Source: Thermocrinis ruber (GTDB lineage Bacteria > Aquificota > Aquificia > Aquificales > Aquificaceae). Taken from it: a stretch of DNA of 64,000 bases. Positions 1-64,000 of the stretch are shown piece by piece; within the stretch, counting starts at the first letter, position 1; each line of letters begins with the position of its first letter. The notes under the pieces were generated by a model. It saw only the letters and a list, made by a program, of their open reading frames with translations. It ran no database searches and had not been told where the DNA came from. The position numbers and the translations under genes are program-made. The stretch spans positions 62,001 to 126,000 of the forward strand of contig NZ_CP007028.1 of NCBI RefSeq assembly GCF_000512735.1, written 5' to 3'.

Positions 1-1070
1 AGATGGATCTCCATGTTTCCAGTGCCTTTAAATTCTTCGTAGATAACATCGTCCATCCTTGAGCCCGTTTCTATGAGGGCAGTGGCTATGATGGTTAAAG
101 AACCTCCCTCTTCAATGTTTCTTGCAGCACCAAAGAACTTTTTAGGTCTTTGCAAAGCGGTTGCCTCTATACCACCGGAGAGAACTCTACCCGTGGAAGG
201 AGTTACTGCGTTGGAAGCCCTGCCGAAGCGTGTCATAGAGTCCAAGAGGATCACCACATCCTGCTTTAGCTCCACCATTCTCTTTGCCTTTTCTATGACA
301 AGCTCCGCCACCTGCATGTGCCTTTCTGGTGGCTCGTCAAAGGTGGAAGCTATAACCTCCGCCCCATCTCCCACAATCCTCCTCATCTCAGTAACCTCTT
401 CCGGTCTTTCGTCTATGAGCAGGATTATTAGATAGACCTCTGGATGATTCTGTATTAGAGCTTTAGCGATCTTTTGAAGAAGGACCGTTTTTCCTGCCTT
501 TGGTGGTGCTACTATGAGACCCCTTTGACCCTTGCCTATGGGTGCTATAAGGCTGACTACCCTTGTGGATAGCTCATCCGGTGTGGTTTCAAGATTGAAC
601 CTTTCGGTGGGATGGAAGGGTGTTAGCTTTTCAAATTGAGGTCTTGACCGTAGGATCTCTGGGTCTGGGCTAAGCCCACACACGGACTCTATCCTAATTA
701 GGGCTTGATACTTTTCTCTATCTTGCGGTGGTCTTGCAAAACCTATGATCTGGTCTCCCGTCCTCAGTCCAAACTTTTTAATCTGGGAAGGTGCCACATA
801 AACATCCCCAGGACTTGGCATGTAGTTGTTCTCTTGTTTTCTGATAAAGCCATAACCCTCCGGCAGAATCTCCAAAACACCCTTTACGAAGTTCAAACCC
901 TCCAACTGGGCTTGAGCTTGGAGTATGTCTTCTATGAGCTCCTCCTTTCTGAGACCAGTGACACGCCTCAGCTCAAGCTCCCTGCCGATCTTTTGTAGTT
1001 CTGCAAAGGACATCTTCTTTAACTCTTCGTAGGAGTAAAGTTTCCTCTCCTGAACTTGGGTTTCTTCCAT
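1..1070 (-). CDS. rho: Transcription termination factor Rho (3' part beyond window)
   Basis: ATP-dependent RNA helicase that ends transcription at Rho-dependent sites. About 356 residues are visible. They comprise an N-terminal Rho_N helical region ([17 protein letters not shown]), the RNA-binding cold-shock domain with the EGYGFIR signature near residue 71, a P-loop (PPKAGKT) near residue 190, and a Walker B ([13 protein letters not shown]) near 265. Rho proteins are usually 415-440 residues, so the last 60-80 residues lie outside the window. The ATG at 1068-1070 has a strong Shine-Dalgarno (AAGGAGGT). The gene follows mnmE by only 15 bases, so the two are probably cotranscribed. The family assignment is secure. 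Confidence 0.97.
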
Positions 1071-1085
1071 CCTTTGACCTCCTTA

Positions 1086-2426
1086 TTATTTGCCTATGCA
1101 AAAGTTAGAAAATATCTCTCCCAAAAGCTCCTCCGTTGTAATAGCACCTAAAAGCTCTTCTAAATAAAGTTGAACCTCTCTGAGGTATAGCATTAGGATC
1201 TCGGGCGACAACTCTTTTAAGTTTTTTTCCAGTATTAATTTTATAACACCCAAGGATTTTTGCAAGAGGTCTGCATGCCTCAGGGAAATATAAAGCCCTT
1301 CGCCCACGCTCGCACCCAAGTTGGAAAGGATAGTGGCCTTTAGCTCTTCTATACCGCTTCCATCTTTGGCACTGACCAGTACAAAGCTCGGAAATAACTT
1401 TCTGTGCCCTTCCCAAAAGCCAAGGTCTGCCTTGTTTAGAACCACTATATGGTTTTTATCCTTCACAAGGGAGTAGATGTACAGGTCTTCCTCTTCAACA
1501 GGCTCGTGAGCCTGAACCACAAAGAGTATAAGATGGGCGGTGTTTAGCTTTTGTATGCTCCTTTCTATGCCAATTTTTTCCACTGGATCCTCAGAATGTC
1601 TAATGCCTGCGGTATCTATGAGGTTTATTGGGATGCCTTCCAAGTTCAAAGGCTCCTGCAAAAAGTCTCGCGTGGTGCCCGGAATGTCCGTGACGATTGC
1701 CCTTTGGGTGCCCAGCAATTTGTTAAAGAGAGAGGATTTACCTACATTGGGCTTGCCCACTATTGCCAGATTGACGCCTTTTCTCAAAAACTCCCCCGTT
1801 CGGACTGTGGCAAGCAATTCCTCTATTTTGGTTTTTATTTCCTCAAGTTGGCTTTTTATTTCTTCCTCGCTCAGGGTTGGTATGTCCTGTTCCTCAAACT
1901 CTATGCTTGCCTCCACAAAGGCGCAGAGGTTAAGGATTTTTTCCCTGAGGGGAACAATGAGCTGGGATAGGTCTCCTCTGAGTTGTCTTAGGGCACTTTT
2001 TAGGGCAAGCTCAGACTTGGCGGATATTAGGTCTCCCACCGCCTCCGCCTGAAGGAGGTCCATCTTTCCGTTCAAAAAGGCCCTTTTGGTAAATTCACCC
2101 CGCTCCGCAAGCCTTACACCGTTCTGAAGAAAAAGCTCTACCACCTTTTTTAATATCAAAGGGTTTCCGTGCAAAAACAACTCCACCATATCCTCACCGG
2201 TGTAGCTTTTGGGAGACTGGTAATAGATCATTATGCCTTCGTCTATAGGATTTCCCTCCGCGTCAAGGACCTTCACGAAGTGGGCATACCTGGGCTTTAG
2301 CTTACCTTTTAGCTCCACAAAGGGCAAAACCTTTTCCAAAACACCCAGACCGCTGAGTCTTACAACGCCAATGGCACTTTCTCCATAGGGTGTAGCTATG
2401 GCTACGATAGGTTCCCTTTGCTTCAT
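1086..2426 (-). CDS. mnmE: tRNA modification GTPase MnmE (TrmE)
   Basis: GTPase that works with MnmG to put the aminomethyl group on wobble uridine 34 of tRNAs. The 446 residues match the usual length. Visible features are the N-terminal folate-binding domain, the G-domain P-loop GKPNVGKS at 224-231, a TTRD switch near 251, DTAG at 271-274, NKAD near 332, and the C-terminal CIGK that carries the catalytic Cys. The start ATG lies 8 bases downstream of the 3' end of tRNA-Arg(ACG), with no Shine-Dalgarno, so the mRNA is probably made by tRNA processing. rho follows directly. mnmG is not in the window. Confidence 0.97.
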   Translation of the reverse strand: MKQREPIVAIATPYGESAIGVVRLSGLGVLEKVLPFVELKGKLKPRYAHFVKVLDAEGNPIDEGIMIYYQSPKSYTGEDMVELFLHGNPLILKKVVELFLQNGVRLAERGEFTKRAFLNGKMDLLQAEAVGDLISAKSELALKSALRQLRGDLSQLIVPLREKILNLCAFVEASIEFEEQDIPTLSEEEIKSQLEEIKTKIEELLATVRTGEFLRKGVNLAIVGKPNVGKSSLFNKLLGTQRAIVTDIPGTTRDFLQEPLNLEGIPINLIDTAGIRHSEDPVEKIGIERSIQKLNTAHLILFVVQAHEPVEEEDLYIYSLVKDKNHIVVLNKADLGFWEGHRKLFPSFVLVSAKDGSGIEELKATILSNLGASVGEGLYISLRHADLLQKSLGVIKLILEKNLKELSPEILMLYLREVQLYLEELLGAITTEELLGEIFSNFCIGK

Positions 2427-2434
2427 AGTAAAAG

Positions 2435-2508
2435 CCAGCCCGGCGGGAGTCGAACCCGCAACCTTGGGATCCGTAGTCCCACGCTCTGTCCAGTTGAGCT
2501 ACGGGCCG
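2435..2508 (-). tRNA. tRNA-Arg (anticodon ACG)
   Basis: Complete cloverleaf of 74 nt on the minus strand. The acceptor stem is CGGCCCG/CGGGCTG (one G-U pair) with discriminator G. The anticodon stem is TGGGA/TCCCA around loop CTACGGA, giving anticodon ACG (plus-strand positions 2472-2474; A34 is presumably modified to inosine). The T arm has stem GCGGG/CCCGC. CCA is not encoded. It lies 20 bases after the other tRNA-Arg and 8 bases before mnmE. Confidence 0.96.
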
Positions 2509-2528
2509 TCTATCTATTAAATTATAAG

Positions 2529-2602
2529 CGTGCCCGGGGGGACTTGAACCCCCGACCTTGGGTTCCGGAGACCCACGCTCTATCCAACTGAGCTACGGGC
2601 AC
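2529..2602 (-). tRNA. tRNA-Arg (anticodon CCG)
   Basis: Cloverleaf of 74 nt on the minus strand. The acceptor is GTGCCCG/CGGGCAC, the anticodon stem is TGGGT/ACCCA with loop CTCCGGA (anticodon CCG), and the T stem is GGGGG/CCCCC. It is the first gene of the tRNA-tRNA-mnmE-rho run. Its promoter must lie in the 32-base divergent gap shared with the phosphohexomutase gene. Confidence 0.96.
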
Positions 2603-2634
2603 TATAAAAATAATTTTTCGTTAAAATTTTGCCT

Positions 2635-4008
2635 ATGTCAATAAGATTTGGCACCGATGGTTGGAGGGCGGTAATAGGAGAGCAGTTCACCTTTGAAAAC
2701 GTAAGAAAAGTAGCCTACGCCCATGGGCTGGTGCTCCAAGAGGAGGGTAAAAAGAGGGTGGTGGTGGGCTACGACAGGAGGTTCTTAAGCAAAGAGTTTG
2801 CACAGGAGGTATGCAAGGTCTTTTTGACCCTTGGGCTTGAAGCTTATCTTTCGGAGGAAGAATGCACGACGCCCATGGTATCCTTTGGGGTAAAGTACCT
2901 GGGCTTTGACGGTGGTGTGATGATCACCGCCTCCCATAACCCGGGCAAGTACAACGGCTACAAGATAAAGGAATCCTTTGGAGGCTCTGCCAGGGAGGAA
3001 TTTGTGAAAAAGGTAGAGGAGCTAGCCAACCGCACGCAGGAGGTAAAGGTAGACAACAAAAAGCCCGAGCTTATAGACCTGAAAGGTCCTTACATTAAAA
3101 AGGTCCAGGAACTTATAAACTTAGAGCTCTTTGAAGAGGAGGACCTTTTGGTGCACGATGCTATGCATGGCAGTTCAGCGGGACTCTTCTCGGAGGCACT
3201 CCTTAACACACCCTTAAGCGTGGTTGGCATAAGGACAAAAAGGGACCCCCTCTTTGGTGGGCATCCACCAGAGCCCATAGAGAAGTACCTTGGACCGCTC
3301 TTTGATAAGGTGCGTGCCTTGGGGGCAAGGGTGGGCATAGCCAACGACGGCGACGGAGACCGCGTAGCCCTCTGCGATGAAAAGGGAAATTTTGTGAACA
3401 CCCAACTCATATATGTCCTTCTTTTGCTACACCTTTTAAAGAACAAAGGCTTAAAGGACGGCGTGGTGGTAAAGACCGTCTCCACCAGCTATTTGGTGGA
3501 TCGGATATGCAGGGCGGAGGGTGTTAAGCTTTTGGAGGTGCCAGTGGGCTTCAAGCACATAAACGATGTTCTCTTTAGGGAAAAGGTCATCTTTGGTGGC
3601 GAAGAGAGCGGAGGATATGGAATAATACACTTTTTGCCTGAAAGGGATGGGCTCTTTTCTGGGCTCAGCCTTTTGGAGCTCCTATATACCAAGGGAAAGA
3701 GCCTTTCCCAAATAGTGGAGGAGGTCTTTGAAACTTATGGCAGTGCCTACTACCTACGGCATGACCTTCATGCGGAGGAAGAGAAAAAGAACAAGCTAAA
3801 GGAACTTATAAAAAATCCTCCCTCTCAGATTGGTGGGTTCAAAGTTAAGGAGGTCATAACAAAGGATGGGCTAAAGCTCGTCTTTGAGGGAGATGGATGG
3901 CTCCTCTTGAGGGCTTCTGGCACTGAGCCTTTGATCAGGGTCTATGTGGAAATGCCCACCCAAGAGCAAGCAAAGGAAGTTCTAAAATCCGCCCTTGAGA
4001 TGTTATAA
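2635..4008 (+). CDS. Alpha-D-phosphohexomutase (phosphoglucomutase/phosphomannomutase family)
   Basis: Moves phosphate between C1 and C6 (or equivalent) of hexose phosphates. The protein has 457 residues with the four family signatures: the phosphoserine loop TASHNP (Ser100), the metal loop DGDGDR (238-243), the sugar-specificity loop GEESGG near 324, and the phosphate loop RASGTEP near 428. The GEESGG loop is typical of glucose/mannose-type mutases. Which sugar is used cannot be read from sequence. The ATG at 2635 is preferred over the TTG two codons upstream because a TAAAAT box at 2622-2627 would give a nearly leaderless mRNA. It is divergent from the tRNA-Arg genes. Confidence 0.9.
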   Translation: MSIRFGTDGWRAVIGEQFTFENVRKVAYAHGLVLQEEGKKRVVVGYDRRFLSKEFAQEVCKVFLTLGLEAYLSEEECTTPMVSFGVKYLGFDGGVMITASHNPGKYNGYKIKESFGGSAREEFVKKVEELANRTQEVKVDNKKPELIDLKGPYIKKVQELINLELFEEEDLLVHDAMHGSSAGLFSEALLNTPLSVVGIRTKRDPLFGGHPPEPIEKYLGPLFDKVRALGARVGIANDGDGDRVALCDEKGNFVNTQLIYVLLLLHLLKNKGLKDGVVVKTVSTSYLVDRICRAEGVKLLEVPVGFKHINDVLFREKVIFGGEESGGYGIIHFLPERDGLFSGLSLLELLYTKGKSLSQIVEEVFETYGSAYYLRHDLHAEEEKKNKLKELIKNPPSQIGGFKVKEVITKDGLKLVFEGDGWLLLRASGTEPLIRVYVEMPTQEQAKEVLKSALEML

Positions 4009-4031
4009 TTCAAAGACAGGAGGTTATTGCC

Positions 4032-4739
4032 ATGGGTCAAAGGATAAGTTTTAATGTGAATGGAGTGGAGGTTTCTGGCTATCTGGCGGAGCCTGAAAAT
4101 ATGCAAAAACAAGCACCCCTTATTATGGTCTTTCACGAGTGGTGGGGGCTTGTCAAACACATAGAAGATGTGTGCGAGCGCTTCGCCAGGGAGGGCTTTT
4201 ACGCCTTCGCCATAGACCTCTACAAAGGAAAGACTGCGGACAACCCAGAGGATGCAGGGAAGCTGATGATGGACCTTATGCAAAACCGTCTGCAGGAAGC
4301 GGAGAACATGGTTAGGGCATCCCTCGAATACTTTAAAAAGGAAGACATGGGCTATGTGCCGAGGGTGGGCGAGTTTATGTTTGGTGCAACTGGATACTGT
4401 TGTGGTGGCACATGTGTTTGGTATTTTGGCTCAAGGATAGAGGACTTTAAAGCCCTTGTGCCATATTACGGTTTATACAAGCTTGCGGAGATTGACTTTT
4501 CAAAGATAAAAGCACCAGTCCTTGCGGTGCATGCGGGCATGGATGCTTTCGTACCCCTCTCCGAGGTGATGGAAGCCATCCAAAAGTGCAACGAAAACAA
4601 AGTAAATGCCCAGTTTTTGATCTATGCGGGTGTGGATCACGCCTTTTTCAACGACACAAGACCTGAGGTCTATCACGAAGAGTATGCCAAGGATGTGTGG
4701 CTGAAGACCATAGAGTTCTTTAGAACCCACCTGTTATGA
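4032..4739 (+). CDS. Dienelactone hydrolase family protein
   Basis: Alpha/beta hydrolase of 235 residues. The catalytic triad is visible: nucleophile Cys123 in GYCCGG, Asp171 in HAGMDAFVP, and His203 in GVDHAFF. The family hydrolyses dienelactone or similar esters, but nothing here points to an aromatic degradation pathway and the natural substrate is unknown. A good Shine-Dalgarno (AGGAGGT) precedes the ATG. The stop overlaps the start of cstA (ATGA), so the two genes are translationally coupled. Confidence 0.9.
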   Translation: MGQRISFNVNGVEVSGYLAEPENMQKQAPLIMVFHEWWGLVKHIEDVCERFAREGFYAFAIDLYKGKTADNPEDAGKLMMDLMQNRLQEAENMVRASLEYFKKEDMGYVPRVGEFMFGATGYCCGGTCVWYFGSRIEDFKALVPYYGLYKLAEIDFSKIKAPVLAVHAGMDAFVPLSEVMEAIQKCNENKVNAQFLIYAGVDHAFFNDTRPEVYHEEYAKDVWLKTIEFFRTHLL

Positions 4740-6758
4740 ACTTAAAGGATAGGCTAATACTTGTTGCTCTCTCCATACTCTTTGCCCTTGCCTTTTATGT
4801 CTTAGCTATTTACAGAAAGGAGCCCGTAAGTGCGGGCTGGATTTTACTATGTGCCCTCTCCCTTTACATTCTGGGCTACAGGTATTACAGCTACTACATA
4901 GCCTACAAAGTTTTTGAAGTCTCAGACCAAAATCCTACCCCCGCCCACAAGTTTTACAACGGCTTGGACTATGTGCCCACCAACAAGTGGGTGCTCTTTG
5001 GACATCACTTTGCGTCCATCTCCGGTGCTGGTCCCCTGGTTGGTCCTGTCCTTGCAGCACAGATGGGCTATCTACCGGGCGTTATCTGGATCCCCATAGG
5101 TGCGGTGGTGGCGGGTGCGGTCCAAGACATGCTCATCCTTACTATATCCATGCGGATGGGCGGTAAAAGCTTGGGTGCCATCGCAAGGGAGTATTTGGGC
5201 AGGTTCGGTGGGTTCGTGGTCCTCTTGGTTATTTACTCCATCCTTATCATCTTGCTGGCAGTTCTTGCTGGCAGTTCTTGCTTTGGTGGTGGTCAAGGCT
5301 ACCGCCATGAGCCCATGGTCTGCTTTTACCTCCTTTGCCACCATTCCCATAGCCATGCTCATGGGACTATACATGTGGAAGATCAGACCGGGGGCGGTCC
5401 TACAGGCAACTGCTATAGGCATTTCCCTCTTGATGCTCTCTCTGGTGCTGGGTAGGTTTGTGGCAACCCATCCAACCTTAAGCAAACTGTTTACCTTCTC
5501 GGAGGTTCAAATAGCCTTTGGTTTGATGATCTATGGCTTTTTTGCCTCCGCTTTGCCCGTATGGCTCTTGCTGGCACCGAGGGATTACCTAAGCACCTTT
5601 ATGAAACTGGGCACTGTAATCATCATAGGATTGGGCGTTTTTATAGCCAATCCAGAGGTCAAAATGCCCGCCCTAACTCAGTATGCACAAACAGGCATAG
5701 GTCCCGTTTGGCAGGGTTCTCTTTTTCCCTTTTTGATGATCACCATAGCCTGCGGTGCGGTCTCGGGCTTTCATGCCTTGATATCCTCCGGAACCTCACC
5801 AAAGCTTTTAGACAAAGAAAGCCACGTTAGGCTGGTGGGTTATGGTTCAATGCTGGGCGAATCCTTTGTGGCAATAATGGCACTCATCTCGGCGGTTTCT
5901 ATGGAACCGGGGCTATACTTTGCCATAAACAGCCCCGCAAGCATTATAGGAAAGACAGAAGAGACCGCCGCCCAGATTATCTCCTCCTGGGGCTTTAACA
6001 TATCCGCGGAGGAGCTAAAGAGGATAGCGCAGTTAATAGAAGAACCAACCATCCTCTCAAAGGTTGGTGGCGCTCCCGCCTTTGCCATAGGCATAGCTCT
6101 TATCTTTGCCCGCATAACAGGAGAAGCCCTCCTCTCCTTCTGGTATCACTTTGCCATACTCTTTGAAGTGGTCTTTATTCTTACCACCATAGACAGTGGC
6201 ACAAGGGTGGGAAGATACATCCTTCAGGACCTTTTGGGTGGAGTTATCAAAAGCTTTAGGGATTACTCCAACCCCTGGGCAAACATGACCGCCAGCTTTA
6301 TAACCGTAGCCCTCTGGGGCTATTTTCTGTATGCGGGTGTAATCGACCCATACGGTGGTATAAGGAGCCTCTGGCCCCTCTTTGGCATATCCAACCAGCT
6401 TTTGGCTACTACTGCCTTGACCCTTGCGGTTCTATATCTTGCAAAAAACCGTAAGTTTAAATACCTATGGGTGGCAGGTTTCCCAGCCCTTCTGATGGCA
6501 ATAAACACCATAAGTGCGGGCATCCTCAAGGTATTCCACCCAGACCCACGCATAGGCTTTTTAGCCCACGCAAACTTTATATCCCAAAATGTTGCCATGG
6601 GAGAACTGCCAGCGGGCATAAACTCCTTTGAGATAGCCCAGAGGGTCATAATGAACGACTACACCAACGCCTTCCTTGGTACCCTGTATGTAGCTTTGGT
6701 CTCTTTGGTAATACTGCTTACCCTTAAGGAAGTTATAAGCTCATGGCAAAAAAGTTAG
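4736..6758 (+). pseudogene. cstA: Carbon starvation protein CstA, frameshifted by a 13-bp tandem duplication
   Basis: CstA-type peptide/pyruvate transporter, a polytopic inner-membrane protein. The reading frame from 4736 runs into unrelated residues after about residue 180 and stops at 5455. The remaining CstA sequence continues in the next frame to 6758. The break falls exactly in a duplicated 13-base unit (5250-5282). Removing one copy gives a single frame of 669 residues, close to the roughly 700 of E. coli CstA. The N-terminal part shows the conserved region around GHHFASISGAGPLVGP. The 3' end overlaps RNase G by 16 bases. It could be a real null allele, a reversible slippage switch or an assembly error. 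The sequence alone cannot decide. Confidence 0.88.
5250..5282 (+). repeat. 13-bp tandem duplication inside cstA
   Basis: Two full copies plus a partial third of a 13-base unit (GCTGGCAGTTCTT). Because 13 is not a multiple of three, one extra copy shifts the frame by +1, which is exactly the shift between the two halves of cstA. Confidence 0.93.
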
Positions 6759-8104
6759 TGGTCTTAGGCTTAAAAAACGATGTATTTTCCTTTCTTTTGG
6801 AAGGAGATGAGGTTGTAAAGATACGGCTTGATAGCAAGGATAGAAGGAGGGTTGTGGGAAGCGTCTTCTTGGGAAAGGTAAAAAGATTGGCAAAAGGCAT
6901 GGGAGGTGTCTTTGTAGATATAGGTCTAGACAAAGAGGCATACCTACCTTTGAAAGGAGAAATGTTAAAGGTTGGAGATTGGATTTTGGTCCAGGGGGTG
7001 AGGGATGAACTGGGAGAAAAGGGTATAAAGCTTACCAATCGTATAAAAATACCCGGTAAATACATCGTGTATATGCCAGAAACTCAGGAGGTGAAATGTT
7101 CTTCAAAGCTATCCACTGAGGATAAGTGTAAGCTTCTGGATCTTATAAAAGAAGACCTTCAGAATGAGGGAGTAATACTTAGAACTGCTTCAGCTAGGGC
7201 AAGTAAAGAGGACATACTGAGGGAGCTACAGCAATTGAGAGGGCTTTATCAGAGCCTAAAGGCAAAGCTAAGAGGCAATAAAAAACCTCAGCTTCTTTTG
7301 GAAGAACTGCCCCAACATTTGGAACTGATAAGGTCCCACTGGTCGGACCTTGAGGGTATCTTTTGCAACGATGTTTCGCTTTGGCATCAGATATCAAACT
7401 TCTTGGAAGGCTTTGAGCCGTCCCTCTTGAACAAGCTTTACTATGTGAAAGATGCAAGTGCATTAGCAGTATCTTTTGGTCTGAGGGAAGCCCTGAAAAG
7501 AGCCCTTCAAAAACGCCTCTGGCTAAAGGGAGGAGGCTACATTGTAATAGAAGAAACCGAAGCCATGACTGTTATAGATGTAAACAGCGGGGACGCCTGC
7601 GGTGATACCCAGGAGGAAAACGCCCTAAGGACCAACTTGGAGGCGGTAAAAGAGATTGCCAAGCAGATCATCCTAAGGGACCTGGGCGGAATAATAATGA
7701 TAGACTTTATAGACATGAAGGAACAGGGCAATAAAGATAAGGTGATAAACGCCCTCAAGGAAGCCCTCGGAGAAGACCTTTGCAATGTTCAGATATACGG
7801 TTTTACCAAGTTGGGTGTGTTGGAGATGGCAAGAAGGAAAAGTGGAAAAAGCTTAACCCAAATGCTGACAGAGGATTGTCCCCACTGTAATGGTTCTGGC
7901 AGGGTAAAGGGAGACAATCTTTATGTCCTTGAGCTTGACTTGGATATAGAAAACCATGGCGCTGGTTTTGTGGAAGTTTATGTGCCCAAGGGTAGAAAGG
8001 GAGCAGTTGAAAGTTACATAAATGCAAAGAAAATGGATCACGTAGTTATCATAGAGGATGAAAACTTGGATTACAATAAGTATGAAATCAGACATGTTAG
8101 GTAG
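6743..8104 (+). CDS. rng: Ribonuclease G/E family endoribonuclease
   Basis: Single-strand-specific endoribonuclease for rRNA and mRNA processing. The 453 residues contain only the catalytic half, without the long C-terminal scaffold of E. coli RNase E. Visible features are an N-terminal S1 domain (GKVKRLAKGMGGVFVDIG, 44-61), catalytic metal-binding Asp279 (VIDVNSGD) and Asp321 (IDFIDM), and the Zn-link CPHC at 379-382. It starts inside the 3' end of cstA and its own end overlaps bamD, so it belongs to the same plus-strand transcript. Confidence 0.94.
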   Translation: MAKKLVVLGLKNDVFSFLLEGDEVVKIRLDSKDRRRVVGSVFLGKVKRLAKGMGGVFVDIGLDKEAYLPLKGEMLKVGDWILVQGVRDELGEKGIKLTNRIKIPGKYIVYMPETQEVKCSSKLSTEDKCKLLDLIKEDLQNEGVILRTASARASKEDILRELQQLRGLYQSLKAKLRGNKKPQLLLEELPQHLELIRSHWSDLEGIFCNDVSLWHQISNFLEGFEPSLLNKLYYVKDASALAVSFGLREALKRALQKRLWLKGGGYIVIEETEAMTVIDVNSGDACGDTQEENALRTNLEAVKEIAKQIILRDLGGIIMIDFIDMKEQGNKDKVINALKEALGEDLCNVQIYGFTKLGVLEMARRKSGKSLTQMLTEDCPHCNGSGRVKGDNLYVLELDLDIENHGAGFVEVYVPKGRKGAVESYINAKKMDHVVIIEDENLDYNKYEIRHVR

Positions 8105-8996
8105 GTGGTTTTTTATCGCATTCATCCTATCCCTTCTGTTCTCCTGTGCGAAGGTAACAGAAGAAAAGAGGGCAAAGCTTGCGGTGGAGCTATACTCGGA
8201 GGGAATGTCTGCCTATGGCAACAGGGATTACAAAAAGGCTGTGGAAAAACTCAAGGAAGCCCTGAAGTATCTTGAAAACCTAACCCCTGCACAGATAAAG
8301 GAGATAAAGTTAGCGATAGGAGAAAGTTATTATTTGAGCAAAGACTATGTGAACGCGGTGGTTTATTTTGAGGACTTTCTCTTTAATTATCCAGAGGCGC
8401 CCGAATCAGAAAGGGTTCAATACCTACTCATAGACAGCTATATGAAAGTGGCACCCGATGCTTACAGGGATCAAACCTACACATACAAGGCAATAGAAAA
8501 GGCTAAGGAGTTTTTAAACAAATACCCAAACAGTGCGTATGCGGACAGAGTGTTAGAAGTGTTAGAAAGGGCTGAAAAAAGGCTTGCGGACCATGAATAT
8601 CTCGTGGGCAAATTTTACGAAGACTATGGCTATTATTATTCAGCCAGCTTAAGATACAGAGACCTTCTGATAAATTATCCAGAACAGGTATCTCAGGCGG
8701 AGGTTCTCTACAGATACATAAAGTCCCTTCTGTTGGTGGAAAAGCAAGCAGAAAGAAGGAAGAGGGTATACAAAAAATGGATTGAGGAGGCAAGAAAGAG
8801 CTTGAGCTCTGCAAAGGACGAGGAAGAGAAAAAAGCAATTCAAAAGAGAATAGCCTTTTTGGAAGAGCAAATCAAAAGATGGGATGATATGGCAAGAAGT
8901 AGCAGAGAGGAAGGTCTAAGGCTTATGGAAAAGTACAAAGAGACCTTTGGAGAAAACAGTTACTACAAAGAACTACAAAGGTTGGCTAAGAGATAA
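8094..8996 (+). CDS. bamD: BamD-like outer-membrane lipoprotein with TPR repeats
   Basis: Probable lipoprotein component of the outer-membrane beta-barrel assembly machine. From the ATG at 8094 the protein has 300 residues, beginning with a short hydrophobic signal that ends in lipobox LLFSC (Cys18). The lipidated Cys would be followed by TPR-like helices, with the family-typical stretch RDQTYTYKAIEKAKEFL and NKYPNSAYAD. Upstream ATGs at 8058 and 8082 are in frame but would put a polar extension before the signal peptide. It overlaps RNase G by 11 bases and rsfS by one base (TAATG). The family call rests on repeat pattern and architecture. Confidence 0.82.
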   Translation: MLGRWFFIAFILSLLFSCAKVTEEKRAKLAVELYSEGMSAYGNRDYKKAVEKLKEALKYLENLTPAQIKEIKLAIGESYYLSKDYVNAVVYFEDFLFNYPEAPESERVQYLLIDSYMKVAPDAYRDQTYTYKAIEKAKEFLNKYPNSAYADRVLEVLERAEKRLADHEYLVGKFYEDYGYYYSASLRYRDLLINYPEQVSQAEVLYRYIKSLLLVEKQAERRKRVYKKWIEEARKSLSSAKDEEEKKAIQKRIAFLEEQIKRWDDMARSSREEGLRLMEKYKETFGENSYYKELQRLAKR

Positions 8997-9325
8997 TGGA
9001 GCTTTTGAAAAAGATTGTCTCACTTCTTGAAGAGAAGAAGGGAGAAGATATAGTAGTATTGGATGTTTCTAAGCATACAAACATAGCGGACTACTTTGTT
9101 ATAGTTACTGCCAACTCTGCTGTTCATGCCAGAGCCCTTACGGATTATCTGATTGAAAGTTTAAGTAAAGAGGGAATATACCCAGACCATGTGGAAGGTT
9201 TGGAAAACGCTTACTGGGTGCTCATAGACTTTATGGATATAATAGTTCATATCTTCCAAAAGGAATGGAGAGATTACTATGACCTTGAGTGGCTTTATTC
9301 AACCGCTAGGAGGGTTGAGGTTTGA
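8996..9325 (+). CDS. rsfS: Ribosomal silencing factor RsfS
   Basis: Small (109 residues) YbeB/Iojap-family protein that binds ribosomal protein uL14 and blocks subunit joining in starved cells. Diagnostic stretches are DVSKHTNIADYFVIVTANS, HVEGLENAYWVLIDFMDIIVH and YYDLEWLY. The start codon overlaps the bamD stop, and the stop overlaps the TTG start of the next gene. Confidence 0.95.
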   Translation: MELLKKIVSLLEEKKGEDIVVLDVSKHTNIADYFVIVTANSAVHARALTDYLIESLSKEGIYPDHVEGLENAYWVLIDFMDIIVHIFQKEWRDYYDLEWLYSTARRVEV

Positions 9326-10419
9326 GATTTATTAAGCTTATTCTCTTAATTTTTCTGATAGTCCTCTTTTTGGTTTTTGTGGTTCAGAACACCTTGATAG
9401 TGGAAATTTCTTTCTTTAATTACAAAGGATATGCTCCTCTATTCGTGTTGGTGCTTTTGAGTATTTTTCTTGGTTTTCTTTTTGCCTTTTTATACTTTAT
9501 GCCAAGGGAGTGGTCCCTTAGGAGAATTGTGGAAAACCTCAAAGAGGGTGTTGAGAGGCTAAACAGAGGATTCTTTTTAAAAGCAGAACAGAGTTTTCAA
9601 GGAAATCCCTTCACGGAAACCTTTGCTTGCTACGGTGCCTACGAAAGGGAAGATATCAACAAACTTCTGAATTTTTCCAGTCCCCTTTGTGCGTTAATGC
9701 TTCTAAAACTACATCACATAGAAGAGGCTCAGGAGAAGTTTGAAAGGATTATAGAGCGGGAGCCTGATAACCTCTTAGCGTTGAAAGGACTAAGGGACAT
9801 TAACTTTTTGAAGGGCAACTTAAAAGATGCGGTGGAGCTTCAGGAAAAGGTGTTAAAAAATTGTGAAAAGTGGGACAGGGAAAACCAAAAAAAGATTCTG
9901 GCTGAATTGCTGGCAAGCCTTTATATAACTTCCAAGGATCAAGATTATGCTGAGAAAGCCTTTGACGTTTATAGAACTCCTCTAACTTACTCCGCACATA
10001 TACTTGCCTATGCTGATTCAGGAAAGGAAAGGGACGCGATAAAGCTCTTTGAAAGGAGCTTTGAGGATGGGCTTCATAACCAAATTTTGATGATTTTGCT
10101 AGGAAAAGAAGCTTTACTTACAAAGCTTATGGACATAATAGAAAGGCGAAGGGATCAGATAAACACAGTAGTTTTAGCTTTGGTCTATTTGCGTTTAGGT
10201 CTCTTTTCTAAGGTTAAACCTCTTTTAGAGGTCCTGCCAGACTATTACAGGACTTTGGCTGTATCTTCATCCTCCCATAGGGAAGAGGACAGGATGTGTG
10301 CAAAAATATTGGAAGAGTCTTTAAAAGCTTGGGAATGTGTTTGTGGAACACGTTACAAAGAATACACGCCCATGTGTGCAAATTGTTTAAGGTGGAATAA
10401 AATAGAATTGAAACTATAA
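9322..10419 (+). CDS. LapA-LapB-like fusion: two membrane segments, TPR region, C-terminal metal ribbon
   Basis: A 365-residue membrane protein. Residues 3-22 and about 40-60 are hydrophobic and the linker VVQNTLIVEISFF is typical of the LapA/DUF1049 family. Residues about 100-320 are helical TPR-like repeats. The C-terminus carries Cys339, Cys341, Cys352 and Cys355 in a rubredoxin-like ribbon of LapB type (CVCG...CANCLRW). In E. coli LapA and LapB are separate neighbouring proteins that tune LpxC turnover and LPS synthesis. Here both parts are one polypeptide. The start is TTG with a good Shine-Dalgarno (GGAGG), overlapping the rsfS stop. A role in LPS control is inferred from architecture. 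Confidence 0.75.
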   Translation: MRFIKLILLIFLIVLFLVFVVQNTLIVEISFFNYKGYAPLFVLVLLSIFLGFLFAFLYFMPREWSLRRIVENLKEGVERLNRGFFLKAEQSFQGNPFTETFACYGAYEREDINKLLNFSSPLCALMLLKLHHIEEAQEKFERIIEREPDNLLALKGLRDINFLKGNLKDAVELQEKVLKNCEKWDRENQKKILAELLASLYITSKDQDYAEKAFDVYRTPLTYSAHILAYADSGKERDAIKLFERSFEDGLHNQILMILLGKEALLTKLMDIIERRRDQINTVVLALVYLRLGLFSKVKPLLEVLPDYYRTLAVSSSSHREEDRMCAKILEESLKAWECVCGTRYKEYTPMCANCLRWNKIELKL

Positions 10420-10437
10420 AAAAAGGAGGGATGTGCT

Positions 10438-11226
10438 ATGTTTAGAGCCCTTTGGACTTCAGCCTCTGGGATGACCGCCCAGCAAACAAACCTTGATGTA
10501 ATATCCCACAATATGGCAAACGTTAATACAGTGGGCTTTAAGAAGATGAGGGCTACCTTTCAAGATTTGGTCTATCAAACTATAAGGGAGCCGGGGGCAC
10601 CTACCTCACCAACCACCAGAAATCCCTCTGGCTTCCAAATAGGCTTGGGAGTCTATGTCTCTGATACCTACGGCATATTCACACAGGGAAACATATTTCA
10701 AACGGGAAACCAGTTGGATATAGCTATTCAAGGTGATGGATTCTTCAAGGTGGTCCTTCCAGACGGAACCATTGCATACACTCGCAACGGTCAGTTTCGC
10801 CTTGATGCGGAAGGAAGGATAGTAAACCCAGACGGATATCCCCTTGACCCGGAGATTACCATCCCAGCAGATGCCATCAGCGTAAGTATAAGTGCCGATG
10901 GGACAGTTTCTGTACTCAGGCAGGGTGCCACTGCAGTGGAGGAGGTAGGAAGGATAGAACTTGCCAAGTTTATTAATCCCGCAGGACTGAGAAGGATCGG
11001 GAACAACCTGTTTATCCAAACTGATGCCTCAGGAGAACCAGTTATAGACAACCCGGGCAATCAAGGTCTAGGAACACTCCTTCAGGGATACTTGGAATCC
11101 TCCAATGTAAACATAGTGGAGGAGATGGTAAGCCTTATAATCGCCCAAAGGGCCTTTGAATTTAACACAAAAGGTATAATCGCTGCGGACGAGATGCTTG
11201 GGCAAGCCGCTAACCTAAGGAGGTAA
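10438..11226 (+). CDS. flgG: Flagellar distal-rod protein FlgG
   Basis: Structural protein of the distal rod of the flagellar basal body. The length of 262 residues is usual for FlgG. The N-terminal rod signature ([20 protein letters not shown]) is followed by NVNTVGFKK, the middle motif GDGFFKV...[10 protein letters not shown]...[11 protein letters not shown], and the C-terminal ANVNIV-like [20 protein letters not shown]. An AAAGGAGGG Shine-Dalgarno precedes the ATG. No other flagellar gene is in the window. The stop overlaps the start of the diguanylate cyclase gene. Confidence 0.95.
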
Positions 11227-13072
11227 TGGAAAGAAGGCTAACCATTAGGGTCTGGTTGCTGCTGAGCCTGATCTTTTTGCTGGTTATTTCTATACTTGCA
11301 CTGAGTTATAGGATGTTCGCATTAAGAGAATCAAAAAGCAAAGCCTTGGCCATTGCAGAGTTGGTCAGAGATACCCTGACCTCATACATGGTAATGGGTG
11401 TTATGGACAAGAGAAATGAGTTTTTGGACAGGATCAGAGAGATTCCGACGGTGGAAAGCATAAGGGTAATAAGAGGTGAAAGTGTTATTAAACAGTTTGG
11501 TCCCGGTAGCTTACTGGAAACCCCACAGGATGACTTAGAAAAAAAGTCTTGGCAGAGGGAAAAGTCGTTGAATTCTTGGAGGAAAGTATTGGAAAGGCTA
11601 CCTACAAGGTAGTCATACCCTATAAGGCGGTGCCCACAAAGGGCATCAACTGTCTAAACTGCCATCAAGCAAAGGAGGGAGAGGTTCTTGGTGCTATAAG
11701 TTTAACCATGGATATAACTCCCGTAAGAAATATGTCGTTAATCTTTCTTCTTGCTTTGGGTTTTATCTTTTTCCTTGGAATGATCAGTGCGGGTATCATC
11801 CTAAAAAAATTCTTTCAACCATATGTGAAGCTTATGGAACAAATAAAATATGCAGTACAAAGGGCAAAGAACGGAGACTTCACTTATAGGCTAGCAACCG
11901 AGTTGAAGGACGAAGCTAAAGATTTGACAGACAATATGAACAAAACTTTTGAACATCTTGATAGAATGTTGAGGGAGATAGAGGATAAGGTTAGGGCTAT
12001 GATAGGGTATAGTGTTCTTAAGACGGGGGATATACTGAGCGATACTTCCAAAATGGTGGATGAACTATTGAAAATATACAAATTCAAGAGGGTAGTAGAG
12101 AAAGATAAAACAAAGCAGGATGTGTATAAACGCCTTATAGACATATTCAAAGAGTATATGAGCTTGGATAAGTTTTCCTTCTACGAGGTTGACCCAAAGG
12201 GAAACCGTATCAAACCTGTATGGGTAGAGGGTATGGAAAGCTGGTGCAATGAAGTTATATATGATAACGCGGACGAATGCAGGGCAAAGAGAACAGGTAC
12301 GCCCGTGGATTCAAGGGAATTTATTTGTCTTTGTCCAAACTTCATAGACAACGAAGCATGCATCTCTGGTAGCCTAAGGTATTACTGTATTCCGGTTTAT
12401 GTGGGCGGTAAGGTGGGAAATATCTTTCAGATTGTGTATGAACCAGAGATGGAAGAATTCATAGAGCTCTTGATCCCTTACATTAAAGGCTACTTGGATG
12501 AATCTGCACCCGTCTTAGAAGCAAGGATCTACATGGACCTGTTAAAGGAGCACTCAATAATAGACCCCCTTACTGGTTTATACAACAGGAGGTTTTTGGA
12601 AGAGACCATAAACACTATTACTGCCCAGATAAAAAGAAGGGGCACAACCCTTGGCATACTGGCTATAGACGTAGATTACTTCAAACAGGTCAATGATGTT
12701 TATGGGCACGAGGCGGGGGATAAGGTGCTTGTGGAGGTGGCAAAGACAATAAAGTCTTCAATAAGGGAATCAGATATTGTGGTCAGATACGGAGGGGAGG
12801 AATTCTTAGTTCTGCTTATGGATGTTCAACCGGGATACAGCGTTCATGTGGCTGAAAAGATAAGAAAGGCATTGGAAAGCAAAGTTATAGACATAGGAAC
12901 TGCCCAATTGAAGAAAACAATTTCCATAGGTGTCTCTGAATTTCCAGTGGACAGTGATAAGATCTGGCAGTGTATAAAGTTTGCGGACGTTGCCCTATAT
13001 AGGGCAAAGGAAGAGGGAAGAAATAGGGTGGTTAGGTTCACTGAGGACATGTGGACTAAGGCGGAGTACTAA
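11226..13072 (+). pseudogene. Membrane diguanylate cyclase with periplasmic haem-c motif, frame broken at a poly-A tract
   Basis: Restored, this is a 615-residue GGDEF protein that would make cyclic di-GMP. Segment order: TM1 (about 10-30), a periplasmic domain with a haem-c motif CLNCH at 143-147, TM2 (about 170-192), a HAMP-like linker, a Cys-rich GAF-like domain, then GGDEF (DPLTGLYNRRF) with active site GGEEF at 523-527. The inhibitory RxxD site (RESD) sits five residues earlier. The frame is lost in a run of seven A (11539-11545). Eight A would join frame 11226-11612 to the frame that reaches 13072. It may be a sequencing error, a mutation or a transcriptional slippage site. It is coupled to flgG and its 3' end overlaps rsmE. 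Confidence 0.85.
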
Positions 13073-13760
13073 GGTTCATAATAAGTCCCACACCTAACAG
13101 TGCGGCGGTTTCTGAACGCAGGATGTAAGGATAGAGTTTTATGGGTATGAATCCTCTTTCGCGCAAGAGCTCCGATTCTTGCCTGGTAAACCCTCCCTCC
13201 GGACCCACCACCAAGGATACTGTTTTTACTCCATTCAAGTTCAGGTCCTTTAGACTTTTTTCTCCCCCAAAGTTATCTAACAGAAGGTTCAGGTCCGCAT
13301 CTGCTTTTAATTCCTCAAGCCTTGTGGGAGGTGCAATTTCCAGTGGCTTTGGTCTTTTGCACTGTTTGAAGGCAGAAAGGGCTACCCTCTTCCACCTTTC
13401 CATTCTTTTGTTTATGGCTGTGATATTCTGAAAGCTTCTTTTTGATAGGGTCGGCACCAAGCGGTATGCACCCACTTCACTGACCCTTTCCACTATGAAG
13501 TCCACAGTCTTTAGCTCCACAGGCACGCACTGATAAAGGGTTATAAAGGGTAAGGGTGTAGCAAGTTCAAGCTCTTTTATTACAATGCAAAAGGCACCTT
13601 TTGGGTTAAGTTTTTCAAGAAGACAAAGGTAGAGCTTATCCTCAAAAAAAAGTTCAAGCTCCTGACCTATCTTTATCCTCTTTGCAAATACGTGCTGTAA
13701 CTCCTCTCCCTCTATAATCAGAGTATTGCCAATCTTCTTAGTGGCTATAAATCTGTCCAA
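13056..13760 (-). CDS. rsmE: 16S rRNA (m3U1498) methyltransferase RsmE
   Basis: SPOUT-class enzyme that methylates U1498 of 16S rRNA using SAM. The length is 234 residues. Key motifs are the SAM-binding VVGPEGGFTRQESELL and the C-terminal knot segment LRSETAALLGVG. The start appears to be TTG at 13758-13760 with no Shine-Dalgarno, placed right after the HU terminator. The 3' end overlaps the convergent diguanylate cyclase gene by 17 bases. Confidence 0.93.
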   Translation of the reverse strand: MDRFIATKKIGNTLIIEGEELQHVFAKRIKIGQELELFFEDKLYLCLLEKLNPKGAFCIVIKELELATPLPFITLYQCVPVELKTVDFIVERVSEVGAYRLVPTLSKRSFQNITAINKRMERWKRVALSAFKQCKRPKPLEIAPPTRLEELKADADLNLLLDNFGGEKSLKDLNLNGVKTVSLVVGPEGGFTRQESELLRERGFIPIKLYPYILRSETAALLGVGLIMNLSTPP

Positions 13761-13762
13761 TT

Positions 13763-13795
13763 AAAAAAAGAGAAGGGGAGGATAACCTCCCCAAA
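13763..13795 (-). terminator. Intrinsic terminator after the HU gene
   Basis: On the minus strand a perfect 7-bp stem GGGGAGG/CCTCCCC (13775-13781 with 13786-13792) and a 4-base loop are followed by a run of T (13763-13769). It lies just downstream of the HU stop and just upstream of the rsmE start, so any rsmE expression must come from readthrough. Confidence 0.85.
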
Positions 13796-13802
13796 AGAAA
13801 TT

Positions 13803-14075
13803 TTACTTTACCCCTTCCCTCAGGTCCTTTGCAGGCCTAAAGACAACCACTTTCCTTGCAGGAATGTTGATCACGGCGCCGGTCCTTGGGTTCCTACCCT
13901 TTCTGGCAGCCCTTTTACGCACGGTGAAGATTCCAAAACCTGGAATGGCTACCCTTTCTCCCTTTTTGAGGGCATTTGAAACGGCTGCCACTGCAGCTTT
14001 GAGGGCTGCATCTGCTTGCTTTTTGGTTAAGCCCGCCCCTTTGGCTATTGCAGTAACGAGCTCTGCCTTGGTCAT
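13803..14075 (-). CDS. hup: HU-family DNA-binding protein
   Basis: Histone-like dimeric protein of 90 residues that bends and packs DNA. Features are MTKAELVTAIAKGAGLTKKQ at the N-terminus, the GFGIFTVRKRAARKGRNP signature and the DNA-grasping beta arm (PRTGAVINIPARKVVVF) with the conserved Pro. A strong Shine-Dalgarno (AGGAGGG) precedes the ATG. It has its own promoter and its own intrinsic terminator, so it is a one-gene unit. Confidence 0.96.
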   Translation of the reverse strand: MTKAELVTAIAKGAGLTKKQADAALKAAVAAVSNALKKGERVAIPGFGIFTVRKRAARKGRNPRTGAVINIPARKVVVFRPAKDLREGVK

Positions 14076-14104
14076 GTCTGTCCCTCCTTTTAAGGTTTTG
14101 ATGG

Positions 14105-14139
14105 ATTATAATATACAATATCTTGCAAAAAAATGCAAG
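14105..14139 (-). promoter_or_regulatory. HU promoter with an overlapping 18-bp palindrome
   Basis: On the minus strand TTGCAT (14133-14138), a 17-base spacer and TATATT (14110-14115) form a sigma-70-like promoter for HU. A second box, TATAAT, lies at 14105-14110. The -35 region sits inside a palindrome CTTGCA-AAAAAA-TGCAAG (14122-14139), which also faces the divergent tRNA-Gly gene. It could be an operator, but no regulator is identified. Confidence 0.6.
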
Positions 14140-14163
14140 TGGTATCAAGCTCTAATAGGGTGA

Positions 14164-14235
14164 GCGGGCGTGGCTCAGTGGTAGAGCGTCTGCTTCCCAA
14201 GCAGAAGGTCGCGGGTTCGATTCCCGTCGCCCGCT
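14164..14235 (+). tRNA. tRNA-Gly (anticodon CCC)
   Basis: Cloverleaf of 72 nt. The acceptor is GCGGGCG/CGCCCGC with discriminator T, the anticodon stem is TCTGC/GCAGA with loop TTCCCAA (anticodon CCC), and the T stem is GCGGG/CCCGT (one G-T pair). CCA is not encoded. It lies 20 bases before the radical SAM gene and is probably cotranscribed with it. Confidence 0.96.
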
Positions 14236-14255
14236 CTTGGAATAACTTTTAACCT

Positions 14256-15149
14256 ATGGTTTATCCTTCTTACCTCAATTTAACAGAAGGGCAATGGAAG
14301 GAAAGAATAGAAAGGGCTCTGTCCCTTTTGGAAAGCTGTGAGGTATGTCCCCATAGGTGTGGAGTAAATAGACTTAAGGGGGAGCTTGGCTTTTGCAAAA
14401 CTGGAAAGAACGCCATAGTGGATAGCTACTTTCCTCACAGGGGAGAAGAGAAACCCATAAGGGGCTACAGAGGTTCCGGAACAGTGTTTTTCTCCTACTG
14501 CAACATGAGATGTGTTTACTGTCAGAACTATCAGATCAGCCAGTTGGGAGAAGGAAGGGAGGTAAGCCCTGAGGAGCTTGCAGAAATATTTTTGGAGCTT
14601 CAGGCGATGGGATGCCACAATTTGAACTTGGTGACTCCTTCCCATGTGGTGCCTCAGATACTTTCTGCCCTCTACCTTGCGGTCAAGAAGGGTTTTAGAT
14701 TACCCATAGTCTATAACACCTCTTCCTTTGACAGCTTGGAATCTTTGAGACTATTAGAGGGCATAGTGGATATATACCTGGCGGATTTGAAGTATGCGGA
14801 CAGAGAGATTGCCAGAAGGTATTCAAAGGTTAAAAACTACCCAGAGGTTGCCATGGCTGCCATAAGAGAGATGCACAGGCAGGTGGGAGACCTGATCCTT
14901 GACGAGAGAGGAATAGCTGTCAGAGGGCTTCTCGTAAGGCACCTGGTGCTTCCCAATGGTCTCGCAGGAACCGAAAAGGTAGCGGAGTTTTTAGCTTCTC
15001 TGTCTAAAAACATGGCTGTGAACGTGATGGATCAGTATTATCCCTCTTACATGGCTTGGAAGTATCCAGAACTTAGCAGGAGAATAACCCAAAGGGAATA
15101 CCATCAAGCCCTTTCATTCATGGAGGGCTTTAGGCTCTTTCTGGATTGA
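14256..15149 (+). CDS. Radical SAM protein, PflX (COG1313) type
   Basis: A 297-residue radical SAM protein. The [4Fe-4S]/SAM motif CxxxCxxC is at Cys82, Cys86 and Cys89 (YCNMRCVYCQN). A further set of cysteines precedes it: Cys28, Cys31, Cys35 and Cys47 (CEVCPHRCG...GFC), typical of the PflX/PflA-related group. It resembles glycyl-radical-enzyme activases, but no glycyl radical enzyme is nearby and the substrate is unknown. It follows tRNA-Gly closely. Its last 46 bases overlap the convergent emrB gene. Confidence 0.88.
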   Translation: MVYPSYLNLTEGQWKERIERALSLLESCEVCPHRCGVNRLKGELGFCKTGKNAIVDSYFPHRGEEKPIRGYRGSGTVFFSYCNMRCVYCQNYQISQLGEGREVSPEELAEIFLELQAMGCHNLNLVTPSHVVPQILSALYLAVKKGFRLPIVYNTSSFDSLESLRLLEGIVDIYLADLKYADREIARRYSKVKNYPEVAMAAIREMHRQVGDLILDERGIAVRGLLVRHLVLPNGLAGTEKVAEFLASLSKNMAVNVMDQYYPSYMAWKYPELSRRITQREYHQALSFMEGFRLFLD

Positions 15150-16654
15150 TAAAGAAGGTAGAGTATGGGAATAACTCCCAAGAGAGCCCAGTATCCCGCA
15201 TTAAAAAAAGTCCTTTCAAAGCTGTCTGAGAGGGCATAGAGGCTTTGAATGGACTGAAGGTAATACTTTGCCTTTTCCTCTGTTAAGCCTCCCCACTCGG
15301 TTAAGGTTTCCAAAAAGGACCAAGCCCTTTGGTAGTTTTGAATCTCCACCATTCTATCGTAGCTTTCCGCCATAAACTTTTGAAGGTCGTTGGTAGCCAA
15401 GGCAGTGCCAAAGGAACCACCCACAAACCTTATATAGTGCATAAGGCTAACACCCAGAGTGGTTTTAGCGCCCAAATTCTTGAGTGCTAGGTTGGTAATG
15501 GGTGCAAAGAAGAAGCCCATGCCTATACCCAAAGGCACTAAAAGAAAAGCAGCCTTAAGGGCAGGTGTGTAGTAGTTAAAGTCCGAAAGTATAAAGAAAA
15601 CCGAGTATAGGTATAAAGCAGAGGCAATAACCAAGGGTAGAAGGCTGGACTTTTTATCGCTTATGAGCCCTGCTACGGGAGAAAACAAACCTACACTTAG
15701 GGCTAAGGGAAGTATGTGCAGTCCCGCCTGAAAGGTGGTAAGACCCTTAAGCTTTTCAAAGTACAAGGGTAGAAGGTAAAAGACCTGATACATGGAAAAG
15801 CCAAGCACAAAGCAATAGACCCAAAAGGCTACTACAAACTCTTTTATACGAAAGATGGAGTAATCTATCAGTTTGTTTTTTGATAAAAGCTCGGAAAGGG
15901 CGAAGAGAAGAAAGGAGCCTATAGAAAGAAAGGTAAGGTGGCCAATGAGCTCGGAGGAGAACCAACCCAACTGCTGACCCTTTGAGAGAACTATAAGCAG
16001 TGAAACGGTAGCCACCGATAGGAAGAAAAAAGAAACAAAGTTCAACCTAAAGGTATGCTTGGGCTTGTAATCGGGCAGGAAAAACACCGCACCCAAAAAG
16101 TTGAGAATGCCTATGGGAATGTTTATGTAAAAGACCCACCGCCAGTCTATGTGTTCGGCGATCCATCCCCCAAGGGTAGGACCAAGGGCGGGTGCAAAGC
16201 TAACACCCAAGCCATAAATCCCCATCGCCAGCCCCCTCTTTTCTGGTGCGTAAGCAGAAAAGAGCATAGCTTCCGCACTGACAATTATTAGGGACTCTCC
16301 AAAGCCTTGAAACACCCTTGCGGTGATCATCCACTCCAAATTCTGGGCGTTGCCCGCAAAAAAGGAGGAGGTGGTAAACAGAAAGAGCCCGGCGATAAAT
16401 ACCTTCTTTAACCCCACCTTGGTTTCCAACCACTCTACCAGCATTATGGCAGTGGCTGCGGCGGTCATGTATGCGGTGATCACCCACTGCACCCCATAGA
16501 GGTCTGTGGATAATGGTGCCATCATCTTCGGCACTATAATGTCCACGATGGTGGTGTCTAAAATAGCCATAAAGACCCCCACCATCAAAGAAAAGGTTAA
16601 AAATACCCGCTGGGCGGTGCTTAGGCTCTCATGAAGTGGCTTTTCTTCCATCAT
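15104..16654 (-). CDS. emrB: EmrB/QacA-type MFS drug:proton antiporter (DHA2, 14 TM)
   Basis: Inner-membrane exporter of 516 residues with about 14 hydrophobic segments, the size of the DHA2 subfamily. The N-terminal DTTIVDIIVPKM and WVITAYMTA stretches and GPTLGGWIAEHIDWRWVFYINIPIG (motif C region) are diagnostic. With the EmrA adaptor just upstream (ATGA overlap) and a TolC it should form a tripartite pump across both membranes. It is the last gene of the six-gene efflux operon. The substrate is unknown. Confidence 0.93.
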   Translation of the reverse strand: MMEEKPLHESLSTAQRVFLTFSLMVGVFMAILDTTIVDIIVPKMMAPLSTDLYGVQWVITAYMTAAATAIMLVEWLETKVGLKKVFIAGLFLFTTSSFFAGNAQNLEWMITARVFQGFGESLIIVSAEAMLFSAYAPEKRGLAMGIYGLGVSFAPALGPTLGGWIAEHIDWRWVFYINIPIGILNFLGAVFFLPDYKPKHTFRLNFVSFFFLSVATVSLLIVLSKGQQLGWFSSELIGHLTFLSIGSFLLFALSELLSKNKLIDYSIFRIKEFVVAFWVYCFVLGFSMYQVFYLLPLYFEKLKGLTTFQAGLHILPLALSVGLFSPVAGLISDKKSSLLPLVIASALYLYSVFFILSDFNYYTPALKAAFLLVPLGIGMGFFFAPITNLALKNLGAKTTLGVSLMHYIRFVGGSFGTALATNDLQKFMAESYDRMVEIQNYQRAWSFLETLTEWGGLTEEKAKYYLQSIQSLYALSDSFERTFFNAGYWALLGVIPILYLLYQSRKSLKPSMNERA

Positions 16655-17772
16655 TGCCTTTTTATCTCCACCCTTCCGCCCATGCCCACCCGGAGGAGTT
16701 TTTTGTCCTCGTTTTTTAGCTTGATCTTAACGGGAATCCTCTGAACTACCTTGGTAAATTCCCCCGCAGAAACATCCCTTGGAGCCAAGGCAAAGGTGGC
16801 AGCGGAGGCTGGGCTTATTTCCTCCACCTCTCCCTCAAGGACCAAGCCCGGGTAGGCATCAAGCCTAACGTAAGCCTTGCTCCCCTTTTGCACACCCTTT
16901 AGTTTTGTTTCTTCTAAAAGCACCTCCACATAAAGGCTGTCCAAGTTCATAACGCTAAAGGCGGGCTGACCGGGTCTTACCAAATCCCCCACGCTTATGA
17001 ACCTCTTGGCTACTACCCCATCAAAGGGTGCCATAAGCTTTGTGTATTCAAGGTTTCTCTTGGCTAACTCTCTCTGCCTTTCTAAGGCGGAAAGCTCCCC
17101 ATCCAAAACCTCCAACTGTTTTTGAAGCTCCTGAACCCTTCCTAGGGATGCCCTTGCAGTGCTCACGCCCACCATAGCCCTCCTTTTGGCAGTTTGAACC
17201 TCCTCTATGGACTTTTCTAAGGCTTTTTTCCTCTCAAGCATCACTCTGTAGTTGGTGTCTATCTCTTCGTACTTTCTTTGAGGAATGAGCCCTTTATCCA
17301 AAAGCTCCTTGAACCTCTCCCTGTCCCTTTTCAAAAGCTCCAACTGGGCTTCAACCTCCCTTTTTTGACTCAGAAGGGTCTCTTCCCTTTTTGCAAGCTC
17401 TTCAAAGGCTAAGTAGGAGCTTTCCACACCCAAGCTCAGCTCCTTTGAGACCCTGCTTATCTCAAGTTGCAAGGCAGACCTTTTTGCCCTGAGGGACCTT
17501 ATCTTTTCCTCCAAGGCTTCCACCTGAAGCTTGTAATCCTCCGGTTCAATTTCCGCCAGCACTTCACCCGCCTTCACAAAGTCTCCCAGATCCTTGTATA
17601 TCTTTACAACCTTGCCAGAGACCTGAAAGGAAAGGGTTGCCATCTGGTCTGCCTTTACAAAGACCGCATCGCTAACTGCATATTCCATTCTGTGCTTGAC
17701 CCACCGCACCGCATAGACAACAAAAAGAAGACTTATAAGCACCAAAAGGACTACGCCCAAAGTCTTTCTCAT
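16651..17772 (-). CDS. emrA: EmrA/HlyD-type membrane-fusion (adaptor) protein
   Basis: Periplasmic adaptor of 373 residues. It has one N-terminal TM anchor (about 5-25), a split lipoyl domain (VVKIYKDLGDFVKAGEVLAEIEP and YTKLMAPFDGVVAKRFISVGD), a long coiled-coil hairpin between them (about 80-235), and a beta-barrel C-terminus. It links the EmrB exporter to TolC. It overlaps emrB and tolC by 4 bases each, a sign of translational coupling in fixed ratios. Confidence 0.92.
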   Translation of the reverse strand: MRKTLGVVLLVLISLLFVVYAVRWVKHRMEYAVSDAVFVKADQMATLSFQVSGKVVKIYKDLGDFVKAGEVLAEIEPEDYKLQVEALEEKIRSLRAKRSALQLEISRVSKELSLGVESSYLAFEELAKREETLLSQKREVEAQLELLKRDRERFKELLDKGLIPQRKYEEIDTNYRVMLERKKALEKSIEEVQTAKRRAMVGVSTARASLGRVQELQKQLEVLDGELSALERQRELAKRNLEYTKLMAPFDGVVAKRFISVGDLVRPGQPAFSVMNLDSLYVEVLLEETKLKGVQKGSKAYVRLDAYPGLVLEGEVEEISPASAATFALAPRDVSAGEFTKVVQRIPVKIKLKNEDKKLLRVGMGGRVEIKRQ

Positions 17773-19037
17773 GGCTCTACCCCAAGCCCGGAGACCACTA
17801 AAAGCCTATAGTACTGCTTAAGAAACTGATAGTAGGCAATTACACTATCTACCCTCGCCTTGGTTAAGCTGGCTTCCGCTTCCAAAAGCTCCCTCTGGCT
17901 TATTATCTGGTTGGCATACTGCTCTTTGGAAAGCTCAAAGAACTTCTCCGCAAAAGCCAGGGCAGATTGGGCAACCTTTAGGTTGTCTTGGGCAACCAAC
18001 AGCTCCTCGTAAGTCCTCTTTACCTCAAGCTGGACCTTATCCAAGAGGTCTTCATACTCTTTTTGTGCCTTCAGCTCCAAAGCACCAAAGGAGAGCTCCT
18101 GATAGTATGGTCTTATACCCTGAAAGCTCAGGACAACGCCACCCACAATACCAAACACACCCTTTGGTTTAATGTTGGGATTTTGGTCTGAGTAGGTATA
18201 AACTCCCTCCACAAAGAGCTTTGGGAAAAACTGGCTTTTGGCAATGCCCCTTTGTGCCCTAAAGGCTTCTATGGCTTGCCTTTGGGCCTTGAGAATGTTT
18301 CTCTCCTTTGCCCTTTGCAAATAGAACTCCAAAGGTTTCACATCCACCTCTGCCTTTGGCTCTTCCAAGTTTAAAAGTTTTTCCTCGGGTATGCCAGAAA
18401 GTCTGGAGAGGTTTGCCAGGGCAACCCTGTAATCCCCCTGTGCCTTTCTTAGGTCTCTTTCCACCTCCGCCAGACGCACCTTTGCCTGCAGAACATCCGT
18501 TATGGCAACAAGACCCTTCTGATAGAAAGCTTCCGCAGTCTGAACCTGAAGCAAAACCGCAGACCTCTGTTTCTCTATGGCGGAAACCACACCCTTTGCG
18601 GAGAGCACATCCAGGTATGCGGAGATAACATCAAGCTTTAAGCTTTCCACCTTCTCTTTCAGTAAAAATTCCTTGCTTTTTAGGTTTGAACTTGCCAAGG
18701 CAACGGAGAAGTTTCTGGCAAACCCATCAAAGACCGTATATCTGAGCCCCGCCTGAAAGGTCTGATAAGATCTTTTGGCACTTTCCACTCGCAACCCGCT
18801 GAAGATGGGTATGTTGAAGGTCTGCTTTTCAAAGTTGTAGGTGTAGGTGTATGTAAAAAAGAACTCGGGCAAAAAGAGCTGCTTTTCTGCAGAAAGTGAT
18901 AGATCGGCAGACCGTAGCTCTTGCCTTAGGGCTGAAAGTTCAGGGTTTTTCTCCAAAGCCCTTTGAATAACTTCAGACAACCCTATTGCCCAAGCTTGAT
19001 GGATTAGAAAAACCAAAAAAACAAAGATTCTAAGCAT
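17769..19037 (-). CDS. TolC-family outer-membrane efflux protein (second copy, beside emrAB)
   Basis: Outer-membrane channel/tunnel protein of 422 residues with an N-terminal signal peptide (about 1-17, ending AWA). The two homologous halves rich in long helices are typical of the OEP family, with segments such as LSALRQELRSADLSLSAEKQ and LLEAEASLTKARVDSVIAYY. It lies directly upstream of emrA and is its likely exit duct. It overlaps the TetR gene by 8 bases. Confidence 0.91.
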   Translation of the reverse strand: MLRIFVFLVFLIHQAWAIGLSEVIQRALEKNPELSALRQELRSADLSLSAEKQLFLPEFFFTYTYTYNFEKQTFNIPIFSGLRVESAKRSYQTFQAGLRYTVFDGFARNFSVALASSNLKSKEFLLKEKVESLKLDVISAYLDVLSAKGVVSAIEKQRSAVLLQVQTAEAFYQKGLVAITDVLQAKVRLAEVERDLRKAQGDYRVALANLSRLSGIPEEKLLNLEEPKAEVDVKPLEFYLQRAKERNILKAQRQAIEAFRAQRGIAKSQFFPKLFVEGVYTYSDQNPNIKPKGVFGIVGGVVLSFQGIRPYYQELSFGALELKAQKEYEDLLDKVQLEVKRTYEELLVAQDNLKVAQSALAFAEKFFELSKEQYANQIISQRELLEAEASLTKARVDSVIAYYQFLKQYYRLLVVSGLGVEP

Positions 19038-19611
19038 TTTTTAGCCCTCTAAAGAGTACCTTCACACCCTCTTGCGCTAAGCTTTTTACCCTCTCCAAAT
19101 CTGGCTCCTTTTCCCTAAAAACATACTCAAGTATCAACATTCTCAAAAATCCCGCATACAAATTAACTATATTTTCTGCGTTTTTGTAGGTTATCTCTCC
19201 CCTTTGAATAGCCCTATCCACCATTTTGGTTAACAGTTCCCTCAAGTGGGCTATTTTGGTGTAATAAAGCTCCCTAAATTCTTCATTGGTTCCCACCAGT
19301 TGGAAGAGAAAAATTTGGGCTATATGCCTGTTTTGGTATATATCCTCCAAAAAAACCTTGGCGTATTCAATCAGTGCATCCTCCAAGGGCAAATCCCTCT
19401 CCAAAAAACCCTCCAACCTTTTCACAATGTTTAAATGCATCTCCTCTACCAAGCTTTTAAATAACTCCTCTTTGCTTTTGAAGTAAAAGTAAAAGGTGCC
19501 CTTGGAGAACCCTGCGCTTTCCACAATGTCCTCCACACTGGTGGCGTAATAACCCTTTTGAGAAAAGAGTATCTTTGCAGATTCAAGTAGCCTTTCCCTT
19601 GCAGAACTCAT
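19030..19611 (-). CDS. TetR/AcrR-family repressor of the efflux operon
   Basis: A 193-residue regulator with an N-terminal helix-turn-helix typical of TetR proteins (SVEDIVESAGFSKGTFYFYFKSKEEL, about 24-50) and an all-helical ligand-binding C-terminal domain. It is encoded in the middle of the efflux operon between the two tolC genes. It is therefore probably autoregulated through the operator at 21907-21920. The near-identical operator before the RND pump gene at 62.9 kb suggests it controls that gene as well. The inducer is unknown. Confidence 0.92.
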   Translation of the reverse strand: MSSARERLLESAKILFSQKGYYATSVEDIVESAGFSKGTFYFYFKSKEELFKSLVEEMHLNIVKRLEGFLERDLPLEDALIEYAKVFLEDIYQNRHIAQIFLFQLVGTNEEFRELYYTKIAHLRELLTKMVDRAIQRGEITYKNAENIVNLYAGFLRMLILEYVFREKEPDLERVKSLAQEGVKVLFRGLKNA

Positions 19612-20840
19612 TGTATAAGCCTTTCCAAGCTTGCCAAGGAGGAGTTATATTGATAAAGAAGAAGATAATAATTTGCCAAGAGGTTGTTGTAGTTTGCCCT
19701 TGCCTCCAAGACCTCCAACTGACTGCCTACTCCCAGTCTGTATCTCTCGGTGGATAACCTCAAGCTCTCCTTGGCGAACTCTAAAGAACTCTGCACTGCC
19801 CTTATTTGAGCCTTGAGGGAATTTATGGAAAGTAGTGTGCTCCTTAACCTTGCCTTAAGGTCGTACTCTAACTGCAATAGGTTTTCTCTCTGTTTGAGAA
19901 GGTCCAACTCCGCCTCCGATATTTCCGCTTTCCTTGAAAAGCCATCAAAGATCAGGTAATTGATGCTCACTCCAAAGGAGTAGCCCTTTAGCCAATCGGT
20001 ATCTCCAACGGGCGACCTTTTGCCCGTGAACAGCTGATAATTAGCAAAGCCATTTACTATGGGAAAGTTTTGTGCCCTTTTTAATTCCACCGTACCCCGT
20101 GCCGACTCTACCAACTTTTTAGCAACTCTGAGGGTGGAGTTTTTCTCTTTCAAAGCTTGTAAAAGCTCTTCCTCCTTGAGACTAAACTCCTTCATCTCCA
20201 ATGCACCTTCCGGTTCCACGTCTCCCTCAAGCTTTAAAAGGGCTTTGAAGTTCTCCAAAGCCCTCAGGTAATCCGCCCTTGCCTGCTCAAGCTGGGACCT
20301 TGCCTGCTCAAGCTGGGACTGTGCCCTCAAGAGCTCCACCTTGGGCACAACCCCCGCAGAAAACTTGGCAGATACCCTTTTGTAGTTCTCCTCCCAGTAA
20401 TCAAGGTTCTCCTCTTGAAGCTTTATAATTGCCTTTCTGTATAAGAGTCCATAGAATAGGTCCTTAACTTGACTTTCCAATGTTCTTTGCATGTCCTCTT
20501 TGATAAGGTTCTGAAGTTCCCTTTGGATGTTTGCCAGCTTTATAAGTTCAAAGACCTGTTTGTTAAAGATGGTCTGGTTTAGTTGGAGGACTGCGCTGTG
20601 CCTGTTATTGGGTATAGTTCCCAAGGCTAAGTCCTGCCCAAGGTAGGTGTAGTTGTATGAGATGCTTACCTGTGGTAGAATGCCAGCCCTTGCCCTCTTG
20701 ATCTCTTCCTCTGCCTTTTTTATGTCCAGTTCTGAGAGCCTTATCTGGTTTGCCCTCTCTTTGGCAATCTCAAGGGCTTGCTCTAAGGTAATAGCCCCAG
20801 CAAAACCCAAAACCAAAAGCAAAAGTACTATTACCCTCAC
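19608..20840 (-). CDS. TolC-family outer-membrane efflux protein (first copy, beside acrA)
   Basis: An OEP family protein of 410 residues with a signal peptide (MRVIVLLLLVLGFAGA). The helical repeats include EIKRARAGILPQVSISYNY and RLSTERYRLGVGSQLEVLEA. It follows the acrA-like gene (GTG start overlapping its stop) and is the likely outer-membrane duct of the RND system. It differs from the second TolC-type protein in the same operon, so this is not a recent tandem duplicate. Confidence 0.91.
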   Translation of the reverse strand: MRVIVLLLLVLGFAGAITLEQALEIAKERANQIRLSELDIKKAEEEIKRARAGILPQVSISYNYTYLGQDLALGTIPNNRHSAVLQLNQTIFNKQVFELIKLANIQRELQNLIKEDMQRTLESQVKDLFYGLLYRKAIIKLQEENLDYWEENYKRVSAKFSAGVVPKVELLRAQSQLEQARSQLEQARADYLRALENFKALLKLEGDVEPEGALEMKEFSLKEEELLQALKEKNSTLRVAKKLVESARGTVELKRAQNFPIVNGFANYQLFTGKRSPVGDTDWLKGYSFGVSINYLIFDGFSRKAEISEAELDLLKQRENLLQLEYDLKARLRSTLLSINSLKAQIRAVQSSLEFAKESLRLSTERYRLGVGSQLEVLEARANYNNLLANYYLLLYQYNSSLASLERLIQ

Positions 20841-21886
20841 CGCTTTATCTCCACCGCAACGCCTTCCCTGAGCAAGAAGGCGTTATCTAAGGCTATTTGA
20901 TCACCATCCTTAAGGTCTGCCTTGATGTATGCCTTTCCATCTCCCTGCTTTAGGACCTGTACCTCCACTGGCATAACCTTTTGTCCCTCCACCTTCCACA
21001 CGATCTTTTTGGTTCCCCTCAGAACAACAGCCCTCTCGGGAACTACAAAGGTAGAAACCTTTTGGGTGGGCAGTTTAACTAAAGCATACATGCCCGGCTT
21101 TATCAGATTCTCTCTGTTATCCACCAGTGCCTTTAGGGTCAAAAGCCTGCTTTGGTCTGCGGTGGGAGACACAAAGACTACCTTTCCTTTTAATGTTCCC
21201 ACACCCTCCACCTCCAAATCCACCATTTTACCCACCTTGCCAAAGGCTATCAGCTCCTGGGGAATCTGAAAGACCACTCTCAGAGGGTTCAAGGATACAA
21301 GCCTGAAGGTTTGAGACTGGGGAGTTAGATAGTCTCCCACACTTACAAAACGTTGGGCAATGTAGCCAGAAAAGGGTGCCCTAAGGACAGTCTTCGAAAC
21401 CATAAGCTGGGCGTTGGCTATCTGGGAACTTATGGATTTTAAAAGCTCCTCTTGTGCCTTGAGCTGTGCCAAGGCGTTGTCATACTCCTCCTTTGCAATC
21501 AACTCCTTCTCAAAGAGCATCCTTCTTCTCTCAACTATAGCCCTCTGGTTTTCGTAATTGACCTTTGCCTGAGAGAGCTGTGCCTGAAGCTGTCTGAGGG
21601 TGTTTTCGTACTCGGATGGGTCTATCTTCAAAAGGGGCTGTCCTTTCCTTACAAAGGCACCCTCTTCCACATAAAGCTGGGCAACCCTCCCGCTTACCTC
21701 TGGCTTAAGAATTACATCCTGAGGAGACTCAAAGTAGCCCTTTGTGGTGTAATACTCCTCCACCTCCTGGCTTGAGACTGTGTAGGTGGTTATGACCACA
21801 GGTTTTTGTGTTCTTTGCTCTTGGGGTTTTTGTTCCTTTTTCCCGCAGGCAAACAAAAAAACCAAGCTTAAAAGAAGTATCCACAT
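20837..21886 (-). CDS. AcrA-type RND membrane-fusion lipoprotein
   Basis: Periplasmic adaptor for an RND pump, 349 residues from the ATG at 21886. The signal ends in lipobox LFAC, predicting a lipid anchor as in AcrA. Domains follow the usual order: lipoyl half (GRVAQLYVEEGAFVRKGQPL), coiled coil, second lipoyl half (VLRAPFSGYIAQRFVSVGD), beta-barrel, and membrane-proximal domain. No RND pump gene follows, but one starts at 62928 under the same operator. A TTG at 21895 is also in frame, but the TATAAT at 21897-21902 makes the ATG a leaderless start. Confidence 0.91.
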   Translation of the reverse strand: MWILLLSLVFLFACGKKEQKPQEQRTQKPVVITTYTVSSQEVEEYYTTKGYFESPQDVILKPEVSGRVAQLYVEEGAFVRKGQPLLKIDPSEYENTLRQLQAQLSQAKVNYENQRAIVERRRMLFEKELIAKEEYDNALAQLKAQEELLKSISSQIANAQLMVSKTVLRAPFSGYIAQRFVSVGDYLTPQSQTFRLVSLNPLRVVFQIPQELIAFGKVGKMVDLEVEGVGTLKGKVVFVSPTADQSRLLTLKALVDNRENLIKPGMYALVKLPTQKVSTFVVPERAVVLRGTKKIVWKVEGQKVMPVEVQVLKQGDGKAYIKADLKDGDQIALDNAFLLREGVAVEIKR

Positions 21887-21896
21887 GTTGGGCAAA

Positions 21897-21925
21897 ATTA
21901 TAACATACCGACCAGTCAGTCAATT
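21897..21925 (-). promoter_or_regulatory. Promoter and TetR-type operator of the efflux operon
   Basis: On the minus strand ACTGAC-TG-GTCGGT (21907-21920) is an inverted repeat with one mismatch, four bases before TATAAT (21902-21897). A TTGACT that overlaps the operator's outer edge could serve as the -35, with a short 15-base spacer. A bound repressor would cover the promoter. The element lies over the 3' end of gph. The same arrangement occurs at 62898-62921. Confidence 0.78.
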
Positions 21926-22554
21926 AGGTGTAAAAGGTCTTTGGGATGGTCCAAATGATAGTCCGGTGGGCTCTGAGGAGCTTTGTATCCCCAACGGGCA
22001 TGGGCAGTTAGCATACCAGCCCTCCTTCCTGCCAGAATATCGTTTTCTGAGTCTCCCACCATCAGGCCAAGTTCAGGAGAAACCTCCAAACGTTTGGCTA
22101 TTTCCAACAGAGGCAAAGGGGAAGGCTTTTTCTCCGGTAATAGGTCCGCACCCAGCACCTCGTCAAAGTAGTGGAACATCTTCAGCCTTTTTAGCACCTC
22201 CAAAGTTATGGCGTGGGGCTTGTTGGTAGCAACAGCTAAAAGTATTCCCCTTTCCTTCAAGCCCTCCAAGGTCTCCATCACTCCTTCGTAGGGCTTGGTG
22301 TGTATTACGGGCTCTGAGATGTAGTAGTGTAAAAACCTCTCCAGGGCCTCTTCTAACTCTTGTCCCTGAAAGAAGTTTGCCAAAAGGCTTCGAGCACCGT
22401 CTCCTATGTTCTTTTTAACCTCATCGGCGGGCACATCCTTGCTCTTGAGCTCTCTATAAACACGACCCACATGGAGGGCTATGTCCTCCGCAGAGTCAAT
22501 GAGCGTACCATCAAGGTCAAAGATCAACAACCTTATGTTGCACAGCTTTCGCAT
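21916..22554 (-). CDS. gph: HAD-superfamily phosphatase, phosphoglycolate phosphatase-like
   Basis: A 212-residue HAD hydrolase with the nucleophile motif DLDGTLID (Asp14-type loop), helical cap, VATNKPH (motif II region) and [11 protein letters not shown] (motif IV). This arrangement matches Gph, which removes phosphate from 2-phosphoglycolate, but substrate calls within this family are uncertain. It overlaps the end of nrdA by 22 bases and runs into the efflux operon promoter at its 3' end. Confidence 0.8.
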
Positions 22555-24833
22555 TCCTCTATGTCCGTCATAGACTTACTCCTACAATAATACACAGTCT
22601 TTAGCCCAAGTTCCCAAGCCAAGGTGTAAAGCTTAGAGAGGGTAGGACCGTCTATCCTTTCAGGGTCAATAAACAAGTTCAAGCTTTGGGCTTGGTCTAT
22701 CCACTTCTGACGCTCTGCCGCCGCACGGATGATCCACTCCTGGTCTATGTTGTAGGCGGATTTGTAGTACCAAAAGTATTTGTCCACCTCGGGCGGAACT
22801 TGAGGCAAAATGCCCGACATGTTTTCCTCTTTGTAGAACTTAGCAAAGATCGGGTCTATGGAAGGAGTAGCGGATACTATCAAAGAAGTAGAACCAGTGG
22901 GCATAAGGGCTAAGAGGTATGCATTCCTCATTCCATTCCTTTTAACCTCCTCTGCCAGCCCTATCCAATCAAAGTTGTTTCCGTTTTCCTGAGAAAGCCT
23001 TTGGTTTTCTTCTGGCGTCCTTCCAAAGAATATGCCCTTGCTCCAGTCTGAGCTGTCAAAAAGCGGATATTTGCCCCTTTCTTTGGCAAGCTCCATGGAA
23101 CCCTTTATGGCGTAGTATGCTATCCTTTCAAAGAGGCTGCTGGCAAACCTAAGGTGCTCTTCTGACTCCCAAGGAATTCCGTTTTTCACAAGGCAGTAAT
23201 GGTAGTTGCTAACACCGATGCCTATTGCCCTGTAGCGTTTGTTGGTGTACTCCGCCTCCTTTATGGCATAAAAGTTCATCTCTATCACATTGTCCAGCAT
23301 CCGCACGAGGATGGGAACAACCCTTTCCAAGTCCTCTTTTGTCCAAACTTTACCAAGGTTTATAGAACCCAGATTGCACACCACTACATCTCCAGACTTT
23401 TTCACATGGGTTATAGTGCCGTCCTCTGATAGTGTTTCTGAGATATGGGTGGATGCACTTTGATTTTGCACTATCTCGTGGCAAAGATTTGAGGAATAGA
23501 CCATACCGCAGTGTTTGTTAGGGTTTAACCTGTTGGCGGTGTCCCTGAAGAAGATGTAGGGCTCTCCCGTTTCAAAAATCACAGTAAGCAGTCTCTTCCA
23601 CAGCTCAAAGGCAGAAATCTCCTTCTTTGCGTAGTCTGGAAGTTCCTTTTCCAGCTTTAGGTAAAGTTCCTCAAACTCCTCTCCGTAAAAGTCTTCCAAG
23701 TTTTTGCCGTCTCGGACGTTCTTGCACCAGTAAGGGTCAAAAAGCGTCCATTTGCCGTTTTCTTTTAGCCTTTTCATGAAAAGGTCTGGTATGGAAATGG
23801 CAGGATGTATATCGTGGGCTTTCTTTCTCTCATCGCCCACGTTGGTTTTGACTTCCAAAAAGTCCAAAACATCCTTGTGCCATATATCCAACGTAATTGA
23901 CGCACTTCCCTTCCTCATCCCAAGCTGATCCACATACACCATCACGTCGTTGATAATCTTCACTACAGGCAGAACTCCACTGCTTGCACCCTTGAACTTT
24001 CTTATGGGAGCACCCGTCGCCCTTATCTTTCCAAGGTATATGCCAAGCCCACCCGCAAACTTGGAGATCATCCCAGCCTTTTTCACGTTGTCAAAGATGT
24101 CATAAAGGTCGTCATCTACCGTCAAAACAAAGCAGGAAGATAGCTGAGTGTAAGGCCGTCTTGCGTTCATCAATGTGGGCGTAGCCAAAGATATGAGGTG
24201 CTCGGACATAAGGTCATAGAAGGTCTTTGCCCACATTAGCCTCTCTTCTTTCTTTTCTGGGATCGCCAAGGTCATGGCAATGAGCATATACATCTCCTGC
24301 GGAAGTTCAATCACCCTTCCCTCTTCGTCCCTGACCAAGTACCTGTCATAGAGCACCTTTATGCCCGTGTAGGTAAAGAGAAGGTCTCTGTCTGGTTTTA
24401 TGTAGTGGGCAAGCTGGTCAATCTCCTCCTTTGTGTAGTTTTCAAGCAAATACTCTCCGTATATACCTCTTTCAGTGCACTCTTTTATGAGTTCATAAAA
24501 GCTTTCAGGGTTGTAGGGTTTGTATTTGCCGTTGATTTTGTCCTTGACCTTATAGCCTCTGAGATGTCCCACATCCTTGTAAAGGTCGTAAAGCAAAAGC
24601 CTTGCGGCAACGTAAGTCCAATCAGGGTTTTCTGCGGAAACCTTCTCCGCAGCTGTTCTGATAAGCAGTTGCTGAATTTCCTTGGTGGTGATGCCGTCTC
24701 TAAACTGTATCTGTGCGTCCATCTCAAGCTCAAGAGGGTCCACCCTTAGACCTTTGCAGGCAAAGTCTATCACAATTCTTATCTTCCCAATATCAAGATC
24801 TTCCAATACACCCGCCCGCTTGACCACCTTCAT
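22533..24833 (-). CDS. nrdA: Ribonucleoside-diphosphate reductase alpha subunit (class I)
   Basis: Large subunit of class I ribonucleotide reductase, 766 residues, making dNDPs for DNA synthesis. An ATP-cone occupies about residues 1-90. Catalytic Cys234 lies in LSSCFVL, the radical-transfer Cys lies in NLCHEI, and the C-terminal redox pair CESC (Cys761, Cys764) is present. The [18 protein letters not shown] stretch is a family signature. The Shine-Dalgarno GAGGAGGT precedes the ATG. The beta subunit nrdB is not in the window. gph overlaps its end. Confidence 0.96.
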
Positions 24834-25001
24834 GGAAAACCTCCTCTGGTTTATTTATTCTTTAGGGTTGATTTCTAAGTTTAACCCCCTTCTTAAAAGG
24901 GCAAAGGAGTTTTTGAAGGGCTTAATAAAAAGGGAAGGAGGAGACCTCCTATAAATTTCTATACCTCCGTGCTTTTTCGTAAAAAGCTTCAAAAGCCTGA
25001 T

Positions 25002-26999
25002 ATGTATAATTTTAGAGTGCTTTTTGTTCTGTTTCTGCTGTGCTTTGGTTTGACCTTTGGTGTAGAAGTTTTTTCTAAGTACATGGAGCGTGAGCCCGAT
25101 GGCACGCTCGTTGCAAGGGAGGAGGTGGAGGTCTATTATGAGAACTACTACATAAGGGCAGACGAGGTAAGATACAATCCCCAGACCAAAGAGGTTATTG
25201 CAGAGGGAAATGTGTATGTTAGGTCTACCGATGGAAAGCTTGAAGTAAAAAAAGGCTCTTACGCATACATAGACCTTAACAAAAAGGTGGGCTACTTTTT
25301 GAACGCAGAGGGTAGGTTCCAAAGGTTCTACTTTAAGGCCGAAAAAGCAGAAATGGAAGGAGATACATACACGGTTGAAAACGGAGAGATAACTACATGT
25401 CCTCCAGATAGAAAGGAAATGGTTCTTTGTTTTTCCAAGGCACGCATAGACCAAAAATATGTAATCTCCGAAAACAACTCCCTAAGGCTCTTTAGGGTCC
25501 CCTTTGCCTACCTTCCCATCTTTGCCTATCCTGTGGGTGAGAGAAGGTCTGGACTTTTGCCTCCAACGGTAGGGTCAAACACCTACAACACTTTCATCTA
25601 CCAACAGCCTATATACTGGGCTATTTCCAAGGATAAAGACGCCACCTTAACCATAGACCTAAGGGACAAGCAAGCTAAAGGCTTTTCCATAGAATACAGG
25701 CAGGCATTTTTCAAAGAGGACGACCTGCAGTTTAAAGTTTCTTACTACAAAGAACCCATACCCCCTGGCAAGTGGTGGGAAGGTAGGGACCCTACCACCT
25801 TTAGAGAAAACAGATACAGAGTTCAACTGAGTTTAGACCTCGGGAATTTCAAGGCGGGCTTGGACACCATCTCCGACCCTTACCTTTTGGAAGACACTTA
25901 CCTCAGGGCAAGGGAGAGAACAGTTCCATACCTTACCTCCTATGTGATCTACAAAAAGGATTTTGAAAGATTCCTGATAACCTTTGAAGCCAAACACTTT
26001 TATGACACCACCTCACTCAACAACGAAAGAACGCTACAAAAACTACCAGAAATTGCCCTCTATTGGAAGTCTCAACAGCTTTGGGGACCCATATTTTTTA
26101 GCCTTTTTTCCTCTTACACCAACTTTTACAGAGAGGAAGGGTTAAGAGGTCAAAGGCTCACACTCTTTCCGGAGCTTTCGATCCCCAAAAATCTTTTTGG
26201 CAGAGTTTTTTACTCTAACCTTGTCTTTGAAAACCTTTACTACTTTGGCTTGAACCAACAGGGCTACAAACAAACCGTATCCAGCCTCTATTTTTCAGAG
26301 AGCGTGCCCTTTATCTTTGACCTGCAAGCGGGAAACTTTAAGTTCAAGAACTTTTTAAAGGTAGGTTACAGCTTCAGAGAAAAGGACTTTAACAATCCAA
26401 GGTTTGACAACAGAGACCAACTTAACAGAACAAGCCAGATTGATGCCCTATGGACAGGCAGTATGGGCTACAAAGACAAGGAGTTTTTAAACCTATACGT
26501 TAGCTCCGCCTACAATTACCTTGGAAAATATACCTACGGAGGCATAACCGCAGACAGAAGACTTCTACCCATAAGAACCATCGTCTCGTTGAAGCCTTTT
26601 GAAGGCGTGAGCTTAACCACAGATAGCCTATACGACACAGAAGGAGGTTTCCCCCTGAGAACAAGCAACAGCCTTAACCTGAGCTACAAAAATAATAGCT
26701 TGACCTTAAGCTATCAGACTGCAAGAAACCTGCTAAATCAAAGAACCACCGACCAAACAAGTTTGAGCTTTAGTACCTCCTACGGTACAGCGGTCTTTGG
26801 TCTTCTTTTAACGAGGGATAACAGAATAGGCAAAGACCTTGTGCGACAGGCAAGCCTTGATTATAGAGGTGCCTGTTGGAGCCTGGGACTGCTGGCAAGG
26901 GACAACTACAGTGGCACAAGAGGTAAACACATAAAGGAGTTGTATTTGACCTTTAACATCTTTGATCTGCAAAGGTTTACAGTGCCTCTGAAGAGATAA
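25002..26999 (+). CDS. lptD: LPS-assembly protein LptD (OstA)
   Basis: Outer-membrane beta-barrel that inserts lipopolysaccharide into the outer leaflet. The protein has 665 residues from the ATG at 25002: a signal peptide, an N-terminal OstA beta-jellyroll (YYIRADEVRYNPQTKEVIAEGNVYV), then the barrel starting near FAYLPIFAYPVGERRSGLLPP. A Cys pair (CPPDRKEMVLC) lies between the two. A GTG 11 codons upstream is in frame but would add a polar lead before the signal. The 3' end overlaps the convergent rpe by 23 bases. Confidence 0.92.
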   Translation: MYNFRVLFVLFLLCFGLTFGVEVFSKYMEREPDGTLVAREEVEVYYENYYIRADEVRYNPQTKEVIAEGNVYVRSTDGKLEVKKGSYAYIDLNKKVGYFLNAEGRFQRFYFKAEKAEMEGDTYTVENGEITTCPPDRKEMVLCFSKARIDQKYVISENNSLRLFRVPFAYLPIFAYPVGERRSGLLPPTVGSNTYNTFIYQQPIYWAISKDKDATLTIDLRDKQAKGFSIEYRQAFFKEDDLQFKVSYYKEPIPPGKWWEGRDPTTFRENRYRVQLSLDLGNFKAGLDTISDPYLLEDTYLRARERTVPYLTSYVIYKKDFERFLITFEAKHFYDTTSLNNERTLQKLPEIALYWKSQQLWGPIFFSLFSSYTNFYREEGLRGQRLTLFPELSIPKNLFGRVFYSNLVFENLYYFGLNQQGYKQTVSSLYFSESVPFIFDLQAGNFKFKNFLKVGYSFREKDFNNPRFDNRDQLNRTSQIDALWTGSMGYKDKEFLNLYVSSAYNYLGKYTYGGITADRRLLPIRTIVSLKPFEGVSLTTDSLYDTEGGFPLRTSNSLNLSYKNNSLTLSYQTARNLLNQRTTDQTSLSFSTSYGTAVFGLLLTRDNRIGKDLVRQASLDYRGACWSLGLLARDNYSGTRGKHIKELYLTFNIFDLQRFTVPLKR

Positions 27000-27645
27000 G
27001 AAGATTTTTCAATTTTCTCGTTTGGGCTTGAACATCCTGATGGGCAAAGATGCCCGAGCCCACCACCAAAATGTCCGCACCAGCCCTTGCCACCTCTAAA
27101 ATGTTCTCTTCTTTTATGCCTCCGTCCACTTCAATGAGCACTTTGGGATTGATGGCGTTCACCATCTCCTTTAGTCTTCTTAACCTCTCCAAAGACCTTG
27201 GAATGAACTTTTGCCCCCCAAAGCCCGGATTTACCGACATCAAAAGCACAAAATCCACGTAGTGGAGCACCTCCTCTAAAAGGGAAAGAGGAGTTCCGGG
27301 GTTTATCACTACTCCCGCCTTTGCGCCAAGACTCTTTATAAGCTCTATGGAACGATGGATATGATAGTTATTCTCTATGTGTATGCTGACCATGTCCGCC
27401 CCAGCCTTTATAAACTCGGGAATGTACTTATCCACGTTCTCTATCATCAGATGGGCATCCAAGGGAATATTGCAGTGTTTTTTTATGCTCTCAAGAACTA
27501 CAGGTCCGAAGGTTATGTTAGGCACAAAGTGCCCGTCCATTACATCAAAGTGCAGAAGGTCCGCACCACCTTTGATAACTGCCTCTATCTGCTCGCCAAG
27601 CCTGTAAAAGTCCGCAGACAGTATTGAGGGTGCCAAAAGCTTCAA
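26977..27645 (-). CDS. rpe: Ribulose-phosphate 3-epimerase
   Basis: Interconverts ribulose-5-phosphate and xylulose-5-phosphate. The 222-residue TIM barrel has the family signatures LAPSILSADFYRLGEQI, HFDVMDGHFVPNITFGP (metal-binding His and Asp), DAHLMIENVD, MSVNPGFGGQKF and EVDGGIKEEN. The start is TTG in a TTGA overlap with the hom stop and has a GAGGAGG Shine-Dalgarno. Confidence 0.96.
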   Translation of the reverse strand: MKLLAPSILSADFYRLGEQIEAVIKGGADLLHFDVMDGHFVPNITFGPVVLESIKKHCNIPLDAHLMIENVDKYIPEFIKAGADMVSIHIENNYHIHRSIELIKSLGAKAGVVINPGTPLSLLEEVLHYVDFVLLMSVNPGFGGQKFIPRSLERLRRLKEMVNAINPKVLIEVDGGIKEENILEVARAGADILVVGSGIFAHQDVQAQTRKLKNLLISSEAL

Positions 27646-28943
27646 TAGGCTTCCTCCTCAACTCTTATGATAACAGGCTTTCCTTCCACCACGGGTAGCT
27701 GTTGGATTTCCCTTATAGCCCTTTGCATGTCCATCTCATAGGCTTTGTGGGTAAGGATCACCAGTGGCACTATAGGTTGCCCCTCTCTGCCCGCCATTTT
27801 GCAGACCTTTTCCTTTTGCAAAACGGAGGCTATGCTAATTTGATATTCTGCCAGGACATTTGCAATCTTTGCCAACACTCCCGGCCTATCGGGCACATCA
27901 AACCTCAGATAATACCTGCTGTAAAAGTTTTTGTTTATTCTAAACCCTTCTTTGCTTTCCCAAAGCCAACTTTGACTTTTGCAGGAGCCTATACTTTTGG
28001 CAATATCCACTATGTCCGACACCACCGCAGAGGCGGTAGGTTTTGAGCCCGCACCCCTCCCGTAAAACATGGTTTTTCCCACAAAATCCCCTTCCACCAA
28101 AACTGCATTGTATACATCGGAGACCTTAGCCAGTGGGTTATCGGAGGGAATAAAGGTGGGATGCACCCTCAGTTCAACCTCCGAATCCATCCTTTTGGCT
28201 ATGGCTAAGAGCTTCAAAGTGTAGCCCAAGTCTTTTCCCAGCTCCACATCCAAGAGGTCTATGTTCCTTATGCCTTCTACATAGACCTCTTCAAAGGGAA
28301 AGAGTTTTCCAAAGCCAACGAAGGCTAAAAGGGTTATCTTATGGGCAGAATCCCATCCGTCTATGTCCAAAGAAGGGTCCGCCTCCGCGTATCCGAGCTC
28401 CTGAGCCCTCTTAAGGGCAGTGTCAAAGCTAACATCCTGCTCTAACATTTGGGTAAGTATGTAATTGGTGGTGCCGTTAAGGATGCCGTAGATATTCTGC
28501 ACCCTGTTTCCCACAAGCCCTTCTCTCAGTGCTTTTATTATGGGTATTCCACCGCCCACCGACGCCTCAAAGCCCACCATAAGCCCTTTTTCCTTGGCTT
28601 TTTTGAATATCTCTTCTCCATCCTCCGCCAGCAGGTGTTTGTTGGCAGTGACTACGTGCTTTCCCCTCTCAAGGGCTTCCAAGAGGAGCCTTTTGGCAAA
28701 GTCTTTACCCCCAACCAGCTCCACCACTATGTCCGAGCTTTCTATAACTTCTCTGTAATCGGTGGTCCTTAGGGTGGAGGGCACCTCGTACTCCCGAGGT
28801 CTGCTCCAGTCTTTGTCCGCAACCTTGCTTATGGAAAGCTTGATGCCCGTTTTTTCCTCAATGACCTTTGCGTTTTCCAAAAGCAGGGCAACGGTGCCAG
28901 TCCCAACTACCCCGCATCCAACTATGCCTACCTTGACTTCCAC
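27642..28943 (-). CDS. hom: Homoserine dehydrogenase with ACT domain
   Basis: Reduces aspartate semialdehyde to homoserine for threonine and methionine synthesis. The 433 residues comprise a Rossmann fold with VGIVGCGVVGTG, the catalytic region AEADPSLDIDGWDSAHK, and a C-terminal ACT domain (about 345-430), likely for threonine feedback. The start is GTG. A TAAAAT box (28954-28959) ends 10 bases upstream, giving a leaderless mRNA. The -10 box overlaps that of the divergent amzA. thrC lies at 61.8 kb. Confidence 0.95.
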   Translation of the reverse strand: MEVKVGIVGCGVVGTGTVALLLENAKVIEEKTGIKLSISKVADKDWSRPREYEVPSTLRTTDYREVIESSDIVVELVGGKDFAKRLLLEALERGKHVVTANKHLLAEDGEEIFKKAKEKGLMVGFEASVGGGIPIIKALREGLVGNRVQNIYGILNGTTNYILTQMLEQDVSFDTALKRAQELGYAEADPSLDIDGWDSAHKITLLAFVGFGKLFPFEEVYVEGIRNIDLLDVELGKDLGYTLKLLAIAKRMDSEVELRVHPTFIPSDNPLAKVSDVYNAVLVEGDFVGKTMFYGRGAGSKPTASAVVSDIVDIAKSIGSCKSQSWLWESKEGFRINKNFYSRYYLRFDVPDRPGVLAKIANVLAEYQISIASVLQKEKVCKMAGREGQPIVPLVILTHKAYEMDMQRAIREIQQLPVVEGKPVIIRVEEEAY

Positions 28944-28972
28944 AGGGCTATTTATTTTAAACTAGAAACCCA

Positions 28973-29476
28973 ATGTTTATCTATCTTATTGCGGTGGGTT
29001 CTGTGGAAAAGAGACTTTTGCTTGCCTGTGCGAAAAATGTAAAGGAGGTTTTTGGCTTTGAAGTTCGGATTTCGGATGTCCCCGTCTATTACAAGAGCGC
29101 CTACAATCCACACAGAGGACAGTTCTCCGCCAGCAAACTTTTAGAACGCATAAAGGCAGTGCATTTACCCAACATGCTAAAGGTGGTGGGTATAACTGAT
29201 GTAGACCTTTACGAGGAAGGCTTGAACTTTGTATTTGGAGTGGGAGAACTAAATGGCAGGTGCGCCCTTGTTAGCATCTACAGGCTAAAAACTCCCGATG
29301 AAAGATTGCTTTTTGAAAGGACTTTTAAAGAACTCAACCACGAGCTTGGGCACACCTTTGGACTTTTGCACTGCAATAGCCCCCGATGTGTTATGAACTT
29401 TTCAAACTCCGTCCTTGAGGTAGACCAAAAGGGCAGGTTTTTCTGCGAGGAATGTCAGAAGAAGCTAAAGCTTTAG
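28973..29476 (+). CDS. amzA: Archaemetzincin-like zinc metalloprotease
   Basis: A 167-residue metzincin-clan protein. The catalytic motif HELGHTFGLLHC (123-134) is followed by Cys139, the Met-turn VMNFSNS, and Cys158/Cys161 (CEEC). Together with Cys134 these form the extra structural zinc site of archaemetzincins. The family is common in archaea and rarer in bacteria; its substrates are largely unknown. The TAAACT box (28958-28963) ends nine bases before the ATG. The last four bases overlap metK. Confidence 0.9.
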   Translation: MFIYLIAVGSVEKRLLLACAKNVKEVFGFEVRISDVPVYYKSAYNPHRGQFSASKLLERIKAVHLPNMLKVVGITDVDLYEEGLNFVFGVGELNGRCALVSIYRLKTPDERLLFERTFKELNHELGHTFGLLHCNSPRCVMNFSNSVLEVDQKGRFFCEECQKKLKL

Positions 29477-30672
29477 GCTACAGAGTATCTACGCTCCAAA
29501 AAGCCCTTCCAGACATCTGGCATACGTTCCAACTCTTCCTCCGCTATTTTACGTGCGAGCTCTTGGATGGCGCTTAGGTTCTTTTTAGTCCTTATCTTCA
29601 CATCCAAGACCTGTGGTTCGTTGATAGGCTTACCTATCTGGGAAACGATGTAGCAGTACGCTTCCTCAACCTCTTCGATCTCTTCCACCACTCTTTCGCT
29701 GATCTTCTTGGCTACCGTATTGTAGATCTTACCTATGTGGGATATTGGGTTTTTGCCTGCCGCCGCTTCCAAGCTCATGGGTCTGTAGGGAGTAATAAGA
29801 CCATTAACCCGGTTGCCTCTTCCTACCTGTCCATCGTCCCCCTGCTCTGCCGAGGTGCCCGTGACGGTTATATAAACGCTACCCTTTGTGTCTGCGGTGT
29901 TTATGAAGAGTTCCACTTCCCTTCCCAAAAGCTCCTGTATGTAGTTTTTGGTTTTCCTTAAAATTTCCTCCTTTTTAGCAAAGTATTCGTCTTCGTTCTT
30001 TATGTATTTGCTCACAAAGGCAAGGGCAACGGTTAGCCTTATTTTCTCTCCGAACCTCACCCCCATAACCTTTATATCCTCCCCTATTTCTGGGTGCTCC
30101 TCCTTGATTTCTGAAGAGTTTAAAAACCGCTCTGTTTGATAAACCGCCCTCTCCAAGTCATCGAAGGGTGCAAAGCCTACCCCAAAGGAGGTGTCGTTTG
30201 CCAAAGGAACCTCTCCCTTCTTTTGAAATCTTTCAAAAAGTTCCACCAAGTCCTTGCTACCAGGTTTTAACTTTGCGTACACCTTTATATGTTTTTTAGG
30301 ATCCAAGTTCCTTAAATTTTCAGAAATCCACTTTTCAACTACATTTTGAACAAATTCCTGCACGTTTTCAAGTTCCTTACCATCCTTTTCCAAAATAGCC
30401 CTTCCAACCAAGTAAATTTCTATGGGTTCTATTACTTCTCCTCCACCAAAGACGGGCTCTGCCCTACCACCCACCAAGAGGGCTTTATCCACGTTGTGGT
30501 GCATAATTGCCCCGAAGTTTTCCTGATACCACTTGCATAGGGCAACGGAGAGCTCCTCCGCCAAGTAATCACATATAGTATCTGGGTGTCCAGTCCCCTT
30601 TCTTTCTACAATCTCCACCTGCTGAGCATAAACAGGCTCAAAGGTTATTGGAGTGATCACTATGTTTTTCAT
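29473..30672 (-). CDS. metK: S-adenosylmethionine synthetase, archaeal type
   Basis: Makes SAM from methionine and ATP. The 399 residues match the archaeal MAT family (COG1812), not the usual bacterial MetK: VEIVERKGTGHPDTICDYLAE near the N-terminus, YAKLKPGSKDLVELF, and the active-site region GDDGQVGRGNRVNGLITPYRPMS. A perfect TATAAT ends eight bases before the ATG and no Shine-Dalgarno is present. It sits tail-to-tail with another archaeal-style gene, amzA. Confidence 0.95.
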   Translation of the reverse strand: MKNIVITPITFEPVYAQQVEIVERKGTGHPDTICDYLAEELSVALCKWYQENFGAIMHHNVDKALLVGGRAEPVFGGGEVIEPIEIYLVGRAILEKDGKELENVQEFVQNVVEKWISENLRNLDPKKHIKVYAKLKPGSKDLVELFERFQKKGEVPLANDTSFGVGFAPFDDLERAVYQTERFLNSSEIKEEHPEIGEDIKVMGVRFGEKIRLTVALAFVSKYIKNEDEYFAKKEEILRKTKNYIQELLGREVELFINTADTKGSVYITVTGTSAEQGDDGQVGRGNRVNGLITPYRPMSLEAAAGKNPISHIGKIYNTVAKKISERVVEEIEEVEEAYCYIVSQIGKPINEPQVLDVKIRTKKNLSAIQELARKIAEEELERMPDVWKGFLERRYSVA

Positions 30673-30680
30673 GCTATCCT

Positions 30681-30686
30681 ATTATA
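30681..30686 (-). promoter_or_regulatory. -10 box of the metK leaderless promoter
   Basis: TATAAT on the minus strand ends eight bases before the metK ATG, so transcription should start at or within a few bases of the start codon. The -35 region is weak. Confidence 0.6.
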
Positions 30687-30692
30687 TCATCG

Positions 30693-31448
30693 TTAAAAGT
30701 TGTGCCTTACAAAGAATAGATTGATCAAAGAAAAAATCGCGCCAAGGATAACTCCCTCGGAGAACCTTCTGGGTTTGAGTTTTTTCAAAAGGTTTAGATG
30801 AGAAAGCAACGCATAATACAACCAGAGCAATAGGGTGGTTATGAGCTTTGGGTCATCTATCCAATGCTTTCCGAATTGGGTGCGTGCCCATAAGCTTCCA
30901 AAAATAAGGGTAAAGGTAAATCCCAAAAAGGCTAAGTTTATAGAGAGCCTTTCTGCCCTTCTTAAACTATCCAAAGGTACATAAGCCTGAAAAAAGACAT
31001 GTTTTTTTAGGCGCCTCTCCAAGATAAGCCTGAGGAAGGCGGAAAGTCCCCCCATTAGGGCAAAAAGATAGCTAAGGGATGCAAAAAGAAGATGAAGACC
31101 ATAAAGGGTACTTTTGTAAGGAGAGGGTGAAGAGGGCAAGGCAAAGAGTGTAGCCAAAAATCCCACAAAAGCCACCAAGTGGGCAAAGCCCAGGAGGTTT
31201 CTGTACTTATACGTCAAAAAAAGAAAGGTAGGAACAAAAAGATTTCCAAGGAAGGATATAAAACCGTAAGGGTCCCCCAAGGGAAAGGTTTTTTCTCTAA
31301 GGTAGCTGTAGAAAAGGCTAAAGAAATACAAGCCAAAGGCAGGTAGCATCAGCAACACAGACAAAAGACCACAGAGAGGTCTTTTAAAAAGGGCACACAC
31401 ACCCAAAAGAGTGGCAACAAAGTAGAGGGAGAGGGAACCAAAGAGCAT
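30693..31448 (-). CDS. CcsA/HemX-like cytochrome c biogenesis membrane protein
   Basis: A 251-residue polytopic membrane protein with about eight hydrophobic segments. The C-terminal stretch FGSLWARTQFGKHWIDDPKLITTLLLWLYYALLSHL aligns in pattern with the CcsA/CcmC family (cytochrome c assembly, haem handling). The classical Trp-rich WWD haem motif is not clearly visible, so it is closer to the HemX/CcsA-like side group. A role in cytochrome c maturation is inferred. It follows dxs by 10 bases. Confidence 0.72.
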   Translation of the reverse strand: MLFGSLSLYFVATLLGVCALFKRPLCGLLSVLLMLPAFGLYFFSLFYSYLREKTFPLGDPYGFISFLGNLFVPTFLFLTYKYRNLLGFAHLVAFVGFLATLFALPSSPSPYKSTLYGLHLLFASLSYLFALMGGLSAFLRLILERRLKKHVFFQAYVPLDSLRRAERLSINLAFLGFTFTLIFGSLWARTQFGKHWIDDPKLITTLLLWLYYALLSHLNLLKKLKPRRFSEGVILGAIFSLINLFFVRHNF

Positions 31449-31458
31449 AAGTATAAGT

Positions 31459-33321
31459 TTAAAGCACTCTTCTTAGGGCTTTCCTTACGCTTCTTGCTAT
31501 GCCCTCTGCGTCTATGCCCACCAAGTTTCTCAAAAGGTTTTGATTGCCATGCTCTATGAATCTATCTGGAATACCCAAAGTGATCACCCTCTTGAGAATA
31601 CCTCTATTAGAGAGAAACTCAAGCACTCCGGAGCCAAAGCCACCCACCACCGTGTTGTCTTCCACTGTTATAAAAAGGTCATACCTACTGCAGAGGTCCA
31701 GCAGCATTTGCTCGTCCATAGGCTTTACAAAGCGGGCATTGACAACTCCAAGCCTTATGCCTTCCTTTTTGAGCTCCTCCGCCGCCTTTAGGGCTTGATA
31801 GACCGGATAGCCCACCGCCAGTATAACACCGTCCTCCCCTTCCAAAAGTTCCTCCCAGCTTCCTACGGGTATTAGCTTTGGATCACCGGTGGGCACGCCG
31901 TAGGCTGGTCCCCTTGGATACCTGAGGGCAAAGGGAAGGTTCTGATTTAAACCGGTGTACAAAAGGTCTATGAGCTCCTGTTCATCCTTTGGAGCGCAGA
32001 CAATCATGTTTGGTATGCATCTCAGGTAAGAAAGGTCAAAGACGCCGTGATGGGTTGGACCATCCTCGCCCACCAAACCAGCCCTATCTATGGCAAAGAC
32101 CACGTGCAATTTCTGCAAAGCTATGTCGTGTATAACCTGGTCATACGCCCTTTGCAAAAAGGTGGAATAGTAGCATGCTACGGGCTTTAGACCCTCCGCT
32201 GCTAAGCCACCCGCAAAGGTGCACGCGTGCTGTTCCGCGATGCCCACATCAAAGAACCTGTTGGGAAACTTCTCCGCAAACTCCACAAGCCCAGAGCCCT
32301 CCTTCATGGCTGGAGTTATCACCACCACCTTTTCGTCCATCTCCGCCATCTTCACGATTGCCTTTCCGAAAACGGAAGTCCAGGTGGGAGGAGAAGGCTT
32401 CTTTATAAACTCGCCCGATTCTCTCTTGTAGGGTGCCACTCCGTGCCATGTAACCGGGTCCTTCTCTGCAGGCTTGTAGCCTTTGCCCTTCTTGGTGTAT
32501 ACATGCAAAAGAACAGGTCCCTCAATTTCCTTCACATTCTTTAAAGTGCTTTCCAGTGCGGGCAGATCATGTCCGTTTATGGGTCCTATGTAGTTAAAGC
32601 CCAGCTCCTCAAATATTACACCCGGTGAGATCAGACCTTTTAAAAACTCCTCCGTTAGCTTCATAAACCTCTCCGCGGGACCTCCCAGATGTTGAACCAA
32701 ACGCTTTATCTTTTGGCGTGTCTCTTGAACAAAACGCCCGCTTATGATCTTGCTAAGGTAAGTGGATATTGCCCCCACGTTGGGAGATATGGACATTTCG
32801 TTGTCGTTGAGGATGACTATAAACTTATTTGGTCTGAGATGCCCCGCATTGTTGAGGGCTTCAAAAGCCATACCCGCAGTCATTGCACCGTCGCCTATGA
32901 CCATAACCACATAGCCATCCCTCTTTAAAAGGTCCTTGGCAACCCTAAAACCCAAACCCGCAGAGATGGATGTGGAACTATGCCCCGCACCAAAGGCATC
33001 GTATGGGCTCTCTTCCCTTCTCAAAAAGCCAGAGATGCCTCCATACTGTCTGAGAGTAGGGAATTTATCTTTGCGGTCCGTTAGGATCTTCCAAGGGTAA
33101 GCCTGATGCCCTATATCCCAAACTATAATATCCTTTGGAGGGTCAAAAACTCTCAGCAGGGCTATTGTTAGCTCCACCACACCGAGCCCCGGTGCCACAT
33201 GCCCTCCGTTTTTTGCGGTAACATCAAGGATGTAGTCCCTTACTTCCTCGGCGAGCTTTTCAAGCTCCTCGTAGGTCATATACTTAAGGTCTATGGGTCC
33301 AGTGTATTTTTCCAAAATCAT
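31459..33321 (-). CDS. dxs: 1-deoxy-D-xylulose-5-phosphate synthase
   Basis: First enzyme of the MEP isoprenoid pathway, joining pyruvate and glyceraldehyde-3-phosphate with thiamine diphosphate. The 620 residues are the usual length. Features are GHQAYPWKILTDR, the TPP motif GDGAMTAGMAFEALNNAG, ILNDNEMSI, and the transketolase-like C-terminal part (AIDRAGLVGEDGPTHHG, RYPRG). A TATATT box (33330-33335) ends eight bases before the ATG, indicating a leaderless message. Confidence 0.97.
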   Translation of the reverse strand: MILEKYTGPIDLKYMTYEELEKLAEEVRDYILDVTAKNGGHVAPGLGVVELTIALLRVFDPPKDIIVWDIGHQAYPWKILTDRKDKFPTLRQYGGISGFLRREESPYDAFGAGHSSTSISAGLGFRVAKDLLKRDGYVVMVIGDGAMTAGMAFEALNNAGHLRPNKFIVILNDNEMSISPNVGAISTYLSKIISGRFVQETRQKIKRLVQHLGGPAERFMKLTEEFLKGLISPGVIFEELGFNYIGPINGHDLPALESTLKNVKEIEGPVLLHVYTKKGKGYKPAEKDPVTWHGVAPYKRESGEFIKKPSPPTWTSVFGKAIVKMAEMDEKVVVITPAMKEGSGLVEFAEKFPNRFFDVGIAEQHACTFAGGLAAEGLKPVACYYSTFLQRAYDQVIHDIALQKLHVVFAIDRAGLVGEDGPTHHGVFDLSYLRCIPNMIVCAPKDEQELIDLLYTGLNQNLPFALRYPRGPAYGVPTGDPKLIPVGSWEELLEGEDGVILAVGYPVYQALKAAEELKKEGIRLGVVNARFVKPMDEQMLLDLCSRYDLFITVEDNTVVGGFGSGVLEFLSNRGILKRVITLGIPDRFIEHGNQNLLRNLVGIDAEGIARSVRKALRRVL

Positions 33322-33381
33322 AAAGATTAAATATAGTTTCTTTTGTGAAATCGGACTACGTGTAAATTACCCTTGGATGCC

Positions 33382-33633
33382 TTAATCTCTCTTTCTGTAA
33401 AACCTCAAAAGCTTTCCATCGTTGGCATCTATAACCGCAGTGCCCTCCGTTCCCCTAACCCTGTAATAACACTCTCCCTTCTTGTTCTTAGAAAGATTAA
33501 CAGACAGAACCCTCCCTACATACTGACTTGCCTGCCTGCTCGCTTCTTCTACACTGAGCCTTGGCACACAATCGGAACCAAAAGCTACTCCCACAGCCAA
33601 CACCAACACTAAACTCCCGAATAGATGCCTCAT
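33382..33633 (-). CDS. Small secreted PepSY-like protein
   Basis: An 83-residue protein with a signal peptide (about 1-19, LVLAVGVAFG) and one PepSY-like unit, recognisable from SVEEASRQASQYVGRVLSVNL and CYYRVRGTEGTAVIDANDGKLL. PepSY domains often bind or modulate partner proteins in the periplasm, and the specific role is unknown. TATAAT at 33642-33647 ends eight bases before the ATG. The gene lies just beyond the leader-distal end of the CRISPR array and could receive readthrough from it. Confidence 0.72.
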   Translation of the reverse strand: MRHLFGSLVLVLAVGVAFGSDCVPRLSVEEASRQASQYVGRVLSVNLSKNKKGECYYRVRGTEGTAVIDANDGKLLRFYRKRD

Positions 33634-33669
33634 GCAAAAGAATTATATCATTACTCAATTCCAACTTTT

Positions 33670-34909
33670 CTTTCAACTCCACACGGTACATTAGGAACGC
33701 CCGATAATGCACCCGCACGGCCACCAGCGACCTGCTTTCAACTCCACACGGTACATTAGGAACTAACCTTCGTTTAGGTGAGGCTTTTGTGGCGTTTCTG
33801 AGCTTTCAACTCCACACGGTACATTAGGAACCTAACGGACAAGGCAGAAGTCTTATCCACCATCCTACTTTCAACTCCACACGGTACATTAGGAACAAAG
33901 CTTCTTTTTGTGTGCTACGATGATAACAAAGCTTGCTTTCAACTCCACACGGTACATTAGGAACAAAGCTTCTTTTTGTGTGCTACGATGATAACAAAGC
34001 TTGCTTTCAACTCCACACGGTACATTAGGAACAAAAAGTAGTCGTAAGTAGAGGCTTGTACGGGCGTGATTCTTTCAACTCCACACGGTACATTAGGAAC
34101 TTAGAGTTCTTCAGGGCGTTAGCATTGATACTGGTTCCTTTCAACTCCACACGGTACATTAGGAACATAGAAGAGGTGGGCAAGGTTCAAGACAAAGACG
34201 CACTTTCAACTCCACACGGTACATTAGGAACGAAAAGACCGCAAGAGTAAGAGTGCAAATGCCAGACCTTGACTTTCAACTCCACACGGTACATTAGGAA
34301 CCGGTATTCTGTAAGCTTTATATTGCAGTAAATCACAACTTTCAACTCCACACGGTACATTAGGAACCATACGCCCGCAAAGTTGCAATAGACGAGACAG
34401 GGATCTTTCAACTCCACACGGTACATTAGGAACCGGTATTCTGTAAGCTTTATATTGCAGTAAATCACAACTTTCAACTCCACACGGTACATTAGGAACC
34501 TACGACGAGAAGGGCGCCTTCAGACTTGAGGAGTTTCTGACTTTCAACTCCACACGGTACATTAGGAACCCCAGCAATGTGATGAGAGTCAGGTTTTTAA
34601 CTTAGTTTACTTTCAACTCCACACGGTACATTAGGAACCCTATTATTGGATGGACATTCCCAGCTATATGGAAATATGCGGCTTTCAACTCCACACGGTA
34701 CATTAGGAACAGTTCCATACTTTGCTCCGTTTGAATTAGGTTATACAACTTTCAACTCCACACGGTACATTAGGAACATACTCAACCCAAGCCATCCCAC
34801 ACCCTCAAACAACCACTTTCAACTCCACACGGTACATTAGGAACATCTCAAAATAGCTAAGAACCTAAACCAACGGAATACTTTCAACTCCACACGGTAC
34901 ATTAGGAAC
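33670..34909 (-). CRISPR. CRISPR array, 19 repeats and 18 spacers, read on the minus strand
   Basis: Nineteen copies of a 29-base repeat (plus strand begins CTTTCAACTCC and ends ACATTAGGAAC), all apparently identical. Repeat starts are 33670, 33735, 33803, 33868, 33936, 34004, 34072, 34138, 34203, 34273, 34339, 34405, 34471, 34541, 34610, 34682, 34749, 34816 and 34881. Spacers are 36-43 bases. On the minus strand the repeat ends GTTGAAAG, the usual 8-base 5' handle of type I/III crRNAs. Together with a TTGACA-17-TATTTT promoter at the high-coordinate end, this sets the direction. Spacers 4 and 5 are identical, as are 10 and 12. No cas gene is in the window. Confidence 0.98.
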
Positions 34910-34929
34910 CCCAAACGACCACATTAACT

Positions 34930-34958
34930 AAAATAAGACATATCAATAATTTTGTCAA
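34930..34958 (-). promoter_or_regulatory. Promoter of the CRISPR precursor RNA
   Basis: On the minus strand TTGACA (34953-34958), a 17-base spacer and TATTTT (34930-34935) form a near-consensus sigma-70 promoter. It points into the array, and transcription would start about 14 bases before the first repeat (ending at 34909). This marks 34910 onward as the leader side, where new spacers are expected to enter. Confidence 0.8.
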
Positions 34959-35217
34959 GAGGGTACCCCTTTCAAATGAAGTTAATTTTCCGAAATCCGA
35001 GATCATGCAAAGTTGAGTCTGTTATTGTTAAATTTAAACCCTTGTCTCTCAACGCTTTCCGCCACCGACCATAATTACGGCATTACGGCATTACATAATT
35101 ACGACTTTACGGTGAGACTATCCCTCCAAAAGCTTGAAAATCAAAACTTTCTCCCTATCAAAATTGAGATCTTCAAAATAAAAACACCACTCCCATATTC
35201 AGTTGCCAAGTTGACAA

Positions 35218-35234
35218 GGGTCCAAGTTGGACCC
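35218..35234. promoter_or_regulatory. Perfect 17-bp palindrome upstream of arsA (possible operator)
   Basis: GGGTCCAA-G-TTGGACCC has 8-base arms and a single central base. It directly follows a TTGACA (35211-35216). Neither side has a T-tract, so it is not an intrinsic terminator. It lies 95 bases before arsA and about 300 bases from the array. The size and symmetry suit a dimeric repressor, but the regulator is unknown. Confidence 0.45.
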
Positions 35235-35328
35235 TCAAACTCTCTTTCACTTAGGGAATAATTATAACACCTCTTCGGTCAAAATCTGCCATCAAAAGGA
35301 AAAACTGAAGCGATTATATTTTTACCCT

Positions 35329-36513
35329 ATGAGAATTATTCTGTTTTCCGGAAAGGGTGGTGTTGGAAAGACTACGGTTTCTGCTGCTACTGGCTACAGG
35401 CTCTCAAAGCTTGGCTACAAAACCATCGTGGTCTCTTTGGACCCAGCCCACAGCCTTGGAGACTCCTTTGACATCCCGGAGGAAGAAAAGATCAAAGCAA
35501 AGGGACTACCCATAAAGATCAACGACAATCTTTACATCCAAGAGATAGATGTGCAGGAGGAGATAGACAGGTATTGGGGCGATGTGTATAGGTTTTTGGA
35601 ACTGCTCTTTAATACCACTGGGCTGAGTGAGATCGTATCGGAGGAGCTTGCCATCTTACCCGGTATGGAGGAGGTTACCAGTCTTCTGTATGTGAATAAA
35701 TACTACAGGGAAAAGGAGTTTGATGTGCTTATTTTGGACCTTCCGCCCACTGGTGAGTCTCTGCGTTTTGTTTCTATGCCCACTGTTCTAAAGTGGTATA
35801 TGAAAAAGATCTTCAAGGTGGAAAGAACCGTAATGAAGATAGCAAGGCCTGTTGCCCAAAGGCTCACCGATGTGCCACTGCCCGATGATGAGTACTTCAA
35901 AGCCCTTGAAAACTTCTACGAAAAGCTAAAAGGTGTGGATGAGATACTCATAGACCCAGAGATAACCTCCGTTAGGCTTGTGGCTAATCCAGAAAAGATG
36001 GTTCTAAAAGAGAGCCAAAGGGCTATGCTATACTTCAACCTCTTTGGTGTGAATGTGGATGCGGTTGTAGTCAATAAGGTGTTGCCACCCGTTTTAAGCG
36101 AGTGCGAAAGCATGTCCAAGTGGGTCATAACCCAAAAGAAATACTTAGAAGAGATGGAAGCCCTGTTTTACCCCATACCCATCTTTAAAGTGCCCCTGAT
36201 GGAGGATGAGGTGGTTGGCGAGGAAAGGCTCAGCATCCTTGCGGACCTCATATACGGAGACAGGGACCCTTCCACGGTCTTCTTCAAAGAAAAACCCTAT
36301 GAATTCATAGAGGAAGGCGACGGATACATCGTAAAGCTAAGAAGTCCCTTTTTGAGCAAAGAGGGTCTTTCTGTTATAAAGAGCGACGGAGAAATTGTGG
36401 TGCGGTGGAAAAACTTCAAAAGCCACATAATGCTTCCAAGAAAGTTAAGGGATTATGAGCCGGTGGGTGCCAAGCTGGAGGATGGCTTTTTAAAGATCAG
36501 GCTTGAGAAATGA
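35329..36513 (+). CDS. ArsA/GET3-family ATPase
   Basis: A 394-residue P-loop ATPase of the ArsA/TRC40 group. The deviant Walker A GKGGVGKTT is at 8-16, followed by the switch I-like VSLDPAHSLGDSF, DLPPTGESLRF, and a C-terminal HSP20-like beta domain (YIVKLRSPF...) found in many bacterial ArsA-like proteins. No arsenic genes are nearby, so an arsenite-pump role is unlikely, and the partner is unknown. The ATG at 35329 has TATATT (35315-35320) ending eight bases upstream. The 3' end overlaps udg by 17 bases. Confidence 0.88.
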   Translation: MRIILFSGKGGVGKTTVSAATGYRLSKLGYKTIVVSLDPAHSLGDSFDIPEEEKIKAKGLPIKINDNLYIQEIDVQEEIDRYWGDVYRFLELLFNTTGLSEIVSEELAILPGMEEVTSLLYVNKYYREKEFDVLILDLPPTGESLRFVSMPTVLKWYMKKIFKVERTVMKIARPVAQRLTDVPLPDDEYFKALENFYEKLKGVDEILIDPEITSVRLVANPEKMVLKESQRAMLYFNLFGVNVDAVVVNKVLPPVLSECESMSKWVITQKKYLEEMEALFYPIPIFKVPLMEDEVVGEERLSILADLIYGDRDPSTVFFKEKPYEFIEEGDGYIVKLRSPFLSKEGLSVIKSDGEIVVRWKNFKSHIMLPRKLRDYEPVGAKLEDGFLKIRLEK

Positions 36514-37186
36514 GCTGAACTACCTTTTTTAAGTCCTCTGTGAATTCTTTGTCGGCGGAGGGATTTCTTAGCACATAAGCGGGATGATAAGTCAAGAAAA
36601 CCTTTATGCTTGGGTTGTAAGGGTATGGGAAGACCTGTCCCCTGTATTTAGTGATAGGATACTCCTTCCCAAGAATGCCCTTCATGGCGGTTGAGCCCAG
36701 ACAAACCAAAAGCTTGGGTTTTATTATTTCTATCTCCTTTCTAAGATAAGGAAGGCAGGTCATCATCTCCTCCCTTGTGGGCGTCCTGTTTCCGGGTGGT
36801 CTTGATTTTACCACATTGGTGATATAAACCTTTTCCCTCTTTAGCCCCACCTGTTCCAATTTGCTGTTTAAGTACTGTCCTGCCCTTCCCACAAAGGGTC
36901 TTTTTAGCTTGTCTTCTTCTTCTCCGGGCGCCTCCCCTATAAAGACCACCGGGGAGTTTGGGTCTCCCTCTCCGAAAACATAGCCACTGGCACCTTCATA
37001 GAGAATACATTTTCTTTCCTCTTCCATCTGTTGGTAAAGCTTCCTCAAAAGCTCAGCCTTATCTTCCTTTTCCTCCTTGATAGGCTCTTCACGCTTTTCT
37101 TCCGTTGTATCTTCCGTTATATAAACCTCGTCAAAGCCAAGCTCCCTTAATGCACTTGCAGTGGCGATTAGCTTTCTCAGGCTCAT
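36497..37186 (-). CDS. udg: Family 4 uracil-DNA glycosylase lacking two Fe-S ligands
   Basis: Removes uracil from DNA, important where heat drives cytosine deamination. The 229 residues include an N-terminal acidic lead of about 50, the active-site motif GEAPGEEED (84-92), RPFVGRAGQYL, the SRPPGNRTPT loop and HPAYVLRNP (from 201). Family 4 enzymes normally hold a 4Fe-4S cluster with four Cys (CxxC, KCRPP, and a later C). Here Cys60 and Cys144 are present, but the first position is Glu57 and the KCRPP Cys is Ser128. It overlaps cmk by four bases. Confidence 0.9.
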   Translation of the reverse strand: MSLRKLIATASALRELGFDEVYITEDTTEEKREEPIKEEKEDKAELLRKLYQQMEEERKCILYEGASGYVFGEGDPNSPVVFIGEAPGEEEDKLKRPFVGRAGQYLNSKLEQVGLKREKVYITNVVKSRPPGNRTPTREEMMTCLPYLRKEIEIIKPKLLVCLGSTAMKGILGKEYPITKYRGQVFPYPYNPSIKVFLTYHPAYVLRNPSADKEFTEDLKKVVQLISQA

Positions 37187-37827
37187 CTTTCCTTGATTAT
37201 GCTGAGTATGTATTCAAGCACCTCTTCCACCCTTTTGTTGGTGGTATCTATTATAAGGGCATCCTCTGCGGGTTTGAAAGGATACAGCGGGCGGTTGGCA
37301 TCCCTGTAGTCCCTCTCTTGGATGGCTTTTAGAATATCCTCATAAGAAACATCCATACCCCTTTCCTTTAGCTCCAAGTATCTCCTCCTTGCCCTTTCCT
37401 CTGGCGACGCGGTGATGAAGAATTTGTAATCCGCCTGTGGGAATATGTGGGTGCCCACATCCCTGCCCTCACCTACCACTTGGGAAGACCCCACCAACTC
37501 TCTAAAAAACTTTATCATCCTTTCCCTAAAGGCGGGCACTTCTCCCAAAAGGGATGCATACCTTCCCACCTCCTCTCCTCTTAATTCCTCAGATAGCCTT
37601 TTTCCCTTCCAATACACTTCGGTTTTTCCCACATCAATAACAACCTTGAAATCCTCTTTAAAAAGCTCATCCGGTGGTAGTTCTATGGTTCCCCTTTTAT
37701 AGGCTATGTAACCAAAGAATCTGTAAAGAAGCCCCGTTTCTAAGTACGGAATTCCAAGTCTCTGGGATAAAAGTCTTGCAATGGTGCTTTTGCCACTGGC
37801 GGAGGGTCCATCTATGGCTATTTTCAT
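37183..37827 (-). CDS. cmk: Cytidylate kinase
   Basis: Phosphorylates CMP and dCMP with ATP. A 214-residue P-loop kinase with IAIDGPSASGKSTIARLL at the N-terminus, YLETGLLYR, the GRDVGTHIFPQADYKFFITASPEERARRR signature, and the lid region ERDYRDANRPLYPFKPAEDALIIDTT. The start overlaps the pilT stop (ATGA). Confidence 0.95.
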   Translation of the reverse strand: MKIAIDGPSASGKSTIARLLSQRLGIPYLETGLLYRFFGYIAYKRGTIELPPDELFKEDFKVVIDVGKTEVYWKGKRLSEELRGEEVGRYASLLGEVPAFRERMIKFFRELVGSSQVVGEGRDVGTHIFPQADYKFFITASPEERARRRYLELKERGMDVSYEDILKAIQERDYRDANRPLYPFKPAEDALIIDTTNKRVEEVLEYILSIIKER

Positions 37828-38927
37828 CAGAAGTAGCCCCTTCCACCGGCAGAAATACCTTTTAGCTTGATCTCCATATCCGTAGGCTTGTTGGCGTAAG
37901 CGATAGCGGTGTTGAAATCTATGATGCCCTTCCTGTATAGCTCTTCTAGGTGTTGGTCAAAGGTCTGTGTGCCATAAACAGGTCTTCCTTTCTCTAGTAG
38001 CATTGGGATCTCATCAGTCTTCGTGGGATCTAAAATGCACTCCTTGATTGATGCGGTGTTTATCAAAACCTCCACCGCAGGAACAACACCCGTTCTATCC
38101 GCCCTTGGCACCAACCTTTGGGAAAAAACTGCCACCAAAGTCTCCGCTAATTGAACCCTTATTTGCTCCCTAACCTCTAAGTTGAACAGCCCGATAAATC
38201 TGTTTATTGTCTCCTTTGCATCCAGAGTGTGCAAGGTGGAAAGAACCAAGTGTCCCGTCTCTGCAGCCTGAAGGGCTATCATGGCGGTCTCTGTATCCCT
38301 TATCTCACCTACAAATATAATATCCGGGTCCTCTCTGAGTGCAGCCCTTAGCCCCTTCGCAAAGGAAGAGGTGTCTATTCCCACCTCCCGTTGGACTATA
38401 TAACTCTTTTCGTCTTTGAAGAGATATTCAATTGGATCCTCTATGGTGATTATGGTAGCTTCTTTCCTAAGGTTTATTTCATTGATCAGAGAGGCTATGC
38501 TTGTAGATTTCCCTGAACCTGTGGGACCCGTAACCAATATTAGGCCTTTTGTGTTTTCCAAAACTATCCTTCTCATAACCTCGGGCAGGTTTAAAGATTC
38601 AAAGGGAGGCACTGAATAAGGTATAACCCGAAAGGCCATACCTATGGAGCCCCTCTGTTTGTATATATTCACACGAAACCTTGATACGCCCCTTAGGGAG
38701 TAAGAGGTGTCCGTCTCGCCCAGCTCTTCAAACTCGGCCATTTTTTTCACGTTTTTTCCTATGATCTCTTCCACAAAGCTTGCCATCATCCTATCATCTA
38801 TAGGATGAACATCCTCCATACGGACTAAGCCTTTCTTCTTGATTCTCAGTACGGGTAAAGAACCAACCTTTAAATGAATGTCCGATGCGCCAAGCTCAAC
38901 CGCCCTCTTGAGTATCAGTGCCAGCAA
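37827..38927 (-). CDS. pilT: Type IV pilus retraction ATPase PilT
   Basis: Hexameric ATPase that powers pilus retraction (twitching motility, DNA uptake). The 366 residues hold the N-terminal PAS-like domain ([12 protein letters not shown]), Walker [11 protein letters not shown], the Asp box [10 protein letters not shown], Walker [16 protein letters not shown], and the His box [11 protein letters not shown]. The start is a TTG inside the 3' end of recA with a clear Shine-Dalgarno (GGAGGT, 8 bases away), giving a 32-base overlap. No other pilus gene is in the window. Confidence 0.95.
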
Positions 38928-39930
38928 TCTTTGCCACCTCCCTTACCCTTTTTTCTATCTCTTGGGCAAGTTCAGGGTTTTCTTGCAAAAATTTCTTTGC
39001 TTGGTCCCTACCTTGTCCAAGCCTTATCTCTCCGTAGCTATACCACGCTCCGCTTTTCTTGATAACACCCAACTCTGATGCGGTATCAATGAGGTCGCAT
39101 AGCTTGCATATTCCCTCTCCGTATATCATGTCAAACTCTGCCTCTCTGAAGGGTGGTGCCAGCTTGTTCTTCACCACCTTTACCCTTACCCTGCTACCTA
39201 TTCTGCTATCCCCTTCCTTTGCGTCTCCAATCCTTCTAACGTCCAACCTCATGTCCGCAAAGAACTTCAGAGCCCTTCCACCGGGCGTGGTTTCTGGGTT
39301 TCCAAACATAACACCGATCTTTTCCCTCAACTGGTTGATGAATATTACCGCAGCGTTGGCGTTGTGGGCTAAGCTCTTTAGCTTTCTGAGTGCCTGAGCC
39401 ATCAGTCTTGCCTGCTTTCCCACATGGGCTTCTCCGATCTCTCCCTCCAGCTCGTCCTTTGGCACCAGCGCAGCCACGGAGTCTATCACGATCACATCCA
39501 CCGCCCCGCTTCTGAGCAGACTCTCTGCTATTTCTAAGGCTTGTTCTCCATAATCTGGCTGAGAAATGTAGAGGTTATCCAAATCAACCCCGATTTTTTG
39601 GGCATACTTGGGATCAAGGGCATGCTCTGCGTCTATGAAAACCGCAATGCCACCTCTCTTTTGGGCTTCCGCTATCACATGCAAGGCTAAAGTTGTCTTG
39701 CCCGAAGACTCTGGTCCAAAAATTTCTATTATCTTACCCTTGGGTATTCCGCCCACACCAGTGGCTATATCCAGGGCAAGGGAGCCTGTGGGAATAGCCT
39801 CCACCTTTACCCTTTCCGCACTTCTCAGTGGCATTATGCTACCTTTACCAAAGCGCCTCTCTATGGAGGCTAACGCACTTTCTAAGGCTTTCCTCTTTTC
39901 CAAAATTTCCTTTTGCTGTTCCTCTATCAT
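38896..39930 (-). CDS. recA: RecA recombinase
   Basis: DNA strand-exchange ATPase and SOS co-protease. From the ATG at 39930 it has 344 residues, the normal size. Features are the start of the core [11 protein letters not shown], Walker [10 protein letters not shown], the Walker B region [13 protein letters not shown], loop L1 [22 protein letters not shown], loop L2 [22 protein letters not shown]. No intein is present. A TAAGAT box (39939-39944) ends eight bases before the ATG, so it may have its own promoter besides readthrough from gatC. No LexA box was recognised. Confidence 0.97.
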
Positions 39931-39955
39931 AAGTTTTAATCTTAACACTCTGGGA

Positions 39956-40240
39956 TTAAAGTTCAAGTATTTTTGGCACCACAAAAAAGCCATTTTCCCT
40001 TTCGGGTGCGTTCGCCAAAGCTTTCTCCTGGGAAAACTCCCTTTTGGGAATATCTTCCCTCAGAGGTGTTCCCTCCTGTCCATACCACACCGCATCCACT
40101 CCCTCTGTGTTAACCTCGTTCAGCTGATTAACAAACTCCAATATACTCAGAAGTTGTTTTCCTATGGTTTCTTTCTCTTCCTCTGTTAGCTTCAACCTTG
40201 CCAACTGGGCAACCTTTTCTACCACATCTTCCTTTAGCAT
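39956..40240 (-). CDS. gatC: Asp-tRNA(Asn)/Glu-tRNA(Gln) amidotransferase subunit C
   Basis: Small (94 residues) subunit that holds GatA and GatB together in the transamidase. Typical features are [18 protein letters not shown] at the N-terminus, [13 protein letters not shown] and the [20 protein letters not shown] stretch. The other subunits lie elsewhere, as is usual in this group. It overlaps yjbQ by seven bases. Confidence 0.93.
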
Positions 40241-40632
40241 GGGATAACCTTTATTATAATCTTTCTTTCCCTTGGACCGTCAAATTCTGCCAAGAATATG
40301 GACTCCCAAGTGCCAAGGGTAAGCTCTCCATCCTCTATGGGTACCACCCTTGAGTTGCCTATTATACTGCTCCTTATGTGGGCAGCGGAGTTTCCTTCTG
40401 CGTGGGCGTAGTTTGGATCGCTCCAAGGGATCAGCCTTTCTAAAGCATAGGAAATATCCCTTATCACATCCGGGTCCGCCCCCTCGTTTATAAAAACCGC
40501 ACAGGTAGTATGAGGTACATATATCAAACAAAGACCGGATTTTACCCCTGATTTTTTAACCTCTTCTTTGACCATATGAGTTATATTCACAAAACTTGTC
40601 CTTTTGGTAGTCCTAACCTTTAGCACACTCAT
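40234..40632 (-). CDS. yjbQ: YjbQ (UPF0047) family protein
   Basis: A 132-residue beta-sandwich protein of the YjbQ family. Conserved stretches are CLIYVPHTTCAVFINEGADPDV, HAEGNSAAHIRSSIIG and LTLGTWESIFLAEFDGPRERKI. The conserved His and Asp residues are those linked to weak thiamine-phosphate synthase activity in the family. The true function is unsettled. It overlaps both neighbours and belongs to the long minus-strand run. Confidence 0.93.
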   Translation of the reverse strand: MSVLKVRTTKRTSFVNITHMVKEEVKKSGVKSGLCLIYVPHTTCAVFINEGADPDVIRDISYALERLIPWSDPNYAHAEGNSAAHIRSSIIGNSRVVPIEDGELTLGTWESIFLAEFDGPRERKIIIKVIPC

Positions 40633-41117
40633 TCTTTAATAGATATTTTAAAAATACACTTTTCGTGTCCCTGCGCAGCGCATGCGGTTTCTTTTACTTC
40701 TACTTTTTTACCCAAAAGCTCACTTAAAAAGCCGGAAAAAAAGCCAGCCATTGGCTCACAGACGGGCTTTTTACTACTTCCCACCGCCTCCACTAAGATG
40801 GAACCCTCCACCCTTATTTCCATGGCATCTATGTCAAACTCAAAAACATCTATAAGCCTTGAGGATTCTGCGATCACCGTTAGAATTTCCAAAGCCTCGT
40901 CCAACCGGTCGGTTATCACTCCGTACCTTTCCTTTAGGATTTTGGCACCCTTTTTTCCACCGTATTCGGTAGCTTTTTTAATAAGCTTATCTATGCCCAA
41001 GTTTGAAAACTTGTATATGTCTCTGTATCCGTCAATGAGTGCAGCCCTGTGCACCAAGACGGATTCCCTTTCTATGGCTTCCGCCAACGCCCTAAACTTA
41101 TCTCCCAAAGGTTCCAT
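40629..41117 (-). CDS. V4R-domain protein (4-vinyl reductase family)
   Basis: A 162-residue protein. The C-terminal half matches the V4R domain: CEPMAGFFSGFLSELLG, KVEVKETACAAQGHEKCIF, with Cys in the ETAC and KCIF positions typical of the small-molecule- or metal-binding V4R fold. The N-terminal half is helical and unassigned. V4R domains occur in bacteriochlorophyll reductase subunits, in regulators and in trafficking proteins, so the role here is open. It overlaps yjbQ by four bases and follows galE by 47 bases. Confidence 0.78.
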   Translation of the reverse strand: MEPLGDKFRALAEAIERESVLVHRAALIDGYRDIYKFSNLGIDKLIKKATEYGGKKGAKILKERYGVITDRLDEALEILTVIAESSRLIDVFEFDIDAMEIRVEGSILVEAVGSSKKPVCEPMAGFFSGFLSELLGKKVEVKETACAAQGHEKCIFKISIKE

Positions 41118-41164
41118 CTTATGCTCCTAAGCTTTTATTCCAAGGTGCTCAAGAACATAGTTTA

Positions 41165-42151
41165 TCACAAACATGCCTTATAAGTATAGTTCTTCTCCCA
41201 ATTCCATGCGGTTTTGATTATGAACTCCAGGTCGTCGTATTTGGGAGTCCATCCCACCAGAGTTTTTAGCTTTGTGGCATCAGCCACCACCTGAGGAAGG
41301 TCTCCCGGTCTTCTGTCCGCATAGACCACCTTAAAGTCTACGCCCGTCACCTTTTTTACAGTTTCTATAACCTCCAACACCGAGTAGCCCCTTCCATAGC
41401 CCACATTAAACACATCGCTCTCTCCACCGTTCATAAGGTAATCCAGAACATCCAAGTGGGCTTGGCAAAGGTCCATTACATGGATGTAGTCCCTTATTCC
41501 TGTCCCGTCGTGGGTTGGATAATCTGTGCCATAAACCTCTATGTAAGGCAACTCACCCTTTGCGGTCTTCAGCGCCCTTAGGATGAGATGTGTGGGATTT
41601 TTGCTCACCTGTCCTATTTTCCCATCTGGGTCTGCACCCGCCACGTTGAAGTATCTGAGTATTCCATACTTTATACCTTCTGCCCTTCCAAAGTCCTTTA
41701 TAGCTTGCTCCGAAAATAGCTTACTCCAGCCGTAGGGACTTATAGGGTTTGTAGGGTCTGTTTCTTTGACGGGAACCCTCTCGGGAATACCATAAACTGC
41801 CGCAGTGGAGGAAAAGATCAAATACTTTACCTTTGCCCTCTTCATAGCCTGCAATAGGTTCAACGTGCCGTAAAAGTTGTTCTCGTAATAAAGCAAGGGC
41901 TTTTCCACGCTTTCAGGCACCACCACCTTTGCGGAAAAGTGCATAACCACATCGGGTTTGAAGTCCAAAAGCACCTCTTCTATCTGCTTGTAGTTCAAAA
42001 GGTCTCCCACCACTAACTGGCGGTTTATGACTGCCCACTCGTGACCGTTGGAAAGGTTATCAAAGGTTAAAACCTCATGTCCTTTTTCCACCAAAAGCTT
42101 TACCATGTGGGAACCAATGTAGCCAGCCCCTCCAGTCACTAAAACCTTCAT
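41165..42151 (-). CDS. galE: UDP-glucose 4-epimerase GalE
   Basis: Short-chain dehydrogenase-type epimerase of 328 residues. It shows the NAD-binding motif VTGGAGYIGSHMV, the FDNLSNGHEWAV segment typical of GalE, the catalytic Ser/Tyr (SSTAAVYG, YGWSK), and VFNVGYGRGYSVLEVI. It makes UDP-galactose for surface polysaccharide. It overlaps the upstream epimerase gene by four bases. Confidence 0.93.
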   Translation of the reverse strand: MKVLVTGGAGYIGSHMVKLLVEKGHEVLTFDNLSNGHEWAVINRQLVVGDLLNYKQIEEVLLDFKPDVVMHFSAKVVVPESVEKPLLYYENNFYGTLNLLQAMKRAKVKYLIFSSTAAVYGIPERVPVKETDPTNPISPYGWSKLFSEQAIKDFGRAEGIKYGILRYFNVAGADPDGKIGQVSKNPTHLILRALKTAKGELPYIEVYGTDYPTHDGTGIRDYIHVMDLCQAHLDVLDYLMNGGESDVFNVGYGRGYSVLEVIETVKKVTGVDFKVVYADRRPGDLPQVVADATKLKTLVGWTPKYDDLEFIIKTAWNWEKNYTYKACL

Positions 42152-43113
42152 AGCTTTATATCCTTAAGCCAATGCCAGTTTTCTTTAAACCAATCAACAG
42201 TTCGCCTGATGCCCTCTTCTAAGGAAACCTTTGATTGCCAGCCCAAAAGCTCCTTTGCCTTTGTTATGTCTGCCCAGGTAGCCTTTAGGTCCGCCTTATG
42301 AAACTCCCTGTTTTCTACTCTCGCGGTTTTGCCCGTGAACTTTTCTATAAGCCCTATCACCTCCGATAACTTGTGAGGTTGGTTGTTGCCAAGGTTTATT
42401 ATTTCATAGCCCAAGGGCTTTAGGGCTAATATGGTCCCCTCCGCAATGTCGTCTATGTAAGTAAAATCCCTGCTCTGAGAACCATCTCCAAAGACTTCCA
42501 AAGGTTTTTCTTCCATGATACACTTTATGAACCTAAAAACGCTCATATCCGGCCTTCCCGCAGGACCGTAGACGGTAAAGTATCTAACCACAGAAACATC
42601 TATGCCATAGAGGTAGTGATAGGTGTAGGCAATTACCTCCGCAGATTTCTTTGAGGCGGCGTAGGGAGAAATGGGTGTATTGACCGGCAGGTCCTCTTTG
42701 AAGGGCATGGGCTGTCCCGCGTAAAGGGAAGAGGTGGACGCAAGCACAAACTTTGGCACACCGTAGTTTTTGCAAAGCTCCAGAAGGTTCAAAGTGCCCA
42801 AGGCGTTGGTGGTAAAATAAACAAAGGGATTTTCCAGAGATGCCCTAACTCCCGCCCTTGCAGCCTCGTTTATCACCGCATCAAAGGAGTATTTCTTAAA
42901 AACACCCTCCAAAAACTCAAGGTTTTCTATGTCTCCCTGATAAAAGGTGAAATTTTTGTGGGCCTTTAGGTCTTCAAGGCGATATTCCTTCAGTCTAACA
43001 TCGTAGTAATCGTTGAGGTTGTCTATGCCTACTACCTGATGCCCCTCCTCCAAAAGTCTTTTTGACACACGCCAGCCTATAAAACCAGCACAGCCAGTTA
43101 CTAATATGTGCAT
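42148..43113 (-). CDS. NAD-dependent nucleotide-sugar epimerase, UDP-glucuronate 4-epimerase-like
   Basis: An extended SDR protein of 321 residues with VTGCAGFIGWRVSKRLL, VVGIDNLNDYYDVRLKEYRL (the ID-NLNDYYD string is typical of UDP-glucuronate epimerases), catalytic STSSLYAG and YAASKKS, and VVRYFTVYGPAGRPDM. With galE and plsC it points to envelope glycan and lipid synthesis. The exact sugar is inferred from the motif only. Confidence 0.88.
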   Translation of the reverse strand: MHILVTGCAGFIGWRVSKRLLEEGHQVVGIDNLNDYYDVRLKEYRLEDLKAHKNFTFYQGDIENLEFLEGVFKKYSFDAVINEAARAGVRASLENPFVYFTTNALGTLNLLELCKNYGVPKFVLASTSSLYAGQPMPFKEDLPVNTPISPYAASKKSAEVIAYTYHYLYGIDVSVVRYFTVYGPAGRPDMSVFRFIKCIMEEKPLEVFGDGSQSRDFTYIDDIAEGTILALKPLGYEIINLGNNQPHKLSEVIGLIEKFTGKTARVENREFHKADLKATWADITKAKELLGWQSKVSLEEGIRRTVDWFKENWHWLKDIKL

Positions 43114-43141
43114 ATTAGGGAAGGTATTATAAACTCCATTC

Positions 43142-43774
43142 TTAGTTTTTGAAATGACTCAAAGCTTTTATTTCCTCCATTATTTTGATGGCTACCTCCT
43201 TGTAGTTTTTCTCATGGGAATAATCTTTTGGTTTTCCTATGAACACCCTTATTTTGGCTCCCAGTTTTGGAAAGCTCTTGCCCCTTGGCATAACCTTATC
43301 GGTGCCATCTATATAGACTGGCAGGACTTTCTTTTTGCTCTTTATAGCCAAAAGGCCTACGCCCGGCTTGGGTCTGAGAAACTGTCCAGGCTCTGCCCTT
43401 GAGCCCTCCGGAAATATGCATACCTTACAGCCCCTCTCCAAAAGCTCAAGGACTGTGCTCAAAGCTTGCACGTCTCCCGCACCTCTCTTTATTGGAATAG
43501 CTCCCATATGGGAGATCAGCTTGCCAAAGATGGGGATTTTAAAGAGTTCCTCCTTTGCCACAAATATCAAGGGCTCGGGAAATACTGCGTTCAGGACGGG
43601 AGGGTCCAAGTGGCTTCTGTGGTTGGACGCCACTATGCAAGGCTCAGATGGAATATTCTCCAAGCCAAAGACCTCTATCTTAAAGACCGCTTTAAAGACG
43701 GGCTTTACCACAGGGCAAAGGGGCTTGAGAACATAGTTGGCAAAAAAGCTTTTTATGCATGGATGTCTTTTCAT
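43142..43774 (-). CDS. plsC: 1-acyl-sn-glycerol-3-phosphate acyltransferase (PlsC family)
   Basis: A 210-residue membrane-associated acyltransferase making phosphatidic acid. The catalytic HX4D motif is in [10 protein letters not shown], followed by [14 protein letters not shown], and the substrate-binding [10 protein letters not shown]. The start overlaps the end of the endonuclease V gene by four bases. It is followed by a 28-base gap before the epimerase. Confidence 0.92.
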
Positions 43775-44421
43775 ACTGACTTCCTCACCTTTTGCAAAAG
43801 GTTGTGGGCAAGACGGGTGGGCTCCGGTATGCGATACAAAGATGTCTTTAAAACCAGTTCAAGGGCAGTGTTCAAGCTGATCATGTGTCCTGGGGACACG
43901 TAAATGGGTGCAGTGTTGTCCTTTGTTCTGAGTACTGCACCTACCACCCTTCCCCTGTAGTGGATGGGCGAAAAACTTCCACGCTTTGGGGGAGGTTCTT
44001 GTGCCTTTCCCACCAGGATCGTTTTTGCTACCCCTACAGTAGGCGTGTTTGTTTCCACACCAAAGTGGGACGCTATACCGCAACCCCTCGGATGAGCAAT
44101 ACCCTGCCCGTCTATAAAATAGACATCTGCCTTTACCTTTGCCTCCTTATAAAGCTCCAACATCAAAGGCATTTCCCTAAAGGCTAAGAAGGTAGGAATG
44201 TAAGGAAAATCCACCATGCCTTCCACCACCTTTTGATAGATGGGCCTTAGGCTTTTGAGCTCCAACACCACCAAACTTGCCCAAGCCCTGGTGGGTGTTT
44301 TCTTTATGTCTTCAAAGGTCAGGTCCATTCCACCCACCAGCTCAAGCTTCTCAAATCTATCCTCCAGGACAACCCTCTTTGAACAGTCTAACTGAATTTT
44401 TTCCAATTCTCTTAAGTCCAT
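43771..44421 (-). CDS. nfi: Endonuclease V
   Basis: Cuts DNA near deoxyinosine and other deaminated bases. The length is 216 residues. Family motifs are GGMDLTF (catalytic Asp), [34 protein letters not shown] (second catalytic Asp), and [16 protein letters not shown]. Together with the uracil glycosylase at the other end of this minus-strand run it covers deamination damage, a heavy load at high temperature. It is the first gene of the run and is divergent from dnaE. Confidence 0.94.
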
Positions 44422-44487
44422 TGGGTAATAATAATTGTATTGGAGCTTTAACTGGAGGGGACCACTTTTGGGTTATGCTATATAAAC

Positions 44488-47400
44488 ATGACGGACTTTG
44501 TGCATTTACACCTGCACACCCAATACTCTCTCCTTGACGGGGCTATAAAGATAAAGGATCTGGCAAGCAAGGCTAAAGAGTTTGGCTACTCAGCAGTTGC
44601 CATCACAGACCACGGAAACCTATTCGGGATCTTGGACTTTTACAAGAGCATGAAGGAACATGGTATAAAGCCCCTTTTGGGTATGGAAGCCTACTTTACC
44701 ACGGGTTCTCGCTTTGACAGGAAAGGTAAGGGCTCAGAGGACAACATTACCGATAGATACAATCACCACCTTATCCTGATTGCCAAAAACGACGTGGGGC
44801 TAAAAAATATATACAAGCTCTCTTCCCTTGCCTTCAAGGAGGGCTTTTACTATAAACCAAGAATAGACTACGAGCTCCTTTCAAAATACTCGGAGGGCTT
44901 AATAGCTATAACCGCATGCCTCAAAGGTGTGCCTACTTATTACGCCAGCATAGGAGATGTCCAAAAGGCAGAGGATTGGGTAAAGAAATTTAAGGATATA
45001 TTCGGAGAAGACCTGTACCTTGAGCTTCAGGTAAACTCACTTCCGGAGCAGGAGGTTGCCAACAGGAATTTGATAGAAATAGGCAAGAAGTTGGGAGTTA
45101 AGCTCGTAGCTACAGGGGATGCCCACTACCTACTGCCGGAGGACCGTATAGCCCATCAGGTGCTTATGGCAGTGCAGATGAAGAAAACTCTGAACGAGCT
45201 TCAAAGGACCGAATTCAAATGCGCCAACGAATACCTACACTTTGCCAGCCCACAGGAGATGTGGGAGAGGTTCAAAGGAAAGTTTGACGGATGGGAAAAG
45301 GCTTTGCTAAACACCTTGGAGGTAGCCGAAAAGTGCCAAGATAGGTTTGAAGTGCTTGAAAATAAAGGCTATCTTCTCCCAAGCTTTTCTGAAAACTCCT
45401 CAGAGGCTGAGCTATTAAAGGAGCTTGCCGTAAAGGGACTTAGACAGAGAATTGAGCAAGGGCTTGCCAAGGATTCCAAAGAATACTGGGACAGGCTTGA
45501 GTATGAACTCAGCGTGGTAGAAAAGATGGGCTTTGCGGGATATTTCCTGATTGTGCAGGACTTTATAAACTGGGCTAAGGGACAGAAAATTCCCGTAGGT
45601 CCGGGCAGGGGTTCAGCGGCGGGTTCTTTGCTTGCCTTTGCCCTTGGCATAACTGACGTGGATCCCATAAAGCACGGACTACTCTTTGAGAGATTTTTAA
45701 ACCCCGAAAGGGTATCCATGCCAGACATAGACGTGGACTTTTGCATGGAAAACAGGGACAGGGTATTGGAGTATGTAAGGGAAAAATACGGTGCAGAGAA
45801 CACAGCCAAGATCATCACCTACAATGTGATGAAGGCAAAGCAAACCTTGAGGGACACCGCCCGGGCTTTGGGACTTCCCTACTCAGAGGCGGACAAATTG
45901 GCGAAGCTCATACCCCCGGGAGATGTGCAAGGCACTTGGCTATCCTTGGAGGAAATGCTACTGACACCCATAGAGGAGCTCCTTGAAAAATACGGAAAGC
46001 ACAGAACCGATATTGAAATCAACGCAAAGAAGTTAAGAAAGCTTGCCCAAGAAAACCCAGAGATTAAAAAGCTTTTGGAAATTGCTTTACGTTTGGAAGG
46101 CTTAACAAGGCATACATCCCTCCATGCAGCGGGCGTGGTTATATCTCCCGTTCCCTTGGAGGAGCTTGTACCCCTTTACTACGATGACGGAGAGCTCGCC
46201 ACCCAGTTTGATATGGTAAAGCTTGAAGAGGTTGGGCTAGTAAAGATGGACTTCTTGGGTCTCAAGACCCTCACAGAGCTTGAGAAGATACGTCAAATGG
46301 TGGCACAAAGGCACGGAAAGGAGATAGAGTTTTTAAAACTTCCCTTGGATGATCCAAAGGTCTATGAACTTTTGAAGAAGGGACTTACCTCCGGCGTCTT
46401 TCAGTTGGAAAGTAGCGGTATGAAGAACCTATTAAAGAGGCTTGAGCCGGACAGCTTTGACGATATAGTGGCAGTTTTAGCCCTATACAGACCTGGACCA
46501 CTCAAAAGCGGTCTGGTGGACAGCTACATAAACAGAAAGCACGGAAGGGAGCCGATAGAGTATCCATTCCCAGAACTTGAGCCCATCTTAAAAGAAACCT
46601 ACGGTGTTTGGGTCTATCAGGAGCAGATAATGAAGGCGTCCCAAATATTGGCAGGATTTACTCCGGGTGAAGCAGACACATTGCGTAAAGCCATAGGAAA
46701 GAAGAAAAAGGAAGTTATGCAGGAGATGAGGGAAAAATTTATAAAAGGTGCAGTTGAAAGGGGCTACCCAGAGAAAAAGATCGTAGAGCTTTGGGAAGAC
46801 ATAGAAAAATTTGCCAGCTACTCCTTCAACAAATCCCACTCCGTAGCCTATGGCTACCTTTCTTACTGGACCGCATACATGAAGGTGTACTATCCTGAGG
46901 AGTTCTTTGCTGTAAAGTTCTCAATGGAAAAATCCGACAGGAAGTTTATAAACCTAATAAACGATGCAAGAACGAACTTTGGAATACAAATACTACCACC
47001 GGATATAAACAAAAGCGACGCAGACTTTGTCATAGAGGATAGGAAAAAGATCAGGTTCGGCTTTGCAAGGATAAAGGGTGTGGGAGAGGAAACCGCCAGG
47101 CTTATAGTGTCAAAGAGAAATGGTAGGTGGAAGAGCCTTGCGGACTTTGTTAAAAGTGTAAAGGTGAATAAAAAGGTCTTGGAAGCCCTAATAAAGGCAG
47201 GTGCCTTTGACTTTACCGGAATGTCAAGGGCGGAAATGCTCTCTAAGCTATCCGAAAAGGACAGCCTCTATACCACAAGAGGGCTCTTTCAAACAGCTCA
47301 AAAGGTCCAAGAGGACTACTCCAAGTATGAAAGAGAGGTACTTGGCTTTTACCTTGCCCAGCATCCTCTGGACCCATACGAAAGGCTACTTAACGGAAAA

Positions 47401-47937
47401 GTAGTGCCTTTGGAAAATATAGAGGACTTGGAGGAGGGCGAATATACCTTTGCGGGCGTAATATCGGAGCTGAAGGTAAAGAAGAACTCAAAGGGAAGCT
47501 TGTATGCGGTCTTTAATCTCATTGATAAAACAGGCATTGGTGAGGTAGTCCTTTGGCCTGAAATCTACGAAGAAAACAAAGAAAGGCTAAAGGATGATGA
47601 GCTTGTGGTGGTACATGGAACCTTGGTAGAAGACCAAGAGACAGAAACCCTAAAGATCGTCGCAAAGGAAATTTATTCCATAGAAGAGTTTCTCTCAAGC
47701 AAGATAAAGTACGTGCGTATAAAGATTCAAAGGGAGCTGACGGACAAAGAGTTGGAAAGCCTCCACAGGGCGGTTAGCCAATGCCTTTCTGAAAAGGGAG
47801 CGGAGCTTTTAATAGAGTGCAGATTAAACGGTAAAACCGTGCTCATGCAAGCGGACCCAAGGTATAAGTTAGAACCAAAGACGGAACTGTATAATCTCCT
47901 GCGGGACTTGCCGGTGGAAGTTAGCTTAGAGCTTTAG
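44488..47937 (+). CDS. dnaE: DNA polymerase III alpha subunit DnaE
   Basis: Replicative polymerase of 1149 residues. The N-terminal PHP domain starts at once (FVHLHLHTQYSLLDGAIK). The polymerase core shows PVGPGRGSAAGSLLAFALGI and MPDIDVDFCMENR (catalytic Asp pair), followed by FNKSHSVAYGYLSYWTAY, a helix-hairpin-helix region (FARIKGVGEETARLIV) and an OB domain (YTFAGVISELKVKKNSKG). No intein is present. TATGCT (44474-44479) or TATAAA lies just before the ATG, with no Shine-Dalgarno. The last 12 bases overlap the convergent PP2C gene. Confidence 0.97.
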   Translation: MTDFVHLHLHTQYSLLDGAIKIKDLASKAKEFGYSAVAITDHGNLFGILDFYKSMKEHGIKPLLGMEAYFTTGSRFDRKGKGSEDNITDRYNHHLILIAKNDVGLKNIYKLSSLAFKEGFYYKPRIDYELLSKYSEGLIAITACLKGVPTYYASIGDVQKAEDWVKKFKDIFGEDLYLELQVNSLPEQEVANRNLIEIGKKLGVKLVATGDAHYLLPEDRIAHQVLMAVQMKKTLNELQRTEFKCANEYLHFASPQEMWERFKGKFDGWEKALLNTLEVAEKCQDRFEVLENKGYLLPSFSENSSEAELLKELAVKGLRQRIEQGLAKDSKEYWDRLEYELSVVEKMGFAGYFLIVQDFINWAKGQKIPVGPGRGSAAGSLLAFALGITDVDPIKHGLLFERFLNPERVSMPDIDVDFCMENRDRVLEYVREKYGAENTAKIITYNVMKAKQTLRDTARALGLPYSEADKLAKLIPPGDVQGTWLSLEEMLLTPIEELLEKYGKHRTDIEINAKKLRKLAQENPEIKKLLEIALRLEGLTRHTSLHAAGVVISPVPLEELVPLYYDDGELATQFDMVKLEEVGLVKMDFLGLKTLTELEKIRQMVAQRHGKEIEFLKLPLDDPKVYELLKKGLTSGVFQLESSGMKNLLKRLEPDSFDDIVAVLALYRPGPLKSGLVDSYINRKHGREPIEYPFPELEPILKETYGVWVYQEQIMKASQILAGFTPGEADTLRKAIGKKKKEVMQEMREKFIKGAVERGYPEKKIVELWEDIEKFASYSFNKSHSVAYGYLSYWTAYMKVYYPEEFFAVKFSMEKSDRKFINLINDARTNFGIQILPPDINKSDADFVIEDRKKIRFGFARIKGVGEETARLIVSKRNGRWKSLADFVKSVKVNKKVLEALIKAGAFDFTGMSRAEMLSKLSEKDSLYTTRGLFQTAQKVQEDYSKYEREVLGFYLAQHPLDPYERLLNGKVVPLENIEDLEEGEYTFAGVISELKVKKNSKGSLYAVFNLIDKTGIGEVVLWPEIYEENKERLKDDELVVVHGTLVEDQETETLKIVAKEIYSIEEFLSSKIKYVRIKIQRELTDKELESLHRAVSQCLSEKGAELLIECRLNGKTVLMQADPRYKLEPKTELYNLLRDLPVEVSLEL

Positions 47938-48654
47938 GTATATAAAGCTGACGTTGTCCCTCTGGGGTTTTTCCTTTAAGGCTTGAAAAATTGCATCAAC
48001 GGGCTCTTCAAGGCTTGCAAAAAATCTCATCTCCTCTTTGCTGAACTCCTCCCAAAAGCCGTCTGAGCATATTAACAGGGCCGTTTCCTTTTTAGGAATT
48101 CTCTTCGTGTAAAGTTCAAAGTCCGAGTAGTCTCCGAGTATGGCCGAAGTTAAAATGTGCCTTTGTGGATGAAACCGGGCATCCTCTTCGCTTATCTTTC
48201 CCGCAATGATCAGGTCCTCCACCAGGGTGTGATCCCTTGATACCTTTACAAAATCTCCATCTTTCTTTAAATAGACCCTGCAGTCTCCCACATTAAAGAC
48301 GATGATGTCTTTATCTCCCAGGATCACGCCCGCAAGGGCAGTGCCAAGCCCAAAGGCAGAAGGTTCCTTCTTAACATAATCCAGAAGGGTTTCCTTAGCC
48401 TTCCAAAGGGCATCGTGCAAACTTTTCTCATCAAAGGGCTCAAGCTCAGAAAGAACCCTCAAAACCTCATAAGAAGCGATCTCTCCCTTGGCATGCCCTC
48501 CCAAGCCATCCGCCACCACAAAGAGCCTTCCCTCCATCTCTTTAAAGGCAGGTTCTTCCATAACCTCCCTCCTTATAACCTCTTTTCCCACCAGCAGGGC
48601 ATCCTCGTTATTCTGTCTTACCTTTCCTCTATGGGTAAAATACCAAACCTTCAT
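47926..48654 (-). CDS. PP2C-family serine/threonine phosphatase
   Basis: A 242-residue metal-dependent phosphatase. Motifs in order are GKVRQNNEDALLV, VVADGLGGHAKGEIAS, the FNVGDCRVYL segment, VSRDHTLVEDL and LICSDGFWEEF. The metal-binding Asp residues are all present. Such enzymes usually reverse Hanks-type kinases; none is in the window. The start overlaps the end of the thioredoxin-like gene. Confidence 0.92.
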   Translation of the reverse strand: MKVWYFTHRGKVRQNNEDALLVGKEVIRREVMEEPAFKEMEGRLFVVADGLGGHAKGEIASYEVLRVLSELEPFDEKSLHDALWKAKETLLDYVKKEPSAFGLGTALAGVILGDKDIIVFNVGDCRVYLKKDGDFVKVSRDHTLVEDLIIAGKISEEDARFHPQRHILTSAILGDYSDFELYTKRIPKKETALLICSDGFWEEFSKEEMRFFASLEEPVDAIFQALKEKPQRDNVSFIYLKL

Positions 48655-49223
48655 TGTAGTAGCTTAGAGAGGTCTTCTTCTAACTCCCTGTAAACTCCGA
48701 GCCTTATCTTCTTCACCGAACCGTCTTTATCCACCAAGTATGAGGTAGGAAGCCCGGGAATGTTCAGCCCTGCCTCTCCCTTTATCCTAACTATGGGAAA
48801 ACTATAACGGTTTTTCTCCAAAAATTCTTTCATAGCACCCTCGGATGTGTCCATATTCACCGCAAGGATCACAAAGTTTTTGTCGCTGTATTTCTGATAG
48901 ACCTTTTCAAAGATGGGCATCTCCTCCTTGCAAGGAGGACACCAAGAAGCCCAAAAATTTACCAAAACAACCTTACCTTTGTAATCAGACAGCTTTACCT
49001 CTTTACCATCAAGGGTTAAGAAGTTTAACTCAAAGAGCTTTTTTGTGGCGTCCTCAAGAAGTTTTTTGTTCTCTTCACCTGGAGCTTTCCCTTTGAGACC
49101 CTCTTCCACCACCGAGGACAAATGCCCTCTTTCTTCTCTCTTATCCATAAAGGATATGTAGAGCAAAAGGATCAAAAGAAAAGCCAGCAAACCAAAGGCA
49201 ACAAGCTTAAAATTCCTATCCAT
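48651..49223 (-). CDS. TlpA/ResA-type membrane-anchored thioredoxin-like protein
   Basis: A 190-residue protein from the ATG at 49223: a single N-terminal TM anchor (LVAFGLLAFLLILLLYISF), a linker, then an AhpC/TSA-thioredoxin domain with redox pair WCPPC inside VLVNFWASWCPPCKEEMPIF, and the cis-Pro loop GLPTSYLVD. It should reduce apocytochrome or other periplasmic disulfides. The start is chosen by the TM anchor and a TAAACT box (49232-49237) ending eight bases upstream. Earlier in-frame starts lack coding character. Confidence 0.9.
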   Translation of the reverse strand: MDRNFKLVAFGLLAFLLILLLYISFMDKREERGHLSSVVEEGLKGKAPGEENKKLLEDATKKLFELNFLTLDGKEVKLSDYKGKVVLVNFWASWCPPCKEEMPIFEKVYQKYSDKNFVILAVNMDTSEGAMKEFLEKNRYSFPIVRIKGEAGLNIPGLPTSYLVDKDGSVKKIRLGVYRELEEDLSKLLQ

Positions 49224-49329
49224 AAAGGATAAGTTTAGCACATCACGAAAGTTTTTATAAACCCTGTCAGAAAATCCAAAGTTGAGCGGTTTTATAATAG
49301 ATGTAAAATCACACAAGGGAGGTGGTAAA

Positions 49330-49683
49330 ATGAAAAGAACCCTGCTTTTTATGTCTTTGCCAATAGCCCTAAGCCTTGCGGTTTCCTGTGGTAAGACAGA
49401 TACCGCCAGCAAGGAAAAGAAAGACCGTATTTACTGCTTGGTTGAGGATTTGGATGACGACCTTAGCAAGTGTGATAACGGAGAAACCTTAGCCTTCTTT
49501 CCACCAAGCTGGGGAAATGAACAGTACCCACTTTATGCAGTCCTTCTCTTCTGCGACCTTGATAAGACAATTGTCCATACAAGAGGAGGAGTTATATGTA
49601 AGTTTGATAAGGCAAAGTGGCAAAGGTTTGTAGAACTATCTAAGAAAAATCAACAGCAAAATCAACAGGAAGGTGGAAAGTGA
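49330..49683 (+). CDS. Small Cys-rich lipoprotein, function unknown
   Basis: A 117-residue protein with a lipoprotein signal (MKRTLLFMSLPIALSLAVSC, Cys20). The mature part has four more cysteines (YCLVEDL, SKCDNG, LFCDLD, VICKFD), spaced as for two disulfides, and a Gln-rich tail. I do not recognise the family. A TATAAT at 49293-49298 and the Shine-Dalgarno GGGAGGTGG precede the ATG, so this mRNA has a leader of about 30 bases. It opens a four-gene envelope cluster. Confidence 0.7.
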   Translation: MKRTLLFMSLPIALSLAVSCGKTDTASKEKKDRIYCLVEDLDDDLSKCDNGETLAFFPPSWGNEQYPLYAVLLFCDLDKTIVHTRGGVICKFDKAKWQRFVELSKKNQQQNQQEGGK

Positions 49684-49768
49684 TAGAATGCTTATCAAGG
49701 AAAAATGGCGTGTTTGTCAGATTTTTAAACAAAAGTTGGTTTCATAAAAACTATAAGGAGGTGAAGCC

Positions 49769-49969
49769 ATGGACTTAGCAACTCTTATATTCTTAGCCTA
49801 CTTAGCCCTTGTGATTTATGCCATAGTGCGTATAGCCAATGTGGAGTTTAAAAACAGCTGTGATAGGGTCTTTTGGTTTTTAGTAGTGTATTTTGTGCCT
49901 ATAGTAGGGCTTATACTGTGGTTTGTATTCAGTGGCAAGTATATAAAAAAGGAAGGAGGTGAGGCATGA
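49769..49969 (+). CDS. Small two-TM protein with PLDc_N-like domain
   Basis: A 66-residue membrane protein with two hydrophobic helices (about 4-22 and 35-56). The pattern VFWFLVVYFVPIVGLILWFVF matches the N-terminal domain of cardiolipin synthases (PLDc_N), which also occurs alone as a small membrane protein. A full Shine-Dalgarno (AAGGAGGTG) precedes the ATG, and the stop overlaps the next start (ATGA). The function is unknown. Confidence 0.75.
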   Translation: MDLATLIFLAYLALVIYAIVRIANVEFKNSCDRVFWFLVVYFVPIVGLILWFVFSGKYIKKEGGEA

Positions 49970-50526
49970 AAAGACTACTGACCTTTACCCTGCTTGTTTT
50001 CCTTAGCCTTTTTGCCTTTGCCCAGCAAAAGCCCGAGCCCTTTGGTCTGAAGTTGGGAATTAGCACAAAGGAAGAGACTATGAACGTTATAGCAAAGGAA
50101 GGTGGAAGGGTAGTAGATTCAGGGTATAAGGTAATAAAGGGAGATGTGGTAAATCCCAATGTAGAAGGAGTGGTTGTTAGAAGACTTCCCGTAGATAATC
50201 TGGTATCTGCTACTTTTTGGTTTTTCAAGGGAAAACTATACAAGATAGAATACCTCTTTCCGCTTTCTATGGAAAAGGAAGAGTTTTATATGGTTTACGA
50301 ACAACTTAAGAAGAAGTATGGCAATCCCAGAAGGTATGTAAGACCTTATCTTGCAGATGGTATAGCGGAGTGGAACTTTGGAGATGTAAGAATGAGCTTA
50401 ATAGCACCTTGGGTATCTCGGAGCATGTATCTGATCTACGAGCACACGCCCACCGCAAGGGAAGTAGAAAGGAGCGACCAAGAGGTCTTTGACAAAGAAA
50501 CCGCAAAACCAAAAAGAGGACTATAA
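49966..50526 (+). CDS. Secreted protein of unknown function
   Basis: A 186-residue protein with a clear signal peptide (LLTFTLLVFLSLFAFAQ, cleavage near residue 20). The mature part contains FGLKLGISTKEETMNVIAKEG, LVSATFWFFKGKLYKIEYLF and YEQLKKKYGNPRRY. This pattern resembles small periplasmic beta proteins that track a ligand, but I cannot name a family. The Shine-Dalgarno is AAGGAGGTGAGG. It lies between the PLDc_N-like gene and the TPR-Ppx/GppA gene, which it precedes by 14 bases. Confidence 0.7.
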   Translation: MKRLLTFTLLVFLSLFAFAQQKPEPFGLKLGISTKEETMNVIAKEGGRVVDSGYKVIKGDVVNPNVEGVVVRRLPVDNLVSATFWFFKGKLYKIEYLFPLSMEKEEFYMVYEQLKKKYGNPRRYVRPYLADGIAEWNFGDVRMSLIAPWVSRSMYLIYEHTPTAREVERSDQEVFDKETAKPKRGL

Positions 50527-50540
50527 AAGGAGGTTAAACA

Positions 50541-52472
50541 ATGAAAAGAGCAATAAGCCTTCTTTTCATCATCCTCAGCCTTTTTGCCTTTGAAAACTTT
50601 GCCTTTGCCCAGCCAGAAGTGGATGCGTGCTATAACTTCCATAAAGCTGGAGACTACAGAAGGGCTATAGAGGCTGGAAAGAGGGCTATTCAAAAGTATC
50701 CAAACAACATAGACGCACATTATTGCTTGGGAATAAGCTATAGAATGGTGGGAGAGTTTAAACTTGCTTTAGAGCATATGAAAAGGGCAGAAAGCTTAAC
50801 TTCAAACAAAGAAGACTTGATGTATATCTACAATCAAATTGGATTGATTTACGATAGAATGGGCTACTTGGACGATGCACTTCTTTACTATAGTAGAAGC
50901 CTAAGTCTGGCAAGAGATTTGGGAAACAAAAGCATGCAAGCGTCAGTCCTGAATAACATCGCTGTGATATACGATAGAAAAGGTGAATTAGATAAAGCTT
51001 TAGACTTTTATGAAGAATCTTTAAGGTTGAAAACAGACGAAAAAGAAAAAGCTACCACTTACAACAATATTGCTATTATCTATGGCAATAAAGGCAACTA
51101 TCAAAAGGCTGTGGAATACTTCCAAAAGGCGATAGAAGTAGAAGAAAGGTATGGGAATTATCACAGAGCTTCTATGTGGAAACTTAACCTTGGGGAGTTA
51201 TACAGAAGAATGAAAGATTACGAAAAGGCGGAAAAATATATTCTGGAAGGTCTTGAGGGTGTAAAAAAGGTTGGTGATAAATACTGGGAGGCTGTGGCAT
51301 ATCACTATCTTGGTTGGCTATACAAAGACAAGGGAAACAAAAAGACTGCCAAAGATTACCTCACTCGTGCCTATAATCTGTATAAATCCATCGGTGCGGA
51401 AGGGAAGGCTAAGGAAGTCCTCTCTGATATACAAGAACTTGAAAAGCAAAGGGTGGCTGTATACGGTGGTGTGGAGATTGGGTCAAAGGGTGTGAAGGCT
51501 CAGGCTTACAGGATTGGTCTTAAGGGGGATGAGTTTTATGACCTGCAGGAGGTCTTTAGGGAAAGCATAAACACCACCATAATAGCTGGGGTAAAAGAGA
51601 CGGGAGCTTTTTCTAAGGATGGTATAGAGGAAACTGCACAGGCGGTTAAGACTTTGATAGAAAAGCTAAAGGAAAGGGGTGTGCCCGGGGATAACATTTT
51701 TGTGGTGGCAAGTAGTGCTATATCCTCGGTGAAAAACAGGGATGAGTTGGCAAAAAGGGTGGAGGAACTCACGGGTTATAAGTTGGAGTTTTTGACGGTT
51801 AAGGATGAGGTGCTTTTTGGTATTGCGGGGGCTGTTCCGCCCAAGTATTTTTATAACTCCATCTTTGTGGATGTAGGCAGTGGAAACACAAAGATAGGAT
51901 ACCTTGAAAATGTGGGAGGCTCCATAAACGTGAGGAGCTTTGAAATTCCTTATGGGACTGTGAGCCTGACGGAGAGGGCAAGCAAGGGTAAAGATTTCAG
52001 AACGGAGTTGGTGGAGGTTTTGAGTAAAGAGGTGGAGCCTGTGCTCAAAAGGGAAGCCCAAAAGAACCCTGCTTATCTAAACAGGCAGAACGTTTTCTTG
52101 GTGGGTGGCATAGTTTGGGCTATAACTACTCTTCAAAAGCCGGGGCAGGTTGAAGAGGCTTATGTTAAGCTTAGCAGTTCGGATATAAGAAACTTCACGC
52201 TGACGATTCCTAAAAATACAGACAGAGTTTTAAATCCTGACCTTTCAAAGCTAAAGCCTGAGCTCAGGGACAAGGCTAAAAAGCAGATAGAAAAAGTAAA
52301 GGATGTTTTCAGTGTGGATAATCTTTATGCGGGTGGCATGCTTTTGGACAGCATTGGCAGAACCCTTAACTTTGAAAAAAGGAATTTGATATTCCCGAGG
52401 TACGGCAATTGGCTGGTGGGCTATGTGGTGTTGAGGGGATACCTTGAAGAAACGGAGGCGGTGAAAAAGTAA
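50541..52472 (+). CDS. Secreted TPR protein with C-terminal Ppx/GppA-like (ASKHA) domain
   Basis: A 643-residue protein. A signal peptide (about 1-24, ending AFAQ) predicts export. Residues 30-300 hold about seven TPR units (for example IAVIYDRKGELDKALDFYEESL). From residue 305 an actin-like fold of the Ppx/GppA type follows: VAVYGGVEIGSKGVKAQ (phosphate loop 1), VVASSAISSVKNRDEL, LTVKDEVLFGI near the catalytic Glu region, IFVDVGSGNTKIGYLE (phosphate loop 2) and PYGTVSLTE. Classical Ppx/GppA enzymes are cytoplasmic polyphosphate or pppGpp hydrolases. Here Asp of loop 1 is Glu and the STE of loop 2 is NTK, so activity is uncertain. The TPR half is visibly more AT-rich than the second half. Confidence 0.8.
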   Translation: MKRAISLLFIILSLFAFENFAFAQPEVDACYNFHKAGDYRRAIEAGKRAIQKYPNNIDAHYCLGISYRMVGEFKLALEHMKRAESLTSNKEDLMYIYNQIGLIYDRMGYLDDALLYYSRSLSLARDLGNKSMQASVLNNIAVIYDRKGELDKALDFYEESLRLKTDEKEKATTYNNIAIIYGNKGNYQKAVEYFQKAIEVEERYGNYHRASMWKLNLGELYRRMKDYEKAEKYILEGLEGVKKVGDKYWEAVAYHYLGWLYKDKGNKKTAKDYLTRAYNLYKSIGAEGKAKEVLSDIQELEKQRVAVYGGVEIGSKGVKAQAYRIGLKGDEFYDLQEVFRESINTTIIAGVKETGAFSKDGIEETAQAVKTLIEKLKERGVPGDNIFVVASSAISSVKNRDELAKRVEELTGYKLEFLTVKDEVLFGIAGAVPPKYFYNSIFVDVGSGNTKIGYLENVGGSINVRSFEIPYGTVSLTERASKGKDFRTELVEVLSKEVEPVLKREAQKNPAYLNRQNVFLVGGIVWAITTLQKPGQVEEAYVKLSSSDIRNFTLTIPKNTDRVLNPDLSKLKPELRDKAKKQIEKVKDVFSVDNLYAGGMLLDSIGRTLNFEKRNLIFPRYGNWLVGYVVLRGYLEETEAVKK

Positions 52473-52494
52473 TATACAGGGGTGATGTAGGTGT

Positions 52495-52500
52495 TATATT
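52495..52500 (+). promoter_or_regulatory. -10 box before ctpA
   Basis: TATATT ends nine bases before the ctpA ATG, in the 37-base gap after the TPR-Ppx gene, with no Shine-Dalgarno. It suggests ctpA starts its own leaderless transcript. Confidence 0.5.
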
Positions 52501-52509
52501 TTATAAAGC

Positions 52510-56134
<3,625 letters not shown>

Positions 56135-56135
56135 A

Positions 56136-57008
56136 ATGAAGGGCATCCTTGATCTTATACCTTTTATAATTTTTATAGTTATTGTCCTCCTTTCCATCTT
56201 TGGGGGAGAGGCTTTAAAAATTTTGGGAGGTTTAGTCATGGATTTTTCACCACTCATAGTAATAGCCATACTGGTGGTTATCTTTTTGGCTGCTTCCCTA
56301 AGGATAGTGCCCGAGTATCAAAGGGCGGTTATATTCCGTTTGGGAAGGGTAATAGGTGCCAAGGGACCGGGTCTCTTTATACTGATTCCCATAATAGACC
56401 GAATGGTAAAGGTGGACCTCCGGACTGTCACTTTGGATGTGCCCACCCAGGATATCATCACAAAGGACAATGTGTCTGTTAGCGTGGATGCGGTGGTTTA
56501 TTTTAGGGTAGTGGACCCGGTAAGGGCAATCGTAGAGGTGGAAAATTATCTTTATGCCACCTCCCAGATAGCCCAAACTACCCTCAGGAGCGTCTGCGGT
56601 GCGGTGGAGCTGGATGAACTTCTCTCGGAGAGGGAAAAGCTAAACTTACAGCTTCAGGAGATCATAGACAGGCAAACGGACCCTTGGGGTGTAAAGGTTG
56701 TAGCGGTGGAGCTCAAAAGGATTGACCTTCCGGAGGAGCTAAGGCGTGCTATGGCAAGGCAGGCGGAGGCAGAAAGGGAAAGGAGGGCAAAGATCATAAC
56801 CGCAGAGGCAGAATACCAAGCAGCGCAGAAATTGGCAGACGCAGCCCAAATCCTTGCATCTCAGCCTTTAGCCCTCCAGCTAAGATACTTAGAAACCATA
56901 CAGAACGTGGTCTCAAAGCCCGGAAACACGGTTCTTATACCATTGCCCATAGAGATGCTCTCCTATTTTGCTAAGGATGGTTCAAAGGTACAGGGTCAAG
57001 GTCAATAG
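56136..57008 (+). CDS. SPFH-family (slipin/stomatin-like) membrane protein
   Basis: A 290-residue protein. Two hydrophobic stretches (about 5-33 and 38-55) precede an SPFH domain ([28 protein letters not shown]...[28 protein letters not shown]) and a charged coiled coil ([24 protein letters not shown]). It resembles slipins, which scaffold membrane microdomains. An in-frame ATG at 56238 has its own GGGAGG and would give a 256-residue one-TM form, the common slipin size. Both starts look usable. tldD ends two bases upstream. Confidence 0.9.
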
Positions 57009-57861
57009 GGCGGGCGTCTTTTTCACAGGGGTGACCATATTCCTTGGCGTATCCGCGGTAAATACCTCCAACAATCTGCTCTATTTGGTGGTCTCCTTTT
57101 TGCTCTCCTTTATGCTACTCTCGGGCATGCTTTCCCTTTACAACCTGAAGGGTTTGAGCCTTGAGCTCATACCACCCAAGGAGGTTTTTGCCCAAAGGGC
57201 TGAGAACTTTAAACTCATCCTAAAAAATCAAAAGAGATTTCCCTCCTTTAGCCTTTCGGTGGAGGCACAGGGCTCAAGGGCTTTCTTTCCCATTCTGAAA
57301 AAGGAGGAGGTGGGCTTTATAACCTTAAAGTTTCCAAGAAGGGGCTACTATGACAAAATATCCGTTAAGGTTTCCTCCTCCTTTCCCGTGGGGCTCTTTG
57401 AGAGGTTCTTCTACATGGATGTTCCCGTAAACTTGATGGTCTATCCTTACCCTATAGCTGTTTCAAAGAATATAAGGGTGGAGGGTTTGCAAAGGGGAGA
57501 ATGGCTAACCGTTGGAAGAAGAAGGGGTTATGAGCATCTTCATTCCGTCAGGGAGTATATGGGGGAACCCGTAAAGCTTATCCACTGGAAGTTGTCCGCA
57601 AAGGTTGGAAAGCTCTACGTTAAGGACTTTTTGGCGGAGGAGAGCCCGCCGGTGGTTCTAAGCTTGGATATGGTGGATGGTGGCTTAGAGGATAAGCTTT
57701 CAAAGTTAACCTATCTGGTCTTGGAGTATTCAAAAAAGGGCACGCCAGTGGGCTTAAGGCTGGATGGTGTTTACCTTGAGCCTGCCTTGGGTGAAGAGCA
57801 CAAAAGAAGGATGCTCAGAGAGTTAGCCCTCTTCGGTGATAGCCCTAGGGTAAGAGCCTAA
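56977..57861 (+). CDS. DUF58-domain protein
   Basis: A 294-residue protein from the ATG at 56977: two close TM segments (about 10-50), then a beta-rich region, then the DUF58 signature [28 protein letters not shown] with [18 protein letters not shown] following (a VWA-like start). DUF58 proteins are often found with MoxR ATPases and transglutaminase-like proteins, but neither is here. A TTG at 56968 is also in frame. It overlaps the slipin gene by 32 bases and the convergent pheA by 39. Confidence 0.87.
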
Positions 57862-58914
57862 TACCTTTACCATCTGGGTTCTCTCTTTTAGCATCTCAAG
57901 GGCTAACCTCACATTCTCGTCCTCAATGTGTCCCTCCACGTCCGCAAAAAAGACATAATCCCAAGCCTTTTTCTTTGATGGTCTTGATTCAATCTTTGTA
58001 AGATTTACTCCGTATTTGTAAAAACTCTCCAGGGCTTTATAAAGGGCTCCTACCTCATCCCTGACCGCAAAGAGAATGCTGGTTTTATCTTTGCCCGTTC
58101 TTTTCATATCCCTTTTGCCAAGCACCAAAAAGCGTGTGTAGTTGCTGAGGTTATCTTGAATGTTTTCCGCCAGTATGTTTAGGTGATAGGTGTAGGAGGC
58201 AACCTCGCTGGCTATTGCAGCGCTTCCTTCCCTTTCCAGAACGATCTCGCAAGCCCTTGCGGTGCTGTCGGTCTCTATTAGCTTGGCATGAGGTAGGTTC
58301 TTTTCAAGCCAGTTTCTGCACTGGGCAAGTGCCTGTCTATGGGAATAGACCTCCTTTATCTCCTCCAAGCTTCTGCTCGTTGAAAGAAGGTGCAGTTTTA
58401 TGGGTATTACCACCTCCCCTACGATCTTTACGCTAAATTCTAAGAACATGTCCAAGGTGTAATTGACTACTCCTTCTGTGGTGTTTTCCACCGGAACCAC
58501 GCCGTAATCTACCCTTTCCGTTTCAACCTCCACAAAGACATCCCTTATAGTGGGAACGGGTATATAATAGGCAGAAAGTCCAAAGTGTTCCAAGCTCGCT
58601 TGATGGGTAAAGGTTGCCTTTGGTCCAAGGTATGCAACCCTTAGCTCTTTTTCCAAAGAGAGGCACGCGGACATAATCTCCCTAAAGACATGCTTTACCG
58701 CTTCTGAAGGAAACTCTTCTCCATAGAGCTCCTTGTTCAGTTTTACCAGCCTATCTATAACCTCCCTCTCCCTTTCGGGTGAATGGATCTCCAAGTTGAG
58801 CTGTTTTTTTATTTCTCCAATGGACTTGGCAAGCTTAGCCCTTTTATTGAGTAGCTTTAGTATTTCTTCATCTATAACATCAATTTCAGCCCTGAGCCTT
58901 TTTATCTCTTCCAT
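57823..58914 (-). CDS. pheA: Bifunctional chorismate mutase / prephenate dehydratase
   Basis: P-protein of 363 residues for phenylalanine synthesis. An AroQ chorismate mutase occupies 1-90 (EIDVIDEEILKLLNKRAKLAKSIGEIK), followed by prephenate dehydratase (VAYLGPKATFTHQASLEHFG, the NYTRFLVLG catalytic TRF motif), and an ACT domain (about 275-350, with the ESRPSKKKAWDY phenylalanine-binding string) for feedback. The start overlaps the preceding hypothetical gene by 13 bases. Confidence 0.96.
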   Translation of the reverse strand: MEEIKRLRAEIDVIDEEILKLLNKRAKLAKSIGEIKKQLNLEIHSPEREREVIDRLVKLNKELYGEEFPSEAVKHVFREIMSACLSLEKELRVAYLGPKATFTHQASLEHFGLSAYYIPVPTIRDVFVEVETERVDYGVVPVENTTEGVVNYTLDMFLEFSVKIVGEVVIPIKLHLLSTSRSLEEIKEVYSHRQALAQCRNWLEKNLPHAKLIETDSTARACEIVLEREGSAAIASEVASYTYHLNILAENIQDNLSNYTRFLVLGKRDMKRTGKDKTSILFAVRDEVGALYKALESFYKYGVNLTKIESRPSKKKAWDYVFFADVEGHIEDENVRLALEMLKERTQMVKVLGSYPRAITEEG

Positions 58915-59327
58915 AGGAAGGAAAGATACTTGGGCTTGCTCTTTAGATGCTCCAGCAGAAGGTGGTTTTCTCTGCTTTTTTGTCTCCAGTGCTTTCTCCT
59001 TTTTCTATAAATTTCCCTTAGATATTCCTTTAGTTTTAGGCTCGGATATTTGCCCTTGGCAACCTTGTGCAAATGCCACCACCACTTTTCTATGGGCTGG
59101 CTTTCATCGTCCTCCAAGGGCTCATCGCTGGATTCCATGAGCTCTATGAACCTGTGTACGTTTTGAAATAGCTTTCTGTCTGCCTTGATCACGTATGGGC
59201 TTTCTTCCAAACCCTCCTGATGGATCCTCTCCCTCAGGGAAATTATAAAGTTGGGATAGCCCACTCCATAGTTCAGAAGCATTTCTAACTCTGCGAAGTA
59301 GATGTAATCAATCTCTAAGCTTACCAT
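58902..59327 (-). CDS. Hypothetical protein between lipA and pheA
   Basis: A 141-residue protein I do not recognise. It starts with YIYFAELEMLLNYGVGYPNFIISLRERIHQEG, has an acidic middle (SSDEPLEDDESQP), a WWWHLHKVAKG stretch and a strongly basic C-terminal third (EYLREIYRKRRKHWRQKSREN). It has no signal peptide or TM segment, so it is cytoplasmic. It overlaps lipA by one base (TAATG) and pheA by 13. That tight fit suggests a real, coupled gene. Confidence 0.7.
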   Translation of the reverse strand: MVSLEIDYIYFAELEMLLNYGVGYPNFIISLRERIHQEGLEESPYVIKADRKLFQNVHRFIELMESSDEPLEDDESQPIEKWWWHLHKVAKGKYPSLKLKEYLREIYRKRRKHWRQKSRENHLLLEHLKSKPKYLSFLWKR

Positions 59328-60160
59328 TAGAGATAATTATAAAACACTCTCTCTGCCATATAGGAGCTTCTAACATTGGGACCACTGAAGACATGGCTAA
59401 AGCCCAGGCTGAGGGCAATCTCTTTTAACCTTTCAAACTCCTCTTGGGTGTAAAGCTTAACCACTGGGTGATGCCTCTTGGAAGGTTGGTAATACTGCCC
59501 AATGGTTAACACATCACACCCTACCCTTCTTAGATCTTTCATAACTTCCACGATCTCTTCCTCCCTTTCTCCAAAGCCCAGGATGAGGGCAGACTTGGTT
59601 ATGATGTTTGGGTTGAGTTCCTTTGCCCTTTTTAAAAGTTCTAAGCTTCTTTGATAATCCGCACCCTTTCTGACCCTCTGATATAGTCTTGGTACCGTTT
59701 CCACATTGTGGGCTAACACATCGGGCTCCGCCAAGAGGACAGTTTTTAAAGCTTGGTGAGAGCCACCAAAATCGGGCACAAGAACCTCCACCTTGATGTT
59801 CTGGATGTTTTCCTTTAAGACCCTTATGCATTTGGCAAACTGTCCTGCTCCACCATCCTCCAGGTCATCCCTGGTGGGGGAGGTGATTACCACATACCTG
59901 AGGTTTAAAGTCTTAACCGCTTCCAAAAGGCGGTAGGGCTCCTCTGGGTCCAGGGGTTCCGGATTTCCCCTCTTTAAGTTGCAAAAACTGCAAGCCCTCG
60001 TGCATTGATTTCCAAGGATCATAAAGGTGGCAGTGCCGGAGCCAAAGCATTGAGAGATGTTGGGACATCGGGATTCTTCGCAGACGGTATGTAGGCTTGT
60101 CCTTCTTAAAAGGGCCTTCAGTTGGTGGGTTTTGCTCAAAACCAAAAGGGGCTTAGCCAT
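59327..60160 (-). CDS. lipA: Lipoyl synthase
   Basis: Radical SAM enzyme that inserts two sulfurs into octanoyl groups on lipoyl proteins. The 277 residues hold the N-terminal auxiliary cluster motif CEESRCPNISQC, the radical SAM motif CTRACSFC, and the C-terminal GPNVRSSYMAE with the required RSSY. The ATG at 60160 is preferred over a TTG or later frame extension. A TAATAT box (60168-60173) ends seven bases upstream. Confidence 0.95.
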   Translation of the reverse strand: MAKPLLVLSKTHQLKALLRRTSLHTVCEESRCPNISQCFGSGTATFMILGNQCTRACSFCNLKRGNPEPLDPEEPYRLLEAVKTLNLRYVVITSPTRDDLEDGGAGQFAKCIRVLKENIQNIKVEVLVPDFGGSHQALKTVLLAEPDVLAHNVETVPRLYQRVRKGADYQRSLELLKRAKELNPNIITKSALILGFGEREEEIVEVMKDLRRVGCDVLTIGQYYQPSKRHHPVVKLYTQEEFERLKEIALSLGFSHVFSGPNVRSSYMAERVFYNYL

Positions 60161-60185
60161 TAGGACAATATTATCACAGAACCCA

Positions 60186-60214
60186 TTGACACACAAGAGT
60201 TTTAAGGCTAAAAT
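60186..60214 (+). promoter_or_regulatory. Consensus-like promoter of the TnpB-like gene
   Basis: TTGACA (60186-60191), a 17-base spacer and TAAAAT (60209-60214) end nine bases before the ATG at 60224. It is among the best sigma-70 promoters in the window, so the gene is probably expressed from its own start and not by readthrough. Confidence 0.75.
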
Positions 60215-60223
60215 CTAAGCTTA

Positions 60224-61798
60224 ATGTTTGTTAGCTTACAGTTCAAGCTTGAAATGAAAAAGGAAGACAAAGAAAAACTCATAAAGCTAATGCGCAAGCA
60301 ATCCTCCGCCATCCGAGTTGCATACAACATGCTAAAGGAGTTGGAAAAAGAGAAAACAAAAAATCCACACGCCCAAATATACCACAGACTAAGACAGCTA
60401 TTTCCTGAGTTGCCAACAAGATACATTGACTCAGCCATTTACAAAGCTAAACAATATCCCACCGATAAACCAGTGGTGTTTGGAAGCAAAAGACTTTTTG
60501 AAAAACTCTGTAAAAACCACCTTACAGGGAAAGCAAGGGAAAAACTTAAAAAACAATGGAGAGAATTAAGACAGGGAACATTGATTGCCATAGGTTCAAA
60601 ACATAAAACCGCACAGGGTAATCTACTACTCAGGTTTACGGAACTGAATGGAAAACTGCATCTAAGAATTACCACAGGAAGCAGAGAGTTTATCTACGCC
60701 AAAGTGTTAAGAGAACCCAGCAACAGCAAAGACAAGTGGCTCACCTTTATGGCTATGCTTTTAGAAAGCTGGCAAACAAAAAACTACTTTGCCTATACAG
60801 TGGAGTTAAAGCTAAGAGATGGAGAGATTTATGGGAGTGTATCCTTTGAAATCCCAATGCCTAAAGTGAAACACACAAAAGAGAACGGAGTAATAGCCAT
60901 AGACATAAACGCATCACCCATACACTTAGCCATAGCGGAAGTGTCAAAAACTGGAGAACTACTAAGCTATCAAACAATCAGCTTACACCACCTTTTAGGA
61001 CTTTCTCAAAACAGCAAAGACCATCAGGAGTGGATATTAGCCCATCGGATAGTAGATTTAGCCATTCAGAAAGGTAAAGCAATAGCAATAGAAAACCTAA
61101 AGAAACTCAAAAAAGGAATGCGTGGAGATGGGAAAGCTGAGTTAAGAAAAAGACTTCATCAGTGGAACGCCAAAAAGTTTTTGCAAAAGCTAAAAAGGGT
61201 AGCAATGTTAAAGGGAGTGGAAGTGATAGAGGTCAATCCTGCCTATACATCAATCATAGGCATGCTAAAGTATGCACCACAGTTGCACATAGACAAAGAC
61301 GTAGCGGGTGCTTATGTGATAGGAAGAAGGGCACTGGGCTTTAAAGAGGACATGCCTGAGAATTACGAAAGGCTGCTAAAAGACAAAGCATATTTAGAGT
61401 TTGCCCTAAAGAGGTATGAAAAAAGGGAAGAGGAACTTAGAGAACTTACAGAGAAGGAAAGCAACGAATACAAGAAAAACGCACTAAAAAGCGAACTAAG
61501 GAGTGTAGAGAATGCAAGAAAGCTATTAATCAATCTCATACAAAGCCTTCAGAGTGAGCCAAGCTCCTGTGAGGGAGCCAATGGAAGGAATCCCAAGCAG
61601 GGAAGGGTGGCAAAAACTACCCTTCAAAGTGCTTGGCAAGTTCTGAAGGTAGCCCTCCTCTTCCCTATTCTTGGAAAGGTCTTACCAAGGGACCTTTCCC
61701 CTCTGAAGCCAGTGTTGGTGGAAGGGTTGTGGGATAGGGTGAGGAGTAGGTTAGTTCCCTTAGAGGCTGGGGGGACGGTCCCAACAAGGGATTTTTAG
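60224..61798 (+). CDS. tnpB: TnpB-like RuvC nuclease (IS200/IS605 OrfB family) without zinc ribbon
   Basis: A 524-residue OrfB/TnpB relative. RuvC residues are visible: Asp227 (AIDINASPIHLAIAEV), Glu290 (AIAIENLKKLKKGM) and Asp359 (DKDVAGAYVIGRR). In usual TnpB proteins a four-Cys zinc ribbon lies between VNPAYTS and the last Asp. Here only about 15 residues without Cys (IIGMLKYAPQLHI) separate them, so the ribbon is absent. No TnpA gene is adjacent. The last 80 codons are Gly/Pro-rich and overlap a set of strong hairpins, so the true protein end may matter less than the RNA. It sits between lipA and thrC. Confidence 0.88.
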   Translation: MFVSLQFKLEMKKEDKEKLIKLMRKQSSAIRVAYNMLKELEKEKTKNPHAQIYHRLRQLFPELPTRYIDSAIYKAKQYPTDKPVVFGSKRLFEKLCKNHLTGKAREKLKKQWRELRQGTLIAIGSKHKTAQGNLLLRFTELNGKLHLRITTGSREFIYAKVLREPSNSKDKWLTFMAMLLESWQTKNYFAYTVELKLRDGEIYGSVSFEIPMPKVKHTKENGVIAIDINASPIHLAIAEVSKTGELLSYQTISLHHLLGLSQNSKDHQEWILAHRIVDLAIQKGKAIAIENLKKLKKGMRGDGKAELRKRLHQWNAKKFLQKLKRVAMLKGVEVIEVNPAYTSIIGMLKYAPQLHIDKDVAGAYVIGRRALGFKEDMPENYERLLKDKAYLEFALKRYEKREEELRELTEKESNEYKKNALKSELRSVENARKLLINLIQSLQSEPSSCEGANGRNPKQGRVAKTTLQSAWQVLKVALLFPILGKVLPRDLSPLKPVLVEGLWDRVRSRLVPLEAGGTVPTRDF

Positions 61799-61808
61799 AA
61801 CAGCCTCC
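61555..61808 (+). ncRNA. Candidate omega RNA (guide-RNA scaffold) at the 3' end of tnpB
   Basis: Perfect stems follow one another: GCTCC/GGAGC (61563-61567 with 61574-61578); CCAAGCA/TGCTTGG (61593-61599 with 61630-61636) enclosing AAGGGT/ACCCTT (61603-61608 with 61619-61624); GGAAAGGTC/GACCTTTCC (61673-61681 with 61691-61699, 9-base loop); and GAGGCTG/CAGCCTC (61763-61769 with 61801-61807), which spans the stop codon. TnpB nucleases use a structured RNA from the 3' end of their own gene. The exact ends are inferred. Confidence 0.6.
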
Positions 61809-61812
61809 GGGT

Positions 61813-61818
61813 TATAAT
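61813..61818 (+). promoter_or_regulatory. -10 box of thrC
   Basis: TATAAT 17 bases before the thrC ATG, at the edge of the TnpB 3' element. There is no clear -35 or Shine-Dalgarno. Confidence 0.5.
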
Positions 61819-61835
61819 TATTGTGTAGCTTGCTC

Positions 61836-62894
61836 ATGGATTATTGGAAAGGTATCATACACCATTACAGAGAATACCTGCCAGTGAATGAGAACACTCC
61901 CATCATCACCCTCTATGAGGGAAACACTCCCCTGGTGCACGCCCAAAACTTGGCAAGGGAGATTGGCTTTAAAGGGGAGATATTTTTAAAGTACGAGGGG
62001 CTAAACCCTACAGGTTCCTTTAAGGACAGGGGCATGACCTTGGCTATTTCCAAGGCGGTGGAGGCAGGAAAGAAGGCAGTTATTTGCGCATCTACGGGGA
62101 ACACTTCCGCTTCTGCCGCTGCGTACGCTGCAAAGGCTGGTCTTAAGGCTTATGTGCTTTTGCCGAAGGGTGCGGTAGCGTTGGGAAAGCTCTCCCAGGC
62201 GGTGATCTATGGAGCACAGGTGATTGCCATTCAGGGTACCTTTGACGACGCTTTGGAGATTGTCCGGAAGCTTGGGGAGATTTTGCCGGTGGAGGTGGTA
62301 AATTCTGTAAATCCCTACCGTATTGAGGGACAAAAGACGGGAGCCTTTGAGGTCTGCGATGCCCTTGGCTTTACACCCGATTATCACTTTATACCCGTTG
62401 GCAACGCGGGCAACATCACCGCCTACTGGAAGGGCTACAAGGAGTATTACCAAAGGGGAAAAATTGAAAAACTGCCCAAGATGATGGGATGGCAAGCGGA
62501 GGGTGCTGCGCCCATAGTGAAGGGCTACCCAATAAAAAACCCACAAACCATAGCCACCGCCATAAAGATCGGAAATCCCTACAGCTGGCAATCCGCCCTG
62601 CAAGCTGCAAGGGAATCGGGAGGGCTCATTGATGCGGTTAGCGACGACGAAATACTCTACGCCTACAAGTTGGTGGCTTCAAAGGAGGGGATCTTCTGCG
62701 AGCCTGCCTCCGCCGCATCGGTGGCGGGGTTAATAAAGCTCTGCAGGGAAGGGTTCTTTAAAGGGGGTGAGGTGGTGGTATGCACCCTGACGGGCAATGG
62801 ACTAAAGGACCCAGACACCGCCATGAAGGTATGCCAACAGCCCATAAGCTTACCACCGGTTTTGGAGGAGGTGTTAAAGCTCATAGAAATCTAA
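61836..62894 (+). CDS. thrC: Threonine synthase
   Basis: PLP enzyme that converts O-phosphohomoserine to threonine. From the ATG at 61836 it has 352 residues. The PLP Lys is in NPTGSFKDRGMTLA, followed by CASTGNTSASAAAYAA, the phosphate-binding PVGNAGNITAYW, and CEPASAASVAGL. The compact size is that of the short (Aquifex/Thermus/archaeal-like) threonine synthases. Upstream in-frame TTG codons are rejected because TATAAT lies at 61813-61818. Confidence 0.95.
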   Translation: MDYWKGIIHHYREYLPVNENTPIITLYEGNTPLVHAQNLAREIGFKGEIFLKYEGLNPTGSFKDRGMTLAISKAVEAGKKAVICASTGNTSASAAAYAAKAGLKAYVLLPKGAVALGKLSQAVIYGAQVIAIQGTFDDALEIVRKLGEILPVEVVNSVNPYRIEGQKTGAFEVCDALGFTPDYHFIPVGNAGNITAYWKGYKEYYQRGKIEKLPKMMGWQAEGAAPIVKGYPIKNPQTIATAIKIGNPYSWQSALQAARESGGLIDAVSDDEILYAYKLVASKEGIFCEPASAASVAGLIKLCREGFFKGGEVVVCTLTGNGLKDPDTAMKVCQQPISLPPVLEEVLKLIEI

Positions 62895-62897
62895 TAT

Positions 62898-62921
62898 ACC
62901 GACTGGTCGGTTGGTTATAAT
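62898..62921 (+). promoter_or_regulatory. TetR-type operator and -10 box of the RND pump gene
   Basis: ACCGAC-TG-GTCGGT (62898-62911) is an inverted repeat with 6-base perfect arms. Four bases later comes TATAAT (62916-62921), six bases before the ATG. The stretch GACTGGTCGGT, a 4-base gap and TATAAT match the efflux operon promoter at 21897-21917 with the same spacing. Confidence 0.8.
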
Positions 62922-62927
62922 AGCCCT

Positions 62928-64000
62928 ATGTATAAATTTTTCATAACTAGACCCGTCACCTCCTGGATGTTTATGATCTCCTTTATCCTCTTGGGTCTTT
63001 ATTCACTGCGAAACATTCCCATAGACAGATTGCCCGATGTGGATTTTCCTACTGTTTCAATAGTAACCACCTACCCGGGGGCAGACCCAAGCGTGGTGGA
63101 TGTGAACGTAACGAGGGTAATAGAGGACCAAATATCCACCATAAGCGGTATAGAAGCCATAACTTCTCAGAGTTTTTCCGGTATATCTCGGATCATCATT
63201 ACCTTCTCCCTTGAGAAGGATATAGACGTGGCAGCGCAGGAGGTTAGGGATGCGGTTCAAAGGGCTATGAGAAGGCTCCCGGAGGGTGTGGACCCGCCCG
63301 TGGTCAGAAAGGTGGATACATCCTTGGCGCCAATATTAGCCATTCTACTTCACTCAAAAACTGCAGACTATCAGACCTTAGCCTACTGGGCGGACAAGGT
63401 CATAAAAAGGGATTTTGAACGGATAGATGGCGTAGGGCAGGTGGATTTGGGGGGCTTTAGGGACAATGTAATGTGGGTTAGGATAGACCCACAGAAACTA
63501 TACTCAAGGAATCTCTCCATCCAGGATGTAATAGAAGCTATCGCCAAAAACCATCTGGACGCACCCGCGGGCGCCATCTACGGCAAAGAGAGAGAATACA
63601 TAATAAGGCTTTACGGCAAGGCAAAGGATGCAAAGGAGCTTGAAGAAATCGCCATCACTCCAAACCTGAAACTCAGGGATGTGGGCTATGCGGAGTTCGG
63701 AGAGGATGAAAAGAGAGGAATGGCAAGGTTCATGGGAGAGCAGGCGGTTGCCCTCATCATATACAAGCAGTCAAAAACCAACACGGTGGCGACCGCAGAA
63801 AAGGTTAAGCAAAGAATGGAGTATTGGAACAGGCAACTTCCCCCCGGCATGCGTATGGACATTACCTTTGACTCAAGCGTTTTCGTCAAGGACAGCGTCA
63901 AGGCAGCCATAGAGGAGATCATCATAGGAAGCCTTTTAACTGCGGTGGTAGTCTATTTCTTCCTCGGAAGCTTAAGGCTAACCCTCGTGCCCATATTTGC
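62928..64000 (+). CDS. RND-family efflux pump (AcrB/HAE1 type), 5' part
   Basis: The first 357 residues of an inner-membrane resistance-nodulation-division exporter; full proteins have about 1000-1050. Features are the N-terminal MYKFFITRPVTSWMFMISFI (TM1), LPDVDFPTVSIVTTYPGADP, EDQISTISGIEAITSQS, VRDAVQRAMRRLPEGVDPPVV (porter domain PN1/PN2), and the start of TM2 at the window edge (IIIGSLLTAVVVYFFLG). It would pump substrates by proton exchange through an AcrA-type adaptor and TolC. Its TetR-type operator matches that of the acrA-tolC-tetR operon, which lacks an RND gene. The mRNA should be leaderless. Confidence 0.94.
   Translation, partial: MYKFFITRPVTSWMFMISFILLGLYSLRNIPIDRLPDVDFPTVSIVTTYPGADPSVVDVNVTRVIEDQISTISGIEAITSQSFSGISRIIITFSLEKDIDVAAQEVRDAVQRAMRRLPEGVDPPVVRKVDTSLAPILAILLHSKTADYQTLAYWADKVIKRDFERIDGVGQVDLGGFRDNVMWVRIDPQKLYSRNLSIQDVIEAIAKNHLDAPAGAIYGKEREYIIRLYGKAKDAKELEEIAITPNLKLRDVGYAEFGEDEKRGMARFMGEQAVALIIYKQSKTNTVATAEKVKQRMEYWNRQLPPGMRMDITFDSSVFVKDSVKAAIEEIIIGSLLTAVVVYFFLGSLRLTLVPIF

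What the first reader, a model, noticed from the sequence alone, without database searches (positions are those of the whole stretch)
60186..61808. Solitary TnpB-like RuvC nuclease without zinc ribbon, with a folded 3' RNA element and its own strong promoter
Seen: RuvC Asp227, Glu290 and Asp359 are kept, but the region between VNPAYTS and the last Asp has no Cys and is too short for the usual four-Cys ribbon. No tnpA is beside it. The promoter is TTGACA-17-TAAAAT. The last 240 bases hold at least four perfect stems, including a 9-bp one. Known: TnpB proteins are RNA-guided nucleases whose omega RNA comes from the 3' end of their own gene. Inference: this may be a ribbon-less, RNA-guided nuclease that is either a minimal mobile element or a retained host gene between lipA and thrC.
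Basis: partly seen in the sequence, partly recalled or inferred. Interest (0 to 1): 0.78.

Follow-up and report, generated by a model that had tools for sequence, protein, structure and literature searches.

The report
RNA-guided nuclease riding a DDE transposon
The gene is one of six copies, in one hot-spring bacterium's genome, of a mobile element that carries a zinc-ribbon-less TnpB nuclease and its folded guide RNA between the inverted repeats of an ordinary cut-and-paste (DDE) insertion sequence, a pairing known for the eukaryotic Fanzor relatives but reported absent from bacterial TnpB elements in the literature I could read.

Summary
The protein observations are right: an intact 524-aa TnpB-like RuvC protein (D227, E290, D359), no zinc ribbon, a good promoter, no tnpA nearby, and a 3' end that folds and covaries strongly. 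"Solitary" and "possible host gene" are wrong. The complete genome (a Thermocrinis-like Aquificaceae) holds six full copies under purifying selection (dN/dS about 0.1), two solo guide-RNA copies and one deletion derivative, yet no Y1 or DDE_Tnp_1 transposase. Related genomes hold empty sites. The new point is the ends: 18-bp terminal inverted repeats and 9-13-bp target duplications, unlike IS200/IS605. In a sister genome an intact DDE transposase sits between the same repeats, so the tnpB element looks like a non-autonomous passenger of that IS. The transposase targets a one-sided TGNCA-type motif abutting the duplication, exactly where the TnpB TAM should lie; 19 of 20 duplications start just after "CA". 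The same re-ending happened independently in a second TnpB clade. Ribbon loss is older and family-wide. The window copy itself is atypical: it lacks the 5' repeat and the duplication. RNA, cleavage and TAM use are inferred, not shown.

The parts
60163..60177 (+). left flank GGACA + ATATTATCAC: one-sided NCA motif followed by the 10 bases that would be the target duplication; not duplicated in this copy
   Evidence: empty sites in G054 (L099) and G056 (L102) read ATATTATCAC|GGGTTATAA
60177..61807 (+). whole inserted element (junctions ambiguous by 1 base); the 5' inverted repeat is missing in this copy
   Evidence: alignment of six copies and empty sites
60186..60214 (+). element promoter TTGACA-17-TAAAAT, conserved in sister copies
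60224..61798 (+). tnpB-like gene, 524 aa, ribbon-less RuvC protein; start codon about 10 bases after the -10 box
60902..60904 (+). codon of RuvC-I Asp227
   Evidence: invariant in 32 relatives
61091..61093 (+). codon of RuvC-II Glu290
   Evidence: invariant in 32 relatives
61235..61300 (+). NPAYTS to Asp359: place of the zinc ribbon, here 15 residues between them and no Cys; ends at RuvC-III Asp359 (61298-61300)
61542..61807 (+). omega (guide) RNA scaffold, overlapping the 3' end of the gene
   Evidence: fold z = -5.6; covariation in 34 sequences including gene-less copies; conserved -10 box just upstream of this start in six of eight solo copies
61545..61650 (+). first RNA domain: helix 1 (61545-61555/61640-61650), helix 2 (61559-61564/61631-61636), hairpin (61600-61605/61620-61625)
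   Evidence: compensatory changes; covariance model R1 finds 8 genomic copies
61657..61744 (+). second RNA domain: long helix (61657-61671/61731-61744) enclosing the stem 61673-61678/61694-61698
61754..61776 (+). third RNA hairpin TTCCCTTA/GGGGGGAC in the conserved GGTTAGTTCC..GGGACG core
61790..61807 (+). 3' terminal inverted repeat GATTTTTAGAACAGCCTC, also the last bases of the guide-RNA scaffold
   Evidence: exact reverse complement of the 5' ends of sister copies; shared with a DDE IS
61808..61823 (+). predicted guide segment CGGGTTATAATTATTG (flank DNA; about 16 nt by analogy with ISDra2)
   Evidence: inferred; the same sequence follows ATCA in the empty sites of G054 and G056

Best explanation
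It is a non-autonomous mobile element: a ribbon-less TnpB gene and its overlapping omega RNA placed between the terminal inverted repeats of a DDE (PF01609) insertion sequence. Shown by sequence: the copies, the 18-bp repeats, the 9-13-bp duplications, the empty sites, the IS partner in a sister genome, the covarying RNA, the purifying selection, the one-sided NCA motif at the duplication edge, and a second independent case in another TnpB clade. Inferred: the transposase, when present, moves the tnpB element in trans and places it about 10 bp from a TGNCA motif; transcription through the right end makes an omega RNA whose guide is the new flank; TnpB with this RNA recognises TGNCA plus guide in copies of the locus that lack the element and cuts them, so that repair copies the element in. 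In the occupied locus the left edge offers the motif plus usually only 9-12 matching bases, and the right edge full guide but no motif, so self-cutting should be limited. Gene-less solo omega RNAs with a conserved -10 box would use TnpB in trans.
For: Copies: six full ORFs, 87-95% identical, two solo RNAs. Ends: 18-bp repeats. Duplications in 20 of 38 insertions against a mean of 0.6, maximum 4, in 1000 shuffled pairings, 19 of 20 preceded by CA (first count 17 of 17). Empty sites carry a single copy of GTTTTATCCC (c976) and of the c1282 duplication. IS partner: 934-bp element with an intact 278-aa DDE transposase, the same repeats and duplication GCGAAACAGT. The motif also flanks IS-only copies and a 33%-identical IS in a genome without this TnpB. 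RNA. Selection: dN/dS 0.07-0.13 over codons 1-440. Fold: pLDDT 80.9, hits to Cas12f, TnpB, Cas12k and Fanzor. Other clades keep IS200/605-type hairpin ends, so the repeats are derived; the tree needs at least two gains. The second clade shares repeats with an IS bearing a different transposase.
Against: The window copy itself has no 5' repeat and no duplication; about half the insertions show none. No PF01609 transposase is found in this genome, so mobility there is past or dependent on a lost or incoming IS. TAM use is unproven: the motif belongs to the transposase's own target choice, and the non-TIR relatives appear to use GGAGG. In one clade-2 copy the motif lies on the 3' side (L202). No RNA or cleavage data. 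The geometry of the active site could not be measured; only its secondary-structure placement and fold hits were seen.
Confidence: 0.72

Rival explanations
1. Ordinary IS200/IS605-type (IS1341-like) TnpB-only element moved by a Y1 transposase in trans; the inverted repeats are incidental.
For: The wider ribbon-less family has IS200/605-type hairpin ends. The window copy shows no duplication and no 5' repeat.
Against: 18-bp perfect repeats and 9-13-bp duplications in 20 of 38 insertions, shared with an intact DDE IS; no Y1_Tnp found in the complete genome.
Confidence: 0.08
2. Passive cargo: the gene and RNA were trapped between IS repeats and serve no nuclease or retention role.
For: Non-autonomous passengers are common, and the IS carries other MITE-like derivatives without omega RNA.
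Against: dN/dS about 0.1 between copies with dS up to 0.99; catalytic residues kept; double-sided RNA changes; gene-less copies keep the RNA fold and six of eight keep a -10 box just upstream of it.
Confidence: 0.12
3. Domesticated host regulator or nuclease (TldR-like) kept between lipA and thrC.
For: Intact ORF and promoter in a genome without a matching transposase.
Against: RuvC triad intact, unlike RuvC-dead TldR; at least two related genomes lack it at this site; six copies at unrelated sites.
Confidence: 0.05
4. The RNA fold merely reflects codon conservation of the C-terminus.
For: The fold overlaps the reading frame of the 3' end.
Against: Eight gene-less solo copies keep the fold with compensatory changes; dS drops in the overlap, as expected for an extra RNA constraint.
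Confidence: 0.03

Closest known systems
TnpB of IS200/IS605 (ISDra2 TnpB, PMC8612924, PMC10097598)
   Same: RuvC D-E-D nuclease fold; [quoted passage not shown] short motif 5' of the target in the empty site
   Different: No zinc ribbon; ends are inverted repeats with target duplications rather than Y1 hairpin ends; no tnpA; candidate motif TGNCA instead of TTGAT
Ribbon-less TnpB-related family of thermophiles (NCBIfam TIGR01765/TIGR01766; Caldanaerobacter, Sulfurihydrogenibium and others)
   Same: Same protein family, NPAYTSxIGxLKYAP..KDxA motif and no Cys ribbon; same GGTTAGYTCC RNA core
   Different: Those elements end in IS200/605-type hairpins (..ACCAGG) and sit after AGGAGG; here the RNA tail is replaced by the repeat ..TTTTTAGAACAGCCTC
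Eukaryotic Fanzor elements with inverted repeats and duplications (PMC3627910, PMC10711439)
   Same: TnpB-like nuclease inside repeat-flanked, duplication-making transposons, often non-autonomous
   Different: Those are eukaryotic or viral; PMC3627910 states that bacterial TnpB-only elements lack repeats and duplications
IS4/IS5-like DDE insertion sequences (PF01609)
   Same: The same inverted repeats, duplication and target motif as the IS in L139
   Different: The tnpB element codes no transposase
Stand-alone trans-acting omega RNAs of IscB loci (from memory, not tested)
   Same: Guide RNA copies without a nuclease gene
   Different: Here they are repeat-flanked, duplication-making transposons

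Membership tests
TnpB RNA-guided nuclease family | RuvC D-E-D triad | tested here: met
   D227 and E290 invariant, D359 at least 90% conserved; TIGR01766 60.4 bits against cut-off 32
TnpB RNA-guided nuclease family | CxxC..CxxC zinc ribbon (TNB) between RuvC-II and RuvC-III | tested here: not met
   No Cys between 343 and 359; absent across the family. Not universal: PMC10711439 says many, not all, have it. Score below the guided_TnpB cut-off, 47 against 100
[quoted passage not shown]
   RNA border = element border
TnpB RNA-guided nuclease family | RNA-guided DNA cleavage | not testable with these tools
   needs biochemistry
IS200/IS605 | Y1 transposase in cis or in the genome | tested here: not met
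   no PF01797 match in the complete genome
IS200/IS605 | Hairpin ends, no inverted repeats, no target duplication | tested here: not met
   18-bp repeats and 9-13-bp duplications; the window copy alone shows no duplication
DDE (PF01609) IS derivative (MITE-like passenger) | Same inverted repeats as an autonomous IS | tested here: met
   L139 in G054; the window copy lacks the 5' repeat
DDE (PF01609) IS derivative (MITE-like passenger) | Target duplication of the same length and motif as the IS | tested here: met
   10 bp next to AGCA in L139; 9-13 bp next to TGNCA in tnpB copies
DDE (PF01609) IS derivative (MITE-like passenger) | Mobilised in trans by that transposase | not testable with these tools
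   needs a transposition assay
TldR (RuvC-dead regulator) | Loss of RuvC catalytic residues | tested here: not met
   triad intact

The most novel reading that the evidence does not exclude
In bacteria a TnpB-omega module twice swapped its Y1-type ends for the ends of different DDE insertion sequences, and the transposase's target motif (TGNCA on one side of the duplication) became or matched the TnpB TAM, giving a DDE transposon an RNA-guided homing system, with solo guide-RNA transposons that use the nuclease in trans.
Probability: 0.5. Interest if true: 0.82.

Novelty: new variant of a known kind. Interest (0 to 1): 0.7.

Why it matters
TnpB is discussed as an accessory of Y1 and serine-recombinase transposons, and its retention role is tied to scarless excision. 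A bacterial TnpB on cut-and-paste DDE elements that duplicate their target, twice and with guide-only derivatives, would show that the module can be passed between unrelated transposition systems, as inferred for eukaryotic Fanzors, and makes that switch testable in bacteria. The family is also a natural zinc-ribbon-less nuclease from heat-loving hosts. The target motif and guide border give a direct TAM prediction.

Tried and rejected
Rfam scan of the locus, no hit. A Y1 partner and a PF01609 partner were sought in the window's genome and not found. The idea that TnpB itself sets the NCA motif was dropped as the main reading because IS-only copies and a distant IS show the same motif. The idea that the repeats are shared by the whole ribbon-less family was rejected. 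Single origin of the repeat ends was rejected by the tree. Pairing of GAGGCTG (61763) with the 3' CAGCCTC (61801) is not kept in several solo copies and was not used. The clade-2 transposase has no Pfam match; its assignment rests on a weak IS982 hit (1e-6, below cut-off), its position between the repeats, and DDE-like motifs seen by eye. A first automatic classification of IS-only insertions returned none and was redone.

Full report
Observation. The ORF is 60224-61798 on the plus strand, 524 aa, between lipA (minus) and thrC (plus). NCBIfam TIGR01766 (TnpB-related) matches at 60.4 bits over its cut-off of 32; guided_TnpB matches below its cut-off. D227 and E290 are invariant and D359 nearly so in 32 relatives. 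The 15 residues between NPAYTS and D359 hold no Cys. The promoter TTGACA-17-TAAAAT is real as a match and is conserved in sister copies. The 3' 266 nt fold far better than shuffles (z -5.6).

Copies. The window lies in a complete 1.52-Mb genome; named relatives in a second collection are Thermocrinis and Hydrogenobacter assemblies. It holds six full copies (87-95% identical), a 45%-identical relative at C1:903157, a deletion derivative at C1:336775-337081, and two solo RNA copies at C1:532977 and C1:1194052. Between the six copies dN/dS over codons 1-440 is 0.07-0.13 with dS 0.24-0.99: old, diverged, yet constrained. No Y1_Tnp and no DDE_Tnp_1 was found in this genome.

Ends. Aligned copies share a 3' end ..GGGATTTTTAGAACAGCCTC and, in most, a 5' end GAGGCTGTTCTAAAAATC, its reverse complement. 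Direct repeats of 9-13 bp abut the ends in 20 of 38 distinct insertions; random pairing of left and right flanks gives 0.6 on average and at most 4 in 1000 trials. Empty sites in same-genus genomes confirm single copies of the duplicated 10 bp for two insertions (c976, c1282), and show that the window copy and c635 were inserted without a duplication. The window copy also lacks the 5' repeat. This is not IS200/IS605 anatomy.

The partner. In G054 a 934-bp element with the same repeats and a perfect 10-bp duplication carries an intact 278-aa DDE transposase (PF01609, 2e-12). Fragments and MITEs of it occur in five further genomes, including a composite with an omega-RNA end (L141). The tnpB element is therefore best read as a non-autonomous passenger of this IS, or of a close relative.

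The motif. In 19 of 20 duplication-bearing insertions the left duplication starts just after CA, mostly TGTCA or TGGCA, and nothing comparable lies on the right. IS-only copies show the same motif on the corresponding side, and so does a 33%-identical IS in G001, which had no match to this TnpB. The motif is thus the transposase's own target preference. Its place, immediately 5' of the guide-matching sequence in the empty site, is where a TnpB TAM must lie. In the two no-duplication insertions the bases 5' of the guide in the empty site also end in CA (ATCA, TTCA), which is suggestive only. That TnpB uses it is inferred. In ISDra2 the first 12 guide bases matter for cleavage (PMC10097598); most duplications here are 9-12 bp, so the occupied left edge should be largely spared. 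That is inference by analogy, and the 12- and 13-bp cases are borderline.

RNA. In 34 sequences, eight of them gene-less, 63 predicted pairs form in 96.9% of cells, against 40-66% when the partner is slid by 1-3 columns; 22 pairs have double-sided changes (119 cells against a shuffled mean of 41). The structure was derived from this same alignment, so the percentage leans in its favour, but the double changes are clear by eye: GCCAAG/CTTGGC becomes CTGGA/TCCAG in the solo copies. Six of eight solo copies keep a TATAAT-like box about 15 bases upstream of the RNA 5' end. The core GGTTAGYTCC..GGGRCG is shared with IS200/605-type relatives, but their tail ..ACCAGG before the guide is replaced by the inverted repeat.

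History. Ribbon-less relatives in Aquificota, Bacillota, Chloroflexota and others, where their ends could be read, have hairpin ends and often follow AGGAGG. Inverted-repeat ends occur in two separated clades; no bootstrap tree of 200 joins them (end types were assigned only where copies could be compared). In the second clade (G039) the repeats match a 1265-bp element with a different putative transposase, and a solo RNA follows TTTGTCA with a 10-bp duplication (L312).

Protein. AlphaFold (32 sequences) gives pLDDT 80.9 with D227 and E290 in or at strands and D359 at a helix start. Foldseek returns Cas12f first, then Cas12k, ISFba1 and ISDra2 TnpB and Fanzor2, at moderate TM-scores (0.3-0.4), as expected for flexible multidomain proteins. 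Active-site distances were not measured.

Known work. PMC3627910 states that bacterial TnpB-only elements lack inverted repeats and target duplications, and describes Fanzor elements that have them; PMC10711439 extends this for eukaryotes. PMC11870625 and PMC8612924 give the retention and drive model used here. No paper in the held library was found that describes a bacterial TnpB on DDE ends; subscription papers were not searchable, so priority is not certain.

Noticed in passing
L189-L197, L203-L207, L284-L288: IS200/605-type relatives sit directly after AGGAGG, a Shine-Dalgarno-like sequence, often just before a host start codon; their TAM may be GGAGG.
   Followed up: partly
G000:C1:906186 and C1:913696 (L049): Inverted-repeat-like 18-mers (3 mismatches) sit about 16 bases from CRISPR-like repeats on both sides of what look like cas genes; chance or meaning unknown.
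   Followed up: no
window 60209-60224: The -10 box ends 10 bases before the ATG, so the tnpB mRNA is probably leaderless.
   Followed up: no
L213, L216, L222, L115, L270, L141: Copies with the NCA motif exactly 10 bases left of the element but a non-matching right flank; perhaps recombination between copies. Unexplained.
   Followed up: partly
L140 517-2402: A tnpB copy split by another small element with ends GATGTCAACTTTT..AAAAGTTGACATC.
   Followed up: no
L289 (IMGVR_UViG_3300042858_000011): An 86%-identical copy lies in an 88-kb viral contig.
   Followed up: no
G000:C1:933105-934064 (-): An ORF that looks like another TnpB type lies about 300 bases from copy c931.
   Followed up: no
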